54,557 nt of DNA from Lachnospiraceae bacterium EP-SM-12S-S03. GTDB taxonomy: Bacteria; Bacillota; Clostridia; Lachnospirales; Lachnospiraceae. The notes under the pieces were generated by a model that ran no database searches, was not told the DNA's origin, and saw only the letters and a program-made list of their open reading frames with translations. Positions 1-54,557 of the stretch are shown one piece after another. The DNA is taken from contig JAJBSL010000017.1 of NCBI GenBank assembly GCA_020540725.1, positions 1-54,557 on the forward strand, in the 5' to 3' direction. The position numbers were made by a program, and so were the translations under genes. Within the stretch, counting starts at the first letter, position 1; the number at the start of each line of letters is the position of its first letter.

Positions 1-10
1 GCTAACAGAG

Positions 11-35
11 AAAATGCACCGGAAAATCCGGTGCA
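11..35 (-). terminator. Rho-independent terminator after telA-like gene
   Basis: A perfect 8-bp stem (TGCACCGG / CCGGTGCA) with a 5-nt loop is followed on the minus strand by TTTTC. It lies about 80 nt past the stop of the telA-like gene and probably ends the P-type ATPase-xpaC-telA transcript. I see nothing else recognisable in positions 36-116. Confidence 0.75.
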
Positions 36-116
36 AATCTTTTAATTATTTCGGGACATTTTCAAAAACGCTTGACACCTTTTTTTGACACTTTAGCAGT
101 GATTCCTTTTACAAAT

Positions 117-1241
117 TTATCGTATTTCAAGAAGTTTCTGCTTCAGCTCACCTTCAATACGATTCAACTCTAATTCTGCTGCTTTTCTCTTCTCGCGTCC
201 CTCCGTCTGAATCTTCATCACTTCATCCAATGTAGAGATCAGAGATTCATTGGTGGCTTTCAATGTTTCAATATCCACAATGCCCCTCTCTGCTTCTTTT
301 GCTGTATCGATTGTCGCAAGTTTTAATTTCTCTGCGTTCTTCTTTAGAAGTTCATTTGTCATGTCTGTCACTTCACGTTGTGCCTTTGCTGCTCTTGAAA
401 AGTTTTCCACACCGATTGCAAGAACCATCTGGCTTTTCCACAAAGGAATCGTATTTACAAGAGTCGATTGGATCTTTTCAGACATCTGTGTATCATTTCC
501 TTGTACAAGACGGATCTGCGGTGCCATTTGCAAGGAAATTGCTCGTGTCAGTTCCAAATCATGAACTTTTTTCTCAAATCTGTTACAGAGTGCTGACAGA
601 TCACTTGCTTTCTGTGCATCTTCCGGAAGTCCGGTCATTTTCGCATGTGCCTCAAGCTCTGGAAGTTCTCTTTGCTGAACATCCTGGATTTTCCTTTTCC
701 CGGCTTCAATATACATGGATAATTCTTTAAAATATGTAAGATTCAGCTCATACATTTTATCCAAAAGAGCAATATCCTTTAAAAGCTGCCTTTGATGGCC
801 TTCCAGTTCCTTACAGATTTTTTCCACATTTGTTTCTGCTTTGTCATATTTTGCTTTCAGGTTGGCAAGCTTATTTCCACTCTTCTTAAAGAATCCAAAT
901 AGTCCTTTTTCTTCCTCATCTACATCCATTTCCCGCAGTTCCGATACAACATCTGTCAGCATTTTCCCGACTTCTCCAAGATCTTTTGTCTTCACGTTCT
1001 CAAGCGCTGTTTCTGAAAAATCCGCCATCTTTTTCTGAGCTCCCGCACCATACTGAAGGATCATATTCGAACTTGTGAGATCAATCCTGGATGCAAAATC
1101 AGCAACCTGACGCTCTTCTTCCGGTGTCAACACTACCTGTTCCGGCTCGGGTTTGACTTCCACTTCTTTTTTCTCTTGCCCAAAAGGTTCAAATGTAAGA
1201 ACCGGTGTTTCCTGCATCATTTCATCGATATTTTGTGCCAT
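117..1241 (-). CDS. TelA-like toxic-anion-resistance family protein
   Basis: The 374-residue product matches the TelA/KlaA (PF05816) family in length and composition. It is a soluble, mostly helical, charged protein with an acidic, proline-containing N-terminus (about residues 1-45) and long coiled-coil-like helices rich in Glu, Lys and Leu. Family members are linked to tellurite and cell-envelope stress tolerance, but their biochemistry is not settled. The start has AGGAGA about 7 nt upstream. It follows the XpaC-like gene by about 15 nt and is the last gene of a three-gene run with the P-type ATPase. XpaC and TelA genes are commonly paired in Firmicutes, which supports both calls. The substrate or client is unknown. 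Confidence 0.85.
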   Translation of the reverse strand: MAQNIDEMMQETPVLTFEPFGQEKKEVEVKPEPEQVVLTPEEERQVADFASRIDLTSSNMILQYGAGAQKKMADFSETALENVKTKDLGEVGKMLTDVVSELREMDVDEEEKGLFGFFKKSGNKLANLKAKYDKAETNVEKICKELEGHQRQLLKDIALLDKMYELNLTYFKELSMYIEAGKRKIQDVQQRELPELEAHAKMTGLPEDAQKASDLSALCNRFEKKVHDLELTRAISLQMAPQIRLVQGNDTQMSEKIQSTLVNTIPLWKSQMVLAIGVENFSRAAKAQREVTDMTNELLKKNAEKLKLATIDTAKEAERGIVDIETLKATNESLISTLDEVMKIQTEGREKRKAAELELNRIEGELKQKLLEIR

Positions 1242-1256
1242 AGTTTTGTCTCCTTC

Positions 1257-2447
1257 TTATTTAAAATCTTTTTCCTTATATCCTTCTCTTGCAAGCATGG
1301 TCTCAAGCACCGAAATATCCGATGATATATCAAATGCCGTATCCATGAAAAGATCATCCAAAAGTTGTTCAAAAGCACGCGTGATCGTATCCAACGTATT
1401 TTCAATTTCCTGCATGGAATTCGTCACATTTTCTCCCTTCACAGGAAGTGCATCAAATTCTTTATATGCATCCACAAGCTTCTCAGTCGTCGGGAGATAA
1501 TACTCCATGAACTTATCCATCTCGTCCATCTGTTCCGGATGCTTTTTGACAGATTCGAAAATCTTTCGGACGATCATTTCCAGACGGTCTAATTTTGCGG
1601 AAATCACTTCTCCGGGAATAGCATCGTTTGCTTCACGAATTGCCTGAATATAATGGTCTCCTTTGATAATCATCTCTTCAATCGCGGATTTCGGAACATC
1701 TGCCCTCTGCTTTCTTTCCTTTTCTTCCGCTTCACGTTGTTTCCTTGCTTCCTGAGCCTGACAATACAGCCTGTATGCATCTGCAGTGACGATCAGACAA
1801 GTCCCTTGCTCATCCAGAAACCCTTCTACAAACATCCCCTTACGGATCATTTTCTTTGCTTTCTTTACGACCTTTTGCACTGACTCTCCCGCCTTATCTG
1901 CAATTTCCTGCACAGTACAGAATTCTCTGCCGTCCAAAATCCGGAAATACTGTTTAAAGTTCCTATAGAGACTCCATTTTGTAAGTCCTATTCCAAATAG
2001 ACCAAGCATCACACATGTACCAAGTACGCAAAACACCGTAGTAAACATTCCGACAATACCAACTGTTTTGATATCGGCAAATGACATAATGATGGAGGCC
2101 ACTGTCAGCATGATTCCTCCAAGTGCACCCAATCCTCCAACAAGGGTAAGAAAAGGTCCCGAGACTCTTCCCGGCGTTTTCACCCGGATTCTCAACCTTT
2201 GGCTGCCGTCCGGCTTCGTATACGCATTGGCTTTCGTCCCGCTTGGCGGCGTTACATGTGGCGGTGTTACGTGGGGTGGTCTGTTGCCATAATTATATCT
2301 TCCAAACTGCTTTCGCGCCTCATCCATCGCCATATTCACTGTCTGATTGATTCTTTGATTCAACTGTCCATAATCCATGGAATTCATGGCGTCTTCCACA
2401 GTCCTTCTAATCTCTTCTCCTATATTTGAAAAATCCCTGTTATTCAT
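1257..2447 (-). CDS. XpaC-like membrane protein (5-bromo-4-chloroindolyl phosphate hydrolysis family)
   Basis: The 396-residue protein has a soluble N-terminus with a short proline-rich duplicated motif (PPHVTPPHVTPP, about residues 57-68). Two closely spaced hydrophobic helices follow (about 95-120 and 127-152). The long cytoplasmic C-terminal part contains a winged-helix-like stretch and charged helices. This layout is that of the XpaC family (PF10112), named from a Bacillus hydrolysis phenotype; its molecular role is unknown. The start codon directly abuts the stop of the upstream ATPase, and the telA-like gene follows, so the three are very likely co-transcribed. The family call is good; a catalytic function should not be assumed. 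Confidence 0.8.
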   Translation of the reverse strand: MNNRDFSNIGEEIRRTVEDAMNSMDYGQLNQRINQTVNMAMDEARKQFGRYNYGNRPPHVTPPHVTPPSGTKANAYTKPDGSQRLRIRVKTPGRVSGPFLTLVGGLGALGGIMLTVASIIMSFADIKTVGIVGMFTTVFCVLGTCVMLGLFGIGLTKWSLYRNFKQYFRILDGREFCTVQEIADKAGESVQKVVKKAKKMIRKGMFVEGFLDEQGTCLIVTADAYRLYCQAQEARKQREAEEKERKQRADVPKSAIEEMIIKGDHYIQAIREANDAIPGEVISAKLDRLEMIVRKIFESVKKHPEQMDEMDKFMEYYLPTTEKLVDAYKEFDALPVKGENVTNSMQEIENTLDTITRAFEQLLDDLFMDTAFDISSDISVLETMLAREGYKEKDFK

Positions 2448-4811
2448 TTATTGTCCCTTTCTTTTCCGCTTCATATGATACTGCTCGAAAAACAGTTCAA
2501 TTCTTTCCACGATTTTTACAAGCTGTGTAAATACAGGCAACGTGGCTGCCGCAAACACGATCAGAAGAAGTCCGCTCTTTAACGTAATCTCCTCAACTCC
2601 AAACCATCCCCCCGCAAATATTGCACTCAATAGAAGTCCTGCCAGCATTCCGCACCATACAATCCAGCGGAATACATTCATCGGCTTGGACAATTGGAAG
2701 AGAATTTGAAGCCCTACGATTGCCAAAAGCAATGTCGCCGTTACAGATATTTCTTCTGAACTGACCCCAAACACAATACCAAACAGCATCAGCATACCTA
2801 CCATAATTACATCTGTCAATCCGGCCGGAAGTGCTTTCAAGAAGACATTGGTCAGAAAATGACCTTTTATAATCTTTCGATTCGGCTCCATTGCAAGCAA
2901 AAATGCCGGTGTTCCAATGGTAAACATTGCTACAAAAGACACCTGCGCCGGACGCAGTGGATATGTGATCGCAAAAATCATCGAAATCACCGATAGCAAA
3001 AAGGAGAAAATATTCTTCACAAGAAACAGGCTGGCCGAACGTTCGATATTATTAACTACCTGCCTTCCTTCTCCTACTACTGACGGCATTCTGGAAAAAT
3101 CCGATTCCAAAAGCACAAGTTGGGATGCCTGAGACGCCACGTCACTTCCGGACGCCATAGCAACACTGCAATCTGCATCCTTCAATGCCAAAACATCATT
3201 GACACCATCTCCTGTCATAGCAACCGTTTTCCCTGCCTGCTTTAACGCTTTGACAAACATCCGCTTCTGTTTCGGTGTTACACGTCCAAATACCGTATAC
3301 TCCTGTACCGCTTTTGCAATATCCGTTTCATTCTGCAACGTTCTTGCATCCACGTAATTTTCCGCATTCTGAATGCCTGCCTCCACTGCTACTTTAGAAG
3401 CCGTCACAGGGTTATCTCCCGATATGACTTTGATTTCCACCCCTTGCTTTGCAAAATATGCAAATGTCTCTTTTGCATTTCTGCGAATCGGATTGGAAAG
3501 AGTTACAATGGCAAGTGGCTTTGTTTCCTCTGTAAGCGCCTTCCCATCCGCTTCTCCTTCGTAAGTGCCAAATACAAGTACCCGATATCCTTTTTCACTT
3601 TGCTCTTCAATCTTTTCCTGATACTCCGCAAATTTTTCTCCGAGTACAACTTCAGGTGCTCCCAACAGGTATTGCACCCCGCCGATCAAAACACCACTGT
3701 ATTTATATGCAGATGAAAAGGGAAGTACCTTCTCTGCCTTTTCTCCTTGTCCCTTCATATTCCGAAAATATTTCTGCAATGCTTCCATCGTACTGTTATC
3801 GCAAGACATATTAAATACAAAATTCGCAAGTTTCTCAGAAAGCAGAGGTTCTTCATCATTTAGAGAAATGATTTTGTTGACTTTCATATCATTTTCCGTA
3901 ATAGTTCCCGTCTTATCTACACAAAGCACATCTACCCGCGCAAGTGTCTCAATGCATTTCATATCATGGACAAGAACCTTCTGTCTTGCCAGTTTCATCA
4001 CACTGACTACAAGCGCTACACTTGCAAGAAGATATAGGCCTTCCGGAATCATGCCGATGACCGCCGCTGTCATAGATACTACGCTGTCCTTTAATGTATT
4101 TCCTCCGAGGAAGAACTGCTGATAAAAGAGAATGATTCCGACCGGAATGATTATGATACCAACAGCTTTGACAAGCTTATTTAAAGACCGGATCATCTCC
4201 GACTGCTCTCCTTCTTTGACTTCCTTCGCTTCCAATGTAAGCTTGGAAGCATAGGAATCCGCTCCGACTTTCGTAAGTTTTGCATAACATTTTCCAGACA
4301 CTACAAAACTTCCCGAGAGAAGTTCTTTGCCCGCATTTTTTGTAATCTCATCCGATTCTCCCGTAATCAGTGATTCATTCACCTGTGCCTCGCCGTCAAC
4401 AACAACTGCGTCTGCCGGGATCTGATTTCCCGCTGTAAAAACCACCAGATCATCCAACACAAGTTCTTCTGCCCGCACAGTTTTCTCTACACCGTCGCGA
4501 ATCACCCTTGCCCGCGGTGCATTTAAAACAGACAGCTTATCGAGAACACTTTTGGATCGCAGTTCCTGAATAATTCCGATACATGTATTCAAAATGATAA
4601 CCGGAAGAAATGTGAGTTCGCGAAATGCTCCCACCACAAGCAACAATACGGCAATCCCTGCAAATATAAAATTAAAATAAGTAAGTGTATTACTAAGAAC
4701 AATCTCCTTGACCGTCTTAGACGGTGCTTCTACGGGAGTGTTCACCATTCTCTTTCCAGTTCTTTCTTCTACCTCTTCCGAAGAAAGCCCCGGGTACATC
4801 TTTTCTTCCAT
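2448..4811 (-). CDS. Cation-transporting P-type ATPase, CtpE-like
   Basis: This is a 787-residue P-type ATPase. Visible motifs are the actuator TGES (about 150-153), PEGL in transmembrane helix 4 (about 256-259), the phosphorylation site DKTGT (Asp about 299), and MTGDGVNDVLAL in the P domain, followed by a C-terminal multi-helix membrane region. It has no N-terminal heavy-metal domain and no CPC motif, so it is not a P1B pump. The PEGL signature and overall layout resemble mycobacterial CtpE, reported to take up calcium; the ion here is inferred only. I chose the ATG at 4811, preceded by GGAGG at 5 nt, over a TTG five codons upstream. A SigA-like promoter lies at 4838-4866. It leads a run with the xpaC and telA family genes. 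Confidence 0.85.
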   Translation of the reverse strand: MEEKMYPGLSSEEVEERTGKRMVNTPVEAPSKTVKEIVLSNTLTYFNFIFAGIAVLLLVVGAFRELTFLPVIILNTCIGIIQELRSKSVLDKLSVLNAPRARVIRDGVEKTVRAEELVLDDLVVFTAGNQIPADAVVVDGEAQVNESLITGESDEITKNAGKELLSGSFVVSGKCYAKLTKVGADSYASKLTLEAKEVKEGEQSEMIRSLNKLVKAVGIIIIPVGIILFYQQFFLGGNTLKDSVVSMTAAVIGMIPEGLYLLASVALVVSVMKLARQKVLVHDMKCIETLARVDVLCVDKTGTITENDMKVNKIISLNDEEPLLSEKLANFVFNMSCDNSTMEALQKYFRNMKGQGEKAEKVLPFSSAYKYSGVLIGGVQYLLGAPEVVLGEKFAEYQEKIEEQSEKGYRVLVFGTYEGEADGKALTEETKPLAIVTLSNPIRRNAKETFAYFAKQGVEIKVISGDNPVTASKVAVEAGIQNAENYVDARTLQNETDIAKAVQEYTVFGRVTPKQKRMFVKALKQAGKTVAMTGDGVNDVLALKDADCSVAMASGSDVASQASQLVLLESDFSRMPSVVGEGRQVVNNIERSASLFLVKNIFSFLLSVISMIFAITYPLRPAQVSFVAMFTIGTPAFLLAMEPNRKIIKGHFLTNVFLKALPAGLTDVIMVGMLMLFGIVFGVSSEEISVTATLLLAIVGLQILFQLSKPMNVFRWIVWCGMLAGLLLSAIFAGGWFGVEEITLKSGLLLIVFAAATLPVFTQLVKIVERIELFFEQYHMKRKRKGQ

Positions 4812-4837
4812 AGCCACCTCCGTCAACTTATGTTATT

Positions 4838-4866
4838 ATGATACCGTTTTGTGATGGAAATGTAAA
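4838..4866 (-). promoter_or_regulatory. Candidate promoter of the CtpE-like ATPase operon
   Basis: On the minus strand, TTTACA and TATCAT are separated by 17 nt, about 27 nt upstream of the chosen ATG. It matches the vegetative sigma consensus well (5/6 and 5/6). Confidence 0.6.
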
Positions 4867-4944
4867 TTCTTTTTGCTGATTTATAGGTCACAATTTCCTA
4901 TAAAGATTGCACAACTGCGCATCCCCACACGAAGTGTGTGTGTT

Positions 4945-4980
4945 ATGATATAGGATTCCGAAGTAATTTCCTATATCATG
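4945..4980. repeat. Inverted repeat between tyrS terminator and ATPase promoter
   Basis: Perfect 11-bp arms (ATGATATAGGA / TCCTATATCAT) are separated by 14 nt. A second small hairpin (CACAC-GAA-GTGTG, around 4926-4938) lies next to it. Neither has a T-run. They sit outside the ATPase promoter and beyond the tyrS terminator. No riboswitch consensus was recognised. Confidence 0.5.
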
Positions 4981-5014
4981 AAAAAGATTGTGCCACCAAG
5001 GACACAATCTTTTT
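4981..5014 (-). terminator. tyrS terminator
   Basis: Eleven-bp arms (AAAAGATTGTG / CACAATCTTTT) with a 10-nt loop lie just past the tyrS stop. A/T tracts on both sides make it potentially bidirectional. Confidence 0.85.
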
Positions 5015-5022
5015 ATACATGT

Positions 5023-6246
5023 TTATTTTGCAATGACTTTACGGAAGTTTTTCTTACCTCTTCTTAATACGATTCCTTCACCCTGAAGAGCTTCACTTGC
5101 AAATTCAGCGTAAATATCTGATACCTTTTCACCATCTACAGCAACACCGCCCTGCTGAACCGCGCGTCTTGCTTCTGATTTAGACGGCACAAGTCCACTC
5201 TTTACAAGCATCGTCAGAATATCAATCTTTCCATCCACGAAATCTTCTTCTACAAGTTCGGCTGTCGGCATATTTGCCGCATTTCCTGCACTGAATAGTG
5301 CTCTCGCGCTTTCCTGTGCCTTTGTTGCTTCTTCTTCACCATGCACTAATTTTGTAAGTTCAAATGCAAGAATTTCTTTCGCCTGGTTAAGCTGGCTTCC
5401 TTCCCATGCATCCATTTTGTCAATTTCTTCTAATGGAAGGAATGTAAGCATACGGATACACTTTAATACGTCTGCATCCGCCACATTTCTCCAATACTGG
5501 TAGAATTCAAACGGAGATGTCTTATTCGGATCAAGCCAGACTGCACCAGACTGTGTTTTGCCCATCTTCTTCCCTTCAGAGTTCAGCAGAAGCGTAATGG
5601 TCATGGCGCTGGCATCTTTTCCTAGCTTGCGGCGAATCAGTTCTGTACCTGCCAGCATATTGCTCCACTGGTCGTCCCCGCCAAACTGCAGATTACATCC
5701 GTATTTCTGGAACAATGCATAGAAGTCGTAAGCTTGCATGATCATGTAGTTAAACTCAAGGAAGCTCAATCCCTTCTCCATACGCTGCTTGTAACACTCT
5801 GCTGTAAGCATACGGTTTACAGAAAAATGCGCTCCCACTTCCCGAAGAAGTTCTACATAGTTCAAATCTAACAGCCAGTCTGCATTATTCACCATCAATG
5901 CTTTTCCTTCCGAAAAGTCAATGAATTTGCTCATCTGCTCTTTGAAACAGTCACAGTTGTGCTGGATCTGCTCCGGTGTCATCATGGAACGCATATCCGT
6001 TCTTCCTGACGGATCGCCCACATATCCTGTTCCGCCTCCGATGAGTGCAATCGGTTTATTTCCCGCCATCTGCAAACGTTTCATAAGGCACAATGCCATG
6101 AAATGTCCTACATGAAGGCTATCTGCTGTCGGGTCAAATCCAATATAAAATGTTGCCTTCCCATTGTTGATCAATTCACGGATCAACGGCTCATCTGTTA
6201 CTTGTGCGATCAGGCCTCTTGCCTGAAGTTCTTCATAAATTCCCAT
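5023..6246 (-). CDS. tyrS: Tyrosyl-tRNA synthetase
   Basis: This class I aminoacyl-tRNA synthetase charges tRNA-Tyr. The 407-residue product has the HIGH-type motif HVGH (about 45-48), the [13 protein letters not shown] stretch of the Rossmann fold, the KMSKS-type loop KKMGKT (about 225-230), and a C-terminal S4 RNA-binding domain from about residue 345. I placed the start at 6246 because GGAGG lies 8 nt upstream; an in-frame ATG five codons earlier overlaps that ribosome binding site. A tyrosine T-box leader and terminator (6376-6657) lie upstream, so expression should rise when uncharged tRNA-Tyr accumulates. A terminator follows at 4981-5014, making this a single-gene unit. Confidence 0.97.
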
Positions 6247-6302
6247 GCTCTTTTCCTCCATTTTTCATTTTCTTTCTAAAGGACGAAATCAACGGAAATG
6301 TC

Positions 6303-6382
6303 AAAAGACACATTCCGGGATTGTAAGCAGTCGCTAAGGTCATAAGCAAGCCCGGACTTTAGCTCATTGCCATTACAAAAAA
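6303..6382 (+). repeat. Interspersed ~80-bp structured repeat, copy 1
   Basis: This is about 85% identical to 23536-23613, in the same plus-strand orientation. Weaker similarity extends about 20 bp further left (to about 6281). Both copies can fold with an outer pair TTGTAA/TTACAA and an inner stem (GCTAA-GGTC / GGAC-TTTAGC here). This copy lies between the T-box terminator and the tyrS ribosome binding site, so it is part of the tyrS 5' untranslated RNA, in antisense orientation. Function unknown. Confidence 0.7.
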
Positions 6383-6413
6383 CCCCGTCCTTAAACTTTC
6401 GTTTAAAGGACGA
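6376..6413 (-). terminator. T-box attenuator terminator upstream of tyrS
   Basis: On the minus strand a stem of about 11 bp with one bulged base (arms 6386-6396 and 6401-6412, 4-nt loop) is followed by GGGGTTTTTTG. It follows directly after the T-box sequence, where it can compete with the antiterminator. Confidence 0.9.
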
Positions 6414-6657
6414 GGATATTATCTCGCGGTACCACCTTTATTTATATCCGGCTCACGCCGAATACCTCTGCAAGTATCTGACAATACTCGTGACACGGTA
6501 ACGTGTGTCTTCCCGTCACAGCCTACTGGTCTCCTTTCGGTGTGAAGCTCCAAGATGTATTCATAACTGATATTCTGTGCGCCTCTCATCCACCGGCTGC
6601 TTTCTGTTCAGAGTTTCTCAATTACTACTTGTTCTTTTCTTCGCTTTTTGCTATCTG
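6378..6657 (-). promoter_or_regulatory. T-box leader, tyrosine-specific
   Basis: The conserved T-box sequence AGGTGGTACCGCG is at 6425-6437 (minus strand). Upstream, a Stem I region contains a GCCGGTGG motif and the sequence GAATACATC. There TAC (6557-6559) is a plausible tyrosine specifier, which agrees with the downstream tyrS gene. The leader should begin near 6657, inside the last codons of pflA, and ends in the terminator at 6376-6413. Uncharged tRNA-Tyr would stabilise the antiterminator and allow read-through into tyrS. Confidence 0.92.
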
Positions 6658-7409
6658 CTTGAAATCTTATCGTATCTCTTCCGATTTGTCAAGCCTGTTA
6701 TTTCCAGGTCTGACATATATGTTTTCAAAGTTTCAATCGTTTCGGGATCGCAGACCGGTACATCCTTCAGAGGAAATTCCATATCGAACTTCTCATACTT
6801 TGTCATACACATCTTCTGAAACGGAAGCAGCTCAATCCGTTCAAGGGAAGGATACCCCTTCCCGAACGCATGAAGAGCCTGAATTTCTTCTTTGCTGTCT
6901 GTAATTCCCGGCACAACAACATGTCGAAACCATAAGGCAACATTCCTTCGCTTCACAAGTTCAAGAAAGGCTTCGACCTGCCGGAAACTCCCTCCGCAAT
7001 ATTCCTTATAGGCTCTCTCCGTATGAAACTTCACATCACACAGAACGAGATCCGTATACTCAAGTACAGTATCAGCCGCCTGCAAATCCCCGATCCCGGA
7101 TGTGTCCAGCGCCGTGTGAATCCCTTCAGCTTTGAGACGTTGGAACAGATCTCTACAGAATTCGGGCTGCATTAACGGCTCTCCACCTGAAATCGTCACT
7201 CCGCCTCCGCGGCTTATAAACGATTTATATCGCAAAATCTTTCTCACAAGTTCTTCGGTGTCCGTCTCAAAGCCACCGTTTCTTTCCCATGTTTCCGGAT
7301 TATGACAATAAACACATCGAAGCGGGCACCCTTGCATAAATACAACACATCGCACTCCCGGCCCATCCACAGCTCCCATGCTTTGAAACGCACTGATTCT
7401 CCCCTTCAT
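6651..7409 (-). CDS. pflA: Pyruvate formate-lyase activating enzyme (radical SAM)
   Basis: The 252-residue radical SAM enzyme installs the glycyl radical on PflB. The cluster motif CxxxCxxC appears as CPLRCVYCHN (about residues 29-38), followed by the SAM-binding GGEP. The length is typical of PflA without an extra ferredoxin domain. Its ATG overlaps the pflB stop by one base (TAATG), so translation is coupled and both share the promoter at 9831-9859. The 3' end of the gene carries the promoter for the next transcription unit, tyrS. Neighbour identity and motif make the assignment firm. Confidence 0.95.
   Translation of the reverse strand: MKGRISAFQSMGAVDGPGVRCVVFMQGCPLRCVYCHNPETWERNGGFETDTEELVRKILRYKSFISRGGGVTISGGEPLMQPEFCRDLFQRLKAEGIHTALDTSGIGDLQAADTVLEYTDLVLCDVKFHTERAYKEYCGGSFRQVEAFLELVKRRNVALWFRHVVVPGITDSKEEIQALHAFGKGYPSLERIELLPFQKMCMTKYEKFDMEFPLKDVPVCDPETIETLKTYMSDLEITGLTNRKRYDKISSR
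6664..6692 (-). promoter_or_regulatory. tyrS promoter embedded in the 3' end of pflA
   Basis: TTGACA and TAAGAT (minus strand) are separated by 17 nt. They lie within the last codons of pflA and just upstream of the T-box leader. The predicted transcript start is near 6657. Confidence 0.75.
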
Positions 7410-9640
7410 TACATCTCCTCATGAAACGTTCTTGAAATCACTTCTTTTTGCTGCTCTTTTGAAAGCTTATGGAAATTCACAGCATAGCCGGACACCCGGA
7501 TCGTCAGATTCGGATATTTCTCCGGATGTTCGGCCGCATCCAACAGCATTTCCCGATTCAGAACATTCACATTCAAATGCTGTGCCATCTGCGCAAAATA
7601 GCCGTCAATAATCACCGTTAGATTTTTGAGACGTTCCTCTTCATTTTGACCAAGCGCCTTCGGCACAATAGAAAACGTATTCGAGATCCCATCCTTACAT
7701 ACATCATAAGAAAGTTTTGCCACAGAATTTAAAGAAGCCAAGGCTCCGTTCCTTTCGCGATTATGCATCGGATTTGCTCCCGGTGCAAACGGTTCTCCGG
7801 ACTTTCTCCCATCGGGCGTACTTCCTGTTTTCTTTCCATAGACAACGTTGGATGTAATCGTCAGAACGGACAACGTATGTTCCGCATTCTTATAAGTAGG
7901 ATTCTTCTTCAGTTCCTCATAAAACAGGCGAACCTGCTCTTTTGCAATGTCATCCACTCTGTCATCATCATTGCCGAATGCCGGATACTCACCTGCCGTC
8001 TCAAATGCCTTGATAAGCCCTGTCTCATCACGGACAACCTTTACTTTTGCATATTTGATTGCGGAAAGTGAGTCCGCCAGTACGGACATTCCTGCAATAC
8101 CAAATGCCATAAAACGGTGAACCTCTGTATCATGTAATGCCATTTGGGTTTTCTCATAAGCATATTTGTCATGCATATAGTGAATGATATTCATTGCATT
8201 CACGTAAGTTCTTGCAAGCCATGGGCGATAGATATCCAACAGCTCCATCACTTTGTCATATTCAAGATACTCTCCTTCATATGGTGTATGTGGCGGAGCT
8301 ACCTGCATCCCGCTCTTTTCATCCCGTCCGCCGTTCAGGCTCATAAGAAGAAGCTTTGCCAAATTGGCGCGGGCACCAAAAAACTGCATATCCTTACCAA
8401 CGCGCATTGCGGACACGCAACAGGCAATTGCATAATCGTCCCCGAATTTTGGCCGCATTACATCATCATTTTCATACTGAATCGCATCGGTATCACAGGA
8501 AACTTTGGCTGCAAAGCGTTTAAAGTTCTCCGGCAGTCTCTCTGACCAAAGTATTGTAAGGTTCGGCTCGGCAGACGGCCCGAGATTATATAGCGTATGC
8601 AAAATCCTGTATGAACTCTTTGTAACAAGCGTACGCCCATCTTCACCCATGCCTCCGACAGCTTCCGTAATCCACATCGGATCCCCTGCAAACAATTCAT
8701 TATATTCCGGTGTCCTTAAATGTCTCGCCATGCGCAATTTCATCACAAAATCGTCAAAGATTTCCTGTGCACCGCTTTCATCAAGAATTCCGTTTCTCAG
8801 ATCACGCTCAAAGTAAATATCTAAGAAAGTACTTGTTCGTCCAAGGCTCATAGCCGCGCCATTCTGCTCTTTAATCGCACCAAGATAACCGAAATAGAGC
8901 CACTGCACAGCCTCACGTGCATTACCTGCAGGCTGTGAAATATCAAATCCGTAAATCTGTGCCATCTCCTTCAGCTTTCCAAGAAAATGAATCTGCTGAT
9001 ACAACTCTTCAAGAAGACGAATGGTATCCTGCGTCATCACTTCCTGCGATATCTTTCTCTTATCTTCTTTCTTCTTTTCTATTAAATAGTCAATGCCATA
9101 CAAGGCTACACGCCGGTAATCACCGATAATACGTCCCCGTCCGTAAGCATCCGGCAATCCCGTTATAATACCGCAGTGGCGGGCCGCTCTCATTTCATCA
9201 CTGTAAACCCGGAACACACCGTCATTGTGCGTTGTCCTGTAGGTGAATTCTTTCTCAACTTTATCTGATAATGTATACCCGTAAGCCTTACATGCCTTTC
9301 TTGTCATATTTAATCCACCAAATGGATTGACGCCCCGCTTTAATGGTCTGTCTGTCTGAAGCCCAACAATAATTTCCTCGTTCTTGTCCAAATAACCTGC
9401 TCCAAAATTCGTCAGTGATGTAGCTGTGTATGTATCAATATCCAACACGCCGCCAAACTGCTGCTCCAAATCAAATAAATGGTTGAGCTTCGTCATCAGT
9501 TTCGTTGTCCTTTCTGTAGCACCGGCAAGAAAGCTTCCATCCCCCTCGTAAGGTGTATAATTCTGCTGGATGAAATTCCTCACATCAATCCCTTCCTGCC
9601 ATGGGCCGCCGCTAAAACCATTCCACTGTTCTCTTATCAT
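7409..9640 (-). CDS. pflB: Pyruvate formate-lyase (formate C-acetyltransferase)
   Basis: The enzyme converts pyruvate and CoA to acetyl-CoA and formate under anoxic conditions. The 743-residue product has the two adjacent catalytic cysteines (IACCVSAM, Cys about 407-408) and the C-terminal glycyl-radical motif RVSGYAVNF (Gly about 718). I start it at 9640, where AGGAGG lies about 8 nt upstream; the reading frame stays open 27 codons further but without a ribosome binding site. pflA follows with a one-base overlap. A strong promoter, a probable ZTP riboswitch and a terminator precede it, tying expression to the purine/one-carbon alarmone ZTP. That fits formate feeding formyl-THF synthesis. Confidence 0.97.
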
Positions 9641-9699
9641 TATTTTTTCCTCCTGAAACAAAAATGGCATTGTACAAACGCTCCTTCTGTTCTTACAAA

Positions 9700-9728
9700 A
9701 CAAAAAGAGCAGCATATACAATGCTGCC
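9700..9728 (-). terminator. Riboswitch terminator upstream of pflB
   Basis: Seven-bp arms (GCAGCAT / ATGCTGC) with a 5-nt loop are followed on the minus strand by TCTTTTTG. The upstream arm touches the conserved 3' end of the aptamer, so ligand binding and termination can be mutually exclusive. It sits about 60 nt before the pflB start. Confidence 0.85.
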
Positions 9729-9820
9729 CAGACGGTCGGCTATTAACAGATGATACATCCACTGTGTCAATCCACATCTCTGATGCTCAGAGTTTCCGTC
9801 AGGAAATATCATCCCTTCAA
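9724..9820 (-). ncRNA. Probable ZTP (pfl-motif) riboswitch
   Basis: The minus-strand leader of pflB carries a 7-bp closing pair GATGATA/TATCATC (9807-9813 with 9749-9755). Inside it is a CTGACGG element, and it is followed by ATAGCCGACCGTCTGGGCA. That sequence closely resembles the 3' signature of ZTP riboswitches (GCCxxCCGCCTGGGCA). Position in front of pflB, a terminator overlapping the 3' end and a strong upstream promoter all fit an ON-switch. The 5' half matches the consensus less obviously by eye, so a covariance-model test is needed. Confidence 0.8.
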
Positions 9821-9830
9821 TTACTTTTTC

Positions 9831-9859
9831 ATCATAACAAAGAGTATTCGGACTGTCAA
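9831..9859 (-). promoter_or_regulatory. pflBA promoter
   Basis: A perfect TTGACA and TATGAT (minus strand) are 17 nt apart. They lie just upstream of the riboswitch, and transcription would start near 9824. Confidence 0.85.
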
Positions 9860-9911
9860 GTCTTCTGCCCTTCCAAATTATGTATATCCCCTTCTCTTTC
9901 CACTCTCTTCT

Positions 9912-10535
9912 TTAGGAAAACCGTACTTTGATATAAGCTTCGATTTCTTCCACACATTTCTCAAATCCAAGCTTTCCGCTATTTAAACAAAGGTCATAAT
10001 TTCTTGCATCTACCCAGTCGCGCCCTGTATAATGTTTATAATAATCCGCGCGGTATCGGTTCGTCTGATGAATAAATTTCTGCATCTCCGCCTCTGTCAT
10101 ACTGTTACGCTCCATGGCTCTTGCAAGATTGAAGGCATCCGAAGCATGCACAAATACGCTGACCACGTTCGGATAGTTTCGCAAAACAAAATCTGCCGCA
10201 CGGCCTATGATCACACAGTTTTCAGTCTCCGCCAGCCGCTTGATGATCTTCGCCTTATAGTTGAACAAATTTCTGGCTGATACAAAATCTTTGCTTCCCG
10301 GCGGAATCAGATCTCCATCTTCATATACATCTGTTGTCAAACGGAGTAGCGGACTGTTCTTCAATTTCTCATCCGCTTCCCGGAACAGTTCTTCTTTAAT
10401 TCCGCTTTCTTCAGAAGCCATTTTCGCAAGATCCATATCATACCATGGCATTCCATTCTTTTCCGCAAACATCTGTCCGATTGTTTTCCCGCCGCTTCCA
10501 TATTGTCTTGCGATCGTAACTACTATGTTATCCAT
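9912..10535 (-). CDS. Cytidylate kinase-like family protein
   Basis: The 207-residue P-loop protein has an N-terminal nucleotide-binding segment (TIARQYGSGGKTIG, about residues 6-19). An Arg-rich lid-like region (NRYRADYYKHYTGRDW) follows in the second half. This is the pattern of the cytidylate_kin2 family (PF13189), found widely in Clostridia beside the true cmk. The phosphate acceptor of this subfamily is unknown. I chose the ATG at 10535 because GAGGAGGG lies 5 nt upstream; an ATG five codons earlier sits on that motif. It lies just downstream of livF across a two-tier hairpin, with no obvious promoter of its own, so read-through from liv is possible. Confidence 0.85.
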   Translation of the reverse strand: MDNIVVTIARQYGSGGKTIGQMFAEKNGMPWYDMDLAKMASEESGIKEELFREADEKLKNSPLLRLTTDVYEDGDLIPPGSKDFVSARNLFNYKAKIIKRLAETENCVIIGRAADFVLRNYPNVVSVFVHASDAFNLARAMERNSMTEAEMQKFIHQTNRYRADYYKHYTGRDWVDARNYDLCLNSGKLGFEKCVEEIEAYIKVRFS

Positions 10536-10563
10536 TTTATCCCTCCTCATTTTTCATTATGAA

Positions 10564-10614
10564 TCACGAGTGCCCACCTCCAAAGCATAGCTTTGTCGAA
10601 GCCCGCACTCGTGA
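10564..10614. repeat. Two-tier inverted repeat after livF
   Basis: Outer arms of 10 bp (TCACGAGTGC / GCACTCGTGA) enclose an inner hairpin (CAAAGC-ATA-GCTTTG). The outer arm ends at the livF stop codon. There is no T-run on the minus strand, so it is not a standard terminator. It may stabilise the liv mRNA 3' end or limit read-through. Confidence 0.55.
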
Positions 10615-11325
10615 CTATTCGCCCAAGTATGCCTTCTTAATCGAATCATTATTCAATAATTCCTTTGCTTCCCCTTCCAAAACAATCTTTCCTGTTTCGA
10701 GAACATAGGCTCTGTCCGCAATAGAAAGCGCTTTCTTCGCATTTTGTTCTACAAGAAGCACGGTGGTACCACTCTTACTTACTTCCTGTATGATATTGAA
10801 TATCTCATTCACAAAAATCGGAGACAATCCCATGGACGGCTCATCCATTACAATAATCTTCGGATGAGACATGAGCGCTCTTCCCATTGCAAGCATTTGC
10901 TGCTCACCACCGCTCAACGTCCCTGCAAGCTGGTTCTTTCTCTCTTCCAGACGTGGAAAACGTTGATACACCATCTGAAGCGTCTCCTGGATTTCTGCTT
11001 TATCTTTTCTCGTATATGCTCCCATTTTCAGATTCTCATACACTGTAAGTTCCGCAAATACTCTCCTGCCTTCCGGCACATGTGCCATACCAAGTGACAC
11101 GATCTTATGTGCCGGCACTTTTGCAATATCCTTGCCCTCGAAAATAATGCTTCCCTTCTTTGGCTGCAAAAGCCCTGTAATGGTCTGCAGTGTCGTTGTC
11201 TTTCCCGCACCGTTGGCCCCGATGAGTGCAATGACCTCTCCCTCATTTACCTCAAAAGAAATTCCCTTGATTGCCTGAATGACGCCGTAAAACACTTCTA
11301 TGTCCTTTATCTCAAGCATTGCCAT
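10615..11325 (-). CDS. livF: Branched-chain amino acid ABC transporter, ATPase LivF
   Basis: This 236-residue ABC ATPase has Walker A GANGAGKTT (about 36-44), the signature LSGGEQQ (about 139-145), Walker B IIVMDEPS and the H-loop region. The short length and the LSGGEQQ signature are typical of LivF. With LivG it forms the ATPase pair energising the LivHM channel for uptake of leucine, isoleucine and valine or related substrates. The start has AGGAGG about 11 nt upstream. It is the last of five liv genes in order J-H-M-G-F, 13 nt after livG. Confidence 0.95.
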   Translation of the reverse strand: MAMLEIKDIEVFYGVIQAIKGISFEVNEGEVIALIGANGAGKTTTLQTITGLLQPKKGSIIFEGKDIAKVPAHKIVSLGMAHVPEGRRVFAELTVYENLKMGAYTRKDKAEIQETLQMVYQRFPRLEERKNQLAGTLSGGEQQMLAMGRALMSHPKIIVMDEPSMGLSPIFVNEIFNIIQEVSKSGTTVLLVEQNAKKALSIADRAYVLETGKIVLEGEAKELLNNDSIKKAYLGE

Positions 11326-11338
11326 GACATCACCCCTC

Positions 11339-12097
11339 CTATTCTCCTAAATATGCCTTGATTACTTCCGGATCATTTAACACATCGCTTGTTTTTCCTT
11401 CCGTCAGCACCTCACCAAAATTCAACACTGTCAGTTTTTCACAGATTCCGGATACAAGTTTCATATCATGTTCGATCAGAAGGATGGTCATATCAAATTC
11501 ATCACGCACAAAACGAATGGTATCCATCAGTTCTTTTGTCTCATTCGGGTTCATTCCTGCTGCCGGTTCATCCAAAAGCAGAAGCTTCGGCTCTGTTGCA
11601 AGTGCTCTCGCGATTTCAAGTTTCCGCTGTTTCCCGTAAGGAAGGTTAGAAGCCAACGTTTCCGCCTCATCCTCAAGCCCAAACACACGAAGAAGTTCCA
11701 TCGCCTTCGCATCCATTTCCTTTTCTACTTTAAAATATTTCGGAAGACGGAAAATCCCTTCCAGTGTTGTATACTTATGGTGGTTATGAAGTCCCACTTT
11801 TACATTATCCAGTACCGTAAGCTCTTTAAAAATCCGGATGTTCTGGAATGTTCTTGCAATCCCCGACTTGTTGATATCAATGGTCTTCTTGCCCACCATA
11901 TTTTCTCCGTCTAATTTTATGATTCCTGAATCCGGTTTATATACACCGGTCAAAAGATTGAATACCGTTGTCTTCCCTGCCCCATTCGGTCCGATCAGAC
12001 CGTAGAGACATCCTTTTTCTATCTGCAGATGAAATTCATTAACCGCGCACAATCCTCCAAAGGAGATTCCCAGATTATCTACTTCCAATAACGCCAT
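11339..12097 (-). CDS. livG: Branched-chain amino acid ABC transporter, ATPase LivG
   Basis: The 252-residue ABC ATPase has Walker A GPNGAGKTT (about 37-45), a degenerate signature LPYGKQRKLEIARAL as is usual in LivG, and Walker B LLLLDEPAAGMNP. The C-terminal extension ending in a KAYLGE motif also occurs in LivF. It pairs with LivF on the cytoplasmic face of the LivHM permease. The gene begins 2 nt after livM with GGAGG 7 nt upstream, so the liv genes are translationally close and form one operon. Confidence 0.95.
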   Translation of the reverse strand: MALLEVDNLGISFGGLCAVNEFHLQIEKGCLYGLIGPNGAGKTTVFNLLTGVYKPDSGIIKLDGENMVGKKTIDINKSGIARTFQNIRIFKELTVLDNVKVGLHNHHKYTTLEGIFRLPKYFKVEKEMDAKAMELLRVFGLEDEAETLASNLPYGKQRKLEIARALATEPKLLLLDEPAAGMNPNETKELMDTIRFVRDEFDMTILLIEHDMKLVSGICEKLTVLNFGEVLTEGKTSDVLNDPEVIKAYLGE

Positions 12098-12099
12098 AA

Positions 12100-13167
12100 C
12101 TAAACCTCCTCCGCTTGTTTATTGCTTGCTGTTTTTCTTCGAAACGAATATTTTTCTCTCCACTCGATTGCTTTTGGACTCCAGTTAAATAACATCATGA
12201 CAATCAAAACGATAGCATAAATCAACATACGGTAGTCGTTCAATCCTCTAAGAAGTTCCGGAAGCAACGTAAGTACGATTGCCGCAATAATGGAACCTCT
12301 CATATTTCCAATTCCTCCGAGTACAACAAATACAAGGATCATAATGGACATATTATAACCGAAATTCTTTGGCTGAGCTGTCAGAGTTGCCAGGTTATGT
12401 GCATAAATCACACCTGCTACACCTGCCAGTGCCGCTGATACGGAAAATGCCATCAATTTATATTTCGTGATATTGATTCCTACCGATTCCGCTGCAATGC
12501 GGTTGTCACGGATCGCCATAATTGCACGCCCGCCTCTCGAGTGGATCAAATTCAAAATGATCATAAGCGAAATCAGAATCAGGATCACGCCAATTGTAAA
12601 GGTGGAATCCTTCGGAGTTCCTGTGATTCCCTGCGGTCCGTTTACAATGACTTTTCCACCTTCTTCCAGTCCAAGAGACAAGGAATCCTTTGTTGAAAAA
12701 TGGAATCCCCCGGAGTCTTTTCCTATAAATAAAATGTTGACTACATTTTTAATAATCTCTCCGAATGCCAACGTTACTATCGCAAGGTAATCTCCCTTCA
12801 GGCGAAGTACCGGAATTCCGATTAAAATTCCAAAAATACCTGCCGATGCTGCCCCCACGAAAAGAGCAAGTAAAAATCTCACTCCTGCTATCGGAATTAC
12901 ATCCACCATACATTTAGAAAAAAAAGCACTTGTAAATGCCCCTACACACATAAATCCGGCATGACCGAGACTCAACTGCCCCAAAATACCTACTGTCAGA
13001 TTCAGGGAAATGGCAAGAATCACATACGCACAAAGGGGAACAAGAAGTCCCTGCATCAAACTTGACATACTATCTGTCAGGATCAGCACTTGTACAACCA
13101 CATAGATCAAAATTACCATTGCATATGTAATCAAATTACTTTTTGTCATTTTACTTATTTTTTTCAT
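12100..13167 (-). CDS. livM: Branched-chain amino acid ABC transporter, permease LivM
   Basis: This 355-residue polytopic permease has about ten hydrophobic segments. It carries the conserved GHAGFMCVGAF-type motif near residues 70-80 and the cytoplasmic ABC-coupling region around RDNRIAAESVGIN. It belongs to the BPD_transp_2 family (PF02653) and forms a heterodimeric channel with LivH. I chose the ATG at 13167 with AGGTG 6 nt upstream; a GTG three codons earlier overlaps the livH stop and is an alternative. It lies between livH and livG in the operon. Confidence 0.93.
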   Translation of the reverse strand: MKKISKMTKSNLITYAMVILIYVVVQVLILTDSMSSLMQGLLVPLCAYVILAISLNLTVGILGQLSLGHAGFMCVGAFTSAFFSKCMVDVIPIAGVRFLLALFVGAASAGIFGILIGIPVLRLKGDYLAIVTLAFGEIIKNVVNILFIGKDSGGFHFSTKDSLSLGLEEGGKVIVNGPQGITGTPKDSTFTIGVILILISLMIILNLIHSRGGRAIMAIRDNRIAAESVGINITKYKLMAFSVSAALAGVAGVIYAHNLATLTAQPKNFGYNMSIMILVFVVLGGIGNMRGSIIAAIVLTLLPELLRGLNDYRMLIYAIVLIVMMLFNWSPKAIEWREKYSFRRKTASNKQAEEV

Positions 13168-13176
13168 CCCGTTCAC

Positions 13177-14067
13177 CTACACTTTCTCCTGAATGTTTTT
13201 ACCGAGGATACCTGCAGGCCGTACAATCAACACAACGATCAGAACACTGAATACAATGGCATCCGCCATCTGCGAGGATATATATGCCTTACTGAAAATC
13301 TCGATCACTCCAAGCAAAATCCCTCCGATCATCGCTCCCGGAATGGAACCGATTCCTCCGAAAACCGCTGCAACAAACGCCTTAATACCTGGCATGGATC
13401 CTGTATATGGTGTTAGCGTCGGATATGCTGAACATAATAATACTCCGGCAATTGCCGCAAGTGCAGAACCGATTGCAAATGTCAGTGCAATCGTGCCGTT
13501 TACATTGACTCCCATAAGTTGTGCCGCACCTTTATCTTCCGATACTGCAAGCATGGCCTGCCCTGCCTTTGTTTTCTTTATAAAAAGTGTAAGGCCAATC
13601 ATGATTACAATACACGCTCCAATTGTTGCAATCGTTTCCCCTGAAATCGTAAGTTCTCCTCCCGCCAAAGTCACTGCCGGAATCGGCACAACCGATTCAA
13701 AAGATCTTGTATTTGCTCCAAAAATCAATAATGCAACATTCTGTAACAAATAGCTAACGCCAATGGCTGTAATCAATACTGCCAAAGGCGAAGCCGCATT
13801 GCGAAGCGGCCGGTATGCAATTCTTTCGATCGCAACACCAAGTACGGTACAGAAGATCATTGCAAGAAGTACCGCCACAAGCGGCGGAAGTCCTGCCCCT
13901 GTAATCGCCGTAATCGTTACATAAGCACCGATCATAATGACATCACCGTGAGCAAAATTCAGCATCTTTGCAATTCCATACACCATCGTATATCCAAGTG
14001 CAATGATGGCATACACACTGCCAAGACTAATGCCGTTAATCAAATAGGATACAAAATTCATATTCAT
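13177..14067 (-). CDS. livH: Branched-chain amino acid ABC transporter, permease LivH
   Basis: This 297-residue hydrophobic permease of the LivH type contains the conserved N-terminal LGSVYAIIALGYTMVYG and NFAHGD motifs and the ABC-docking EDKGAAQLMGVN region. It partners LivM. The frame extends 26 codons upstream, but those residues are hydrophilic and overlap an intergenic hairpin. I therefore chose the ATG at 14067 with GGAG 8 nt upstream; the ATG two codons later is also possible. A 10-bp hairpin at 14111-14140 separates it from livJ and probably lowers permease expression relative to the binding protein. Confidence 0.93.
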   Translation of the reverse strand: MNMNFVSYLINGISLGSVYAIIALGYTMVYGIAKMLNFAHGDVIMIGAYVTITAITGAGLPPLVAVLLAMIFCTVLGVAIERIAYRPLRNAASPLAVLITAIGVSYLLQNVALLIFGANTRSFESVVPIPAVTLAGGELTISGETIATIGACIVIMIGLTLFIKKTKAGQAMLAVSEDKGAAQLMGVNVNGTIALTFAIGSALAAIAGVLLCSAYPTLTPYTGSMPGIKAFVAAVFGGIGSIPGAMIGGILLGVIEIFSKAYISSQMADAIVFSVLIVVLIVRPAGILGKNIQEKV

Positions 14068-14110
14068 CCCCCAATCTCCAATATTGTGATAAGAATCTTT
14101 TCTATTCTGA

Positions 14111-14140
14111 AAATGGATTGTGCCCATGCGCAATCCATTT
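14111..14140 (-). promoter_or_regulatory. Intra-operon hairpin between livJ and livH
   Basis: Perfect 10-bp arms (AAATGGATTG / CAATCCATTT) surround a 10-nt loop in the 88-nt livJ-livH gap. There is no T-run, so it is more likely an mRNA-stabilising or partial attenuation structure than a full terminator. Such hairpins often follow binding-protein genes that need higher expression. Confidence 0.65.
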
Positions 14141-14155
14141 CCCATGTATTTCTTC

Positions 14156-15310
14156 CTACTCTACAACTGCGTAATTGCCATCCGCAATCTTTACTACCAT
14201 TGGTTCTTTGCTTGGCTCACCGCTTGCTTCCCATGTAAGAGATTTTGCAGTTACACCATCGATGGTAATCTCTGTCATTGCTGTTTTTAATGCCTCACAT
14301 ACATCTTCTGCACTTGTATCTGCTTTTACGTCACCTTTCTCCATTGCTGCTTTCAATGCGTACACTCCATCGTAAGCATCTGCTGCGAACTGGTTTGGTG
14401 TATGATCATATGCCTTCTCAAAAGCTGTTACAAAATGCTGTACTGCTTCATCATCGGAAGTCGGAGTAAACGGACTTAAGAACATTAAGTTATTGGCAAG
14501 ATTCGCATCAAATCCTTCTACACCAAGGATACCGTCCATACCGTCACATCCAAAGAAAATCGGTTCAAAATTCATACTTGCTGCCTGCTGCAATACAAGG
14601 GCTGCTTCTGAATAGTAGAATGGTAAGAATACCAGTTCCGCGCCTGCTGCCTTTGCTTTCTGTAATTGTACAGAGAAGTCTTTGTTATTTTCTGACGTAA
14701 ATGCCTCTGCTGCCACAATATCCAATCCTTGTTTTTTTGCCTCTTTTACAAATGACTCATAAATACCGGATGAATATACGTCTGAACTGTTGTAAATCAC
14801 TGCTACCTTCTTTGCAAGTCCTTTCTCCCCAATGTATTTTGCTGACTCAAGTCCCTGTGTCGGATCCGAAAAACATACGCGAAATGCGTTGTCATACTGC
14901 ACACATTCCACTGCTGTTCCGGATGGCGTCAGTAAGAACATATTGTCTGCCTGTGCAACTTCACCGACCGCCACACAAGGAGCTGAAGTTACGGTTCCAA
15001 GAAGTGCCTGCATTCCCCAGTCTTTTAATGTATTATACGCATTCACAGCTTTCTCTGAATCGTTCTCATCATCCTGAAAATTGAGTTCTACTTTCACTCC
15101 ATTGATTCCGCCTGCTTCATTAATTTCTTTTACCGCAATCTCTGCTCCACCCTTTACATCATTTCCATAAATTGCCGCATCACCGGTCAATGGTCCGATG
15201 GCTCCGATTTTGATTACATTACTTTTTTCCTTTTCCTTACCACAGCCGGTTACCATCGTCATTGTCATTGCCGCCGCCAATGCAACCGCCAAAACTTTTT
15301 TCATCTTCAT
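14156..15310 (-). CDS. livJ: Branched-chain amino acid ABC transporter, substrate-binding lipoprotein
   Basis: This is a 384-residue extracytoplasmic binding protein. The N-terminus is a lipoprotein signal peptide with lipobox VTGC (Cys about 23), followed by IKIGAIGPLTGDAAIYG, typical of Leu/Ile/Val-binding proteins (Peripla_BP_6). It captures the substrate outside the membrane and delivers it to LivHM. It is the first gene of livJHMGF, with a perfect SigA-type promoter at 15364-15392. The exact amino acid bound cannot be read from the sequence. Confidence 0.94.
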   Translation of the reverse strand: MKMKKVLAVALAAAMTMTMVTGCGKEKEKSNVIKIGAIGPLTGDAAIYGNDVKGGAEIAVKEINEAGGINGVKVELNFQDDENDSEKAVNAYNTLKDWGMQALLGTVTSAPCVAVGEVAQADNMFLLTPSGTAVECVQYDNAFRVCFSDPTQGLESAKYIGEKGLAKKVAVIYNSSDVYSSGIYESFVKEAKKQGLDIVAAEAFTSENNKDFSVQLQKAKAAGAELVFLPFYYSEAALVLQQAASMNFEPIFFGCDGMDGILGVEGFDANLANNLMFLSPFTPTSDDEAVQHFVTAFEKAYDHTPNQFAADAYDGVYALKAAMEKGDVKADTSAEDVCEALKTAMTEITIDGVTAKSLTWEASGEPSKEPMVVKIADGNYAVVE

Positions 15311-15330
15311 AATCTCATCCTCCCAACTAA

Positions 15331-15346
15331 ACAGAGCGCGCTCTGT
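15331..15346. promoter_or_regulatory. 16-bp perfect palindrome in the livJ leader
   Basis: ACAGAGCGCGCTCTGT lies about 11-26 nt after the predicted livJ transcription start. Its position suits a roadblock operator or a short 5' hairpin in the mRNA. The regulator is unknown and no regulator gene sits next to livJ. Confidence 0.55.
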
Positions 15347-15363
15347 ATTTTTCCTTTTTTTGA

Positions 15364-15392
15364 ATCATACTTGCAATCTCCGTAATTGTCAA
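15364..15392 (-). promoter_or_regulatory. livJHMGF promoter
   Basis: TTGACA and TATGAT (minus strand) are 17 nt apart, about 55 nt upstream of the livJ ATG. Confidence 0.8.
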
Positions 15393-15446
15393 GGAATTTG
15401 ATCACTTTTACACAATAAAGTTATAAAACATCAACTTATGATAAAA

Positions 15447-16145
15447 TCAATCAAGGATTTTTACTGGTTTAAACTTCAAATAGTCTCCTGAAACAAGCTG
15501 ATACTCCACTTGGTTTACCATCCCAATGAAACTGTCCTGATACCTGTCTTTCCCATGACAGTGAGAATAAATCACCTGTTCCACTTTGTACTCCTCTGCT
15601 ATTTCTGTGAAAATACTTTCTTCTTCCCCGATACTTGTGGGTGGATAATGAAGAAACATTATGTAATTCCGGTACCCATCCTTCTTCGCCATCTCAAAGG
15701 ATACCCGAAGCCTCTCTGCTTCCCGCTTTACAAGTTTCTGAAAATGTTCCGGCGAATCCTTCCCCTCATAGGCATACCCTTTCGTACCTACAAGCGCATA
15801 CTCACTATACGTATAGTAATTGTTCTGAAGAAAAGACAGCTTACCTTCAAACTGCTCATTTAGCTTTTCGGTCTTTTTCGCATCCCAAAACATATCATGA
15901 TTGCCGCGAAGCAAGATCTTTCTTCCCGGCAATCTCATAATAAATTCCAGATCTTCCATACATTCGCTCAGATTTCTTCCCCAGGAATGATCTCCGGTAA
16001 CAACAACCGTATCCGTCTTTTTTATTCTCTTTTTCCAGTTTTTTTCAATCTTTTCCGTATGATTTTTCCATTCCGGTCCAAATATATCCATCGGTTTATG
16101 CACCGTAAAAGATAAATGTAAATCTCCTATTGCATACAATGCCAT
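15447..16145 (-). CDS. Metallophosphoesterase
   Basis: The 232-residue calcineurin-like phosphoesterase has the di-metal motifs in order: GDLHLS (about 7-12), GDHSWG (about 51-56), and GNHD (about 81-84), with later histidines including HYPP and SHCHG. The family contains phosphatases, phosphodiesterases and nucleases, so the substrate cannot be assigned. It starts 1 nt past the MerR-family gene stop, so the two are probably co-transcribed from the divergent region at 16972-17052. The protein is soluble, with no signal peptide. Confidence 0.85.
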   Translation of the reverse strand: MALYAIGDLHLSFTVHKPMDIFGPEWKNHTEKIEKNWKKRIKKTDTVVVTGDHSWGRNLSECMEDLEFIMRLPGRKILLRGNHDMFWDAKKTEKLNEQFEGKLSFLQNNYYTYSEYALVGTKGYAYEGKDSPEHFQKLVKREAERLRVSFEMAKKDGYRNYIMFLHYPPTSIGEEESIFTEIAEEYKVEQVIYSHCHGKDRYQDSFIGMVNQVEYQLVSGDYLKFKPVKILD

Positions 16146-16146
16146 T

Positions 16147-16965
16147 TTATTCCACCACCTTACAACTGATTTTCGTAATGTAATCTTTTTCCTCTTCCAA
16201 AGTCAGACTGTCCAGAATACTGTCCTCATAAAAATATTCTCCGATCTCCAATCCATATTCATCCGCAAATGCAAGAATCTTCCGGTATGTTTCCCCAAAC
16301 TCCTGCCAGCTCCCCTTATGATAGACCCCGATATACTTTCCTGCTTCTTTCACAATACATTGTATCTTTCTCGGTCTTTTGTCCAACACCTCATAAAACA
16401 CACTATATGCATCATAGATTTCTTTTCTTATATTTGTCAGTTCCTGACGATACCCGATGGAATACGGACTCTTGATCCCGTGTTCCACACAGTAATCATA
16501 GAGATTTCCCACTTCTTTTGCCCATACCTTATCATCCAGCACATCTGCCTTACGGCAGAGCAAATACCGCTCCGGCTCGTTTTGTATAAAAATTTCTCCC
16601 GTTTTTCTTTCCAACCCTATCTGTATGATTCTCTTTTTATCCTGCACCCACTCTTTTGCTCTTCTCAACCGCTTGATCTTTTCTCCTATGATCTGTTCCT
16701 CTTCTTCAAGCAGTCCCAACAATTTCCGCGGAGAACGCTTCTGCATATATCCTTTGATTTCTTCCAATGACACTCCAAGATCGCGCAGCGTATAAATCAC
16801 TTCAAACGCTTCTAACTGCGCATAAGAATAATAACGGTATCCTGTTTTTTCTTCCTTAAATTCCGGGGAGAACAAACCGATTTCATCATAGTAAAACAAG
16901 GTATGTTTCGTCGTCCCCGCAAGCTTTGCAAACTCCCCGGTACTCAAATATCTTTCTTTATTCAT
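16147..16965 (-). CDS. MerR-family transcriptional regulator (controls the divergent MATE pump)
   Basis: This 272-residue protein has an N-terminal MerR winged helix-turn-helix (about 4-72, containing the conserved [10 protein letters not shown] and GYRYYS). A coiled-coil dimerisation helix and a C-terminal GyrI/BmrR-like effector domain (about 120-270) follow. Such proteins bind drugs or metabolites and activate promoters with overlong spacers. The ATG at 16965 has AGGAG 8 nt upstream; the GTG two codons earlier is less likely. It is divergent from the MATE gene. A 15-bp dyad sits in the 19-bp spacer of the MATE promoter, and its own predicted -10 region overlaps this operator, suggesting autoregulation. 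Confidence 0.9.
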
Positions 16966-16979
16966 TTTCACAACTCCTC

Positions 16980-17010
16980 TTGACTATCGGGTTACCCGAT
17001 ACTTTATCAT
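16980..17010 (+). promoter_or_regulatory. MerR-type promoter and operator of the MATE gene
   Basis: TTGACT (16980-16985) and TATCAT (17005-17010) are separated by 19 nt, not 17. The spacer holds the dyad ATCGGGT-T-ACCCGAT (16986-17000). A long spacer with a centred dyad is the hallmark of MerR-activated promoters. The divergent MerR gene is the obvious partner. Confidence 0.85.
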
Positions 17011-17052
17011 AGCATTTGCACATAAAAAACACAAGAAACGGAGGAATTAGAT

Positions 17053-18387
17053 TTGTCAAATTCAATTGCAAAAGATTTTAAATTTCTTTCCCTGCTCCGC
17101 TTTGCATTTCCTACCATGGTAATGATGGTTTTCATGTCCTTATATACCATTGTAGACGGTATTTTTGTATCAAGACTTGTGGGGACAAGCGCCTTATCTG
17201 CGCTTAATATTGTATATCCGGCCATCAGCCTTCTGATCGCAGTCGGAGTTATGTTTGCCACCGGAGGAAGCGCCATTATCGCCAGAAAACTCGGAGAGAA
17301 GGAAGAAGACGCTGCGCGGGCAGATTTCTCAACTCTTATTCTTACCGGCATCATCATCGGTCTGCTATTCCTGATTCTTGGAAATATTTTCGCCGAACCG
17401 ATTGCAAAACTTCTCGGCGCCACGGACGCACTTCTTTCCGATTGTCTGAGTTACTTAAAAGTAAGCCTTTACTTCGCTCCGGCCTGCATATTACAGCTTT
17501 TATTTCAAAGCTTTTTTGTAGCTGCCGGGAAACCGATTCTCGGACTTACGCTTACCATTACAGGCGGATTGGCAAATATGGTGTTGGATTATGCATTTAT
17601 GGGGCCTCTGGATATGGGAGTCGGCGCCGCCGCACTGGCTACAGGAATCGGACAGCTTGTTCCTGCTGTTTTCGGACTTTTCTATTTCTTTTTTGTCCGA
17701 ACAGGTTCTATTTACATTGTAAAACCGCACTTTTATGCATCCCTCTTAACCGAGAGTTCTCTAAATGGCTCTTCGGAAATGGTGACAAACTTATCCAATG
17801 CCATCATTACATACCTTTTCAACATTATGATGTTGAAGTTCCTTGGAGAACCGGGTGTTGCAGCCATTACCATCGTGCTTTACGGACAATTTTTATTTAA
17901 CGCACTTTATATGGGATATTCCATGGGTGTCGCCCCAGTCATAAGCTACAACCATGGCAGCCAAAATCATACCTTACTACAGAGAATTTTTAAAATCTGT
18001 ATTGCTTTTATTTCCGTATCTTCCTTGATCATTACTGTACTGGCCTTGATTTCTTCTCCGTTTATCGTGGAAATTTTCACGCCGCGTACAACGGAAACTT
18101 ACGGAATTGCAAAAACGGGATTTTTCTTATTCTCACTCAACTATGTATTTGCCGGAACCAACATTTTTGCATCTTCCATGTTTACCGCATTTTCCAACGG
18201 GAAGATTTCCGCGATCATTTCCTTTGTACGCACGTTCGGAATGATCGTTGCAAATATCCTGATTCTTCCGCAGCTTATCGGAGTCAACGGAATCTGGCTT
18301 GCGGTGCCGGTAGCAGAATTTTTCACAATCTTCTTGTCGATTTACTATTTCTATAAGATGCGACATGTATACAACTATACGAAATAG
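17053..18387 (+). CDS. MATE-family multidrug/organic cation efflux transporter
   Basis: The 444-residue protein has about twelve hydrophobic segments in two halves, with the MATE pattern LYTIVDGIFVSRLVG near the N-terminus and the mirrored MGYSMGVAPVISYNHG in the second half. MATE pumps use sodium or proton gradients to expel cationic compounds. The start is TTG with GGAGG 8 nt upstream; no better ATG is present. It is the only gene of its unit, activated from the MerR-type promoter at 16980-17010 and closed by the terminator at 18393-18455. The substrate would be the inducer of the MerR protein, which is unknown. Confidence 0.92.
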   Translation: MSNSIAKDFKFLSLLRFAFPTMVMMVFMSLYTIVDGIFVSRLVGTSALSALNIVYPAISLLIAVGVMFATGGSAIIARKLGEKEEDAARADFSTLILTGIIIGLLFLILGNIFAEPIAKLLGATDALLSDCLSYLKVSLYFAPACILQLLFQSFFVAAGKPILGLTLTITGGLANMVLDYAFMGPLDMGVGAAALATGIGQLVPAVFGLFYFFFVRTGSIYIVKPHFYASLLTESSLNGSSEMVTNLSNAIITYLFNIMMLKFLGEPGVAAITIVLYGQFLFNALYMGYSMGVAPVISYNHGSQNHTLLQRIFKICIAFISVSSLIITVLALISSPFIVEIFTPRTTETYGIAKTGFFLFSLNYVFAGTNIFASSMFTAFSNGKISAIISFVRTFGMIVANILILPQLIGVNGIWLAVPVAEFFTIFLSIYYFYKMRHVYNYTK

Positions 18388-18392
18388 GAACC

Positions 18393-18455
18393 ATTTCAAA
18401 AACAGGAGGTTCGGATGTGGCATTACCCATGCATCCGAACCTCCTATTTTGAAAT
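18393..18455. terminator. Bidirectional terminator between MATE and BCCT genes
   Basis: A long hairpin has 14-bp inner arms (AGGAGGTTCGGATG / CATCCGAACCTCCT) and A/T-rich outer arms (ATTTCAAAA / TTTTGAAAT). It serves the converging MATE and BCCT genes. Its loop-side sequence (GGATG...GCATCC) recurs in the terminator at 23612-23686. Confidence 0.85.
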
Positions 18456-18467
18456 TTGTCCTTTTTA

Positions 18468-19961
18468 CTATATCTTTTCTTTCTTCACCGCTTTGACAAA
18501 CGCTGCACATGCGCCAAACATAATGAATATGAACGGGAATGCTGCGGCTAACGATATCGTCTGTAACGGTTTTAATCCACCAGCCATAAGAAGACCGATT
18601 GCCATCACGGACTGAATGATACCCCACAGAATTTTCTTACTGTTTGGAGGATTGATCGCACCGTCTGTTGTCAGCATGGAAAGTACATATACCCCGGAAT
18701 TCGCGGATGTAACAAAAAAAGCACACAAAGATATGATTGCCACAATCGCCAATACGGATCCCAACGGATATTCCTCAAGCACCATGAAAAGCCCAACTTC
18801 CGGTGTTGCCACAACTTCTTTCAACGTTTCAATTGCCATGGCTCCTGTTTCACCAAGATTAATTCCAAGGCTTCCGAATACTGCACCCCAGATACAAGAA
18901 GCAATTGCAGGGACAAGTACTACACCTAGAATAAATTCACGAATTGTCCTTCCCTTTGAAATACGGGCAATAAACACACCTACAAACGGCGCCCACGCAA
19001 TAAACCAGGCCCAATAGAACAGCCTCCAGCTTCCAAGCCAGCTATTATCTCCATACGCGTTGATTCCAAGGGCATCCGGAATGAAATCCCCAATATACTG
19101 TCCCATTCCATTAATAAAACTATCTAAAATTTCAATCTTCGGTCCCACAAGGAAGCATACAACAAGAAGACCAACTGCAACATATAAATTCGTATCAGAA
19201 ATAATTTTGATTCCTTTATCAATACCTGATACCGCTGAACCGATATAAAGCACCGATACGACCACAATAATTCCTATCTGTACAACTAATGTTGTCGGAA
19301 GACCAAACAAACGATTAAATCCCGCATTAATCTGTAGTGTTCCAAGTCCGAGAGAAGTAACAACTCCGGCTACTGTAGCAAACACCGCCAGAATATCCAC
19401 TAATTTTCCAAGCCACCCATTTGCCAGCTTTTCGCCGATCAATGGTTCCAGAATAACACTGATTAGCCCTTTTTTATTTTTTCTAAACATAAAGTATGCT
19501 AATGCAAGACCAATCACTGCATAATTTGCCCACGGGAGAATTCCCCAGTGCATGAAGAATGACTTCATTGCAAAGTCTGCGGCTTCCGGTGTGGCGCCTT
19601 CTACGCCCACCGGATTCAGGTAATGTGTCAGCGGTTCCGCAACACCCCAGAATACAAGTCCTACACCCATACCACAGCCAAAAAGGAGTCCAAACCATGT
19701 CAGGTTACTGTATTCCGGTTTGGAATCATCGCCTCCAAGGCGAATCTTTCCAAATTTACCAAATGCCATATAAACAACAAATATAAGAAATACCATCATG
19801 GATAACAAATATAACCATCCAAAGTCTGTTGTAAGGAAATGAAATGCCGCATTGGAAACCTTAGTAAAGCTGTCATTTAATGCTACAGACCACACAGCCA
19901 TAACGGCAATCAAAACAAGCGAAACAACGAATACTGTATTTCCTCCTTTTGATTTTTTCAT
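18468..19961 (-). CDS. BCCT-family transporter, probably glycine betaine/choline uptake
   Basis: The 497-residue transporter has about 12 membrane helices and the BCCT signature region GMGVGLVFWGVAEPL (about 98-112). Aromatic residues in WLGSWRLFYWAWFIAW form the expected substrate box. BCCT carriers move quaternary ammonium compounds such as betaine, carnitine or choline. It is the third gene of grdI-grdH-BCCT, 18 nt after grdH, with GGGGGG 7 nt before the ATG. That placement strongly suggests it imports betaine for the reductase. Osmotic-stress uptake alone would not explain the operon. Confidence 0.92.
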   Translation of the reverse strand: MKKSKGGNTVFVVSLVLIAVMAVWSVALNDSFTKVSNAAFHFLTTDFGWLYLLSMMVFLIFVVYMAFGKFGKIRLGGDDSKPEYSNLTWFGLLFGCGMGVGLVFWGVAEPLTHYLNPVGVEGATPEAADFAMKSFFMHWGILPWANYAVIGLALAYFMFRKNKKGLISVILEPLIGEKLANGWLGKLVDILAVFATVAGVVTSLGLGTLQINAGFNRLFGLPTTLVVQIGIIVVVSVLYIGSAVSGIDKGIKIISDTNLYVAVGLLVVCFLVGPKIEILDSFINGMGQYIGDFIPDALGINAYGDNSWLGSWRLFYWAWFIAWAPFVGVFIARISKGRTIREFILGVVLVPAIASCIWGAVFGSLGINLGETGAMAIETLKEVVATPEVGLFMVLEEYPLGSVLAIVAIISLCAFFVTSANSGVYVLSMLTTDGAINPPNSKKILWGIIQSVMAIGLLMAGGLKPLQTISLAAAFPFIFIMFGACAAFVKAVKKEKI

Positions 19962-19979
19962 TTACAATCCCCCCTTTTC

Positions 19980-21284
19980 TTATACTTTGAATACGGTCTG
20001 ATCTTCAATATCTGTACCCAGAGATTCTACTGCTACCTTTGTTCTGTGCAGCCTTAGTTTCCACTGCTCTTCTTTCGTAGTCGCCGGATCTCCAAGAGGA
20101 TACGGAATAGAGATCGTAGGTACGATTCTGTTGGATCCAACTGTCTTAGCAACCGGGATCAGATTACACATCTGTACGATTGGAAGACCGGATTTTTCTA
20201 CTTCTTTTACCATCGTTGCACCGCAACGTGTACAAGTACCTCATGTAGAAACCATAATAACACCGTCTACCCCGTCTTCTTTCAGATGCGGAATAATTTC
20301 TTTCGCCATTCTTTCTGCTTCTGCCTGTGTTGTTCCTGTTCCAACTGTTGTATAGAAATATGGATGAAGACTTCCAAATACGCCTTCTTTTTCCAACTCT
20401 TTTAATGCATCTACCGGAGTAATAACATTCGGATCCGCATCTGCTGCTGCCGGGTCAAATCCAGCATGGATCGTCTTGTATTCCCCGCCTTTTAATACTG
20501 CATCACCGGAAATGTCATATCTGCCCCATCTTGTCGCAGATGCTGATTGGATATGATCCGGATTATCTACCGGAACAATACCTCCGGTATTTAACAACGC
20601 AATTTTTGCATGACTCAGATCTTTGATTGCAGGTGCAATTGGTACTCTGTCAAGTTTCGGCATTGGAAGTTCTGTCTCAAATGGCTCTCCGTTCAATTTC
20701 TTTACAAGCATTTCAACCATTCTTTCAGAAGCCGGTTTGCCATCTTGTCTCCATACCTGGCGACGTACTCCACGGGCAAAATATCCTTCTTCATCTGCAC
20801 TTCCGATTTCTTCTCCGTTTAAAATTTTATTTGCTAAACTTACCATTGCCTTTACATCGGCACGCATTCTGGAAGCAATGTTTCCGCCTTTTAAGATGTA
20901 CATATCCTTCTTAAACATATCTGCCCCAGGATTTTCTTCGTTAATTGATGTCAAAACCGGTACATGATATTTTTCTTTTACAGCTTTGCAAATTGTTCCA
21001 CATGCAACTCCATATCTTCCCGCCTGAAAAGCAGGTCCTGCAAGGAATAAATCAAATTCTTTATCCGCAAGCATATCGAGAATTGTCTGAACAGCTTCCT
21101 CTGTATTGGAACCCATGAAATTATCTCCACAGATAATTGTATGGGTGATTTCTGCATCAAGACCTTTTGCAAATTCTAATGCCGGGCCAATCTTTCCTTC
21201 GTGAATCTCAGGAGCGAAATCTGCCTTATCCTCTCCACCGATCTGGCCGAAAAACTGATTGATATATAAAATCGCCTTTTTCAT
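19980..21284 (-). CDS. grdH: Betaine reductase component B, selenocysteine subunit (GrdH; GrdB/GrdF family)
   Basis: Component B of a Stickland-type reductase binds the substrate and passes a carboxymethyl group to selenoprotein A. The 434-residue reading frame holds one in-frame TGA at 20241-20243 (codon 348). Translating it as selenocysteine joins both halves and yields the family motif UxxCxxC (U-GTC-TRC). A bacterial SECIS-like hairpin lies 12 nt downstream of the TGA. The start has GGAGG about 9 nt upstream, and grdI ends 14 nt before it. The BCCT transporter behind it favours betaine (GrdH) over glycine or sarcosine (GrdB, GrdF); that choice is inference. Component A and C genes (grdA, grdC, grdD) are not in this window. 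Confidence 0.93.
20214..20243 (-). promoter_or_regulatory. UGA codon and SECIS-like hairpin of grdH
   Basis: The UGA (20241-20243) is followed after 12 nt by a perfect 6-bp stem CGTTGC/GCAACG (20223-20228 with 20214-20219) with the loop GGT. Spacing and a G-rich apical loop fit bacterial SECIS elements recognised by SelB. It lies inside the coding sequence. Confidence 0.8.
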
Positions 21285-21298
21285 CGTAAGTTACCTCC

Positions 21299-22624
21299 TT
21301 AAAATTCTTTCATTGTCTTCGGTGACCAGCCGCATACCTGATCTCCACAGAACATTGAGTTATTTTCCATAATAATTGAACCGTCTTCTCTTACGGATGG
21401 TCCAAGTTTCTCATCTGCTGCCCATCCTCCGGACACTCCGTCACGTGCAAGCGCTTCTAATTCTCCAAGCACTGTTTCCATTGGTGGAAGTTCAATCATT
21501 TCAGAAACATTACCACATGATACAATTGCATCACATTTCTCATCTAATGTTACAAGTGGCTGTGACTGACCGTCACGACCTGTACATTCATTGGAAATAC
21601 CTACTGTTTTTACCCCTGCGTCTTCAAGCGCCACAATACATCCTACAAAGTCTGCATCCGGATTGCCGTAACCTTCCTCTGCCACAACAGCACCATCTGC
21701 TCCAAGTGTATTGGCAATCTGTGCAACGTAAAGAGCTGCTCGTTCCTTTTGTTCCAAAGCAACATTTAAGTTTGACATAATTACACCAAGGAAATTGATT
21801 GTCTTTCCATGCTCTTTGTACAATGCCTTAATATTCGGACAGTTTTGGAAATCATATGTTGACCATTTGGAAGATACCGGCATGAAGCTTCCTGATACGA
21901 TTGCACCATCTAATACCTCATTTGGATGCATCACTGTCGGAAGCATACGGTTCATATCCCACCCGTAAGCCAGATCATTATATCCCAATTCTTCCATCTG
22001 AGACTGTGGCTGCATCACATACACAACGGAAGGAAGTTTCTCTGTCTCTTCTCCACGTTTGATCATCGGTCCCAAGTCAAATACTTCTGTATCTTCCGGC
22101 TTCAACTCTTTCACACAATTGGCAACATATTCTGCCAATCTATGTCCCGCTCTTCTTAACGCATCATTTTTCTTCTGCTGCTCATGTTTTTCAAAGTCTT
22201 CATTTGTATCTGCAACAAGTACAATGTTCATCAATTGACCAAAAAGCGTATATTTCTGGCCCTCTCCACTCATGTCAATCACACCATCCTGGAATCCGCC
22301 CCAGTGTCTTCCTACGACAAGAACACTACAGTTTTTCAATGCATATGTTGTACCTTCTCCGGCTCTTGTCATATCTCCCGTATATCCAGGAAATACACTT
22401 CTTCCATCCGGACGTACACGTGGTTCAATCGCCTCTTTTACCGGACACATACGAATTTTGTCTCCCGGTTTTGCAATATAAAGTTCCGCTTCTGTAATTC
22501 TGTCATCTTCCATAATAAATTTCAGAGCTTCATCCTTCTGAATCGTTAAAAGTCCGTCTTTATATGACAATTCCTTGCCAAAGACAATATCCTTTACATA
22601 GAAATTCCCAATTTCCAGTCTCAT
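21299..22624 (-). CDS. grdI: Betaine reductase component B, alpha/beta proprotein (GrdI; GrdE/GrdG family)
   Basis: The 441-residue proprotein belongs to the GrdE/GrdG/GrdI family. It is cleaved after translation into two subunits, one carrying a pyruvoyl group that binds the amine substrate. A Cys at about residue 262 in a QNCP context is a plausible processing site by position; this is my inference. No membrane segments or signal peptide are seen. It is the first gene of grdI-grdH-BCCT and is preceded by GGAGG 8 nt before the ATG. The intergenic region to the divergent TetR gene contains two dyads that could be operators. Confidence 0.92.
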   Translation of the reverse strand: MRLEIGNFYVKDIVFGKELSYKDGLLTIQKDEALKFIMEDDRITEAELYIAKPGDKIRMCPVKEAIEPRVRPDGRSVFPGYTGDMTRAGEGTTYALKNCSVLVVGRHWGGFQDGVIDMSGEGQKYTLFGQLMNIVLVADTNEDFEKHEQQKKNDALRRAGHRLAEYVANCVKELKPEDTEVFDLGPMIKRGEETEKLPSVVYVMQPQSQMEELGYNDLAYGWDMNRMLPTVMHPNEVLDGAIVSGSFMPVSSKWSTYDFQNCPNIKALYKEHGKTINFLGVIMSNLNVALEQKERAALYVAQIANTLGADGAVVAEEGYGNPDADFVGCIVALEDAGVKTVGISNECTGRDGQSQPLVTLDEKCDAIVSCGNVSEMIELPPMETVLGELEALARDGVSGGWAADEKLGPSVREDGSIIMENNSMFCGDQVCGWSPKTMKEF

Positions 22625-22654
22625 ATTTTCTTCCTCCTTTAAGATATGATTTTA

Positions 22655-22742
22655 GTGCAATATGCACAATTATCATTTTATCAAGCGCGATTGATACATT
22701 ATTTATACCATAAAACTTATCACTAAGCACGCTTATTGTCAA
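22655..22742 (-). promoter_or_regulatory. grdI upstream region with two dyads and a lone -35
   Basis: Dyads: GTGCA-ATA-TGCAC (22655-22667) and TATCAA-GCGCGA-TTGATA (22679-22696). A perfect TTGACA lies at 22737-22742 (minus strand) but has only a weak -10 (TAAGTT) at 17 nt. The pattern suggests a regulated promoter, with the divergent TetR protein as candidate regulator. Confidence 0.5.
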
Positions 22743-22789
22743 TAGCATTTTCAAATATTACTTATACTTTTTTTCTATAAATCTTGCTC

Positions 22790-22818
22790 TTGAATTTCTT
22801 TTTTTCACGTACTATACT
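22790..22818 (+). promoter_or_regulatory. Promoter of the TetR gene next to grdI
   Basis: TTGAAT and TATACT are separated by 17 nt, about 33 nt before the ATG at 22852. Confidence 0.7.
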
Positions 22819-22851
22819 ATTCAGATAGCAATAGACTAAGGAGGATTGCAT

Positions 22852-23505
22852 ATGATCGATTATGCAAGTGACAATTCAAAACGTGAGAATCTGATTCATT
22901 TCATTCAAGTAACTCAAAAGTTATTGGAAGACGAAGGATTGAAAAGTATATCTATCCGCAAAATAGCATCCAATTCCGGTTTTCACAATTCGACAATATA
23001 TTTTTATTTTAAAGACTTAGACGAGCTCATCATGCTTGCTTCCATTAAACGTTTTCAGAAATATAGCGAAGAACTTGAGCGGCAAAGCCAGAATCCTGAT
23101 TCCTATGAAAAATTCTATGCTATTTGGGAATGTTTCGCTGAATCTGCCTTACAATATTCTTGTACTTTCTACAACTTCTTTTTCGGAAAACATAGCGATG
23201 ATCTTCCTACGTTTTTAAACATTTATTATGATCTGTTTCCGGAAGAACGCAACAAATTCAGTTCCGATATTGAAGCCATGTATTTTGGAAAAGATTACAC
23301 AGAGCGGTGTAAGAAGATTTTGATTCCACTGATTGAAGATTCGCGTACAAGAGTAACAGAAGAAAATCTGGATATTGTAACAGATATCACAGTCAGCCTT
23401 ACAAAAGATCTGCTCGGCAGAAAATGCAGTAACCCGGATATTTGTTCCGATGAGCTTCAGAAACGCATGTTGGATATCTTACATTTTGTCATTGATGAAA
23501 CATAA
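22852..23505 (+). CDS. TetR-family regulator, candidate regulator of the betaine reductase operon
   Basis: The 217-residue protein has an N-terminal TetR helix-turn-helix (about 10-60, SIRKIASNSGFHNSTIYFYF) and a divergent all-helical ligand domain. The ATG at 22852 has GGAGG 7 nt upstream; a TTG two codons earlier is unlikely. It is divergent from grdI, and the 227-bp gap carries two dyads. Control of grdI-grdH-BCCT is therefore a reasonable inference, possibly with betaine or a related amine as ligand. No other target is nearby: the next gene on its strand is absent and a terminator follows. Confidence 0.85.
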   Translation: MIDYASDNSKRENLIHFIQVTQKLLEDEGLKSISIRKIASNSGFHNSTIYFYFKDLDELIMLASIKRFQKYSEELERQSQNPDSYEKFYAIWECFAESALQYSCTFYNFFFGKHSDDLPTFLNIYYDLFPEERNKFSSDIEAMYFGKDYTERCKKILIPLIEDSRTRVTEENLDIVTDITVSLTKDLLGRKCSNPDICSDELQKRMLDILHFVIDET

Positions 23506-23535
23506 AAATTATAGGGCAGAATTACCGGAAGTTTG

Positions 23536-23613
23536 AAAAGGCACATCCCGGATTGTAAGCAGCCTACAAGGTCACGGGCAAGCCCGGACTTTGGCTCGTT
23601 GCCATTACAAAAA
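23536..23613 (+). repeat. Interspersed ~80-bp structured repeat, copy 2
   Basis: This is about 85% identical to 6303-6382. Here it lies in the convergent gap between the TetR gene and nagA, directly next to a terminator, in sense orientation to the TetR transcript. The outer pair TTGTAA/TTACAA is unchanged. Differences in the inner stem (TTTGGC against TTTAGC) are partly matched on the other arm, and the loop gains GGGC-AA-GCCC pairing. Confidence 0.7.
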
Positions 23614-23686
23614 AGAAAGTCTCAAACAAGAGTTTTAGATGCGTGGGTAACGCAGCATCCAAACCTTTTGTTTTGAGACTTTCTTT
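23612..23686. terminator. Bidirectional terminator between TetR gene and nagA
   Basis: Perfect 15-bp arms (AAAGAAAGTCTCAAA / TTTGAGACTTTCTTT) with A and T tracts enclose a second stem-like region including GATGC...GCATCC. It closes both converging transcripts. Confidence 0.85.
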
Positions 23687-23703
23687 TATTTATTCTAAAA
23701 CTT

Positions 23704-24810
23704 TTATCCGTTCAAGATAACTTTCTTAAGTTCCAAATTCTGATCTAACAGAACAAGATTTCCTACTTTTCCCGCTTTGATCGAACCGTATTTATCATCC
23801 AGTCCTACGCTCTTTGCCGGATTGATCGTTGCTGCCGCAACTGCTTCTTCAAGGGGAATCCCCATGTTCTGTACCGCATTTTTCATGCAGTCCATCAGAT
23901 TCGTAACAGAGCCTGCAAGTGCGCCGCCTTCTGTGAGGGTCGCCACATTGCCTTTTACCGTTACTGCCTGTCCTCCAAGTGTATACTGGCCGTCCGGCAT
24001 ACCTGTTGCACGCATGGTATCACTAATCAGCACAACCCTGTCTTTGAACATATCAAATGTAGTTCTTACAACAGACGGATGAATGTGAACTCCATCTGTG
24101 ATCAGCTCTACCATAACATGTCCGCTATCATGTGCAGCTCCGATCACTCCCGGTGCACGATGTGTGAAAGACGGCATTGCATTATATAAATGCGTTGCAT
24201 GATCCGCCCCTAAATCGTAACCTTTTTTGGCTGTATCATAATCAGAAAGTGTATGCGCAAAAGAAATATGAACCTCATTATGAAGTTCCTCGATAAATTC
24301 CATTGCGCCCTCTTCTTCCGGTGCAATGTCTACAAGACGGAATAATCCGTTTGCTTCTTTCTGAAGTCTTCTAAACATTTCCACATCTGGTTTTACAATA
24401 TGAGTGGCTGCCTGTGCGCCCTTTTTCCCCGGAGAAATAAAAGGACCTTCCATATTGATCCCCGCAAGATGTGCACCTTCTTCATTTTTATATGCTCCGG
24501 CTGTCTTCGCAATCTTCATCAATTCTTCTTCCGGTAATGTCATAGTTGCAGGTACGATGGTTGTGACACCTTGAGATGCTTCATATTTCGCGATCTCACG
24601 AATTGCTTCTTCTGTACCGTCACAGAAATCATAACTTACTGCTCCGTGAAAATGTACATCTACAAGTCCCGGAATTGCGTAACATCCGTTTCCATCGACT
24701 ACTTCTTCATGATTGGATGCCTCCGCTTTGAAAACTCCGTCTTCGATGACAATTTCTCCCGGAACAAATCTTTTATCTTCTGTAAAAACTTTTACATTTT
24801 TAATAATCAT
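23704..24810 (-). CDS. nagA: N-acetylglucosamine-6-phosphate deacetylase
   Basis: The enzyme removes acetate from GlcNAc-6-phosphate, giving glucosamine-6-phosphate for NagB. The 368-residue amidohydrolase shows the metal motif HFHG (about 53-56), NMEGPFISPGKKGAQ (about 119-133) with the catalytic-site Glu, and later HLYNAM and a conserved ISDTMRATG region. Length and order match NagA. It lies 4 nt after nagB and is preceded by GAGG, so both are translated from one mRNA starting at 25612-25640. A terminator follows. Confidence 0.96.
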   Translation of the reverse strand: MIIKNVKVFTEDKRFVPGEIVIEDGVFKAEASNHEEVVDGNGCYAIPGLVDVHFHGAVSYDFCDGTEEAIREIAKYEASQGVTTIVPATMTLPEEELMKIAKTAGAYKNEEGAHLAGINMEGPFISPGKKGAQAATHIVKPDVEMFRRLQKEANGLFRLVDIAPEEEGAMEFIEELHNEVHISFAHTLSDYDTAKKGYDLGADHATHLYNAMPSFTHRAPGVIGAAHDSGHVMVELITDGVHIHPSVVRTTFDMFKDRVVLISDTMRATGMPDGQYTLGGQAVTVKGNVATLTEGGALAGSVTNLMDCMKNAVQNMGIPLEEAVAAATINPAKSVGLDDKYGSIKAGKVGNLVLLDQNLELKKVILNG

Positions 24811-24814
24811 GGCA

Positions 24815-25546
24815 TTATTCCTCTACTTTAGAGTAAGCTGCTGCATCACATACAACGGTTACATCCGGATGGAACTGTAAGATAGATGCAGGAACGTTTG
24901 GTGTAACAGGTCCGAAGAATGCTTTTTTCACGATTTCAGCTTTGTCTTCACCACTTACTACCACTACGATTTTCTTTGCGTTCATGATTGTTCCGATTCC
25001 CATTGTGTAAGCCTGTTTTGGCACATCATCTGCAGATGCGAAGAATCTCTTGTTTGCCTCGATTGTACTTGGCTGCAAATCTACGCAGTGTGTCACTTTA
25101 TCAAACTGCTCTGCCGGTTCGTTAAATCCAATATGTCCGTTATGTCCAAGTCCAAGAAGCTGAAGATCTGCTCCACCATAAGATTTGATCAGTTCTTCAT
25201 AGCGTGCACATTCCTTTTCTGCATCCGGTTCCATACCATTTGGTACATTGGTGTTTGCTTTATCAATATTAATATGATTGAAAAGATTGTCATTCATGAA
25301 ATAATAATAGCTCTGATCATTCTCTCTTGGAAGTCCTTTGTACTCATCTAAGTTTACGGATTTCACCTGTGAAAAATCAAGATCTCCATTCTCGTACATT
25401 CTGATCAACTCTTTGTATGTTCCAATCGGCGAAGAACCTGTTGCAAGACCAAGCACACAATCAGGTTTTGTGATCACCTGTGCTGCGATGATATTTGCCG
25501 CCTTTCTGCTCATCTCATTGTAATCTGCTGTCTTTAAAACTCTCAT
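24815..25546 (-). CDS. nagB: Glucosamine-6-phosphate deaminase
   Basis: It converts glucosamine-6-phosphate to fructose-6-phosphate and ammonia, linking amino-sugar use (mucin, peptidoglycan) to glycolysis. The 243-residue product has the LGLATGSSPIGTY phosphate-binding segment (about 33-45), the NLDEYKGL active-site motif and GLGHNGHIGFNEP (about 130-142), all diagnostic for NagB. I chose the ATG at 25546 with AGAGGT about 7 nt upstream; the frame extends 17 codons further without support. It is the first gene of nagB-nagA. A dyad overlapping the promoter -10 implies repression. Confidence 0.96.
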   Translation of the reverse strand: MRVLKTADYNEMSRKAANIIAAQVITKPDCVLGLATGSSPIGTYKELIRMYENGDLDFSQVKSVNLDEYKGLPRENDQSYYYFMNDNLFNHINIDKANTNVPNGMEPDAEKECARYEELIKSYGGADLQLLGLGHNGHIGFNEPAEQFDKVTHCVDLQPSTIEANKRFFASADDVPKQAYTMGIGTIMNAKKIVVVVSGEDKAEIVKKAFFGPVTPNVPASILQFHPDVTVVCDAAAYSKVEE

Positions 25547-25595
25547 CTTCGTTACCTCTTTTCTTATAATCCAACAATATTTGTTACTATTTTTC

Positions 25596-25618
25596 ATATA
25601 GTTCCTTCCAAACTATAT
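25596..25618. promoter_or_regulatory. Candidate operator overlapping the nagB -10
   Basis: Perfect 8-bp arms (ATATAGTT / AACTATAT) are separated by 7 nt. The right arm coincides with the -10 hexamer of the nagB promoter, so a bound repressor would block it. The binding protein is unknown; no NagR/GntR-type gene is adjacent. Confidence 0.6.
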
Positions 25619-25640
25619 CACATTTATCTATCTTTCACAA
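25612..25640 (-). promoter_or_regulatory. nagBA promoter
   Basis: TTGTGA and TATAGT (minus strand) are 17 nt apart, about 66 nt upstream of the nagB ATG. Confidence 0.75.
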
Positions 25641-25695
25641 GAAAAGAGGAAAAAAGTGCAAAAAAAGGATGCGACAATGCACATCCTTTTCACCT

Positions 25696-26691
25696 TTATG
25701 ATTCCTTTCCGAAAATTGCCGCCAGCACTGCGGAAAATACCGCCGCCACAGGCCATATGATCCAACTTCTTCCCCAATCCATCGTCCAGAAACTGTATGC
25801 CAGATAAATAGCTACAATCAGAGGCCAGTAAATCGCTTCCCATTTACTGTTTTTCTTTGCCGCTGTCTTTTTCTTCACTGTATAATCATTTTCCTGTAAA
25901 AGCTTATCGTAACAAAGTCTTACCGTCATTACACGTATCAATATATGAACAGCCACGGATACAATTACTAAAAGTCCTGCAAGACACCACATAATTACAA
26001 TATCTTCTGCACGTAATGCTGCCCCGGCGAACAGTGGCACCGCACTAAGAATACAAAGCGTTACTCCAGCTAAAATTCCTGTTATATATTTCTCTGTATG
26101 CGCCTGCTTTCTCTCTTTCACAATTCCGGCAACACCGTATTCCAACTCTATCAGTTCTTTCTCAAAGTATTGATACCGTTCCATTCGCATTCCAACCACA
26201 ATGAAAATAATGACTGCCAAAGCTACAATAAGAAGTAAAATAATCAATCCCATTCCGCCTGCCATATCTTCTGTAATCGGAATCCGTCCTGCCTCCGCAT
26301 ATACTCCTAGCAACAATAATACTACCGGAGACAAAATGCACATAGATACACCGATTGCTATCCTTTTTGCTGCATACGCACTATCTTCCATATAAGATGC
26401 CGCTTCTTCAAGTGAGACTCTTCTTACCGGTTCCCGGGAATCTGTTACAGATTCCTCCAACGTTTCTATCGCAAGAATTTCTTCCTGCTCTTCCATCTCC
26501 TCTTTCAATAAATAGTCTGTGCTCACGCCGAAAATCTGACTCAATAACAAAATTTTATTCAAATCAGGAATCGAAGTTCCGCTTTCCCATTTCGATACGG
26601 ATTGTCTGGATACATGCATCTGCTCCGCAAGTTCCTCCTGGGACCATCCGTTTTTCTTACGAAGCTGCATAATCTTCTCTGCTAAGATCAT
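25696..26691 (-). CDS. XRE-family regulator fused to a multi-helix membrane domain
   Basis: The 331-residue protein has an N-terminal XRE helix-turn-helix (about 5-60, [20 protein letters not shown]) of the Cro/C1 type. A linker and about six hydrophobic segments follow (for example near 115-135, 145-170, 205-250, and two near the C-terminus). Membrane-tethered XRE proteins of this build are common in Firmicutes and may sense envelope or membrane signals; targets are unknown. The ATG at 26691 has GGAGG 8 nt upstream. A 10-bp palindrome ACGATATCGT (26737-26746) lies in the upstream region and could be an autoregulatory site. It stands alone between nagB and topB. Confidence 0.85.
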
Positions 26692-26851
26692 ATGATAAAC
26701 CTCCTTCATTTTCGCTTTCTATTCTCTGTCTTGTACACGATATCGTTATCATATTTATAGCAGACATTTCAATTACCTGCTACCAAGCAGACTTTGAACT
26801 TTGTCAACCGACAGTTGCAATGCCCATTTTACAAGGTTTTCCGGCTATCCT

Positions 26852-29020
26852 TTATAGTTTCAGCTTTGCAAATGCATCCGCGAATGCAGTGTTGACCGGC
26901 TCTTCTTTTTGCTGACGTAAATACTTCTGTACATCTTTTTTGCTGACTCCGGCACCTTCTTTTTCTCGTCTTTTCTTAAATGCAGACAATTTTTCTTTGT
27001 AACCGCATCCACATACGAACTGCTCTTCATCACCCTTCTTGATGATTTCCATCTTCTTGTGACACTGGGGACATCTTGCATTGGAAATGCGTGCGATAAC
27101 CTCTTTATGACCACACTCCCTATCCTGGCAAACTAACATTCTCGCCTGTTTACCATTGACCGACAGCATCGGTTTTCCACAAGCCGGACATTTCTTATTC
27201 GTTATATTATCATGACGGAATTTGCCGTCTCCCGTTTTGATCTCATCAATAAGATCAACAGTATATTCTTTGATTTCCTGAATAAATGTATCTTTCTGTA
27301 ATTTCCCTTTGGAAATGTTTGAAAGCTTCATCTCCCAGTCCGCCGTAAGTTCCGGCTTCTTCAGATCTCCCGGCACCAGTTCCAAAAGTTGTTTCCCCTT
27401 GGATGTAATATAAATCTCCTTGCCACGAAGTTCCATCAGAAATGAATGGAACAACTTATCGATAATGTCTGCTCTTGTTGCAACTGTTCCAAGTCCTCCG
27501 GTTTCACCAAGCGTTTTTGCTGCCTGCTTATCTTTGGATTCCATATATTTCACCGGATTCTCCATAGCCGACAATAAAGTAGCTTCATTAAAATGTGCCG
27601 GCGGCTTTGTCTTACCTGTTGTCACATGAATCTGTCGAATTGGAAGTCGGCTTCCTTTCTGTATATCCGGAAGCGCCTGCTCGGATAATCCTTCCTCTCC
27701 ATCTGCCTCCTCGTATTCATACACTGCCTTCCAGCCCATTTCCTTCACAATTTTTCCTTTTGCCGCAAATATTTCTCCTTCCACCGTTCCATGAAGTATT
27801 GTCTGCTCATACTCAAACGGCGGATAAAGTACACTAAGAAATCTTCGCACAACGAGATCATAAATCTTACGTTCTTCATTCGTCATATGGTCAAGTTGTA
27901 CATACTGTTCCGTTGGAATGATTGCATGATGGTCACTGACTTTCTTATCATCCACAAATGATTTATTTACTTTCAAAGTCTTCATGATCAAACTTCCTGC
28001 CAGTTTCTTGTACGGTCCGACTCCACATGCTTTCAGACGATCCTTGATCGTATCCACTACATCCGTTCCGATATATTTGGAGTCTGTTCTCGGATATGTC
28101 AATACCTTATGATTTTCATAAAGTCTCTGCATAATATTCAGTGTTTCTTTTGCCGAAAAACCAAAGCGTTTGTTGGCATCTCTTTGTAGCTCTGTCAAAT
28201 CATATAATCCTGGCGCAAAAGATTTTTTCGAAGACTTTTCCACATTTTCTACTATAATTTCTTCTGTTTTCAACTTCTGTTCAATTTTTTCTATCCGCTC
28301 TTTAGAAAATGTACGATAACTTCCAGACTTCTTGTCCTTCCACGTCCATTTCACATTTCCCGCCTGCATAACAATCCCATAATATTCTTCCGGTTTGAAT
28401 GTCCGAATCTCCTCTTCTCTTTTTGCAATCATAGCAAGTGTCGGGGTCTGTACACGCCCACAGGAGAGCTGTGCATTGTGTTTACATGTCAGCGCTCTTG
28501 TAGCATTGATTCCTACAAACCAGTCTGCCTCCGCCCTTGAAACTGCTGCTGCATACAGGTCATTATATTTCCGTCCATCCACAAGCTTTGCAAATCCTTC
28601 CTTAATCGCCTTATCCGTCACAGAAGAAATCCAAAGACGCTTAATCGGCTTATGGCAGTTTGCTTTCTCAAGAATCCATCTTGCAACAAGCTCCCCTTCT
28701 CGTCCGGCATCCGTGGCAATGATGACTTCTCCTACATCTTTACGGAAAAGTTGTGCTTTCACCGCATTGTACTGTTTCGCCGTCTTCTTGATCACAACAA
28801 GTTCCATTTTTTTTGGCATCATCGGAAGTACTTCCATGCTCCATTCTTTCCATTTTTTGTCATACCCTTCCGGATCTGCCAAAGTCACAAGGTGCCCCAA
28901 TGCCCAGGTCACAATATACTGACTCCCTTCGATAGCTCCCGCTATATTTTTGTTACATTTTAATACCCGTGCTATATCCCTTGCCACAGATGGTTTTTCC
29001 GCAATTACTAATGATTTCAT
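26852..29020 (-). CDS. topB: DNA topoisomerase III (type IA)
   Basis: The 722-residue type IA topoisomerase has a Toprim domain (Glu 8 in VIAEKPS, and DAGREGE about 104-110), the active-site tyrosine in TYPRTDS (Tyr about 309) and a C-terminal zinc-ribbon region (CPACGK, CQDRECGHK, CPQCHK, CGCG). It cuts and passes single strands to resolve recombination and replication intermediates. TopB is chromosomal here; related copies also ride on conjugative elements, but no conjugation genes are nearby. The start is preceded by AAGGAAA 7 nt upstream. Confidence 0.93.
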   Translation of the reverse strand: MKSLVIAEKPSVARDIARVLKCNKNIAGAIEGSQYIVTWALGHLVTLADPEGYDKKWKEWSMEVLPMMPKKMELVVIKKTAKQYNAVKAQLFRKDVGEVIIATDAGREGELVARWILEKANCHKPIKRLWISSVTDKAIKEGFAKLVDGRKYNDLYAAAVSRAEADWFVGINATRALTCKHNAQLSCGRVQTPTLAMIAKREEEIRTFKPEEYYGIVMQAGNVKWTWKDKKSGSYRTFSKERIEKIEQKLKTEEIIVENVEKSSKKSFAPGLYDLTELQRDANKRFGFSAKETLNIMQRLYENHKVLTYPRTDSKYIGTDVVDTIKDRLKACGVGPYKKLAGSLIMKTLKVNKSFVDDKKVSDHHAIIPTEQYVQLDHMTNEERKIYDLVVRRFLSVLYPPFEYEQTILHGTVEGEIFAAKGKIVKEMGWKAVYEYEEADGEEGLSEQALPDIQKGSRLPIRQIHVTTGKTKPPAHFNEATLLSAMENPVKYMESKDKQAAKTLGETGGLGTVATRADIIDKLFHSFLMELRGKEIYITSKGKQLLELVPGDLKKPELTADWEMKLSNISKGKLQKDTFIQEIKEYTVDLIDEIKTGDGKFRHDNITNKKCPACGKPMLSVNGKQARMLVCQDRECGHKEVIARISNARCPQCHKKMEIIKKGDEEQFVCGCGYKEKLSAFKKRREKEGAGVSKKDVQKYLRQQKEEPVNTAFADAFAKLKL

Positions 29021-29125
29021 ATTTTTGTTTCCTTATTTTCTATATATTTTTTCATCGTTTCTCTGTCTGATCTACATTTTAATATTCTAAATACTTGATG
29101 TGAATAAAATTCTAATTCAATATTT

Positions 29126-29608
29126 CTATACCTCATACTGATATGCAATTCTAGGACTTCCATCTCCCATATATACAATGCCGCATTTTTGGAATCCTGC
29201 CCTTTCTATCAAATGCTGCATTGTCTTATTGTCTTCATGTGTATCAATTCGAAGATTCTCAATCTGCTCTTTGGCAAAATCAACCGCTTCCTGAAACACC
29301 CCTTTTACCTTTCCATTTCCTGCAATGCGATGAATCGTTCCATACGGCTTATCATTCAGCCACTGTCCGTTTTCAATATAACAATAATTCGGGTCGTTTC
29401 CAATTACAAAAGCAAAAACACCATAGATCATCTCATCATTGCAGCAAACATAAAGCTGGCTTTTATCGATATCTTCCTGAAAGTCTTCCTGTCCCGGGTA
29501 AACCCCTGCCCATTGCGTTACATTTCCACTTTCTTTCATATACTGCTTCGCTATTTTTACAATTGCAAGAATATCTTCCATATCTTTTTTATCCGCCAAT
29601 CGTATCAT
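29126..29608 (-). CDS. GNAT-family N-acetyltransferase
   Basis: The 160-residue protein has the GNAT fold pattern: an N-terminal IRLADKKDMEDILAI strand-helix, a central beta region, the RIAGNGKVKGV acetyl-CoA-binding turn (about 94-104, the R/QxxGxG/A type), and a C-terminal strand-helix with NKTMQHLIERAGF. The acceptor substrate is not predictable. Its promoter lies at 29655-29683. It is a single gene between topB and yitT. Confidence 0.85.
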   Translation of the reverse strand: MIRLADKKDMEDILAIVKIAKQYMKESGNVTQWAGVYPGQEDFQEDIDKSQLYVCCNDEMIYGVFAFVIGNDPNYCYIENGQWLNDKPYGTIHRIAGNGKVKGVFQEAVDFAKEQIENLRIDTHEDNKTMQHLIERAGFQKCGIVYMGDGSPRIAYQYEV

Positions 29609-29654
29609 TTTATTTTCTCCTCCAAGCCTTCTTCCAAAACTCTCTTATCTTTTC

Positions 29655-29683
29655 TTTATAAGTTATTTTATCGAATCTGTCAA
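29655..29683 (-). promoter_or_regulatory. Promoter of the GNAT gene
   Basis: TTGACA and TATAAA (minus strand) are 17 nt apart. Just upstream, at 29707-29739, an imperfect hairpin (AGTGTT / AACACT arms) follows the yitT gene; it lacks a T-run and is a weak terminator at best. Confidence 0.75.
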
Positions 29684-29749
29684 CAAAGTACATATCAAAT
29701 TGGCACGGAAGTGTTCGGAATAATTTTCCAAACACTCCCTGTCTGTTAT

Positions 29750-30451
29750 TTATTCATTCTTTTCGACAAGATTCCCTTTCAGCCTGTCCGAGATTCCTGT
29801 ACGGATTCGATTTAACAGATTACCCATGTGAAAACTTTGTATGCAATCAATCAGATATGAGGAAACCGTAACCGTAATGATAGAGAACACGATCTTTGAA
29901 AAACGAATGTACGTCAGTGAAAGTCCTAATACAACAAGATCCGTAAAAAGATATGAACGGGATAGCCGACAATGGGTAAGTTTGGAAATAGTGAGAGCCA
30001 ATGCATCATCTCCTCCTCCCGATCCACCTTGCCGGACAATGATACCTATGCCAATTCCAACAAAAATTCCTCCACTAATAGCTGCTAACAAAGGATAAGC
30101 CGACAAGTCTGGCAGCATTGGAGGAAACAGTTCCCAAACTTTATAGAAAAGTGACACACTTAAAGTTGAAATAATTGATATTTTAATAAACCTTCCACCC
30201 AAGTACTTAAATGCCAGCACATAACAAATAATATCTAATACCGGCGTGATATAGGCAGGCGAAACGCCAAGCCAATGTTCCACCAGAAGCATCATTCCAA
30301 TGACTCCACCTTCTGTAATTCCGGTTCGCTGATGAATATTATGTATCCCAAACGAACAGATTAAAGCCCCAATCATGATCCAAATTATTTTTCGCAAAGA
30401 CAACCCTTCCGTTATTCTCTGACAACAAGCAACAATTTTATGTTTTAACAT
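29750..30451 (-). CDS. YitT-family membrane protein lacking the usual C-terminal domain
   Basis: The 233-residue protein has about five to six hydrophobic segments and the YitT features RTGITEGGVIGMMLL near the N-terminus and a Gly-rich RQGGSGGGDDALAL loop (about 139-152). Most YitT proteins are near 280 residues with a cytoplasmic DUF2179 domain at the C-terminus. That domain is missing here and a short basic tail replaces it. Function unknown, though transport is suspected. A promoter with a 19-bp spacer and dyad (30488-30518), together with the MerR gene just upstream, suggests MerR-activated expression. Confidence 0.83.
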   Translation of the reverse strand: MLKHKIVACCQRITEGLSLRKIIWIMIGALICSFGIHNIHQRTGITEGGVIGMMLLVEHWLGVSPAYITPVLDIICYVLAFKYLGGRFIKISIISTLSVSLFYKVWELFPPMLPDLSAYPLLAAISGGIFVGIGIGIIVRQGGSGGGDDALALTISKLTHCRLSRSYLFTDLVVLGLSLTYIRFSKIVFSIITVTVSSYLIDCIQSFHMGNLLNRIRTGISDRLKGNLVEKNE

Positions 30452-30487
30452 ATACGTTCTCTCCTATTCTTTACTTTCTGTAAAAAC

Positions 30488-30518
30488 AGTATAAACCATA
30501 TAGTAACTATAATGACAA
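30488..30518 (-). promoter_or_regulatory. MerR-type promoter and operator of yitT
   Basis: TTGTCA (30513-30518) and TATACT (30488-30493) on the minus strand are 19 nt apart. The spacer contains the perfect dyad TATAGT-T-ACTATA (30499-30511). This is the second MerR-type promoter in the window, here beside the MerR gene at 30600-31430. Confidence 0.75.
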
Positions 30519-30540
30519 GAGGGAAAATTTGAAACATGCA

Positions 30541-30580
30541 AAAATCGACGAAAAGTTCTTTCCAGACTTCCGTCGATTTT
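30541..30580 (-). terminator. Terminator after the second MerR gene
   Basis: Perfect 10-bp arms (AAAATCGACG / CGTCGATTTT) with a 20-nt loop and flanking A/T tracts. It isolates the MerR gene from the yitT promoter. Confidence 0.8.
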
Positions 30581-30599
30581 TATAAACAATGTACTTTAT

Positions 30600-31430
30600 T
30601 TAACCATCCGATTTTTTTATATAAAACATAATTTTTGTGATGTACTCGTTTTCATCGTGAGTTGTGATGTAGTCATTGATACAGAACTCATAGGAATCAG
30701 ATATGATCTGCAGGGAATGTAATCTACAATAATCTAGGATTTTTTGATAAGAACGGCCAATCGACAAATAATCCCCCACGTGATAGATGCTTACACACTC
30801 CCCGGCAGGCAAACACTTGATGTTGCCCTCCTGATTCGTTTCTTCAATTGGAAGAAACGCAAATGTAGCTTCTGTAAATCGCTCTTTCAGAATATGTTCA
30901 AGAGGGACAATCACACCACATTGGAAAAAGATTGGCAATTCATTCTGAAAAGAATCCGCAAAACATTTTTTCGTCGCAATACTAATTTCTCTCGAACCGT
31001 ATGGCTTTTCCACTTCACCGACCAAAATATGCTGTTCATTCGTTTTCTCAATAAAAACTTCATTTTCCTTATCCCGGTATATTTTCGTATCCTCCATTTG
31101 CGTGCATCGGTGCAATAGTCGGTTACGGATCAAGCGTAGTTCTTGAATCTGACGTTCAATAGCTGTAACTTGTTTTCTCATAGCGATCAGACTGCTGTCA
31201 ATATTATAATGTTGCATATGCTCTCGGATTTCCGCCAGAGAAAAACCAATTTTTTTCATAATCAATATGGTATCCAAATAATCGATCTGCTGAGAACTGT
31301 AATAACGATACCCGTTATTCGGATCTACATAGGCAGGCCGAAACAATCCGATTTTATCGTAGAAGATCAAAGTCTGTTTGGATATATTCTGGTATTTCGA
31401 CAACTCGCCGATTGAAAACAGATTCTCCAT
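30600..31430 (-). CDS. MerR-family regulator with effector-binding domain (probable yitT activator)
   Basis: The 276-residue protein has the MerR DNA-binding domain (about 5-72, with FYDKIGLFRPAYV and GYRYYSSQQ). A coiled coil (about 80-110) and a C-terminal GyrI/BmrR-like ligand domain (about 120-272) follow. The inducer is unknown. The start has GGAGG about 6 nt upstream. The dyad in the overlong spacer of the yitT promoter, 80-110 nt beyond its stop, makes yitT its likely target. It lies 57 nt after pucR, so it may be expressed with that gene, linking it to the amidohydrolase cluster, or from an unrecognised promoter. Confidence 0.88.
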   Translation of the reverse strand: MENLFSIGELSKYQNISKQTLIFYDKIGLFRPAYVDPNNGYRYYSSQQIDYLDTILIMKKIGFSLAEIREHMQHYNIDSSLIAMRKQVTAIERQIQELRLIRNRLLHRCTQMEDTKIYRDKENEVFIEKTNEQHILVGEVEKPYGSREISIATKKCFADSFQNELPIFFQCGVIVPLEHILKERFTEATFAFLPIEETNQEGNIKCLPAGECVSIYHVGDYLSIGRSYQKILDYCRLHSLQIISDSYEFCINDYITTHDENEYITKIMFYIKKSDG

Positions 31431-31487
31431 ACTCTCCTCCTTGCACTATAACTCCTATATTCTTATCTCTATAAACATTGTCGGGAT

Positions 31488-33119
31488 TTACAACTCTAGA
31501 AACTGTAACAATATTTCCAGCTTGAGTCTCGACATATAAGAATCCCATTCAATCTGTAATATTGTATTCAGCTTATCAATACGCTTTCTTATGGTATTAA
31601 TATGAACATACATTTTCTCTGCCGTCACACTGAAATTCATGTTATTCTCCAAATAAATCTTTAATGTTCTAAGGAGTTCTATATTCTTCTCGTCTTTCAT
31701 AAGATTCCGGTATTCTAAAAGCATTTTATCCAACTCTTCATCCGGAATCTGAAGCCAGGTGAATGGTCCTATCGTCTCATAATCCCAAATTTTTCTCTCC
31801 GGATAAAGTTTTTTCCCCATTTTCATAATCTTTCCACATTTTTCCAATGCTTCCTTCAATTGGGATAACTTCTTTCCTTCTCTGAGAACTGCGAATTCCA
31901 GCTCCATGTCCGGGCATTTTTCGGTGATCTTATTATAAAAGTCTAAGATTCTCTCCTGAATGTCTTCCTTTTTATGCTTTTCTGACTCCCAAATCTCTGC
32001 CAAAATCACTCCTGCATTTTCATCAAGAAATGCTATTTTTGAGTTTTTGGATATGCTGCTGCTTTGAAAAACAGTAATATACATTTCTCGCTTATCTCTT
32101 GCACTGATCTGCTCATTTTTCTGATGAAATAAAATACAGACATAGCGGGTATTCATGGAAATGCCCTGCTGGCTTGCCTGGTAAAGAAGACGTTCTTCAT
32201 CCTCACCTGTGGAATGCATGGCAAGTAATACAAGGTTCTCAATTCCCATATTCCCGATGCTTTGGGCAATCACAATCTGCTCATATATAGCCTGAAGCAG
32301 AAGATAAGCGATACGGATCGAGTATTCGTCATAATAATCCAGAAATTCCCTGGATTCCATTACAACAAAATAAGCCTGAAGATTTCCTCCCGCACTGATC
32401 GGAATTAAAATCCAACTGACACGTGCTCCGTCTCTTTCTCTTTCGTTGCAAAGACGAATCCTCGTCATCTGGATATAATCACAAAGTGTATAACTGTTAT
32501 GATCAATCTGAGGATCCCAATAATCACTTTCCTTCAATCCATATCTCTCCGAAATCCTTTTAAAGTTCGCGGAACTATAGTATCCTTCCTGCTCTCCCAC
32601 ATCGTATAGAAATGCCGGAAAATCCATTTCCACTTCTACTGCCTGAAGTATCTTTTTAATTTTCTGAACTTTGTATGTTGTATCTCCTAAAGTAAGCGCA
32701 CCGTTCTTATGAATCTGAAACCGTCGGATCGTACGATTCATAACAATCGTATTCACCTGCTGCATCACTTCCATATATCCGATTTCAAACGGCATACTGA
32801 TCAGTGGGATCTGATACTGGTTAAAAAGTCTTATAATTTCTTCCGGTATCTGTGACAAATGTCTTCCCCGCTTAATCATCATCCCTGAAATCGTCTGCAT
32901 AAAACCTTCGTCAAACGCATTCTTTATGGAACCAGGCACCATAGAAATAGAATATCCGGAAGTGATAATCAGTTCTTTCCCCTTTGTCCACCGATACGCA
33001 TCAGGGGCATCCATGATCGCGATTCCTTGCACTTCCTTATGCAGTCCTTTCTCACCGGCCACAATGTAAAAGTCCTTAAAAAATTCCTGCTCTAATAAAG
33101 TCTTGATCGCAATTCCCAT
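31488..33119 (-). CDS. PucR-family transcriptional regulator
   Basis: The 543-residue protein has the N-terminal PucR domain (about 8-130, with GIAIMDAPDAYRWTKGKELIIT-like sequence), a long middle sensory region and the C-terminal PucR helix-turn-helix (about 485-540, FSVTAEKMYVHINTIRKR). Relatives control purine catabolism (Bacillus PucR) and amino-acid or peptide use (CdaR and AdeR types). It sits directly after the two amidohydrolases and transporter-like proteins, and a candidate promoter (33160-33188) could give separate expression. Control of that cluster is the simplest reading, possibly through the twin palindromes at 37317-37369. Confidence 0.88.
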   Translation of the reverse strand: MGIAIKTLLEQEFFKDFYIVAGEKGLHKEVQGIAIMDAPDAYRWTKGKELIITSGYSISMVPGSIKNAFDEGFMQTISGMMIKRGRHLSQIPEEIIRLFNQYQIPLISMPFEIGYMEVMQQVNTIVMNRTIRRFQIHKNGALTLGDTTYKVQKIKKILQAVEVEMDFPAFLYDVGEQEGYYSSANFKRISERYGLKESDYWDPQIDHNSYTLCDYIQMTRIRLCNERERDGARVSWILIPISAGGNLQAYFVVMESREFLDYYDEYSIRIAYLLLQAIYEQIVIAQSIGNMGIENLVLLAMHSTGEDEERLLYQASQQGISMNTRYVCILFHQKNEQISARDKREMYITVFQSSSISKNSKIAFLDENAGVILAEIWESEKHKKEDIQERILDFYNKITEKCPDMELEFAVLREGKKLSQLKEALEKCGKIMKMGKKLYPERKIWDYETIGPFTWLQIPDEELDKMLLEYRNLMKDEKNIELLRTLKIYLENNMNFSVTAEKMYVHINTIRKRIDKLNTILQIEWDSYMSRLKLEILLQFLEL

Positions 33120-33159
33120 GTTGCCCCTTCCTTTCCTTTTTCCTCTGTTATTTTTGCAA

Positions 33160-33188
33160 GTTTAACACTTTCTCTTATTTTTTGTCAA
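33160..33188 (-). promoter_or_regulatory. Candidate pucR promoter
   Basis: TTGACA and TTAAAC (minus strand) are 17 nt apart, about 40 nt before the pucR ATG. The -10 is imperfect. Confidence 0.5.
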
Positions 33189-33207
33189 GCTATTTCACGC
33201 TTTTCAA

Positions 33208-34380
33208 TTATGCGTGATTTTTCAGCCAATCCATTGCTGCCTTTGCATAAATAGCTGCTGCAGTCGGAAGGCATGTCTCATTAAACTTTGCATGTGGATT
33301 GTGGTGCCCTACCCACTCTTTCTCATCTTCTACACCGGCTCCGATAAAGAAATAACTTGCCGGAACCCTCTCTCCAAAATAGGAGAAATCCTCCGATCCC
33401 ATTACATGAAATGTTGGATATGCCTTAAGTTCCGGATCCAGTTCTTTCACAGAATGAATGATCTCTTCATTTAACTCCACGTCACATTTTACTGCCGGGA
33501 CATCATTCAGCACTTCAATCTCAAATTCCGAACGATACGTCTCAGCTACACTTTTTGTCACTTCATGAATACGACGAATTATGTACTCTCTGACCTCTGC
33601 TTTAAATGTTCTTAACGACCCTTCCAAAACTGCACGTTGTGGAATTACATTAAATGCACTTCCCGATTCAAAATGTCCAATCGTAAGAACCGCTTCTTCC
33701 ATTGCGGAAATTTCTCTCGCAATCAGTTCCTGCAACGCAAGATACACGTGTACTCCGGTGTTAATCGGATCGATGCCAAGCTCCGGTGTGGAACCATGAG
33801 TTCCCTTTCCCGTCAAAACAATTCGAAAACCATAAACCGATGTCATTGGGTATTCTCCATAAATGATTTTCTTATTTTCACTATTTGGAGCTACATGCAT
33901 TGCAAATGCAGCATCTACCTTCGGATTCTCCAAAACTCCTGCATCCAAAGCCGCCTTTGCCCCTTTAAATGTCTCTTCCGCCGATTGGAACAATAGCTTT
34001 ACTGTACCTTTCAGCTCACCTTCATGCTCTTTTAAAAGTTTTGCTGCTCCTAGAAGTGTCGTTGCATGCATATCATGTCCACAAGCATGCATACAACCAT
34101 TTTCCGATGCAAATGGCTCTCCTGACTCTTCTGTCACCGGCAGCCCATCCATATCGCTTCGAAGCATAAAGCATTTTTCACCGTTTCCGATCAAGGCAAC
34201 AATGCAAGAACAATCCTCGTACACCGTATAGTTAATTCCCATCTTCTCCAGTTCTTTTGCTACAAACTCCACTGTCTTCGGAAGGTGTAACCCAATCTCC
34301 GGCATTTGATGAAGAGCTCTTCTCCATTTGCTTAACTCCTGTTGAAGTGCATTTGCTTCTTTTAATAATTGGTTCTCCAT
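33208..34380 (-). CDS. M20-family amidohydrolase (AbgA / N-acyl amino acid hydrolase type)
   Basis: The 390-residue zinc peptidase has the metal and catalytic motifs MLRSDMDGLPVTE, HACGHDMH (Cys about 100, His about 102), FQSAEET (Glu pair about 134-135), and a later MGSEDFSYF. The layout matches the IAA-amino acid / N-acyl-L-amino acid / AbgA-type amidohydrolases that release amino acids from N-acylated or p-aminobenzoyl conjugates. I chose the ATG at 34380 (GGGG 8 nt upstream), which avoids overlap with the upstream gene. It is paired with an AbgB-like gene, suggesting a two-subunit or two-step hydrolase. The substrate is unknown. Confidence 0.9.
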   Translation of the reverse strand: MENQLLKEANALQQELSKWRRALHQMPEIGLHLPKTVEFVAKELEKMGINYTVYEDCSCIVALIGNGEKCFMLRSDMDGLPVTEESGEPFASENGCMHACGHDMHATTLLGAAKLLKEHEGELKGTVKLLFQSAEETFKGAKAALDAGVLENPKVDAAFAMHVAPNSENKKIIYGEYPMTSVYGFRIVLTGKGTHGSTPELGIDPINTGVHVYLALQELIAREISAMEEAVLTIGHFESGSAFNVIPQRAVLEGSLRTFKAEVREYIIRRIHEVTKSVAETYRSEFEIEVLNDVPAVKCDVELNEEIIHSVKELDPELKAYPTFHVMGSEDFSYFGERVPASYFFIGAGVEDEKEWVGHHNPHAKFNETCLPTAAAIYAKAAMDWLKNHA

Positions 34381-34402
34381 AACGCATTCCCCTTTCCACT
34401 TT

Positions 34403-35767
34403 TTACGCTTCATACATAGGTGTATAGTCCTCTTTCTTCTCACAAAACTCTCTCATGATCTTTTCCCGGATTTCCGGTTTCTTATACAAATCATATGCAA
34501 TGCCAGCCATTACCTGCGCTGCACTCAGTGCACCCTTTGCCCCAATAGAGCTGCCTGTCGATGCCGTTGCCTGCCACGTATGCGGCGATACTGCCGCCGG
34601 CCAGCACGAGGTAGAAATCAGACACATTGGCATCATGTGACTTACATCTCCACTATCCGAAGAAGCAGTTAACGGATTGATCTGATACAAATCCCGCGCA
34701 CCTAGCTTTGTAGACAACGGAAGCCCTTCTGTATCATATAACTTCCTTGCTCTTTCTACATTTTCACTTGCAATTGTACTTTCTAACTTTGATGCAAATT
34801 CCATTTCCGCTTCCGTAAATTCCGGTAATTCTGCTTCTTTCAAGTTCTCATATGCCAGATCTGCGTATGCATGATTTTCTAAAAGTTCACAGCATCCGTA
34901 ATCAATTTTCATTTCCATGGATGTCTCTGTCATAAGACTTGCGCCTTCCGCCACTTTTTTCACACGCTCCAGAATTTCTTTTACATCAGAGATGTATGGT
35001 GCCCGGACAAAATACCAGGAACCTGCCCATGGCGGTACGATATTCGGAGAGAATCCTCCACTGTCCGTTGTATAATGAATCCTTGCCTTGGAAGTGACAT
35101 GCTCTCTTAAGTAGTTGACACCTACATTCATAAGCTCCACTGCATCCAGTGCACTTCGCCCAACTTCCGGGGCAAATGCTGCATGAGAACTTTTTCCTTT
35201 GAATTCAAAATGTGCAGATGCACTGGCGAGATAGCCGCTGTCATACACCATATTTGTACTCATCGGATGCCAGCTGATCGCCATGTCGCAATCATCAAAC
35301 ATATGATAATAAGCCATCTTTACTTTTCCGGATAGCAACTCTTCTTCCGGACAGCCGTAGAAACGGATCGTCCCTTCTCCCCCTTCATTTTCCAGAAATC
35401 TTTTGACTGCAATTGCAGCAACTGTAGATGCCGAACCCAATAAATTGTGTCCGCATCCATGGCCTGCCGCCCCTTCTTTCATTGCTTCTTTCTTGTCAGA
35501 CACCTTCTGTGACAAACCCGGAAGTGCATCATATTCACCAAGAATTGCGATCACAGGTTTCCCAGAACCATATTCTGCATAAAATGCATGTTTTAATTGC
35601 TCCTCATTTACAATGACAAAGCCTTCTTCAGATAACAATTTTCGAAAATAATCTGCGCTTTCTTTTTCTTCACCGCCTACTTCCGGATGATTCCAAAGTT
35701 TTTGGCAGCTATCCTGGCACAAAGAGTCTAAACTTTTCACTATTTGATGAACCTCTTTTTTTGTCAT
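34403..35767 (-). CDS. M20-family amidohydrolase, AbgB-like
   Basis: The 454-residue M20 peptidase has the AbgB pattern: ILGEYDALPGLSQ (about 75-87), GAAGHGCGHNLLGSA (about 98-112), the YGCPEEE acid pair, and the C-terminal SSDSGDVSHMMPM. E. coli AbgB forms the p-aminobenzoyl-glutamate hydrolase with AbgA; a similar pairing with the next gene is plausible. The start has GGGAGG 7 nt upstream. It follows the small membrane protein by 30 nt and belongs to the same apparent operon. No AbgT transporter is present; two unrelated membrane proteins take that place. Confidence 0.9.
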   Translation of the reverse strand: MTKKEVHQIVKSLDSLCQDSCQKLWNHPEVGGEEKESADYFRKLLSEEGFVIVNEEQLKHAFYAEYGSGKPVIAILGEYDALPGLSQKVSDKKEAMKEGAAGHGCGHNLLGSASTVAAIAVKRFLENEGGEGTIRFYGCPEEELLSGKVKMAYYHMFDDCDMAISWHPMSTNMVYDSGYLASASAHFEFKGKSSHAAFAPEVGRSALDAVELMNVGVNYLREHVTSKARIHYTTDSGGFSPNIVPPWAGSWYFVRAPYISDVKEILERVKKVAEGASLMTETSMEMKIDYGCCELLENHAYADLAYENLKEAELPEFTEAEMEFASKLESTIASENVERARKLYDTEGLPLSTKLGARDLYQINPLTASSDSGDVSHMMPMCLISTSCWPAAVSPHTWQATASTGSSIGAKGALSAAQVMAGIAYDLYKKPEIREKIMREFCEKKEDYTPMYEA

Positions 35768-35796
35768 ACCAATGCCTCCCCTATACTAATAATAAA

Positions 35797-36489
35797 TCAA
35801 GCTTTTTTTGCTGCATTCTTTAATGTTGCAAGTCCGATTGCAATACTGATAAATACGCATCCCATCGTTCCAAGCCAATTAGATGCACCTGGCAGCCAAT
35901 TGAATACGCCCATTCCAATTGCTGTATATAAAGCAATTGCAATAATAACCATGACTACACTGTGTTTTTTCATTTTTATTCCGAACTGAACGATCAGTGC
36001 TCCAAACAGCGCCGGAAGAAGATAATTAAGTGCTGAAATAACCGATTCCGGCAGCATTTCAAGAACAGACGTACCAAGGATTGCACCAATTGTCAATACA
36101 GATGTATTAATAATGATAGAAACTGCCATACCGATTGTTGCCACTACAGATCCCTTCTCGGTTCCCGGCTCAACTTCTGCTGCTACCTGCGCCATACTTG
36201 CACAAGGAATACGCATATTGGAAATATTTCCTGAAAGAAATGCCATATATGTTCCTGCAGGTCCCACTACCGGAAAGTAGGAAATCGGTTCTACGAACCA
36301 AAGCACACCAAATGCACTGGCTCCGCTTACAAATGCCGTAAGAAGCGCTGTTGGTTTCGGAAGCAATCCATAGAAAACTGCAAGCATGACTGCAGGTGCA
36401 AATGCAAGCAAAACACCAATATATCCTGTAAATTTACCAATTCTGTTTATTTTCGGCATATATTCATTTTTATAGAAATTGTTGCTCAT
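35797..36489 (-). CDS. Polytopic membrane protein, partner of the DUF5058-like protein; function unknown
   Basis: This 230-residue protein has about six hydrophobic segments. Its central motif VVGPAGTYMAFLSGNISN is followed by MRIPCASMAQV. I do not recognise a named transporter family. GGAGG lies 7 nt before the ATG. It is sandwiched between a DUF5058-like gene and two M20 amidohydrolases with short gaps (17 and 30 nt), so it very likely works with them, for example as half of an importer for their substrate. The GP-G-small residue motif resembles one in the DUF5058-like protein, hinting that the two are distantly related halves. Confidence 0.75.
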   Translation of the reverse strand: MSNNFYKNEYMPKINRIGKFTGYIGVLLAFAPAVMLAVFYGLLPKPTALLTAFVSGASAFGVLWFVEPISYFPVVGPAGTYMAFLSGNISNMRIPCASMAQVAAEVEPGTEKGSVVATIGMAVSIIINTSVLTIGAILGTSVLEMLPESVISALNYLLPALFGALIVQFGIKMKKHSVVMVIIAIALYTAIGMGVFNWLPGASNWLGTMGCVFISIAIGLATLKNAAKKA

Positions 36490-36505
36490 ATCTGTTCCTC
36501 CTACG

Positions 36506-37252
36506 TTAAATCAATGCTGTAATGATCATGGCGCCCAAAATTGTAATCGTCAGAGCCCATTCTCTTAACCAGCCGATATTTTTCTTCTCTGCAACTGTTG
36601 ATAGCACGTACATAATTACAGCTCCTAATATACATGCGATTGCGTTTTTGTTTGCAGCGCTCATTGTTGCTGCATCCGCTTTCTGTATGAGCGAATAGAT
36701 TGGTTTTGAAAGATGACTTGCCACCATTGCTGCAAACACACCGATGATGGCTGTGGATGCGATGGTTGTAAGTGTTCCTGAATTTCCCTTAGACAATTTG
36801 TGCTCTATTTTCTCCATTTTGTTCGCAGAAAATGTTCCGAACAGTACCCATCCTATAGAACAAAGAATCATAGTCCAAATTGCCATGGTAAGCGCTTCTT
36901 TTGTCATTGGATCCGTTCCCAATGTTACACCGACCGCTGATGTTCCCAGTCCTGCCGCAATTGACTCGAACATAACCGAACCGATCATAGACAGTCTCAT
37001 CCATCCAACAGGCCCTCCTACCGTAACGAGAAGCGACAACATACCGCTCAAAACAACGATAGACGGCCCAATTGATGTCACCGCACTACTTTTCACCGCC
37101 TTCTTCATCTGTGTCTTCGTCAATCCAACTTTTTCTCCTGAACTATAAGCCTCCCTCATAAAAAGCACAGCCTGTATGATTACAAATACTACCGGAATAC
37201 CGCAGGCGATCCACATAGGCAAGCTGTTTGCAAGTTCCATTACATCCATCAT
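36506..37252 (-). CDS. DUF5058-like polytopic membrane protein
   Basis: The 248-residue protein has about six to seven hydrophobic segments. Its conserved-looking stretch is SIGPSIVVLSGMLSLLVT followed by GGPVGWMRLS (about 58-86). Composition, length and motif recall DUF5058 (PF16481); this is from memory and not a search. It heads the run of two membrane proteins, AbgB-like and AbgA-like hydrolases and PucR. Either of two adjacent ATGs could be used (GGAGG 5 or 8 nt upstream). The arrangement suggests a two-component carrier for a conjugated amino acid or dipeptide. Two identical palindromes lie upstream. Confidence 0.75.
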   Translation of the reverse strand: MMDVMELANSLPMWIACGIPVVFVIIQAVLFMREAYSSGEKVGLTKTQMKKAVKSSAVTSIGPSIVVLSGMLSLLVTVGGPVGWMRLSMIGSVMFESIAAGLGTSAVGVTLGTDPMTKEALTMAIWTMILCSIGWVLFGTFSANKMEKIEHKLSKGNSGTLTTIASTAIIGVFAAMVASHLSKPIYSLIQKADAATMSAANKNAIACILGAVIMYVLSTVAEKKNIGWLREWALTITILGAMIITALI

Positions 37253-37316
37253 TTTTTCCTCCTTTTTCTTGTTTCCTCTTTTGTCTCATCATACGTTTTC
37301 TCAGAAAATAAAAAAA

Positions 37317-37369
37317 TGAAAATATTTTCACTTTTCGACATTTTTCATTGCATAGTGAAAATATTTTCA
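37317..37369. promoter_or_regulatory. Twin identical palindromes upstream of the DUF5058/M20 cluster
   Basis: TGAAAATATTTTCA occurs at 37317-37330 and again at 37356-37369, 39 bp centre to centre, in the gap before the DUF5058-like gene. A related dyad (TTTTCT-C-AGAAAA) lies at about 37296-37308. Two equal sites nearly four helical turns apart suggest a cooperative operator. A CodY-box-like sequence overlaps the second site with three mismatches. No clear -35/-10 pair was found. Confidence 0.65.
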
Positions 37370-37406
37370 TTTTCTGAATTTTATTTATAAAATTTTGTCA
37401 GTTCTT

Positions 37407-37487
37407 CTATTTGTGCTTGTATCCTGTATAGAGTGTCATGAAAAGACAGACTACCATTGCCCAGGCCCAAAATTTATGATTTTTCAT
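37407..37487 (-). CDS. 26-residue single-span membrane peptide (DUF6219-like)
   Basis: A short frame encodes a 26-residue peptide: MKNHK, then a hydrophobic stretch with two Trp and one Cys, then YTGYKHK. GGAGG lies 8 nt before the ATG, a near-ideal site. It overlaps the 3' end of the P1B ATPase gene by 14 nt, so it is translationally coupled to it. The sequence pattern (charged N-end, one helix, TGYK tail) recalls DUF6219 small proteins of Lachnospiraceae; that name is from memory. It may be a regulatory or accessory peptide of the pump. Confidence 0.7.
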   Translation of the reverse strand: MKNHKFWAWAMVVCLFMTLYTGYKHK

Positions 37488-39585
37488 AATATCCGCCTCC
37501 TCTATTTTCATTTTTCAAAAGTAAGTCCTGCATGCTCTTTAAACTGATTCCAAGTGTTGATACGTTATGGAACAAGGCCGATGTAGTCGGTTGCAAAACA
37601 CCGGCAACACCAAGCAGTATCAATGCCGCATTAAAGCCAACAATAAAATGATAGTTTTTCTTGATCCGTTTCATCAGACCATCACTCAGCCGTTTTAGTA
37701 CAACAAGCTCATATAAGTCTCCTTCGATCATGATATCGGCTATTTCTCTGGCTATTTCTGCACCTTCACTGACTGCAACCCCTGCATCTGCTGCCGAAAG
37801 CGCCGGAGAGTCGTTGATTCCATCGCCAATCATCACAACCCTTCTTCCTTCCGCTTTTTCCTGCTCGATAAAATTTGCTTTATCTTCCGGAAGAACTTCT
37901 GCATAATATTCGTCCACACCGATTTTCCCTGCAATGGATGCCGCTGTTCTCTCGCTGTCACCGGTCATCATAACAATTTTGGAAAAGCCGCACTCTTTTA
38001 AGAGCCTTACAATATCTTTCGCTTCTTCCCGAAGTGGATCTTCAATACAGATCACGGCTGCCAGTTTATTCTCAATGGCAAGGTACAAATGCGAATACTC
38101 TACCGGAAGCGCATCAAACAGCGCTTCTTTTCCTGCAGGGACTTTACATTTTTCATCTTCAAACACAAAGTGATAGCTTCCGATGATTGCCTTCTTTTCA
38201 TTGATCGTTGTAGAAATACCATGAGCAACCATATATTCAACTTTTGAATGCATTTCTTCATGATCCAGATGCTTGTTCTTTGCCGCACTCACAATTGCTT
38301 TCGCCATGGAGTGTGGAAAATGTTCTTCCATGCATGCTGCAATACGGAGCAATTCATCCGGAGTCTCATCGCAAAAAGAAACTACCTCTTTCACAGTAGG
38401 TTTCGCCTCTGTGAGTGTTCCTGTCTTATCAAATACAATCGTATCCGCCTCTGCAACAGCCTCCAAAAATCTGCCGCCTTTTACCGTAATATTATAAATA
38501 CCGGCCTCCCGGATTGCAGAAAGCACCGAAAGGGGCATTGCCAGTTTTAATGCACAGGAAAAATCCACCATCAAAACAGATAACATTTTTGTGATATTTC
38601 TTGTAAACAGATACGTTAATGCAGTACCTGCCAACGTATATGGAACAAGTTTATCTGCCAAATGTTCTGCTTTTCCTTCCAATGCAGACTTTAATTTCTC
38701 CGATTCTTCGATCATGGTTACGATCTTTTCGAATCGGCTGGATCCTCCGGCCTGTTTCACGCAAATCGTCAATTCCCCTTCTTCCAGTACGGTTCCTGCA
38801 TAAACAAAGCTTCCAGAAGCTCTGCGGACCGGAGCAGATTCTCCGGTCAGCGATGCCTGATTGACCATCGCTTCACCTTCACACACTGTACCGTCAAATG
38901 GGATGATTGTTCCCATGTGAACAGAAACCAAATCTCCTTCTTTCACCTCGGAAATCGGAACCAGAATCTCCTGTTCTCCACTTTTCAGCCATACTTTTCC
39001 TACATTCAGCGACATAGTTCTTGCAAGATCATCTACGGATTTCTTGTGAGTCCACTCTTCTAACAGTTCCCCGATGCCAAGAAGAAACATGATGGAACTT
39101 GCGGTAGAAACATCATTCCTCAGTACCGATACCCCAATCGCAGTTGCATCCAGAACCGGAACTTCTATCTTTCGTCTCCATAACGTTTTGAATCCTTCCC
39201 AAATGTAACCTACAGATTTACACGTTACATAACATGCACGCACGGGATACGGGAGAAACAATTTCCCCGCATAATGAAACACAACCTTCCCCACAAGCTT
39301 CTCTTGATATTTTGCATTGAGTTCTCTTCCCGAATTTTCAAGATATCCTGCCGGAACTTCTACTTTTTCATAAGAGAATTTCTTAAGCTCCTGAAAAAGA
39401 TCCTTCCGTTCACCCTCATAGCATATGACCGCATCGCATGTGCGTTCGTATACTTTTGCAGACGTAACCATCCGGCAACTCCTTAGATAATAAAGAAGAA
39501 GATCCGCCTGTTCAAAAGTCATTCTCTTTTGCAGCAGATGGATTCTAACTCTTCCCTTTGTCTCATGTTTTACTACAAATCTCAC
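37474..39585 (-). CDS. P1B-type heavy-metal ATPase with SCALK in place of CPC
   Basis: The 703-residue P-type ATPase has an N-terminal ferredoxin-like HMA_2 region (about 1-80) without CxxC, the actuator TGES (about 248-251), the ion-site motif SCALK (about 343-347) where CPC or SPC is usual, DKTGT (Asp about 386), a HFPHS nucleotide-site motif (HP variant, about 414-418), and GDGINDSPAL. The C-terminal FHNVSTLGIS recalls the CtpC branch (manganese). The ion is not known; iron or manganese export is favoured because a Fur-type gene and Fur-like box lie upstream. It follows a DUF6110-like gene by 13 nt. Confidence 0.88.
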   Translation of the reverse strand: MRFVVKHETKGRVRIHLLQKRMTFEQADLLLYYLRSCRMVTSAKVYERTCDAVICYEGERKDLFQELKKFSYEKVEVPAGYLENSGRELNAKYQEKLVGKVVFHYAGKLFLPYPVRACYVTCKSVGYIWEGFKTLWRRKIEVPVLDATAIGVSVLRNDVSTASSIMFLLGIGELLEEWTHKKSVDDLARTMSLNVGKVWLKSGEQEILVPISEVKEGDLVSVHMGTIIPFDGTVCEGEAMVNQASLTGESAPVRRASGSFVYAGTVLEEGELTICVKQAGGSSRFEKIVTMIEESEKLKSALEGKAEHLADKLVPYTLAGTALTYLFTRNITKMLSVLMVDFSCALKLAMPLSVLSAIREAGIYNITVKGGRFLEAVAEADTIVFDKTGTLTEAKPTVKEVVSFCDETPDELLRIAACMEEHFPHSMAKAIVSAAKNKHLDHEEMHSKVEYMVAHGISTTINEKKAIIGSYHFVFEDEKCKVPAGKEALFDALPVEYSHLYLAIENKLAAVICIEDPLREEAKDIVRLLKECGFSKIVMMTGDSERTAASIAGKIGVDEYYAEVLPEDKANFIEQEKAEGRRVVMIGDGINDSPALSAADAGVAVSEGAEIAREIADIMIEGDLYELVVLKRLSDGLMKRIKKNYHFIVGFNAALILLGVAGVLQPTTSALFHNVSTLGISLKSMQDLLLKNENRGGGYYEKS

Positions 39586-39598
39586 GTTTCGTCCGCCT

Positions 39599-39916
39599 CT
39601 ATTCTGTCACAGCTTCTTCAGAAACTTCTTCTGCTTCTGCACATTCCCCTGTGCATTCTTCTACAACTTCTTCCGCTGCAGCTCTTTCTTCATTGATGAT
39701 TTTGGCTTCCTCGTAAATATCTTCCGCATTTTCCTGAATAGTTGTTACTGTCTTCATCACGCAGTCTTTCGCTCTTAATACGGCTGCAGTTCCCTTTGTA
39801 TATACACTTTTTGCATCTTTGCTGCTCAGTAATTTCACACCTGCCGTACCAAAGAGAACACCTGCTGCGAAAATCCCTGTTTTCTTGAAATTAATACATT
39901 TAAAGCAATCTAACAT
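39599..39916 (-). CDS. DUF6110-like small protein with N-terminal helix and acidic C-terminus
   Basis: The 105-residue protein begins MLDCFKCINFKKTG, followed by a glycine/alanine-rich hydrophobic segment (about 13-30) that could insert in the membrane. An amphipathic helix follows, and then a very acidic tail with two cysteines (CTGEC, about 88-92). It resembles DUF6110, seen beside heavy-metal ATPases in Clostridia. This is recalled, not searched. It lies between the Fur-like box/promoter and the P1B ATPase, so it may be a metal chaperone or pump partner. GGAGG lies about 8 nt upstream of the ATG. Confidence 0.75.
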   Translation of the reverse strand: MLDCFKCINFKKTGIFAAGVLFGTAGVKLLSSKDAKSVYTKGTAAVLRAKDCVMKTVTTIQENAEDIYEEAKIINEERAAAEEVVEECTGECAEAEEVSEEAVTE

Positions 39917-39950
39917 AGTCTAAGTACCTCCTAAAATAATTTATTCCTAG

Positions 39951-39979
39951 ATTATATGCTCAAAATTTAACAATTTCCA
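39951..39979 (-). promoter_or_regulatory. Promoter of the DUF6110-P1B ATPase operon
   Basis: TATAAT (39951-39956) on the minus strand is preceded at 17 nt by TGGAAA, a 4/6 match to -35. It starts 15 nt downstream of the Fur-like box. Confidence 0.55.
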
Positions 39980-39994
39980 GTATTTTCCTCTTAT

Positions 39995-40009
39995 TGATAA
40001 AATTTATCA
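39995..40009. promoter_or_regulatory. Fur/PerR-type 7-1-7 box
   Basis: TGATAAA-A-TTTATCA is a perfect 7-1-7 inverted repeat. It differs from the Fur box TGATAAT-N-ATTATCA by one base per arm. It lies 3 nt after the Fur-family gene stop and upstream of the DUF6110-ATPase promoter, so the adjacent regulator is its likely binder. Confidence 0.75.
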
Positions 40010-40011
40010 CT

Positions 40012-40455
40012 TTAGTATTCCTCTATCCCCCGGCATACAACACATGGCTGGATAACCATATGCTTCATTTTCTGTTCTTTGATATAACCTCCTGCTTTCA
40101 ATCCCTCCCGAATCACCTTTTGAAATTCCCGGGCTGAGAGTCTGCACACAGATCCGTCATCGAGCAAAATAGCACATGCATTTTCTCCGTGACAATCCGC
40201 TCCACATTCTCCCCCGCATTCTTCCGTGATCTTATACATATTTTTTCGATCGATCGCTCCGATTTCCTCCAGTGTATTCAGCATCCTGTAAATCGTCGCA
40301 ATTCCAATCTGCGGATCTTTCTTGGATGCACGATAATAAATTTCTTTGCAACAGGAACAATTTTCTTCCATAATGATGTCAAGCAGCATGATCCTTTGCT
40401 TTGTCATCCTACAACCACATTCCTTCAACTTCTGAATAATCATTTCCTTCTGCAT
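40012..40455 (-). CDS. Fur-family transcriptional regulator with atypical metal-site region
   Basis: The product (147 residues from the ATG at 40455, GGAG 9 nt upstream; an ATG two codons earlier is possible) has the Fur winged-helix part (about 1-80, with QIGIATIYRMLNTLEEIGAI). The usual HHHH...CxxC stretch is replaced by a cysteine-rich segment CGGECGADCHGENAC and a later lone Cys. A C-terminal CVVC pair remains. The altered site suggests different metal or redox sensing. It follows the activase gene by about 14 nt and may be co-transcribed with the double-cubane reductase genes. A Fur-like box lies just past its stop. Confidence 0.88.
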   Translation of the reverse strand: MQKEMIIQKLKECGCRMTKQRIMLLDIIMEENCSCCKEIYYRASKKDPQIGIATIYRMLNTLEEIGAIDRKNMYKITEECGGECGADCHGENACAILLDDGSVCRLSAREFQKVIREGLKAGGYIKEQKMKHMVIQPCVVCRGIEEY

Positions 40456-40468
40456 ATTCATTTACTCC

Positions 40469-41230
40469 TTATTTCGTCTTTTCTTCAGCTAAATAAGCAG
40501 CCCCAAGCGCTCCCGCAAATCTTCCGAACTCTGCGGGCATCACATATTTGCCAAGCTTTCCTGAAAGTCTGGATGTAAAATATGTACTGTGACTTAACCC
40601 ACCGGTCAGAATCACTGTATCTGCCAACATCTGGCGCTGCGCAAGCTGCGCAACCTTAGCTACAACCGATTCAATTACGCCTGCTGCAATATCTTCTCTC
40701 GGTCTTCCCTCTCCAATATAACTGATTACTTCGGATTCTGCAAATACAGTGCATAAAGAACTGATTGGAATGATTTCTCCTTCCTTTGCCAATTCAAACA
40801 ATTCATCCAATGTAATCCCAAGACGATTTGCCATAATTTCTAAAAATTTCCCGGTTCCGGCAGAACACTTATCATTCATAAGGAAATCCGTTACCACGCC
40901 ATTTTGTACCTGAATGATTTTCGTATCCTGGCCGCCTACATCAATGATCGTGCAATCTCCTCCCGCCAATTCTCTTCCGCCTCTTGCATGACATGTAATT
41001 TCTGTAATAACTTTGTCCGCAAAGTCAACTGCCACTCGTCCGTATCCGGTAGCAATGACAATCGTATCTTCCGCCTCTACATCAATTCCGGCAGATTTCA
41101 ATCGTTCTTTGATCGTGATCGTCGTTTCCTTGCTGCTCCATCCGGTAGGCAGTACAAAATACATATCATTGTCTCCACGCACTACGACTTTAGAAGCAGT
41201 GGAACCTATATCAATGCCTACGTAATTCAT
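40469..41230 (-). CDS. 2-hydroxyacyl-CoA dehydratase activase-type ATPase (YjiL/HgdC-like)
   Basis: The 253-residue ASKHA ATPase has GIDIGSTASKVVV (about 5-17), the [4Fe-4S]-ligand region NDKCSAGTGKFLE (first Cys about 127) and a second Cys in SSLCTVFAESEV (about 166), plus the DVGGQDTKI nucleotide motif. The dimer holds one cluster and uses ATP to push an electron into its partner at very low potential. The partner here is the 41532-42806 protein, which fits the double-cubane reductase pair rather than a classical two-subunit dehydratase. The start has AGGAG about 11 nt upstream. Confidence 0.92.
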   Translation of the reverse strand: MNYVGIDIGSTASKVVVRGDNDMYFVLPTGWSSKETTITIKERLKSAGIDVEAEDTIVIATGYGRVAVDFADKVITEITCHARGGRELAGGDCTIIDVGGQDTKIIQVQNGVVTDFLMNDKCSAGTGKFLEIMANRLGITLDELFELAKEGEIIPISSLCTVFAESEVISYIGEGRPREDIAAGVIESVVAKVAQLAQRQMLADTVILTGGLSHSTYFTSRLSGKLGKYVMPAEFGRFAGALGAAYLAEEKTK

Positions 41231-41246
41231 GTTTCTTTTCTCTCCT

Positions 41247-41516
41247 TTAACAATATATGTCTCTGTTTGGATTCATATCTTTTTCAATATCTACAATTTT
41301 CAATATTTCAATCTGATATTCTTCTACACATTTTTTTACAATTTCCGTATCTTCTTTTTTTATAAGAAGAGAAATGCCGCAACAGGTACTCGCAACTCTG
41401 GGAGTCGGAGCGATCACCGCCCGGACTCCCAGTTTTTTCAATTCCCTGTGTAAGCGCATCCCATTGTCATGATTCGGAAAAAGTACATAAGTTTGTATTT
41501 CTTTCCTTTCATTCAT
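41247..41516 (-). CDS. DUF3343 (Se/S carrier-like) small protein
   Basis: This 89-residue soluble protein has the DUF3343 (PF11823) pattern: an N-terminal YVLFPNHDNGMRLHREL, a central APTPRVASTCCGISLL with a Cys pair (about 44-45), and a C-terminal ILKI strand. The family was proposed as a selenium or sulfur carrier because it co-occurs with selenium-use genes; direct proof is limited. It lies between the reductase and its activase, with 15-16 nt gaps, so the three form a unit. The organism does make selenoproteins (grdH), so a selenium role is conceivable but unproven. Confidence 0.85.
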   Translation of the reverse strand: MNERKEIQTYVLFPNHDNGMRLHRELKKLGVRAVIAPTPRVASTCCGISLLIKKEDTEIVKKCVEEYQIEILKIVDIEKDMNPNRDIYC

Positions 41517-41531
41517 TCTGCTATCCGCCTT

Positions 41532-42806
41532 TTAATTATTCAACATCTCAATAAATGCACTGATTCTTGTACGAAGCTGTTGTGCATCGCTATCTGTATA
41601 GTCTGTTTCAATTCCAAGAACCGGAATTCCTGCTTCTTTCATTGCTTTTTCTACATGATAGCCTTCTGTATCATACAGACTGCAGAATTTTAAGTTCACA
41701 TCAATAATTCCGTCTACTTTATATTCTTTCGCAAGGCGGAGAATATCTTCAATTCTTCCAGTGTTCGGTGTGAAGCATGCGCAGTTGATATTCATATATC
41801 TTTCGGAAAGCGCTGTAATCTGCTCCTTTACCGTCTCTTTTGTCTCATCCACAAGTTTCTCAAAGTAACGGGTGCCTGTACACATTTCTTCACATACAAC
41901 CGCTCCCCCGCTCGTCTCTACCAGATTATGCAACTTCCAGTTTGGAATCGCAAGCGGTGTTCCTGTCAGCATGATTCTCTTCGTTCCTGCAGGGAATACA
42001 CTCACTCCATCCTTCACACGCTGATCCAGTTCATCACAAAGTGCATTTGTCATCTGTGTGAATCTTGTTGGATCATCATAGAATGCAATCTGCGAAATCA
42101 AAAGTACGTCTTTTCCGCTAATCGGAAGCTTCTCATTTTTTCTAAATTCATAAAGTCTTGCAAGCGCTCTTCTCTTATCATTGATGAGTTTAATGCTTGC
42201 GGCAAGTTTCTCTGCCGTTACTTGATTCCCGGTAAACTCCTCCACCACATTTTTAAAATCTTCAATTTCTTCAGCCCATGCTTTCACATCTTTTGTACGT
42301 TTCATCTGTGGAAGATTCATCACATGAACCGGAACATCTTCCGCTAAAATTTCCCATGTCTTTTTCTTCCCATCACAAGTTGTCTCACCAACATACATAT
42401 CTGCAATTCTAAAAAATGGACATGTACGGTCAAGTCTTGCACCTACAGAAGCTTTGATCAACGGACATGTATTGGTCGGCAGTACTTTCTCACCGCCCGG
42501 TACCCAGAACTGAGATCCTCCGCAAAGTCCTGTAGCAATTGCATCTGCTGCAAATACAATTTCATCGGGTACATAGATACAGAATGTTCCAAACACTTTG
42601 CCGCCCTTTTTCTGATGTTCAATCAGTTCTGCCGGACGTACGCCGTGTATCTCCGATACTACAAAGTTATAATAATCCATCCCCTCCGGTCTGTTCTCCT
42701 GTGACAAATATACATCTCCAAAAGCTTGTGGAAGCACCTCGCAAAGTTGGTCATGCAGTTCCACATTCATTCCAAGATCTTCCCACATTTTGTGATAATC
42801 AGCCAT
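41532..42806 (-). CDS. Double-cubane-cluster-type anaerobic reductase (HgdB/YjiM-like)
   Basis: This 424-residue protein of the 2-hydroxyacyl-CoA dehydratase D family (HGD-D) is rich in conserved cysteines: GTFCIYVP, TNTCPL, RTCPFF, TTCDGKK, EEMCTGTRYF, NINCACF, KFCSLYD. A lone such protein with an activase, and no second dehydratase subunit or CoA-transferase, is the arrangement of the double-cubane-cluster proteins. These reduce small molecules with very low-potential electrons; the natural substrate is unknown. GGAGG lies 7 nt before the ATG. Upstream is the terminator of the desulfurase gene, with a possible extended -10 promoter between. Confidence 0.88.
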   Translation of the reverse strand: MADYHKMWEDLGMNVELHDQLCEVLPQAFGDVYLSQENRPEGMDYYNFVVSEIHGVRPAELIEHQKKGGKVFGTFCIYVPDEIVFAADAIATGLCGGSQFWVPGGEKVLPTNTCPLIKASVGARLDRTCPFFRIADMYVGETTCDGKKKTWEILAEDVPVHVMNLPQMKRTKDVKAWAEEIEDFKNVVEEFTGNQVTAEKLAASIKLINDKRRALARLYEFRKNEKLPISGKDVLLISQIAFYDDPTRFTQMTNALCDELDQRVKDGVSVFPAGTKRIMLTGTPLAIPNWKLHNLVETSGGAVVCEEMCTGTRYFEKLVDETKETVKEQITALSERYMNINCACFTPNTGRIEDILRLAKEYKVDGIIDVNLKFCSLYDTEGYHVEKAMKEAGIPVLGIETDYTDSDAQQLRTRISAFIEMLNN

Positions 42807-42864
42807 TTCATTTCCTCCTTAAATGCCGTTCATATTTTCTAATAATATGATAGCATTTAAAAAA

Positions 42865-42889
42865 AAGCTCTTCAATTATCGAAGAGCTT
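42865..42889. terminator. Terminator between the desulfurase-like gene and the reductase
   Basis: Nine-bp arms (AAGCTCTTC / GAAGAGCTT) with a 7-nt loop and A/T tracts on both sides. It separates the truA-desulfurase transcript from the reductase operon. Confidence 0.85.
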
Positions 42890-42923
42890 TTCCTTATTGA
42901 TTTTTCTGATTTACAGAATTCAT

Positions 42924-44087
42924 TTATTCAAATTGTCTATAAGCATTCAGCCCCTCAAAAGCATGAAGACAAATATCGATTTCTTCCTTTGTATTGAATG
43001 CACTGAATGCAAATCTTACCGCTCCCTGTGGAAATGTTCCCAACGTTTCATGGGCCTTCGGCGCACAATGAAGTCCTACTCTTGTCATAATCTGATTGGT
43101 CTGCTCCAGTTCAAATGCCACCATGCTGTTATCCATTCCTTGAAAATCCAACGCTACGACTGCAACTCTATTTTCAAGCCCCGGTTCTCCGACCATTCGG
43201 ATCCATGGAAATTCTCTGATGCCTTGCAGAAAATACTCCGTCAATTGCATTTTCTTTTTATGCATAGTTTCCACCGTCTCTTTTTCGATATAAGTAAGAG
43301 CCGCATGTAATCCGATGATTCCCGGGAGGTTCATTGTCCCGCTCTCATATTTATCCGGAAGGTATGTTGGCATTTCCAAAGAATCCGACTGACTTCCTGT
43401 CCCGCCTGCAATCAGAGGGACCAGTACTTGATCCAATTCCTCGGAAATGACAAATCCGCCGATTCCCTGTGGTCCTAGAAGTCCCTTGTGCCCGGTAAAT
43501 GCCAGAAAATCAATGCAGCATTTTTCCATATCGACTTCGATCGTTCCTGCGCTCTGGGCTGTATCTACAGCAAAGAAAAGTTTGTGCTTTCTGCATATTT
43601 TTCCTACCTCTTCTATCGGAAGGATCGTACCGCATACATTGGATGCATGCACCATGATCACCGCTTTTGTTTCTTTGCGGATCAGCGGTTCAAAGTCTTC
43701 TGCACGGATTCTTCCACAGGAATCCCCTTGCACGACATCATATGTAATTCCCTCTTTTTCAAGCTGATGCAAAGGACGCATCACTCCGTTATGCTCCATG
43801 CTCGTTGTAATCACATGGTCTCCCGGTCTTAAAAGCCCTTTAAGAAACATATTGAGGGAATGCGTAATTCCCGGGGTAAAGATCACTTGTCTGGAATCTT
43901 TGGCATGAAACAGGCGTGCCAGTTTTTCTCGTGTCTCTAGCACAACCTCTTCCACTTCATAAGCTTCTTCATAGCTGCCACGATTGATGTTAAAAGCTCC
44001 CTTCGTCAGTAGTTCCGCCATCTTTTCCGCTACATGGGGAGCATTCGGAAAAGAAGTGCTTCCGTTATCAAAATAAATCCTGTTCAT
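42924..44087 (-). CDS. Cysteine desulfurase-like class V aminotransferase (EF2568 type)
   Basis: The 387-residue PLP enzyme has the class V pattern: [10 protein letters not shown] at the N-terminus, the lysine motif [15 protein letters not shown] (Lys about 199), and the C-terminal [22 protein letters not shown] with the candidate catalytic Cys. This matches the EF2568/TIGR01977 subgroup, recalled as clustering with selenium genes. It may deliver sulfur or selenium for Fe-S, Moco or selenoprotein pathways. Its start overlaps truA by 20 nt, so the two are co-translated, and it is followed by a terminator before the DUF3343-containing operon. Confidence 0.88.
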
Positions 44088-44817
44088 ATCGAATCTCCAT
44101 CAAACATAAGCCTTGTGCCGGGGCCGTGATCGCTTCTTGTGTCCGTTCTACTCCGTCAAGAAGTTCTTTCACTTTCTCCGGCTCATAGAATCCTCTTCCC
44201 ACACGGATGAGCACTCCTGCAATGATTCTTACCATATTATAGAGGAATCCGTTTCCAGTAATACGAATTGTAATTTCCTCTCCCTTCTGTTCGATCTGAA
44301 GGTCTGTCACCGTGCGCACTGTCGTTTTCGCATTCGTCCGGATACAACAAAAAGAAGCGAAATCATGTTCTCCGACAATGTATGCCGCCCCCTCCCGCAT
44401 TTTCTCCACATCAAGAGGAAAACTTACAAAACAATGATACAATCGCTTGGTCGGAATTATCACCCTGGAATTGATAATATGGTATTCATACGTTTTTAAT
44501 GTATCCTGATATCTTGGGTGCCAGTCCAAAGGGACTTCTTCCGACTTCACCACCACCACATCTTCCGGCAAGCGCTGGTTTAACGCATAAGAAAAACGTT
44601 CCGGCGGAATACTGCTCTTCGTATCGAACACCGCCACATTTCCAAGGGCATGAACTCCCGAATCTGTACGACTTGCCCCAATCACTGTGATTTCCTCTCC
44701 CGTAAGTTTTTGGATAGCACGATTCAGTACTTCTTCAATTGTAATTCCATTTGGCTGGACCTGCCAGCCACAGTAATTGGTACCATCATAGGCAACCGTC
44801 AGCTTCACACGTTTCAT
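44068..44817 (-). CDS. truA: tRNA pseudouridine synthase A
   Basis: This enzyme makes pseudouridine at positions 38-40 of the tRNA anticodon arm. The 249-residue product has the catalytic aspartate in [13 protein letters not shown] (about 47-59), [14 protein letters not shown] at the N-terminus, and the C-terminal [16 protein letters not shown] motif. It lies downstream of the ECF module (ecfA1-ecfA2-ecfT), the usual neighbour in Firmicutes, after a 103-nt gap with hairpins. The ribosomal genes rplM-rpsI that normally follow are absent; the desulfurase gene overlaps its 3' end instead. Confidence 0.95.
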
Positions 44818-44864
44818 ATCGCTTTCCTTTCATCAGGTTTACTATTTAGCCAAGCTCAACCCTC

Positions 44865-44918
44865 GGCTTTGCAAGCCTATTCATTCTATATGTACATATT
44901 GACGCATGGCTGAATAGG
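44865..44918. repeat. Nested inverted repeats in the ecfT-truA gap
   Basis: GGCTT-TGC-AAGCC (44865-44877) lies next to an outer dyad CCTATTCA / TGAATAGG (44877-44884 and 44911-44918). No T-run. The 103-nt gap is unusual in an otherwise overlapping gene run, so this may be an mRNA-processing or stabilising element. Confidence 0.5.
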
Positions 44919-44920
44919 AA

Positions 44921-45745
44921 TCAAAATATCCAGATCTTAAACGGTACAAACCGTCCTACCCCGATCAGTATCACAAGATAAACGGCAGTTACAACATATG
45001 CCACATAATCTCTGTTTTTGTAAACGAGAGGTTTCATCTTCGTTCTTCCATCTCCGCCACGGTAGCATCTCGCTTCCATTGCCATTGCAAGGTCATTGGC
45101 ACGGCGGAATGCAGATACAAAAAGCGGTACAAGTATTGGAATCATACTTTTGGCTTTCTGCACAATATTTCCGCTCTCAAGATCTGCTCCCCTTGCAATC
45201 TGTGCTTTCATAATCTTATCTGTTTCTTCCAGAAGAAGCGGAATAAAACGAAGCGCGATCGACATCATCATGGCAATCTCATGTACGGGAACCTTGATCT
45301 TATTTAATGGTCTTAACAGCCGCTCAATTCCATCTGTCAGTTCATTCGGTGTTGTAGTCAACGTCATCAGGGAGGAACCGACAATCAGATAGATCAATCG
45401 AAGCACCATATACACCGATGCCCGCAACCCATCTTCCGTGATTTTAATAAATCCAACGGATACAAGTATATTTCCCGTTGTTGTGAAAAACAGGTTGAAT
45501 ATGGTTGTGATCAGAAGAAGCAGAATGATCGGCTTCAATCCTTTTGTTATAAATTTGAATGGCACTTTGGATGTGCGGATGACCGCAACCAAAAATACGG
45601 TGCAGATCACATACCCAAGTACACTTTTGAATAAAAACAGCGAAATCAGGTACAATAGCGTACATACGATTTTCACTCTCGGATCGAGTTTGTGTATGAC
45701 ACTGTCTGTCGGATAATACTGTCCTATCGTTATATCTCTTATCAT
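44921..45745 (-). CDS. ecfT: ECF transporter transmembrane component
   Basis: EcfT is the scaffold that links S-components to the ATPases for vitamin or metal uptake. The 274-residue protein has about five hydrophobic helices and two Ala-Arg-Gly-type motifs in the coupling helices (AQIARGADLE about 180-189 and EARCYRGG about 229-236). The start overlaps the ecfA2 stop by 4 nt (ATGA). No S-component gene is in the window, so this is the shared group II module. It lies upstream of truA. Confidence 0.93.
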   Translation of the reverse strand: MIRDITIGQYYPTDSVIHKLDPRVKIVCTLLYLISLFLFKSVLGYVICTVFLVAVIRTSKVPFKFITKGLKPIILLLLITTIFNLFFTTTGNILVSVGFIKITEDGLRASVYMVLRLIYLIVGSSLMTLTTTPNELTDGIERLLRPLNKIKVPVHEIAMMMSIALRFIPLLLEETDKIMKAQIARGADLESGNIVQKAKSMIPILVPLFVSAFRRANDLAMAMEARCYRGGDGRTKMKPLVYKNRDYVAYVVTAVYLVILIGVGRFVPFKIWIF

Positions 45746-46584
45746 AATGCTTTCATAATCTCCTCTACTGCCTCATCAATGGTAGTTGCTGACACATCCA
45801 CCGGAAAACCATTTTCCTTCAAGGCATGCATAATATAAGTTACCTGCGGCGCCGCAAGTCCTACTTCTTCCAGTTCCTTATAATGTGCAAATACCTCCTT
45901 CGGTGTCCCATCAAACATTTTGCTTCCATGATTCATCACAATGATCCGGTCTACATATTTCGCAATATCTTCCATACTGTGGGATACCAACAGCACTGTC
46001 ATATCGCTTTCCTTATGAAGCCTGGCAATCTGATCCAGAATCTCATCTCGTCCCGCCGGATCAAGTCCTGCTGTCGGCTCATCCAGCACAAGCACTTTAG
46101 GGCGCATGGCAAGCACTCCTGCAATGGCAACCCGGCGCTTCTGCCCTCCCGAAAGCTCAAACGGGGACTGGTTATATAATTTCTCCGGAAATCCTACTGC
46201 CTCCAGAGCTTCTCGTGCACGCTTCTCACATTCTTCCCTGGAAAGTCCTTGATTTTTCGGTCCAAAGCAGACATCTGATAACACATCCACTTCAAAAAGC
46301 TGATGTTCCGGATACTGAAATACAAGTCCTACCTGACTTCTTAACGCCTTCATATTGTAACCGTCTGCATAAACATTTTCCCCATTGAAATAGTAGACGC
46401 CGTCTGTTGCTTTTAAAAGTCCGTTCAAATGCTGGATCAGAGTGGATTTGCCGGAACCCGTATGTCCGATGATCCCCACAAACTGCCCGTGCGCAATTTC
46501 AAGATCTACATCTTTTAATGCATGCTTCCGATAGGTTGTTCCTTCTCCATATATATAATTGATTTTTTCTAATTTGATTGACAT
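45742..46584 (-). CDS. ecfA2: ECF transporter ATPase 2
   Basis: The 280-residue ABC ATPase has Walker [10 protein letters not shown] (about 39-47), signature LSGGQKRRV and Walker [14 protein letters not shown], followed by the C-terminal domain ending in an EEIMKAL stretch. It forms a heterodimer with EcfA1. It starts 16 nt inside the end of ecfA1 and ends 4 nt inside ecfT, showing tight translational coupling. The substrate is set by unlinked S-components. Confidence 0.93.
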
Positions 46585-47420
46585 AATTCTTCTACCAACT
46601 CCTCTGTACTGAGAATTCCGTCTGTCAGTTGCACACCTTTTTTCTGAAGTTCATGGGCAAGCAATGTAACCTGCGGAACATCTAATCTGTATTTCTTCAA
46701 CTCTTCTACACGACTGAAAATACTTCGCGGAGTCCCCTCCATCACAACATGTCCTTTGTCCATGACAATGACGCGGTCCGCTCCCACAACTTCTTCCATA
46801 TAATGCGTAATGAGAATCACCGTTACATGCTCCCGTTTTCTCAGTTCCTCCACTGTCCGAATGACTTCTTTTCTGCCACACGGATCCAGCATAGCTGTCG
46901 GTTCATCCAGCACAATGCATTTCGGATGCATGGCAATCACACCTGCAATGGCAACCCTTTGTTTCTGGCCACCGGATAGTTTGTTCGGCGAATGATGTCG
47001 ATACTCAATCATTCCAACCTGATTCAAACTTTTTTCTACTCTTTCCCATATTTCATCGGTTGGAACACCAAGATTTTCCGGACCGAATCCCACATCTTCT
47101 TCTACAACTGTCCCAATGATCTGGTTATCCGGATTCTGAAACACCATTCCGGCAGTCTGACGTACATCCCAGATGTTATCCTCGTCTTTCGTATCCTTCC
47201 CATTTACCCACATGGTTCCACCTGTCGGCGTCAAAATAGCATTCATCTGCTTTGCCAATGTGGATTTCCCGGAACCATTATGCCCGAGAATGGCAATGAA
47301 CTGTCCCGGCTCTATGTCAAGATCCACTTCGTCGATGGCTCGCTGCGTGCCGATTACATTTCCTTCGTCATCCAGCTTTTCATATTCATATATCAGTTTG
47401 TCTGTCTTAATCATGCTCAT
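46569..47420 (-). CDS. ecfA1: ECF transporter ATPase 1
   Basis: The 283-residue ABC ATPase has Walker [14 protein letters not shown] (about 44-56), signature LSGGQKQRV, and Walker [13 protein letters not shown]. It is paired with ecfA2. In most Firmicutes ecfA1 follows rplQ; here the upstream gene is a DMT transporter 44 nt away. A small CACAC-TGTT-GTGTG hairpin lies in between. The start has GGGAAAG upstream. No promoter was recognised directly before it. Confidence 0.93.
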
Positions 47421-47464
47421 AAGCTTTCCCTCTTTTTCACACTGTTGTGTGTATTGTACTGCAA

Positions 47465-48391
47465 CTATTTTGTATTTGCAAGAACCGGCTTATCTCTGTT
47501 TACAATGATGATTCCGATACTTACAAGTAACAGAGCCGCTAATGTTTTTATCGAACCAATCTGTTCGCCAAGTAAAATTGCGGATAAAGCCACCCCGAAT
47601 ACCGGAATACTGAATGCAAATACCGTAACCTTCCCTACCGGATTGTATTTGAGAAGAGTTGTCCAAATGCAGAATGAAACCGTTGTCAAAAGCGCCAGAT
47701 ATACAAGAAGCAATGTAGACTGCACCGTGAATCCGCTTACCTTCCCTCCTGCAACGAATCCGATCACTGCTAAAATACCTCCACCAAACAATAGCTGGTA
47801 GGCTGTCAGTGTCATTGGCGACTCTCTGTGAGAAATCAGTTTTAATGTAACAGAACTTGTTCCATACATGACCGCACAAATAAACACAAATCCCTCTCCG
47901 GTCAATCTAAATCCGCTTCCCCATGCACCAGGTGCAATATTGATAATGATCACACCTGCAAATCCGAGCATGCATCCCACAGCTTTTTTCCATGTCATTT
48001 TCTCAGATTTGATCAAAAGCGGCGCCACAAGGATTGATACAAATGCGTTGGAAGCATTGATCACAGATCCTTTCGCTCCTGTCGTATTGGCAAGTCCGAT
48101 ATAAAAGAAAAAATATTGCAGCGTTGTCTGCAAAAGTCCCTGCCCCAACACATATGGTACGGAAGATTTCTTCATTGTAATGATTCTTTTTTCCACAATA
48201 CAACCTAAAATCCATGTGAAAATCCCCGCAAGGAAAAAGCGATATCCTGCAAATAATATCTGACTTCCTACCGTTTCAATACAAAATAAATCGTAGCCAA
48301 TCTTTACACATGGAAATGCACTGCCCCATAAGGCACAGCAAACCAATGCAAGAATGGCTACGACACCTGTCTTTTTCATAAAGTTTTCCAT
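47465..48391 (-). CDS. DMT-superfamily (EamA) transporter
   Basis: The 308-residue protein has ten hydrophobic segments in two repeated halves of the EamA type. Its start [20 protein letters not shown] matches the WGSAFP-like motif of drug/metabolite exporters. Substrates range from amino acids to nucleosides, so none is assigned. GGAG lies 9 nt before the ATG. It is followed closely by ecfA1 and may be co-transcribed. It is separated from degV by a weak hairpin at 48449-48469. Confidence 0.88.
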
Positions 48392-48448
48392 TGTCTTTCA
48401 CTCCATTCTTTAATCTCCTCTATTCTAACGGAGAATGAAGAATTATTC

Positions 48449-48469
48449 AAGACTCGCTTGCAGAGTCTT
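48449..48469 (-). terminator. Weak terminator-like hairpin after degV
   Basis: Seven-bp arms (AAGACTC / GAGTCTT) with a 7-nt loop; the minus-strand continuation GAATAATTC is only modestly T-rich. Confidence 0.45.
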
Positions 48470-48481
48470 GCCACAGAGTGT

Positions 48482-49348
48482 TTATCTCGCTCTCACACAC
48501 CCGATTCCAAGACCTCCCGGTCCAATGTGACATCCGATACTCAGTGTCAGCGGATAATAAATAATCTTTTCCCCAGGAAATGCTTTTTCCAACTCACTTT
48601 TCCACATGGCAAGCATTTCCGGTTCCATATAAGTATTGGCAATCCCCAAATATAATTTTCCTTCTTCATGAAGCTTACAGAATCTTCCTTCTATATCCTT
48701 CTTCAAAGCCTTACACATCATCTTAAACGCTGCTTTCATTCCACGTACTTTTGCATAGGCGTCCAACTTCTCTCCCTGGATTGTCAGCACCGGCTTTATA
48801 TTCAGTACCGTTCCTATGGCCGCTCCCGCTGCCGTCACTCTCCCGCCTTTTTTTAAGTATTCTAACGTATCGACTGCAATATAGATACTGGCATCCAAAG
48901 CCTCTTCTTCCAAAATTTTGCAGATTTCACTTCCCGACATTCCTTCTTCCGCCATAGCAAGTGCATCAAACACAGACTGTGCCTGTGTGACAGAAATTCT
49001 ATGATTGTCCACCACATGCACTTTTCCGTTATAATCCTCCGCAAGCATCCTTGCACTGCCACAAGAATTGCTAAGTCCGCTTGTCATTGGAATATAAACG
49101 ACTTCCTTATATTCTTTCAGAAGTTTGTCCCACATCTCCAGCACAATTCCCGGTGACGGAAGTGAGGATGTGATCTCCACACCTTCTGCCTGCTTTTTAT
49201 AAAACTCCTCAATTGTAATATCTACTCCCTCATAATATGTGATTCCTTCAATTATAACAGGCATTGGGATAATATGAATCCCCAATTTCCTGCCTTCTTC
49301 CGGAAATATTCCGCAATTACTGTCTGCCATTATCGCAACATTTCGCAT
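48482..49348 (-). CDS. DegV-family fatty-acid-binding protein
   Basis: The 288-residue protein has the DegV layout: an N-terminal ADSNCGIFPEE domain, IPMTSGLSNSCGSARM (about 95-110), and a C-terminal domain ending in IGCHIGPGGLGIG. DegV/FakB proteins bind fatty acids, and FakB hands them to the kinase FakA. No fakA is nearby, so the role is inferred by family. Its promoter overlaps a 20-bp palindrome at 49389-49408, and a TetR gene is divergent, so TetR-type control of lipid-related expression is plausible. Confidence 0.9.
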   Translation of the reverse strand: MRNVAIMADSNCGIFPEEGRKLGIHIIPMPVIIEGITYYEGVDITIEEFYKKQAEGVEITSSLPSPGIVLEMWDKLLKEYKEVVYIPMTSGLSNSCGSARMLAEDYNGKVHVVDNHRISVTQAQSVFDALAMAEEGMSGSEICKILEEEALDASIYIAVDTLEYLKKGGRVTAAGAAIGTVLNIKPVLTIQGEKLDAYAKVRGMKAAFKMMCKALKKDIEGRFCKLHEEGKLYLGIANTYMEPEMLAMWKSELEKAFPGEKIIYYPLTLSIGCHIGPGGLGIGCVRAR

Positions 49349-49388
49349 AAAATTATCTTCCTTTCCAATAGCTGACGCATTGACCGTT

Positions 49389-49408
49389 ATTTTAACACAT
49401 GTTAAAAT
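49389..49408. promoter_or_regulatory. Perfect palindrome in the degV-TetR intergenic region
   Basis: ATTTTAACA-CA-TGTTAAAAT has 9-bp perfect arms. It begins at the -10 of the degV promoter and covers the predicted transcription start. This is a strong candidate operator for the divergent TetR protein at 49490-50071. Confidence 0.7.
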
Positions 49409-49434
49409 TATAGCAAGTAAATGAATGGAGTCAA
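49407..49434 (-). promoter_or_regulatory. degV promoter
   Basis: TTGACT and TATAAT (minus strand) are 16 nt apart. Confidence 0.65.
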
Positions 49435-49489
49435 TCTACAATATTTTACTTTTGTAAATTACTTATACAGATTGGAGAAATTGTAAATT

Positions 49490-50071
49490 ATGGAAGATAG
49501 GCGCATCAAAAAAACGAAAAAGAACTTAAAAGCCACTTTAATTGAAATGCTGGCAGATATGCCTTTTGAACAAGTTACGATTACCAGCCTTTGTAACCGG
49601 GCTGACATCAGCAGAATTACATTCTATACACATTATAATGACAAATATGCCCTTGTGGACGATATTTTTCATGATATGATACGCATCGGCACAGATAAAT
49701 ACCGGGAAATGCAGCGCGAAAACAATCCGGAACGCAATTTTACCGCCAGTTATCGGAATATGCTATATACGATTCTGGATCTGTATTATGACAATTATCC
49801 GTTTTTCCGTCATACACGCCCGGACAAAAATCCGTTTCTTGCATTCTCTTATTATAATTATGTTCTAAAAACAGTAGAAACTTACACTGACCGCGAAGGC
49901 AAAACATTAAATCTTCGCTATTCTGCAAGGAAAATCGCCGGATTTCTCTGCTATGGTATTGTGGGATTTATCAACGAATGTCACGCCGAGAATATGCCTC
50001 TTCCCCAAATCCGCGAAGAAGCTTCAGAACTGCTCACAAATATTTTGACTTCTGATACAATCATAGAATAG
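49490..50071 (+). CDS. TetR/AcrR-family regulator divergent from degV
   Basis: The 193-residue protein has an N-terminal helix-turn-helix (about 12-56, PFEQVTITSLCNRADISRIT) and a C-terminal TetR_C-like region with many aromatic residues (YYDNYPFFRH). The ribosome binding site is weak: GGAG lies 12 nt before the ATG. It is divergent from degV, and the shared gap holds a perfect 20-bp palindrome overlapping the degV start, so degV control and autorepression are likely. Downstream, the cyclophilin has its own promoter. Confidence 0.85.
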   Translation: MEDRRIKKTKKNLKATLIEMLADMPFEQVTITSLCNRADISRITFYTHYNDKYALVDDIFHDMIRIGTDKYREMQRENNPERNFTASYRNMLYTILDLYYDNYPFFRHTRPDKNPFLAFSYYNYVLKTVETYTDREGKTLNLRYSARKIAGFLCYGIVGFINECHAENMPLPQIREEASELLTNILTSDTIIE

Positions 50072-50091
50072 CAGTTAATTGCGGTAATCCG

Positions 50092-50120
50092 TTGACAAAC
50101 GATTTTCTCCCCGATACAAT
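50092..50120 (+). promoter_or_regulatory. Promoter of the cyclophilin gene
   Basis: TTGACA and TACAAT are separated by 17 nt, about 38 nt before the ATG at 50158. Confidence 0.8.
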
Positions 50121-50157
50121 AAGAAAAGATACGAAATATAGAAAGGATGATTTCAAA

Positions 50158-50676
50158 ATGGCAAATCCAATTGTAACATTTGAAATGGAGAACGGCGGAA
50201 TAATTAAAGCTGAATTATATCCGGAAATCGCTCCAAATACAGTTAACAACTTTATCTCACTTGTAAGCAACGGCTTCTACAACGGCATTATTTTTCACCG
50301 TGTAATCCGCAGTTTCATGATTCAGGGTGGATGTCCAGACGGAACAGGCATGGGCGGCCCTGGCTACAGCATCAAAGGAGAATTCAACCAGAACGGATTC
50401 ACAAATAATCTGAAGCATGAACCAGGCGTACTTTCCATGGCTCGTACTATGATGCCGAACTCAGCAGGCTCACAGTTCTTCATCATGCATGAAAACTCTC
50501 CACATCTCGATGGCGCTTACGCAGCTTTCGGTAAAGTCATTGAGGGAATGGACGTTGTCAATGCCATCGCCGAGACAGCTACTGACTTCAGAGACAAACC
50601 ATTGGAAGATCAGAAAATAAAGACTGCAACAGTAGAGACTTTCGGTGTGGAATACCCTGCACCGGAGAAGATGTAA
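50158..50676 (+). CDS. Peptidyl-prolyl cis-trans isomerase, cyclophilin type
   Basis: The 172-residue cytoplasmic cyclophilin isomerises X-Pro bonds during folding. The conserved core is present: IIFHRVIRSFMIQGG (about 43-57, with the catalytic Arg), GPGYSIKGEF, SMARTMMPNSAGSQFFI (about 94-110), and FGKVIEGMDVV. No signal peptide is present. I chose the ATG at 50158 (AAAGGA upstream and the promoter at 50092-50120) because the longer frame would start inside the promoter. A terminator follows at 50701-50726. Confidence 0.95.
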   Translation: MANPIVTFEMENGGIIKAELYPEIAPNTVNNFISLVSNGFYNGIIFHRVIRSFMIQGGCPDGTGMGGPGYSIKGEFNQNGFTNNLKHEPGVLSMARTMMPNSAGSQFFIMHENSPHLDGAYAAFGKVIEGMDVVNAIAETATDFRDKPLEDQKIKTATVETFGVEYPAPEKM

Positions 50677-50700
50677 AAATTGCAGTAAATATCAGGGTGA

Positions 50701-50726
50701 AAAGGGCTTTGAATGAGCCCTTTTTC
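50701..50726 (+). terminator. Cyclophilin gene terminator
   Basis: AAAAGGGCT / AGCCCTTTTT arms with a 7-nt loop and a terminal T-run. The A-run on the other side may also serve the converging AraC gene. Confidence 0.88.
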
Positions 50727-50748
50727 TGATAACTCCAAACTAAAATAC

Positions 50749-51954
50749 TCAGGATTCCCATGCTACAACATTTGTATCTCTGAAATGCTGTGGTGTCACA
50801 CCTGTATGTTTTTTAAATGTTCGATAATAGTGAGATAAATCATAAAATCCCAATCTTCGTGCAATCTCTCCTACCGGCACGCCCGATTGAATCATCATCT
50901 TCGATTCTTCTATTTTTCTCTGATTGATATATTCATTAATCGATAGTCCCACTTCTTCTTTAAATCTGCGCCTAAGAGCACTTTCTGATAAATAGAACTG
51001 CTTTGCAAGTTCTGTAACTTTAATCGTATCATAAATTTTCAAATTAATATATTGCAGGATACACCGGATCAATGATGATCTTGCCTGATTCGAAACACCA
51101 TGAAGCTCTTTTGTAAAATGAAGGATCGCACTGTCTCTTGTAGCCAAAACACCTATAAATTCCGTCTGTTCCTCTAATTTCCTTATGTAATAGTTTCTTA
51201 GTCTGATCACTGATAAAATATCTTTCCCTACCTGAATTGCCAGTGATGCCAGCTTTTCCAAAATGATGATCGTATAATTCTTTTCCGTTTTCAGGGAACT
51301 GCTCATCAAAATCGGTAAGACGCTCGTTCCTAGTTCTGCAAGCCCGCTTTTTAGCAATTCCACATCTCCCTGACTCACAAGATTCATGATTTTATTCTCA
51401 TAATAAAATGTATATCGTTCTACTCGAAATGTCTCGTACAAAGTATCTTCTGATGATTTTCGCACCAGCTCCAATTGATTTTCGGCCACTTGTTTATGCA
51501 GTTCCTCAGAATAGACCTCTTCCAAATTCATATCAAACAAAAAGCCAAGAAGAATCAGATAATCCCGAATATCTCCTAGCGGATATATCGGAAGAGAAGA
51601 ATAATATTCCCAACACTCTTCTTCTGACAAAACTTTCTTGTTTTGCAATGTCAGATTGTCATATACATAAGAAAACTCTGCCCTGGTAACATTATTTATC
51701 CGAAATGCTCCAATTACAATCTTGACATCCCGGTACCAGAAGCATAAGAAAATTTCATTTAACATTCCACTGTAGAACTGCACAACTTCCTCTGAGATAT
51801 TTTTTTCTTTAAATTTATATGAAATCGGATGCTTATAAATTGATTTGTAGCTTTTCAAAACCCGATTCGTATCTCTTTCCAATATCCATATGGGCATTTT
51901 CAACATTACATGCAACGCTTTGATTTTTTTTAAATCCTGTTCACTCAAATCCAT
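50749..51954 (-). CDS. AraC-family transcriptional regulator with a large N-terminal sensor region
   Basis: The 401-residue protein ends in an AraC double helix-turn-helix (about 300-392), with KVTELAKQFYLSESALRRRF and the conserved IARRLGFYDLSHYYRTFKKH. The N-terminal 280 residues are not clearly assigned; they lack membrane helices. Similar large AraC proteins control surface-protein genes in streptococci (YSIRK-type). The Rib-repeat surface protein 0.8 kb away makes such a link tempting, but it is inference. The start has GAGGAG about 8 nt upstream. No other target is adjacent. The upstream 51955-52182 region is A/T-rich. Confidence 0.87.
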   Translation of the reverse strand: MDLSEQDLKKIKALHVMLKMPIWILERDTNRVLKSYKSIYKHPISYKFKEKNISEEVVQFYSGMLNEIFLCFWYRDVKIVIGAFRINNVTRAEFSYVYDNLTLQNKKVLSEEECWEYYSSLPIYPLGDIRDYLILLGFLFDMNLEEVYSEELHKQVAENQLELVRKSSEDTLYETFRVERYTFYYENKIMNLVSQGDVELLKSGLAELGTSVLPILMSSSLKTEKNYTIIILEKLASLAIQVGKDILSVIRLRNYYIRKLEEQTEFIGVLATRDSAILHFTKELHGVSNQARSSLIRCILQYINLKIYDTIKVTELAKQFYLSESALRRRFKEEVGLSINEYINQRKIEESKMMIQSGVPVGEIARRLGFYDLSHYYRTFKKHTGVTPQHFRDTNVVAWES

Positions 51955-52090
51955 ATAATTCTCTCCTCTTCCATTTTCTATTCATCTGGTACTTTATTTT
52001 ATTATTACATAGTCAGAATCGTTTTACCACATCGCTTTTTGAGTTGCTGAATAATTAAGAAATCCTATCCCTCTGTAATATATTCCTAAC

Positions 52091-52132
52091 AAGACCCACA
52101 AGATCTTATTTTTAAATGGTCCTGTGGGTCTT
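52091..52132. terminator. Hairpin between rubrerythrin and AraC genes
   Basis: Perfect 10-bp arms (AAGACCCACA / TGTGGGTCTT) flank a 22-nt A/T-rich loop. It is the only structure found in the 228-nt gap 51955-52182. T-tracts are poor, so termination of the rubrerythrin transcript is probable but not certain. Confidence 0.5.
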
Positions 52133-52182
52133 TATTGGTATACTATTTTGATGACTTCAACATCATATGAAACACATATCTC

Positions 52183-52719
52183 TTAATAATTCTCTGCTTT
52201 TCTCTCAAAATATGCTTTGGGATGCGCACATAACGGGCACACTTCCGGTGCTTCCTCCCCACCATAGATATACCCGCAATTGTTACATTTCCAGCCTTTT
52301 GGAGCATCTCCTTTAAACGTTGTTTCTTCTTTCAAAGATTTTAAGATTTTCAGGTAACGTTCTTCATGTGCTGCTTCTACCAACGCAACCAACTCAAATT
52401 TTTCTGCCAGTTCGTCAAACCCTTCTTCTCTTGCCTCTTTCGCCATTTTTTGGTACATACTTGTCCACTCTTCATTTTCTCCTTGGGCTGCATCGAGCAA
52501 GTTGTCCTGAGGAGTTCCTATTCCATGAAACTCCTTAAACCACATCTTTGCGTGTTCTTTTTCTTGATTTGCTGTTTCTTCAAAAATATTAGCCATTTGC
52601 ACAAATCCAGCCTTTTTAGCTGCTGAAGAATAGTAAGTGTACTTATTCCGTGCCTGTGACTCTCCTGCAAAAGCTTTTATCAGATTTTGCTCTGTTTTTG
52701 TTCCTGTATACTTTGACAT
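52183..52719 (-). CDS. rbr: Rubrerythrin
   Basis: The 178-residue enzyme reduces hydrogen peroxide in anaerobes. It has a ferritin-like di-iron domain (about 1-140) with Glu ligands in [24 protein letters not shown] and VEAAHEERY, and a C-terminal rubredoxin domain with [10 protein letters not shown] and CPLCAHP (about 143-175). Length and order are those of classical rubrerythrin. AGGAGG precedes the ATG. The upstream surface-protein gene ends 41 nt before it, with no terminator between, so read-through from that gene is possible. Confidence 0.95.
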
Positions 52720-52760
52720 ATAAACCTCCTGCTATTTTATTTCCTTATTTTATTATGAGT

Positions 52761-54557
52761 TTACAAAACATCATCCTCTTCTTTTTTTCTTTTCTTGGAA
52801 AAAGTAACTCCCAATAAAGCAACTGTAGAAGCAGCCAGTGCGGATGCATATGCCGCTATATTTGCGGTATCCCCTGTTTTCGGAGCCTTTTTAGCAGTTG
52901 TTCCATTTTGTTTTCCAGCATTATTTCCTGCGCCTGTTGTCTTATCGGATGTTGCATTGTTGTGATTATTCTTATCTGTTGTTGTATTGTTGTGATTATT
53001 CTTATCACTATTTGTATCCTGGTTTTCATTCGGTTTCACAATTACCTGAACTTCTACAGTTTCCTTGCTTCCATCTGGATAAGTAATCTCCAGTGTTCCT
53101 GTATATTCACCTGGCTTTTGTATATTGATTGCCCCGTCCGGTGTTACATCCTGAATGATAGTTCCTTCAGGAAGCTCGTCTCTATTCACTACATTATCTG
53201 TCAAATCTGGTTTTTCACCTGGTTTGATCACTTCCGGTTTTGTCTGTGGATCATACTTCTCCGCATCGGTTTTCGTATCATTTACAATGATGTCAACTGT
53301 TACTCTATCTGTTGAATTATCAGGATATGTTACAATAATCGTTCCTGTTTTCTTACCTGCTGTTGTTGTATCCACCGGTTCTGCCCATCCGTATGTTGTA
53401 TTTTTGGGAAGTTCTGATTTATTTGCAATTCCATCTGCCGCATTTGGCTGACTTCCCTTATCAACAGTAATCGTCTGCCCTATCGGTGCATATGTATCAG
53501 ACGCATTTCCATAATTTACCACCACCATGACTATATCATTGGAGCCATCTGCATAGGTAACAACTACACTGACATTTTTATTCGTTCCTTCTGTTGGAAT
53601 CGTTCCTGTCACTTCGATAGACTGCACTTTCTCTTTTGGTGCATCTGTTGTTACTACCGCAACAATTTCCTCTGCCGTGGCTGTCTCCCCATACGGTTTG
53701 TTGACAGCTCCTCCCTGTGCTGTATATTTCTCTGTATCAGTTGTTGTATCATTTACAATGATGTCAACCGTTACCCGATCCGTTGAATTATCAGGATATG
53801 TTACAATAATCGTTCCTGTTTTCTTACCTGCTGTTGTTGTATCCACCGGTTCTGCCCATCCGTATGTTGTATTTTTGGGAAGTTCTGATTTATTTGCAAT
53901 TCCATCTGCCGCATTTGGCTGACTTCCCTTATCAACAGTAATCGTCTGCCCTATCGGTGCATATGTATCAGACGCATTTCCATAATTTACCACCACCATG
54001 ACTATATCATTGGAGCCATCTGCATAGGTAACAACTACACTGACATTTTTATTCGTTCCTTCTGTTGGAATCGTTCCTGTCACTTCGATAGATTGCACTT
54101 TCTCTTTTGGTGCATCTGTTGTTACCACCGCAACAATTTCCTCTGCCGTGGCTGTCTCACCATACGGTTTGTTGACAGTGCCTCCTTCGGCTTCATATTT
54201 TTCTGCATCAGTTCTGTTATCCACAACGGTAACCTTTACTTCTACTTCATCTGTTGTTCCATCCGGATACTTCACTACTACTGTTCCCGTCTGCTCTCCT
54301 GCTTTACTTGTGTCAATCGGTGTCTTCCAGTCATACTCTGTATCTTTCGGCAGATCTTTCTTGTTTGCTATCGCATCGGATGCATTTGCCTTGCTATCCT
54401 TATCTACTGTGATATCCTGGCCCTGAGCTTCATATTTTTCTGCATCAGTTCTGTTATCCACAACAGTAACCTTTACTTCCACTTCATCTGTTGTTCCATC
54501 CGGATACTTCACTACTACTGTTCCCGTCTGCTCTCCTGCTTTACTTGTGTCAATCGG
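52761..54557 (-). CDS. Rib-repeat, LPxTG-like cell-wall-anchored surface protein (5' end outside window)
   Basis: The frame stays open to the right edge, so only the C-terminal 598 residues are seen. They hold repeated Rib-type domains: 79-residue units of the TYPDGTT-DEVEVKV kind near the edge and two nearly identical 157-residue units (Rib plus a second beta repeat). A final Rib unit, an Asn/Thr/Lys-rich linker and a sorting signal follow: APKTGD (Ala for Leu in LPxTG), a hydrophobic helix and a basic tail ending KKRKKEEDD. It would be sortase-anchored and exposed, perhaps for adhesion. The N-terminal function is unknown. Repeat number may vary between strains. Confidence 0.88.
   Translation of the reverse strand, partial: PIDTSKAGEQTGTVVVKYPDGTTDEVEVKVTVVDNRTDAEKYEAQGQDITVDKDSKANASDAIANKKDLPKDTEYDWKTPIDTSKAGEQTGTVVVKYPDGTTDEVEVKVTVVDNRTDAEKYEAEGGTVNKPYGETATAEEIVAVVTTDAPKEKVQSIEVTGTIPTEGTNKNVSVVVTYADGSNDIVMVVVNYGNASDTYAPIGQTITVDKGSQPNAADGIANKSELPKNTTYGWAEPVDTTTAGKKTGTIIVTYPDNSTDRVTVDIIVNDTTTDTEKYTAQGGAVNKPYGETATAEEIVAVVTTDAPKEKVQSIEVTGTIPTEGTNKNVSVVVTYADGSNDIVMVVVNYGNASDTYAPIGQTITVDKGSQPNAADGIANKSELPKNTTYGWAEPVDTTTAGKKTGTIIVTYPDNSTDRVTVDIIVNDTKTDAEKYDPQTKPEVIKPGEKPDLTDNVVNRDELPEGTIIQDVTPDGAINIQKPGEYTGTLEITYPDGSKETVEVQVIVKPNENQDTNSDKNNHNNTTTDKNNHNNATSDKTTGAGNNAGKQNGTTAKKAPKTGDTANIAAYASALAASTVALLGVTFSKKRKKEEDDVL
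53284..54171. repeat. Two tandem 471-bp coding repeats
   Basis: Units of 471 bp (157 codons) repeat in tandem. The stretch 53311-53631 is identical to 53782-54102 over 321 bp, and flanking parts differ by only a few bases. This level of DNA identity indicates recent duplication or gene conversion. Confidence 0.85.
54191..54557. repeat. 237-bp coding repeats at the window edge
   Basis: A 79-codon Rib unit starts at 54191 and recurs at 54428, with two differences visible in about 130 bp. The second copy runs off the window. Confidence 0.8.

Follow-up and report, generated by a model that had tools for sequence, protein, structure and literature searches.

The window, a stretch of DNA of 54,557 nucleotides, carries five tandem open reading frames on the minus strand, in the order DUF5058, M2, AbgB-like, AbgA-like and PucR, with two copies of a palindrome upstream of the first gene.

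36506-37252, minus strand: DUF5058 membrane protein, 248 amino acids (PF16481), proposed carrier subunit 1
35797-36489, minus strand: M2, polytopic membrane protein, 230 amino acids, proposed carrier subunit 2
34403-35767, minus strand: AbgB-like M20 metallohydrolase, 454 amino acids, similar to E. coli AbgB
33208-34380, minus strand: AbgA-like M20D amidohydrolase, 390 amino acids from the likely ATG (listed reading frame to 34443; PF01546, 138.6 bits)
31488-33119, minus strand: PucR-family transcription regulator, 543 amino acids (PF07905, 94.7 bits; PF13556, 55.8 bits)
37317-37330: palindrome TGAAAATATTTTCA, copy nearer the operon, exact match, part of a candidate PucR operator
37356-37369: palindrome TGAAAATATTTTCA, distal copy, exact match, 39 bp from the other

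The gene order proposed by the first-pass annotation (DUF5058, a second polytopic protein, two M20 hydrolases and PucR) was borne out, with gaps of 16, 29 and 22 bases among the first four genes. The last gap is counted from the ATG of the AbgA-like gene at 34380, which is preceded by aaaggggaatgcgtt (an aaagggga stretch); the listed GTG start, which overlaps AbgB, is probably wrong. GGAGG-like stretches precede the starts of AbgB, M2 and DUF5058. Promoter and terminator scans gave results near the shuffle level (17 against a mean of 14.9, and 5 against a mean of 4.5), and no known RNA family reached its gathering score between positions 31000 and 38000.

PF16481 matched the DUF5058 protein with 241.9 bits (cut-off, 28.2) over profile positions 1-222 of 222, and the regulator has both the N-terminal domain (PF07905) and the C-terminal HTH (PF13556) of the PucR family. 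M2 matched no Pfam or NCBIfam family, and a Pfam search with 70 M2 members returned a single weak match, to MTABC_N (E 0.0091). Neither membrane protein falls into a family of known unrelated function (Pfam and NCBIfam; 70 M2 and 65 DUF5058 members), an outcome that would have counted against the first-pass annotation, and neither matched a defence family. In the protein collection, 686 homologues of DUF5058 and 1169 of M2 were found at E <= 1e-3 (120 listed for each); the closest locus of a named genome was that of Faecalimonas umbilicata (L001), with 93% identity for M2 and 94% for DUF5058. A literature search on DUF5058, PF16481 and the DUF5058-M2 pair found no paper in the portion of the literature that it reached.

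The AbgB-like enzyme shared 40% identity with E. coli AbgB (179 of 449 columns; E 8e-110), and its structural relatives are HmrA and Xaa-Arg dipeptidase; it has kept the GHGCGHN, PEEE and HP stretches, which align with HmrA. For the AbgA-like enzyme, identity with E. coli AbgA reached only 26% (101 bits). Among solved structures it scored 218 bits with plant ILR1-like, 206 with Bacillus YxeP and 100 with the aminobenzoyl-glutamate utilization chain 3io1, and its HACGHD, AEE and HH-P stretches are kept, aligning with ILR1-like and YxeP. We take both sets of stretches to be metal-site motifs. Judged by these alignments, the AbgA-like enzyme is an M20D amidohydrolase of generic type and not a close AbgA. 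Of the two identities assigned by the first-pass annotation, that of the AbgB-like enzyme stands but that of the AbgA-like enzyme is not supported, and neither is a restriction of the system to AbgAB-like enzymes.

Measured from the start of DUF5058, the near ends of the two TGAAAATATTTTCA copies lie at distances of 65 and 104 bases. We scanned for this palindrome, allowing up to three mismatches, in the roughly 320 bases that precede DUF5058 at 77 of 80 loci (28 of the 29 with PucR), the rest having under 150 bases upstream. Where a PucR gene was present, 26 of 28 loci had such sites, and where it was absent, 5 of 49 did, as compared with base-shuffled rates of 8% and 4%, respectively; paired sites exactly 39 bases apart, the commonest spacing, with no more than 7 mismatches over 28 positions, were present at 13 of 28 and 2 of 49 loci, all of these counts being weakened by the relatedness of the loci and their AT content. 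The paired palindromes, which are new here, are a candidate PucR operator.

Several other genes of the window were recorded. A P-type ATPase gene (37474-39585; PF00122, PF00702) lies directly upstream of the operon. Genes for a BadF/BcrA-type ATPase and a 2-hydroxyglutaryl-CoA dehydratase D-component (40469-42806; PF01869, PF06050), probably encoding the activator and a subunit of a 2-hydroxyacyl-CoA dehydratase, adjoin a FUR-family gene (40012-40461). A CbiQ-type transmembrane protein with two ABC ATPases (44921-47420) looks like an energy-coupling-factor transporter core.

Association of DUF5058 with M2 and with hydrolase genes

We surveyed 595 genomes, from three phyla picked because carriers occur there, using a profile of M2 alongside the Pfam model for DUF5058. 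DUF5058 was found above the cut-off in 62 genomes (23 of 299, 3 of 196 and 36 of 100 by phylum). All 88 DUF5058 loci above the cut-off adjoined M2, and 88 of 89 M2 loci were paired with DUF5058, the sole unpaired one (G236) ending at a contig end; these counts leave out sub-cut-off DUF5058 matches (G172, G133 and G545:C3) and weak partial M2 matches (G308 and G221; E about 5e-4 to 7e-4), and before counting we joined the pieces of one split match in G559:C35 and of another in G545:C1 manually. A scan of species genomes with the M2 alignment confirmed 89 stretches, of which 80 loci were kept. Judged by their titles, these come largely from Lachnospiraceae and further Clostridia, the remainder being from Pyramidobacter, Fretibacterium, haloarchaea and a small number of other groups; in all 80, an intact or fragmented DUF5058 was directly upstream of M2. 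Carrier genomes had 1 to 5 DUF5058 loci each.

Gene picking over 127 loci agreed with these counts, DUF5058 being the next gene for 125 of 130 M2 reading frames. The five exceptions were a contig end (L153), DUF5058 genes that were broken or lay under an over-long reading frame (L018, L022 and L134) and a second M2 piece (L107). DUF5058 without a neighbouring M2 was seen at a contig end (L109) and as the front pieces of broken DUF5058 genes (L133, L022 and L035). These results support the view that DUF5058 and M2 form one genetic unit, in line with the first-pass annotation.

Some individual arrangements differed. The haloarchaeal locus L107:5701-7879 has an intact DUF5058 followed by M2 in two pieces about 1.4 kb apart, and a single pair (G538:C27) has the reversed order, with M2 upstream of DUF5058. 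In L077 and L079, DUF5058-M2 is duplicated as tandem pairs, which in L077 are followed by four AbgB-like genes in a row. A length-filtered search for natural single-gene fusions, with scoring limited to the 7995 candidates that had the most words in common, gave 18 matches; only two were chimeras (P0245 and P0051), with pieces missing at the join and one member sequence each, and we did not count them as fusions.

We then counted hydrolase neighbours with two M20 models, over 127 loci of which 126 held the 130 M2 reading frames (pieces included). An M20 gene lay within 4.5 kb of 108 of the 130, and directly downstream on the same strand for 97. Among M2 reading frames with complete flanks the proportion was 55 of 60, and under a contiguity rule instead it was 96 of 130. 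Carrier genomes have 6 to 48 M20_dimer matches each (18 genomes), which by our own arithmetic would place an M20 gene in a 9-kb stretch by chance at a rate of a few per cent up to less than twenty per cent. The M20 genes near the pair were AbgB-like only in 41 cases, AbgA-like only in 43 and of both types in 24. Since many related loci have an AbgB-like or an AbgA-like gene alone, AbgA and AbgB together are not the rule.

The tie between the membrane pair and M20 hydrolases claimed by the first-pass annotation thus holds for 108 of the 130, but 22 lacked an M20 gene within 4.5 kb. Nine of these adjoin another hydrolase gene: an isochorismatase type (L073 and L075), an amidase (L129), an M42 enzyme (L128, L130 and L151), an amidohydrolase-1 (L149) or an aminothiazoline-carboxylate hydrolase (L123, by Pfam; L153, by clustering), these groups having been assigned by Pfam on one or two members each and their other members placed by clustering. 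One further locus (L142) has a gene of an M20 cluster that both models missed. No hydrolase was recognised beside the remaining 12, whose neighbours were scanned in part, some stretches stopping at contig ends. A serine-dehydratase-alpha-type gene lies near the pair in L110; together with the aminothiazoline-carboxylate hydrolases of L123 and L153, it hints at cysteine-related substrates.

Predicted topology and co-fold of the two membrane proteins

From hydropathy and the model, each membrane protein is predicted to cross the membrane fully six times and to have a third helix that is broken, at which a conserved segment is found:

36980-37015, minus strand: conserved GPVGWMRLSMIG segment, DUF5058 residues 80-91, at the broken third helix
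36229-36264, minus strand: conserved GPAGTYMAFLSG segment, M2 residues 76-87, before the helix break

The helix breaks of the model come after these segments, and in both proteins many of the best-conserved positions are at or near the breaks. Invariant columns include P81, L87, I90 and G91 of DUF5058 and G76, G79, Y81, M82, F84 and G87 of M2. With segment boundaries that we set from hydropathy and the model, the mean number of lysines and arginines in DUF5058 (65 rows) was 5.8 in loop 1-2, 4.0 in loop 4-5 and 2.5 in loop 6-7, and that in M2 was 3.5 at the N-terminal end, 2.0 in loop 5-6 and 2.4 at the C-terminal end. This charge pattern suggests opposite orientations, with both ends of DUF5058 outside and both ends of M2 inside.

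One fusion was folded, a stop-read-through fusion of the L001 pair, with 113 alignment rows of which 23 were paired. It gave a pLDDT of 87.3 and a pTM of 0.81, with the linker (242-257) under 50; M2 folded alone gave 82.6 and 0.57, with no convincing fold match. Together with the charge pattern, the model predicts a DUF5058-M2 complex of inverted topology, in which the two proteins are likely to be inverted repeats. When the fusion model was compared with known structures by VIA-align, 48 of the 50 listed rows were what we take to be UraA, SLC26, SLC4, SLC23 or Bor1-type carriers; the ranges of the carrier rows span both subunits, the matches being weak and of a kind, between helical bundles, that needs caution. 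Foldseek on the same model gave a best E of 1.0e-3, with a TM of about 0.3, an rmsd of about 15 and mixed folds among the rows. The UraA repeat has seven helices, which does not match the six crossings per subunit seen here.

Sequence comparison found no solved relative of either membrane protein at E 10 and no homology between DUF5058 and M2 in profile comparisons at two depths. The 12-residue motif that the first-pass annotation had seen in both proteins has 4 identities, a number that the best 12-mer match reached or exceeded in 300 of 300 shuffles (mean best, 6.1; real best, 7), so the likeness is not above chance. Its suggestion of a two-half carrier keeps the pairing, the charge pattern and the co-fold in its favour, but loses the motif as evidence.

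Proposed function and competing explanations

On balance we favour, as the probable reading, that DUF5058 and M2 form a two-subunit carrier, under the control of PucR, that brings N-acyl or N-aroyl amino acids into the cell, where M20 enzymes cleave them. The two proteins would be subunits of a single secondary carrier, transporting inward, each providing one of two oppositely oriented repeats of about six crossings with a broken third helix, and at the substrate site the two broken helices would lie opposite one another. In the cytoplasm, the M20 hydrolases whose genes follow those of the carrier would cut the amide bond and free the amino acid, while PucR, sensing the substrate or the product, would control the operon through the two palindromes upstream of DUF5058. 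We infer the substrate class, capped amino acids, from the neighbouring genes; p-aminobenzoyl-glutamate would be one candidate because an AbgB-like enzyme is present.

The pair might instead be an exporter or exchanger, expelling a cleavage product (such as the released acyl or aroyl group, or amino acid in excess) or swapping it for substrate, with uptake provided by another system. The link to hydrolases fits product export as well as substrate import, and AbgT-family matches above the cut-off were present in 5 of 18 carrier genomes (at only 32 bits in G015), with weaker matches in 5 more. We nevertheless regard this as unlikely: no AbgT match was found in G001-G005, which are presumably Lachnospiraceae, and hydrolases of several families adjoin the pair, for which a substrate class is a likelier common element than one product. 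The AbgT counts indicate that the pair occurs without AbgT in some lineages and alongside it in others. It is more doubtful still that the two proteins are a channel, or a membrane scaffold or sensor that anchors the hydrolases. The source name of one M2 relative (P0133) does begin 'Small-conductance mechanosensitive chan', but M2 itself has no Pfam or NCBIfam match, its family has only the one weak MTABC_N match mentioned above (70 members), and carriers make up most of the VIA rows listed for the fusion. That DUF5058 and M2 are separate carriers for different compounds, merely co-transcribed, is very improbable despite their lack of detectable sequence similarity, given the 88 of 88 pairing, the copying of the L077 and L079 duplicates as pairs, the opposite topology and the less confident folding of M2 alone.

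A broader version of the import scheme, which we advance tentatively, is that the pair represents a naturally split, obligately paired, large inverted-repeat transporter, possibly UraA/SLC26-like, with halves that have no detectable similarity, and that it serves bacteria and haloarchaea as a general importer of amide-linked amino acids, matched to the adjoining hydrolase. If the scheme is true, PF16481 and its unnamed partner family together make up a carrier of two subunits to which a substrate class and a regulator can be assigned, and present a living case of a large inverted-repeat carrier in which the halves either were never fused or have come apart. It could also explain how gut Lachnospiraceae that have no AbgT take up capped amino acids, such as the breakdown products of folate.

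Comparison with known transport systems

One study describes E. coli AbgA and AbgB as subunits of a p-aminobenzoyl-glutamate (PABA-Glu) hydrolase that did not cleave a range of dipeptides, and AbgT as the importer of PABA-Glu (PMC5082436). Like abgT-abgB-abgA, the window has AbgB-like and AbgA-like M20 hydrolases beside genes for a proposed transporter and a regulator, the AbgB-like enzyme being the closer of the two to its E. coli counterpart (40% as against 26% identity). Unlike abg, it has two small membrane proteins in place of AbgT, and PucR instead of the LysR-type AbgR. Neither of these membrane proteins matches PF03806 (AbgT), and no match was found among 70 M2 and 65 DUF5058 members at E 0.01. 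In E. coli yjiH-yjiG-iadA, two small membrane proteins (227 and 153 amino acids) are likewise encoded directly upstream of a dipeptidase gene; however, DUF5058 and YjiH, and M2 and YjiG, have no profile similarity (hhalign probability about 0.1%), and the Gate domain was not matched among the 70 M2 and 65 DUF5058 members.

The UraA, SLC26, SLC4 and SLC23 carriers are inverted-repeat proteins of a single chain. The fusion model resembles them in the VIA rows, across both subunits, but the pair differs in having two chains, in the low Foldseek TM and, it seems, in the number of crossings. We rejected sequence kinship with PF00860 permeases, with no hhalign similarity to 30 PF00860 proteins and no Pfam match of this kind among 135 members at E 0.01.

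Among the small multidrug resistance and Fluc proteins, paired-gene cases exist, though their subunits are much smaller, their function is another one and their partners are detectably similar. These proteins are small and form dimers of inverted topology (PMC6805155, PMC3755343), which is the kind of pairing that we propose for the small membrane proteins DUF5058 and M2.
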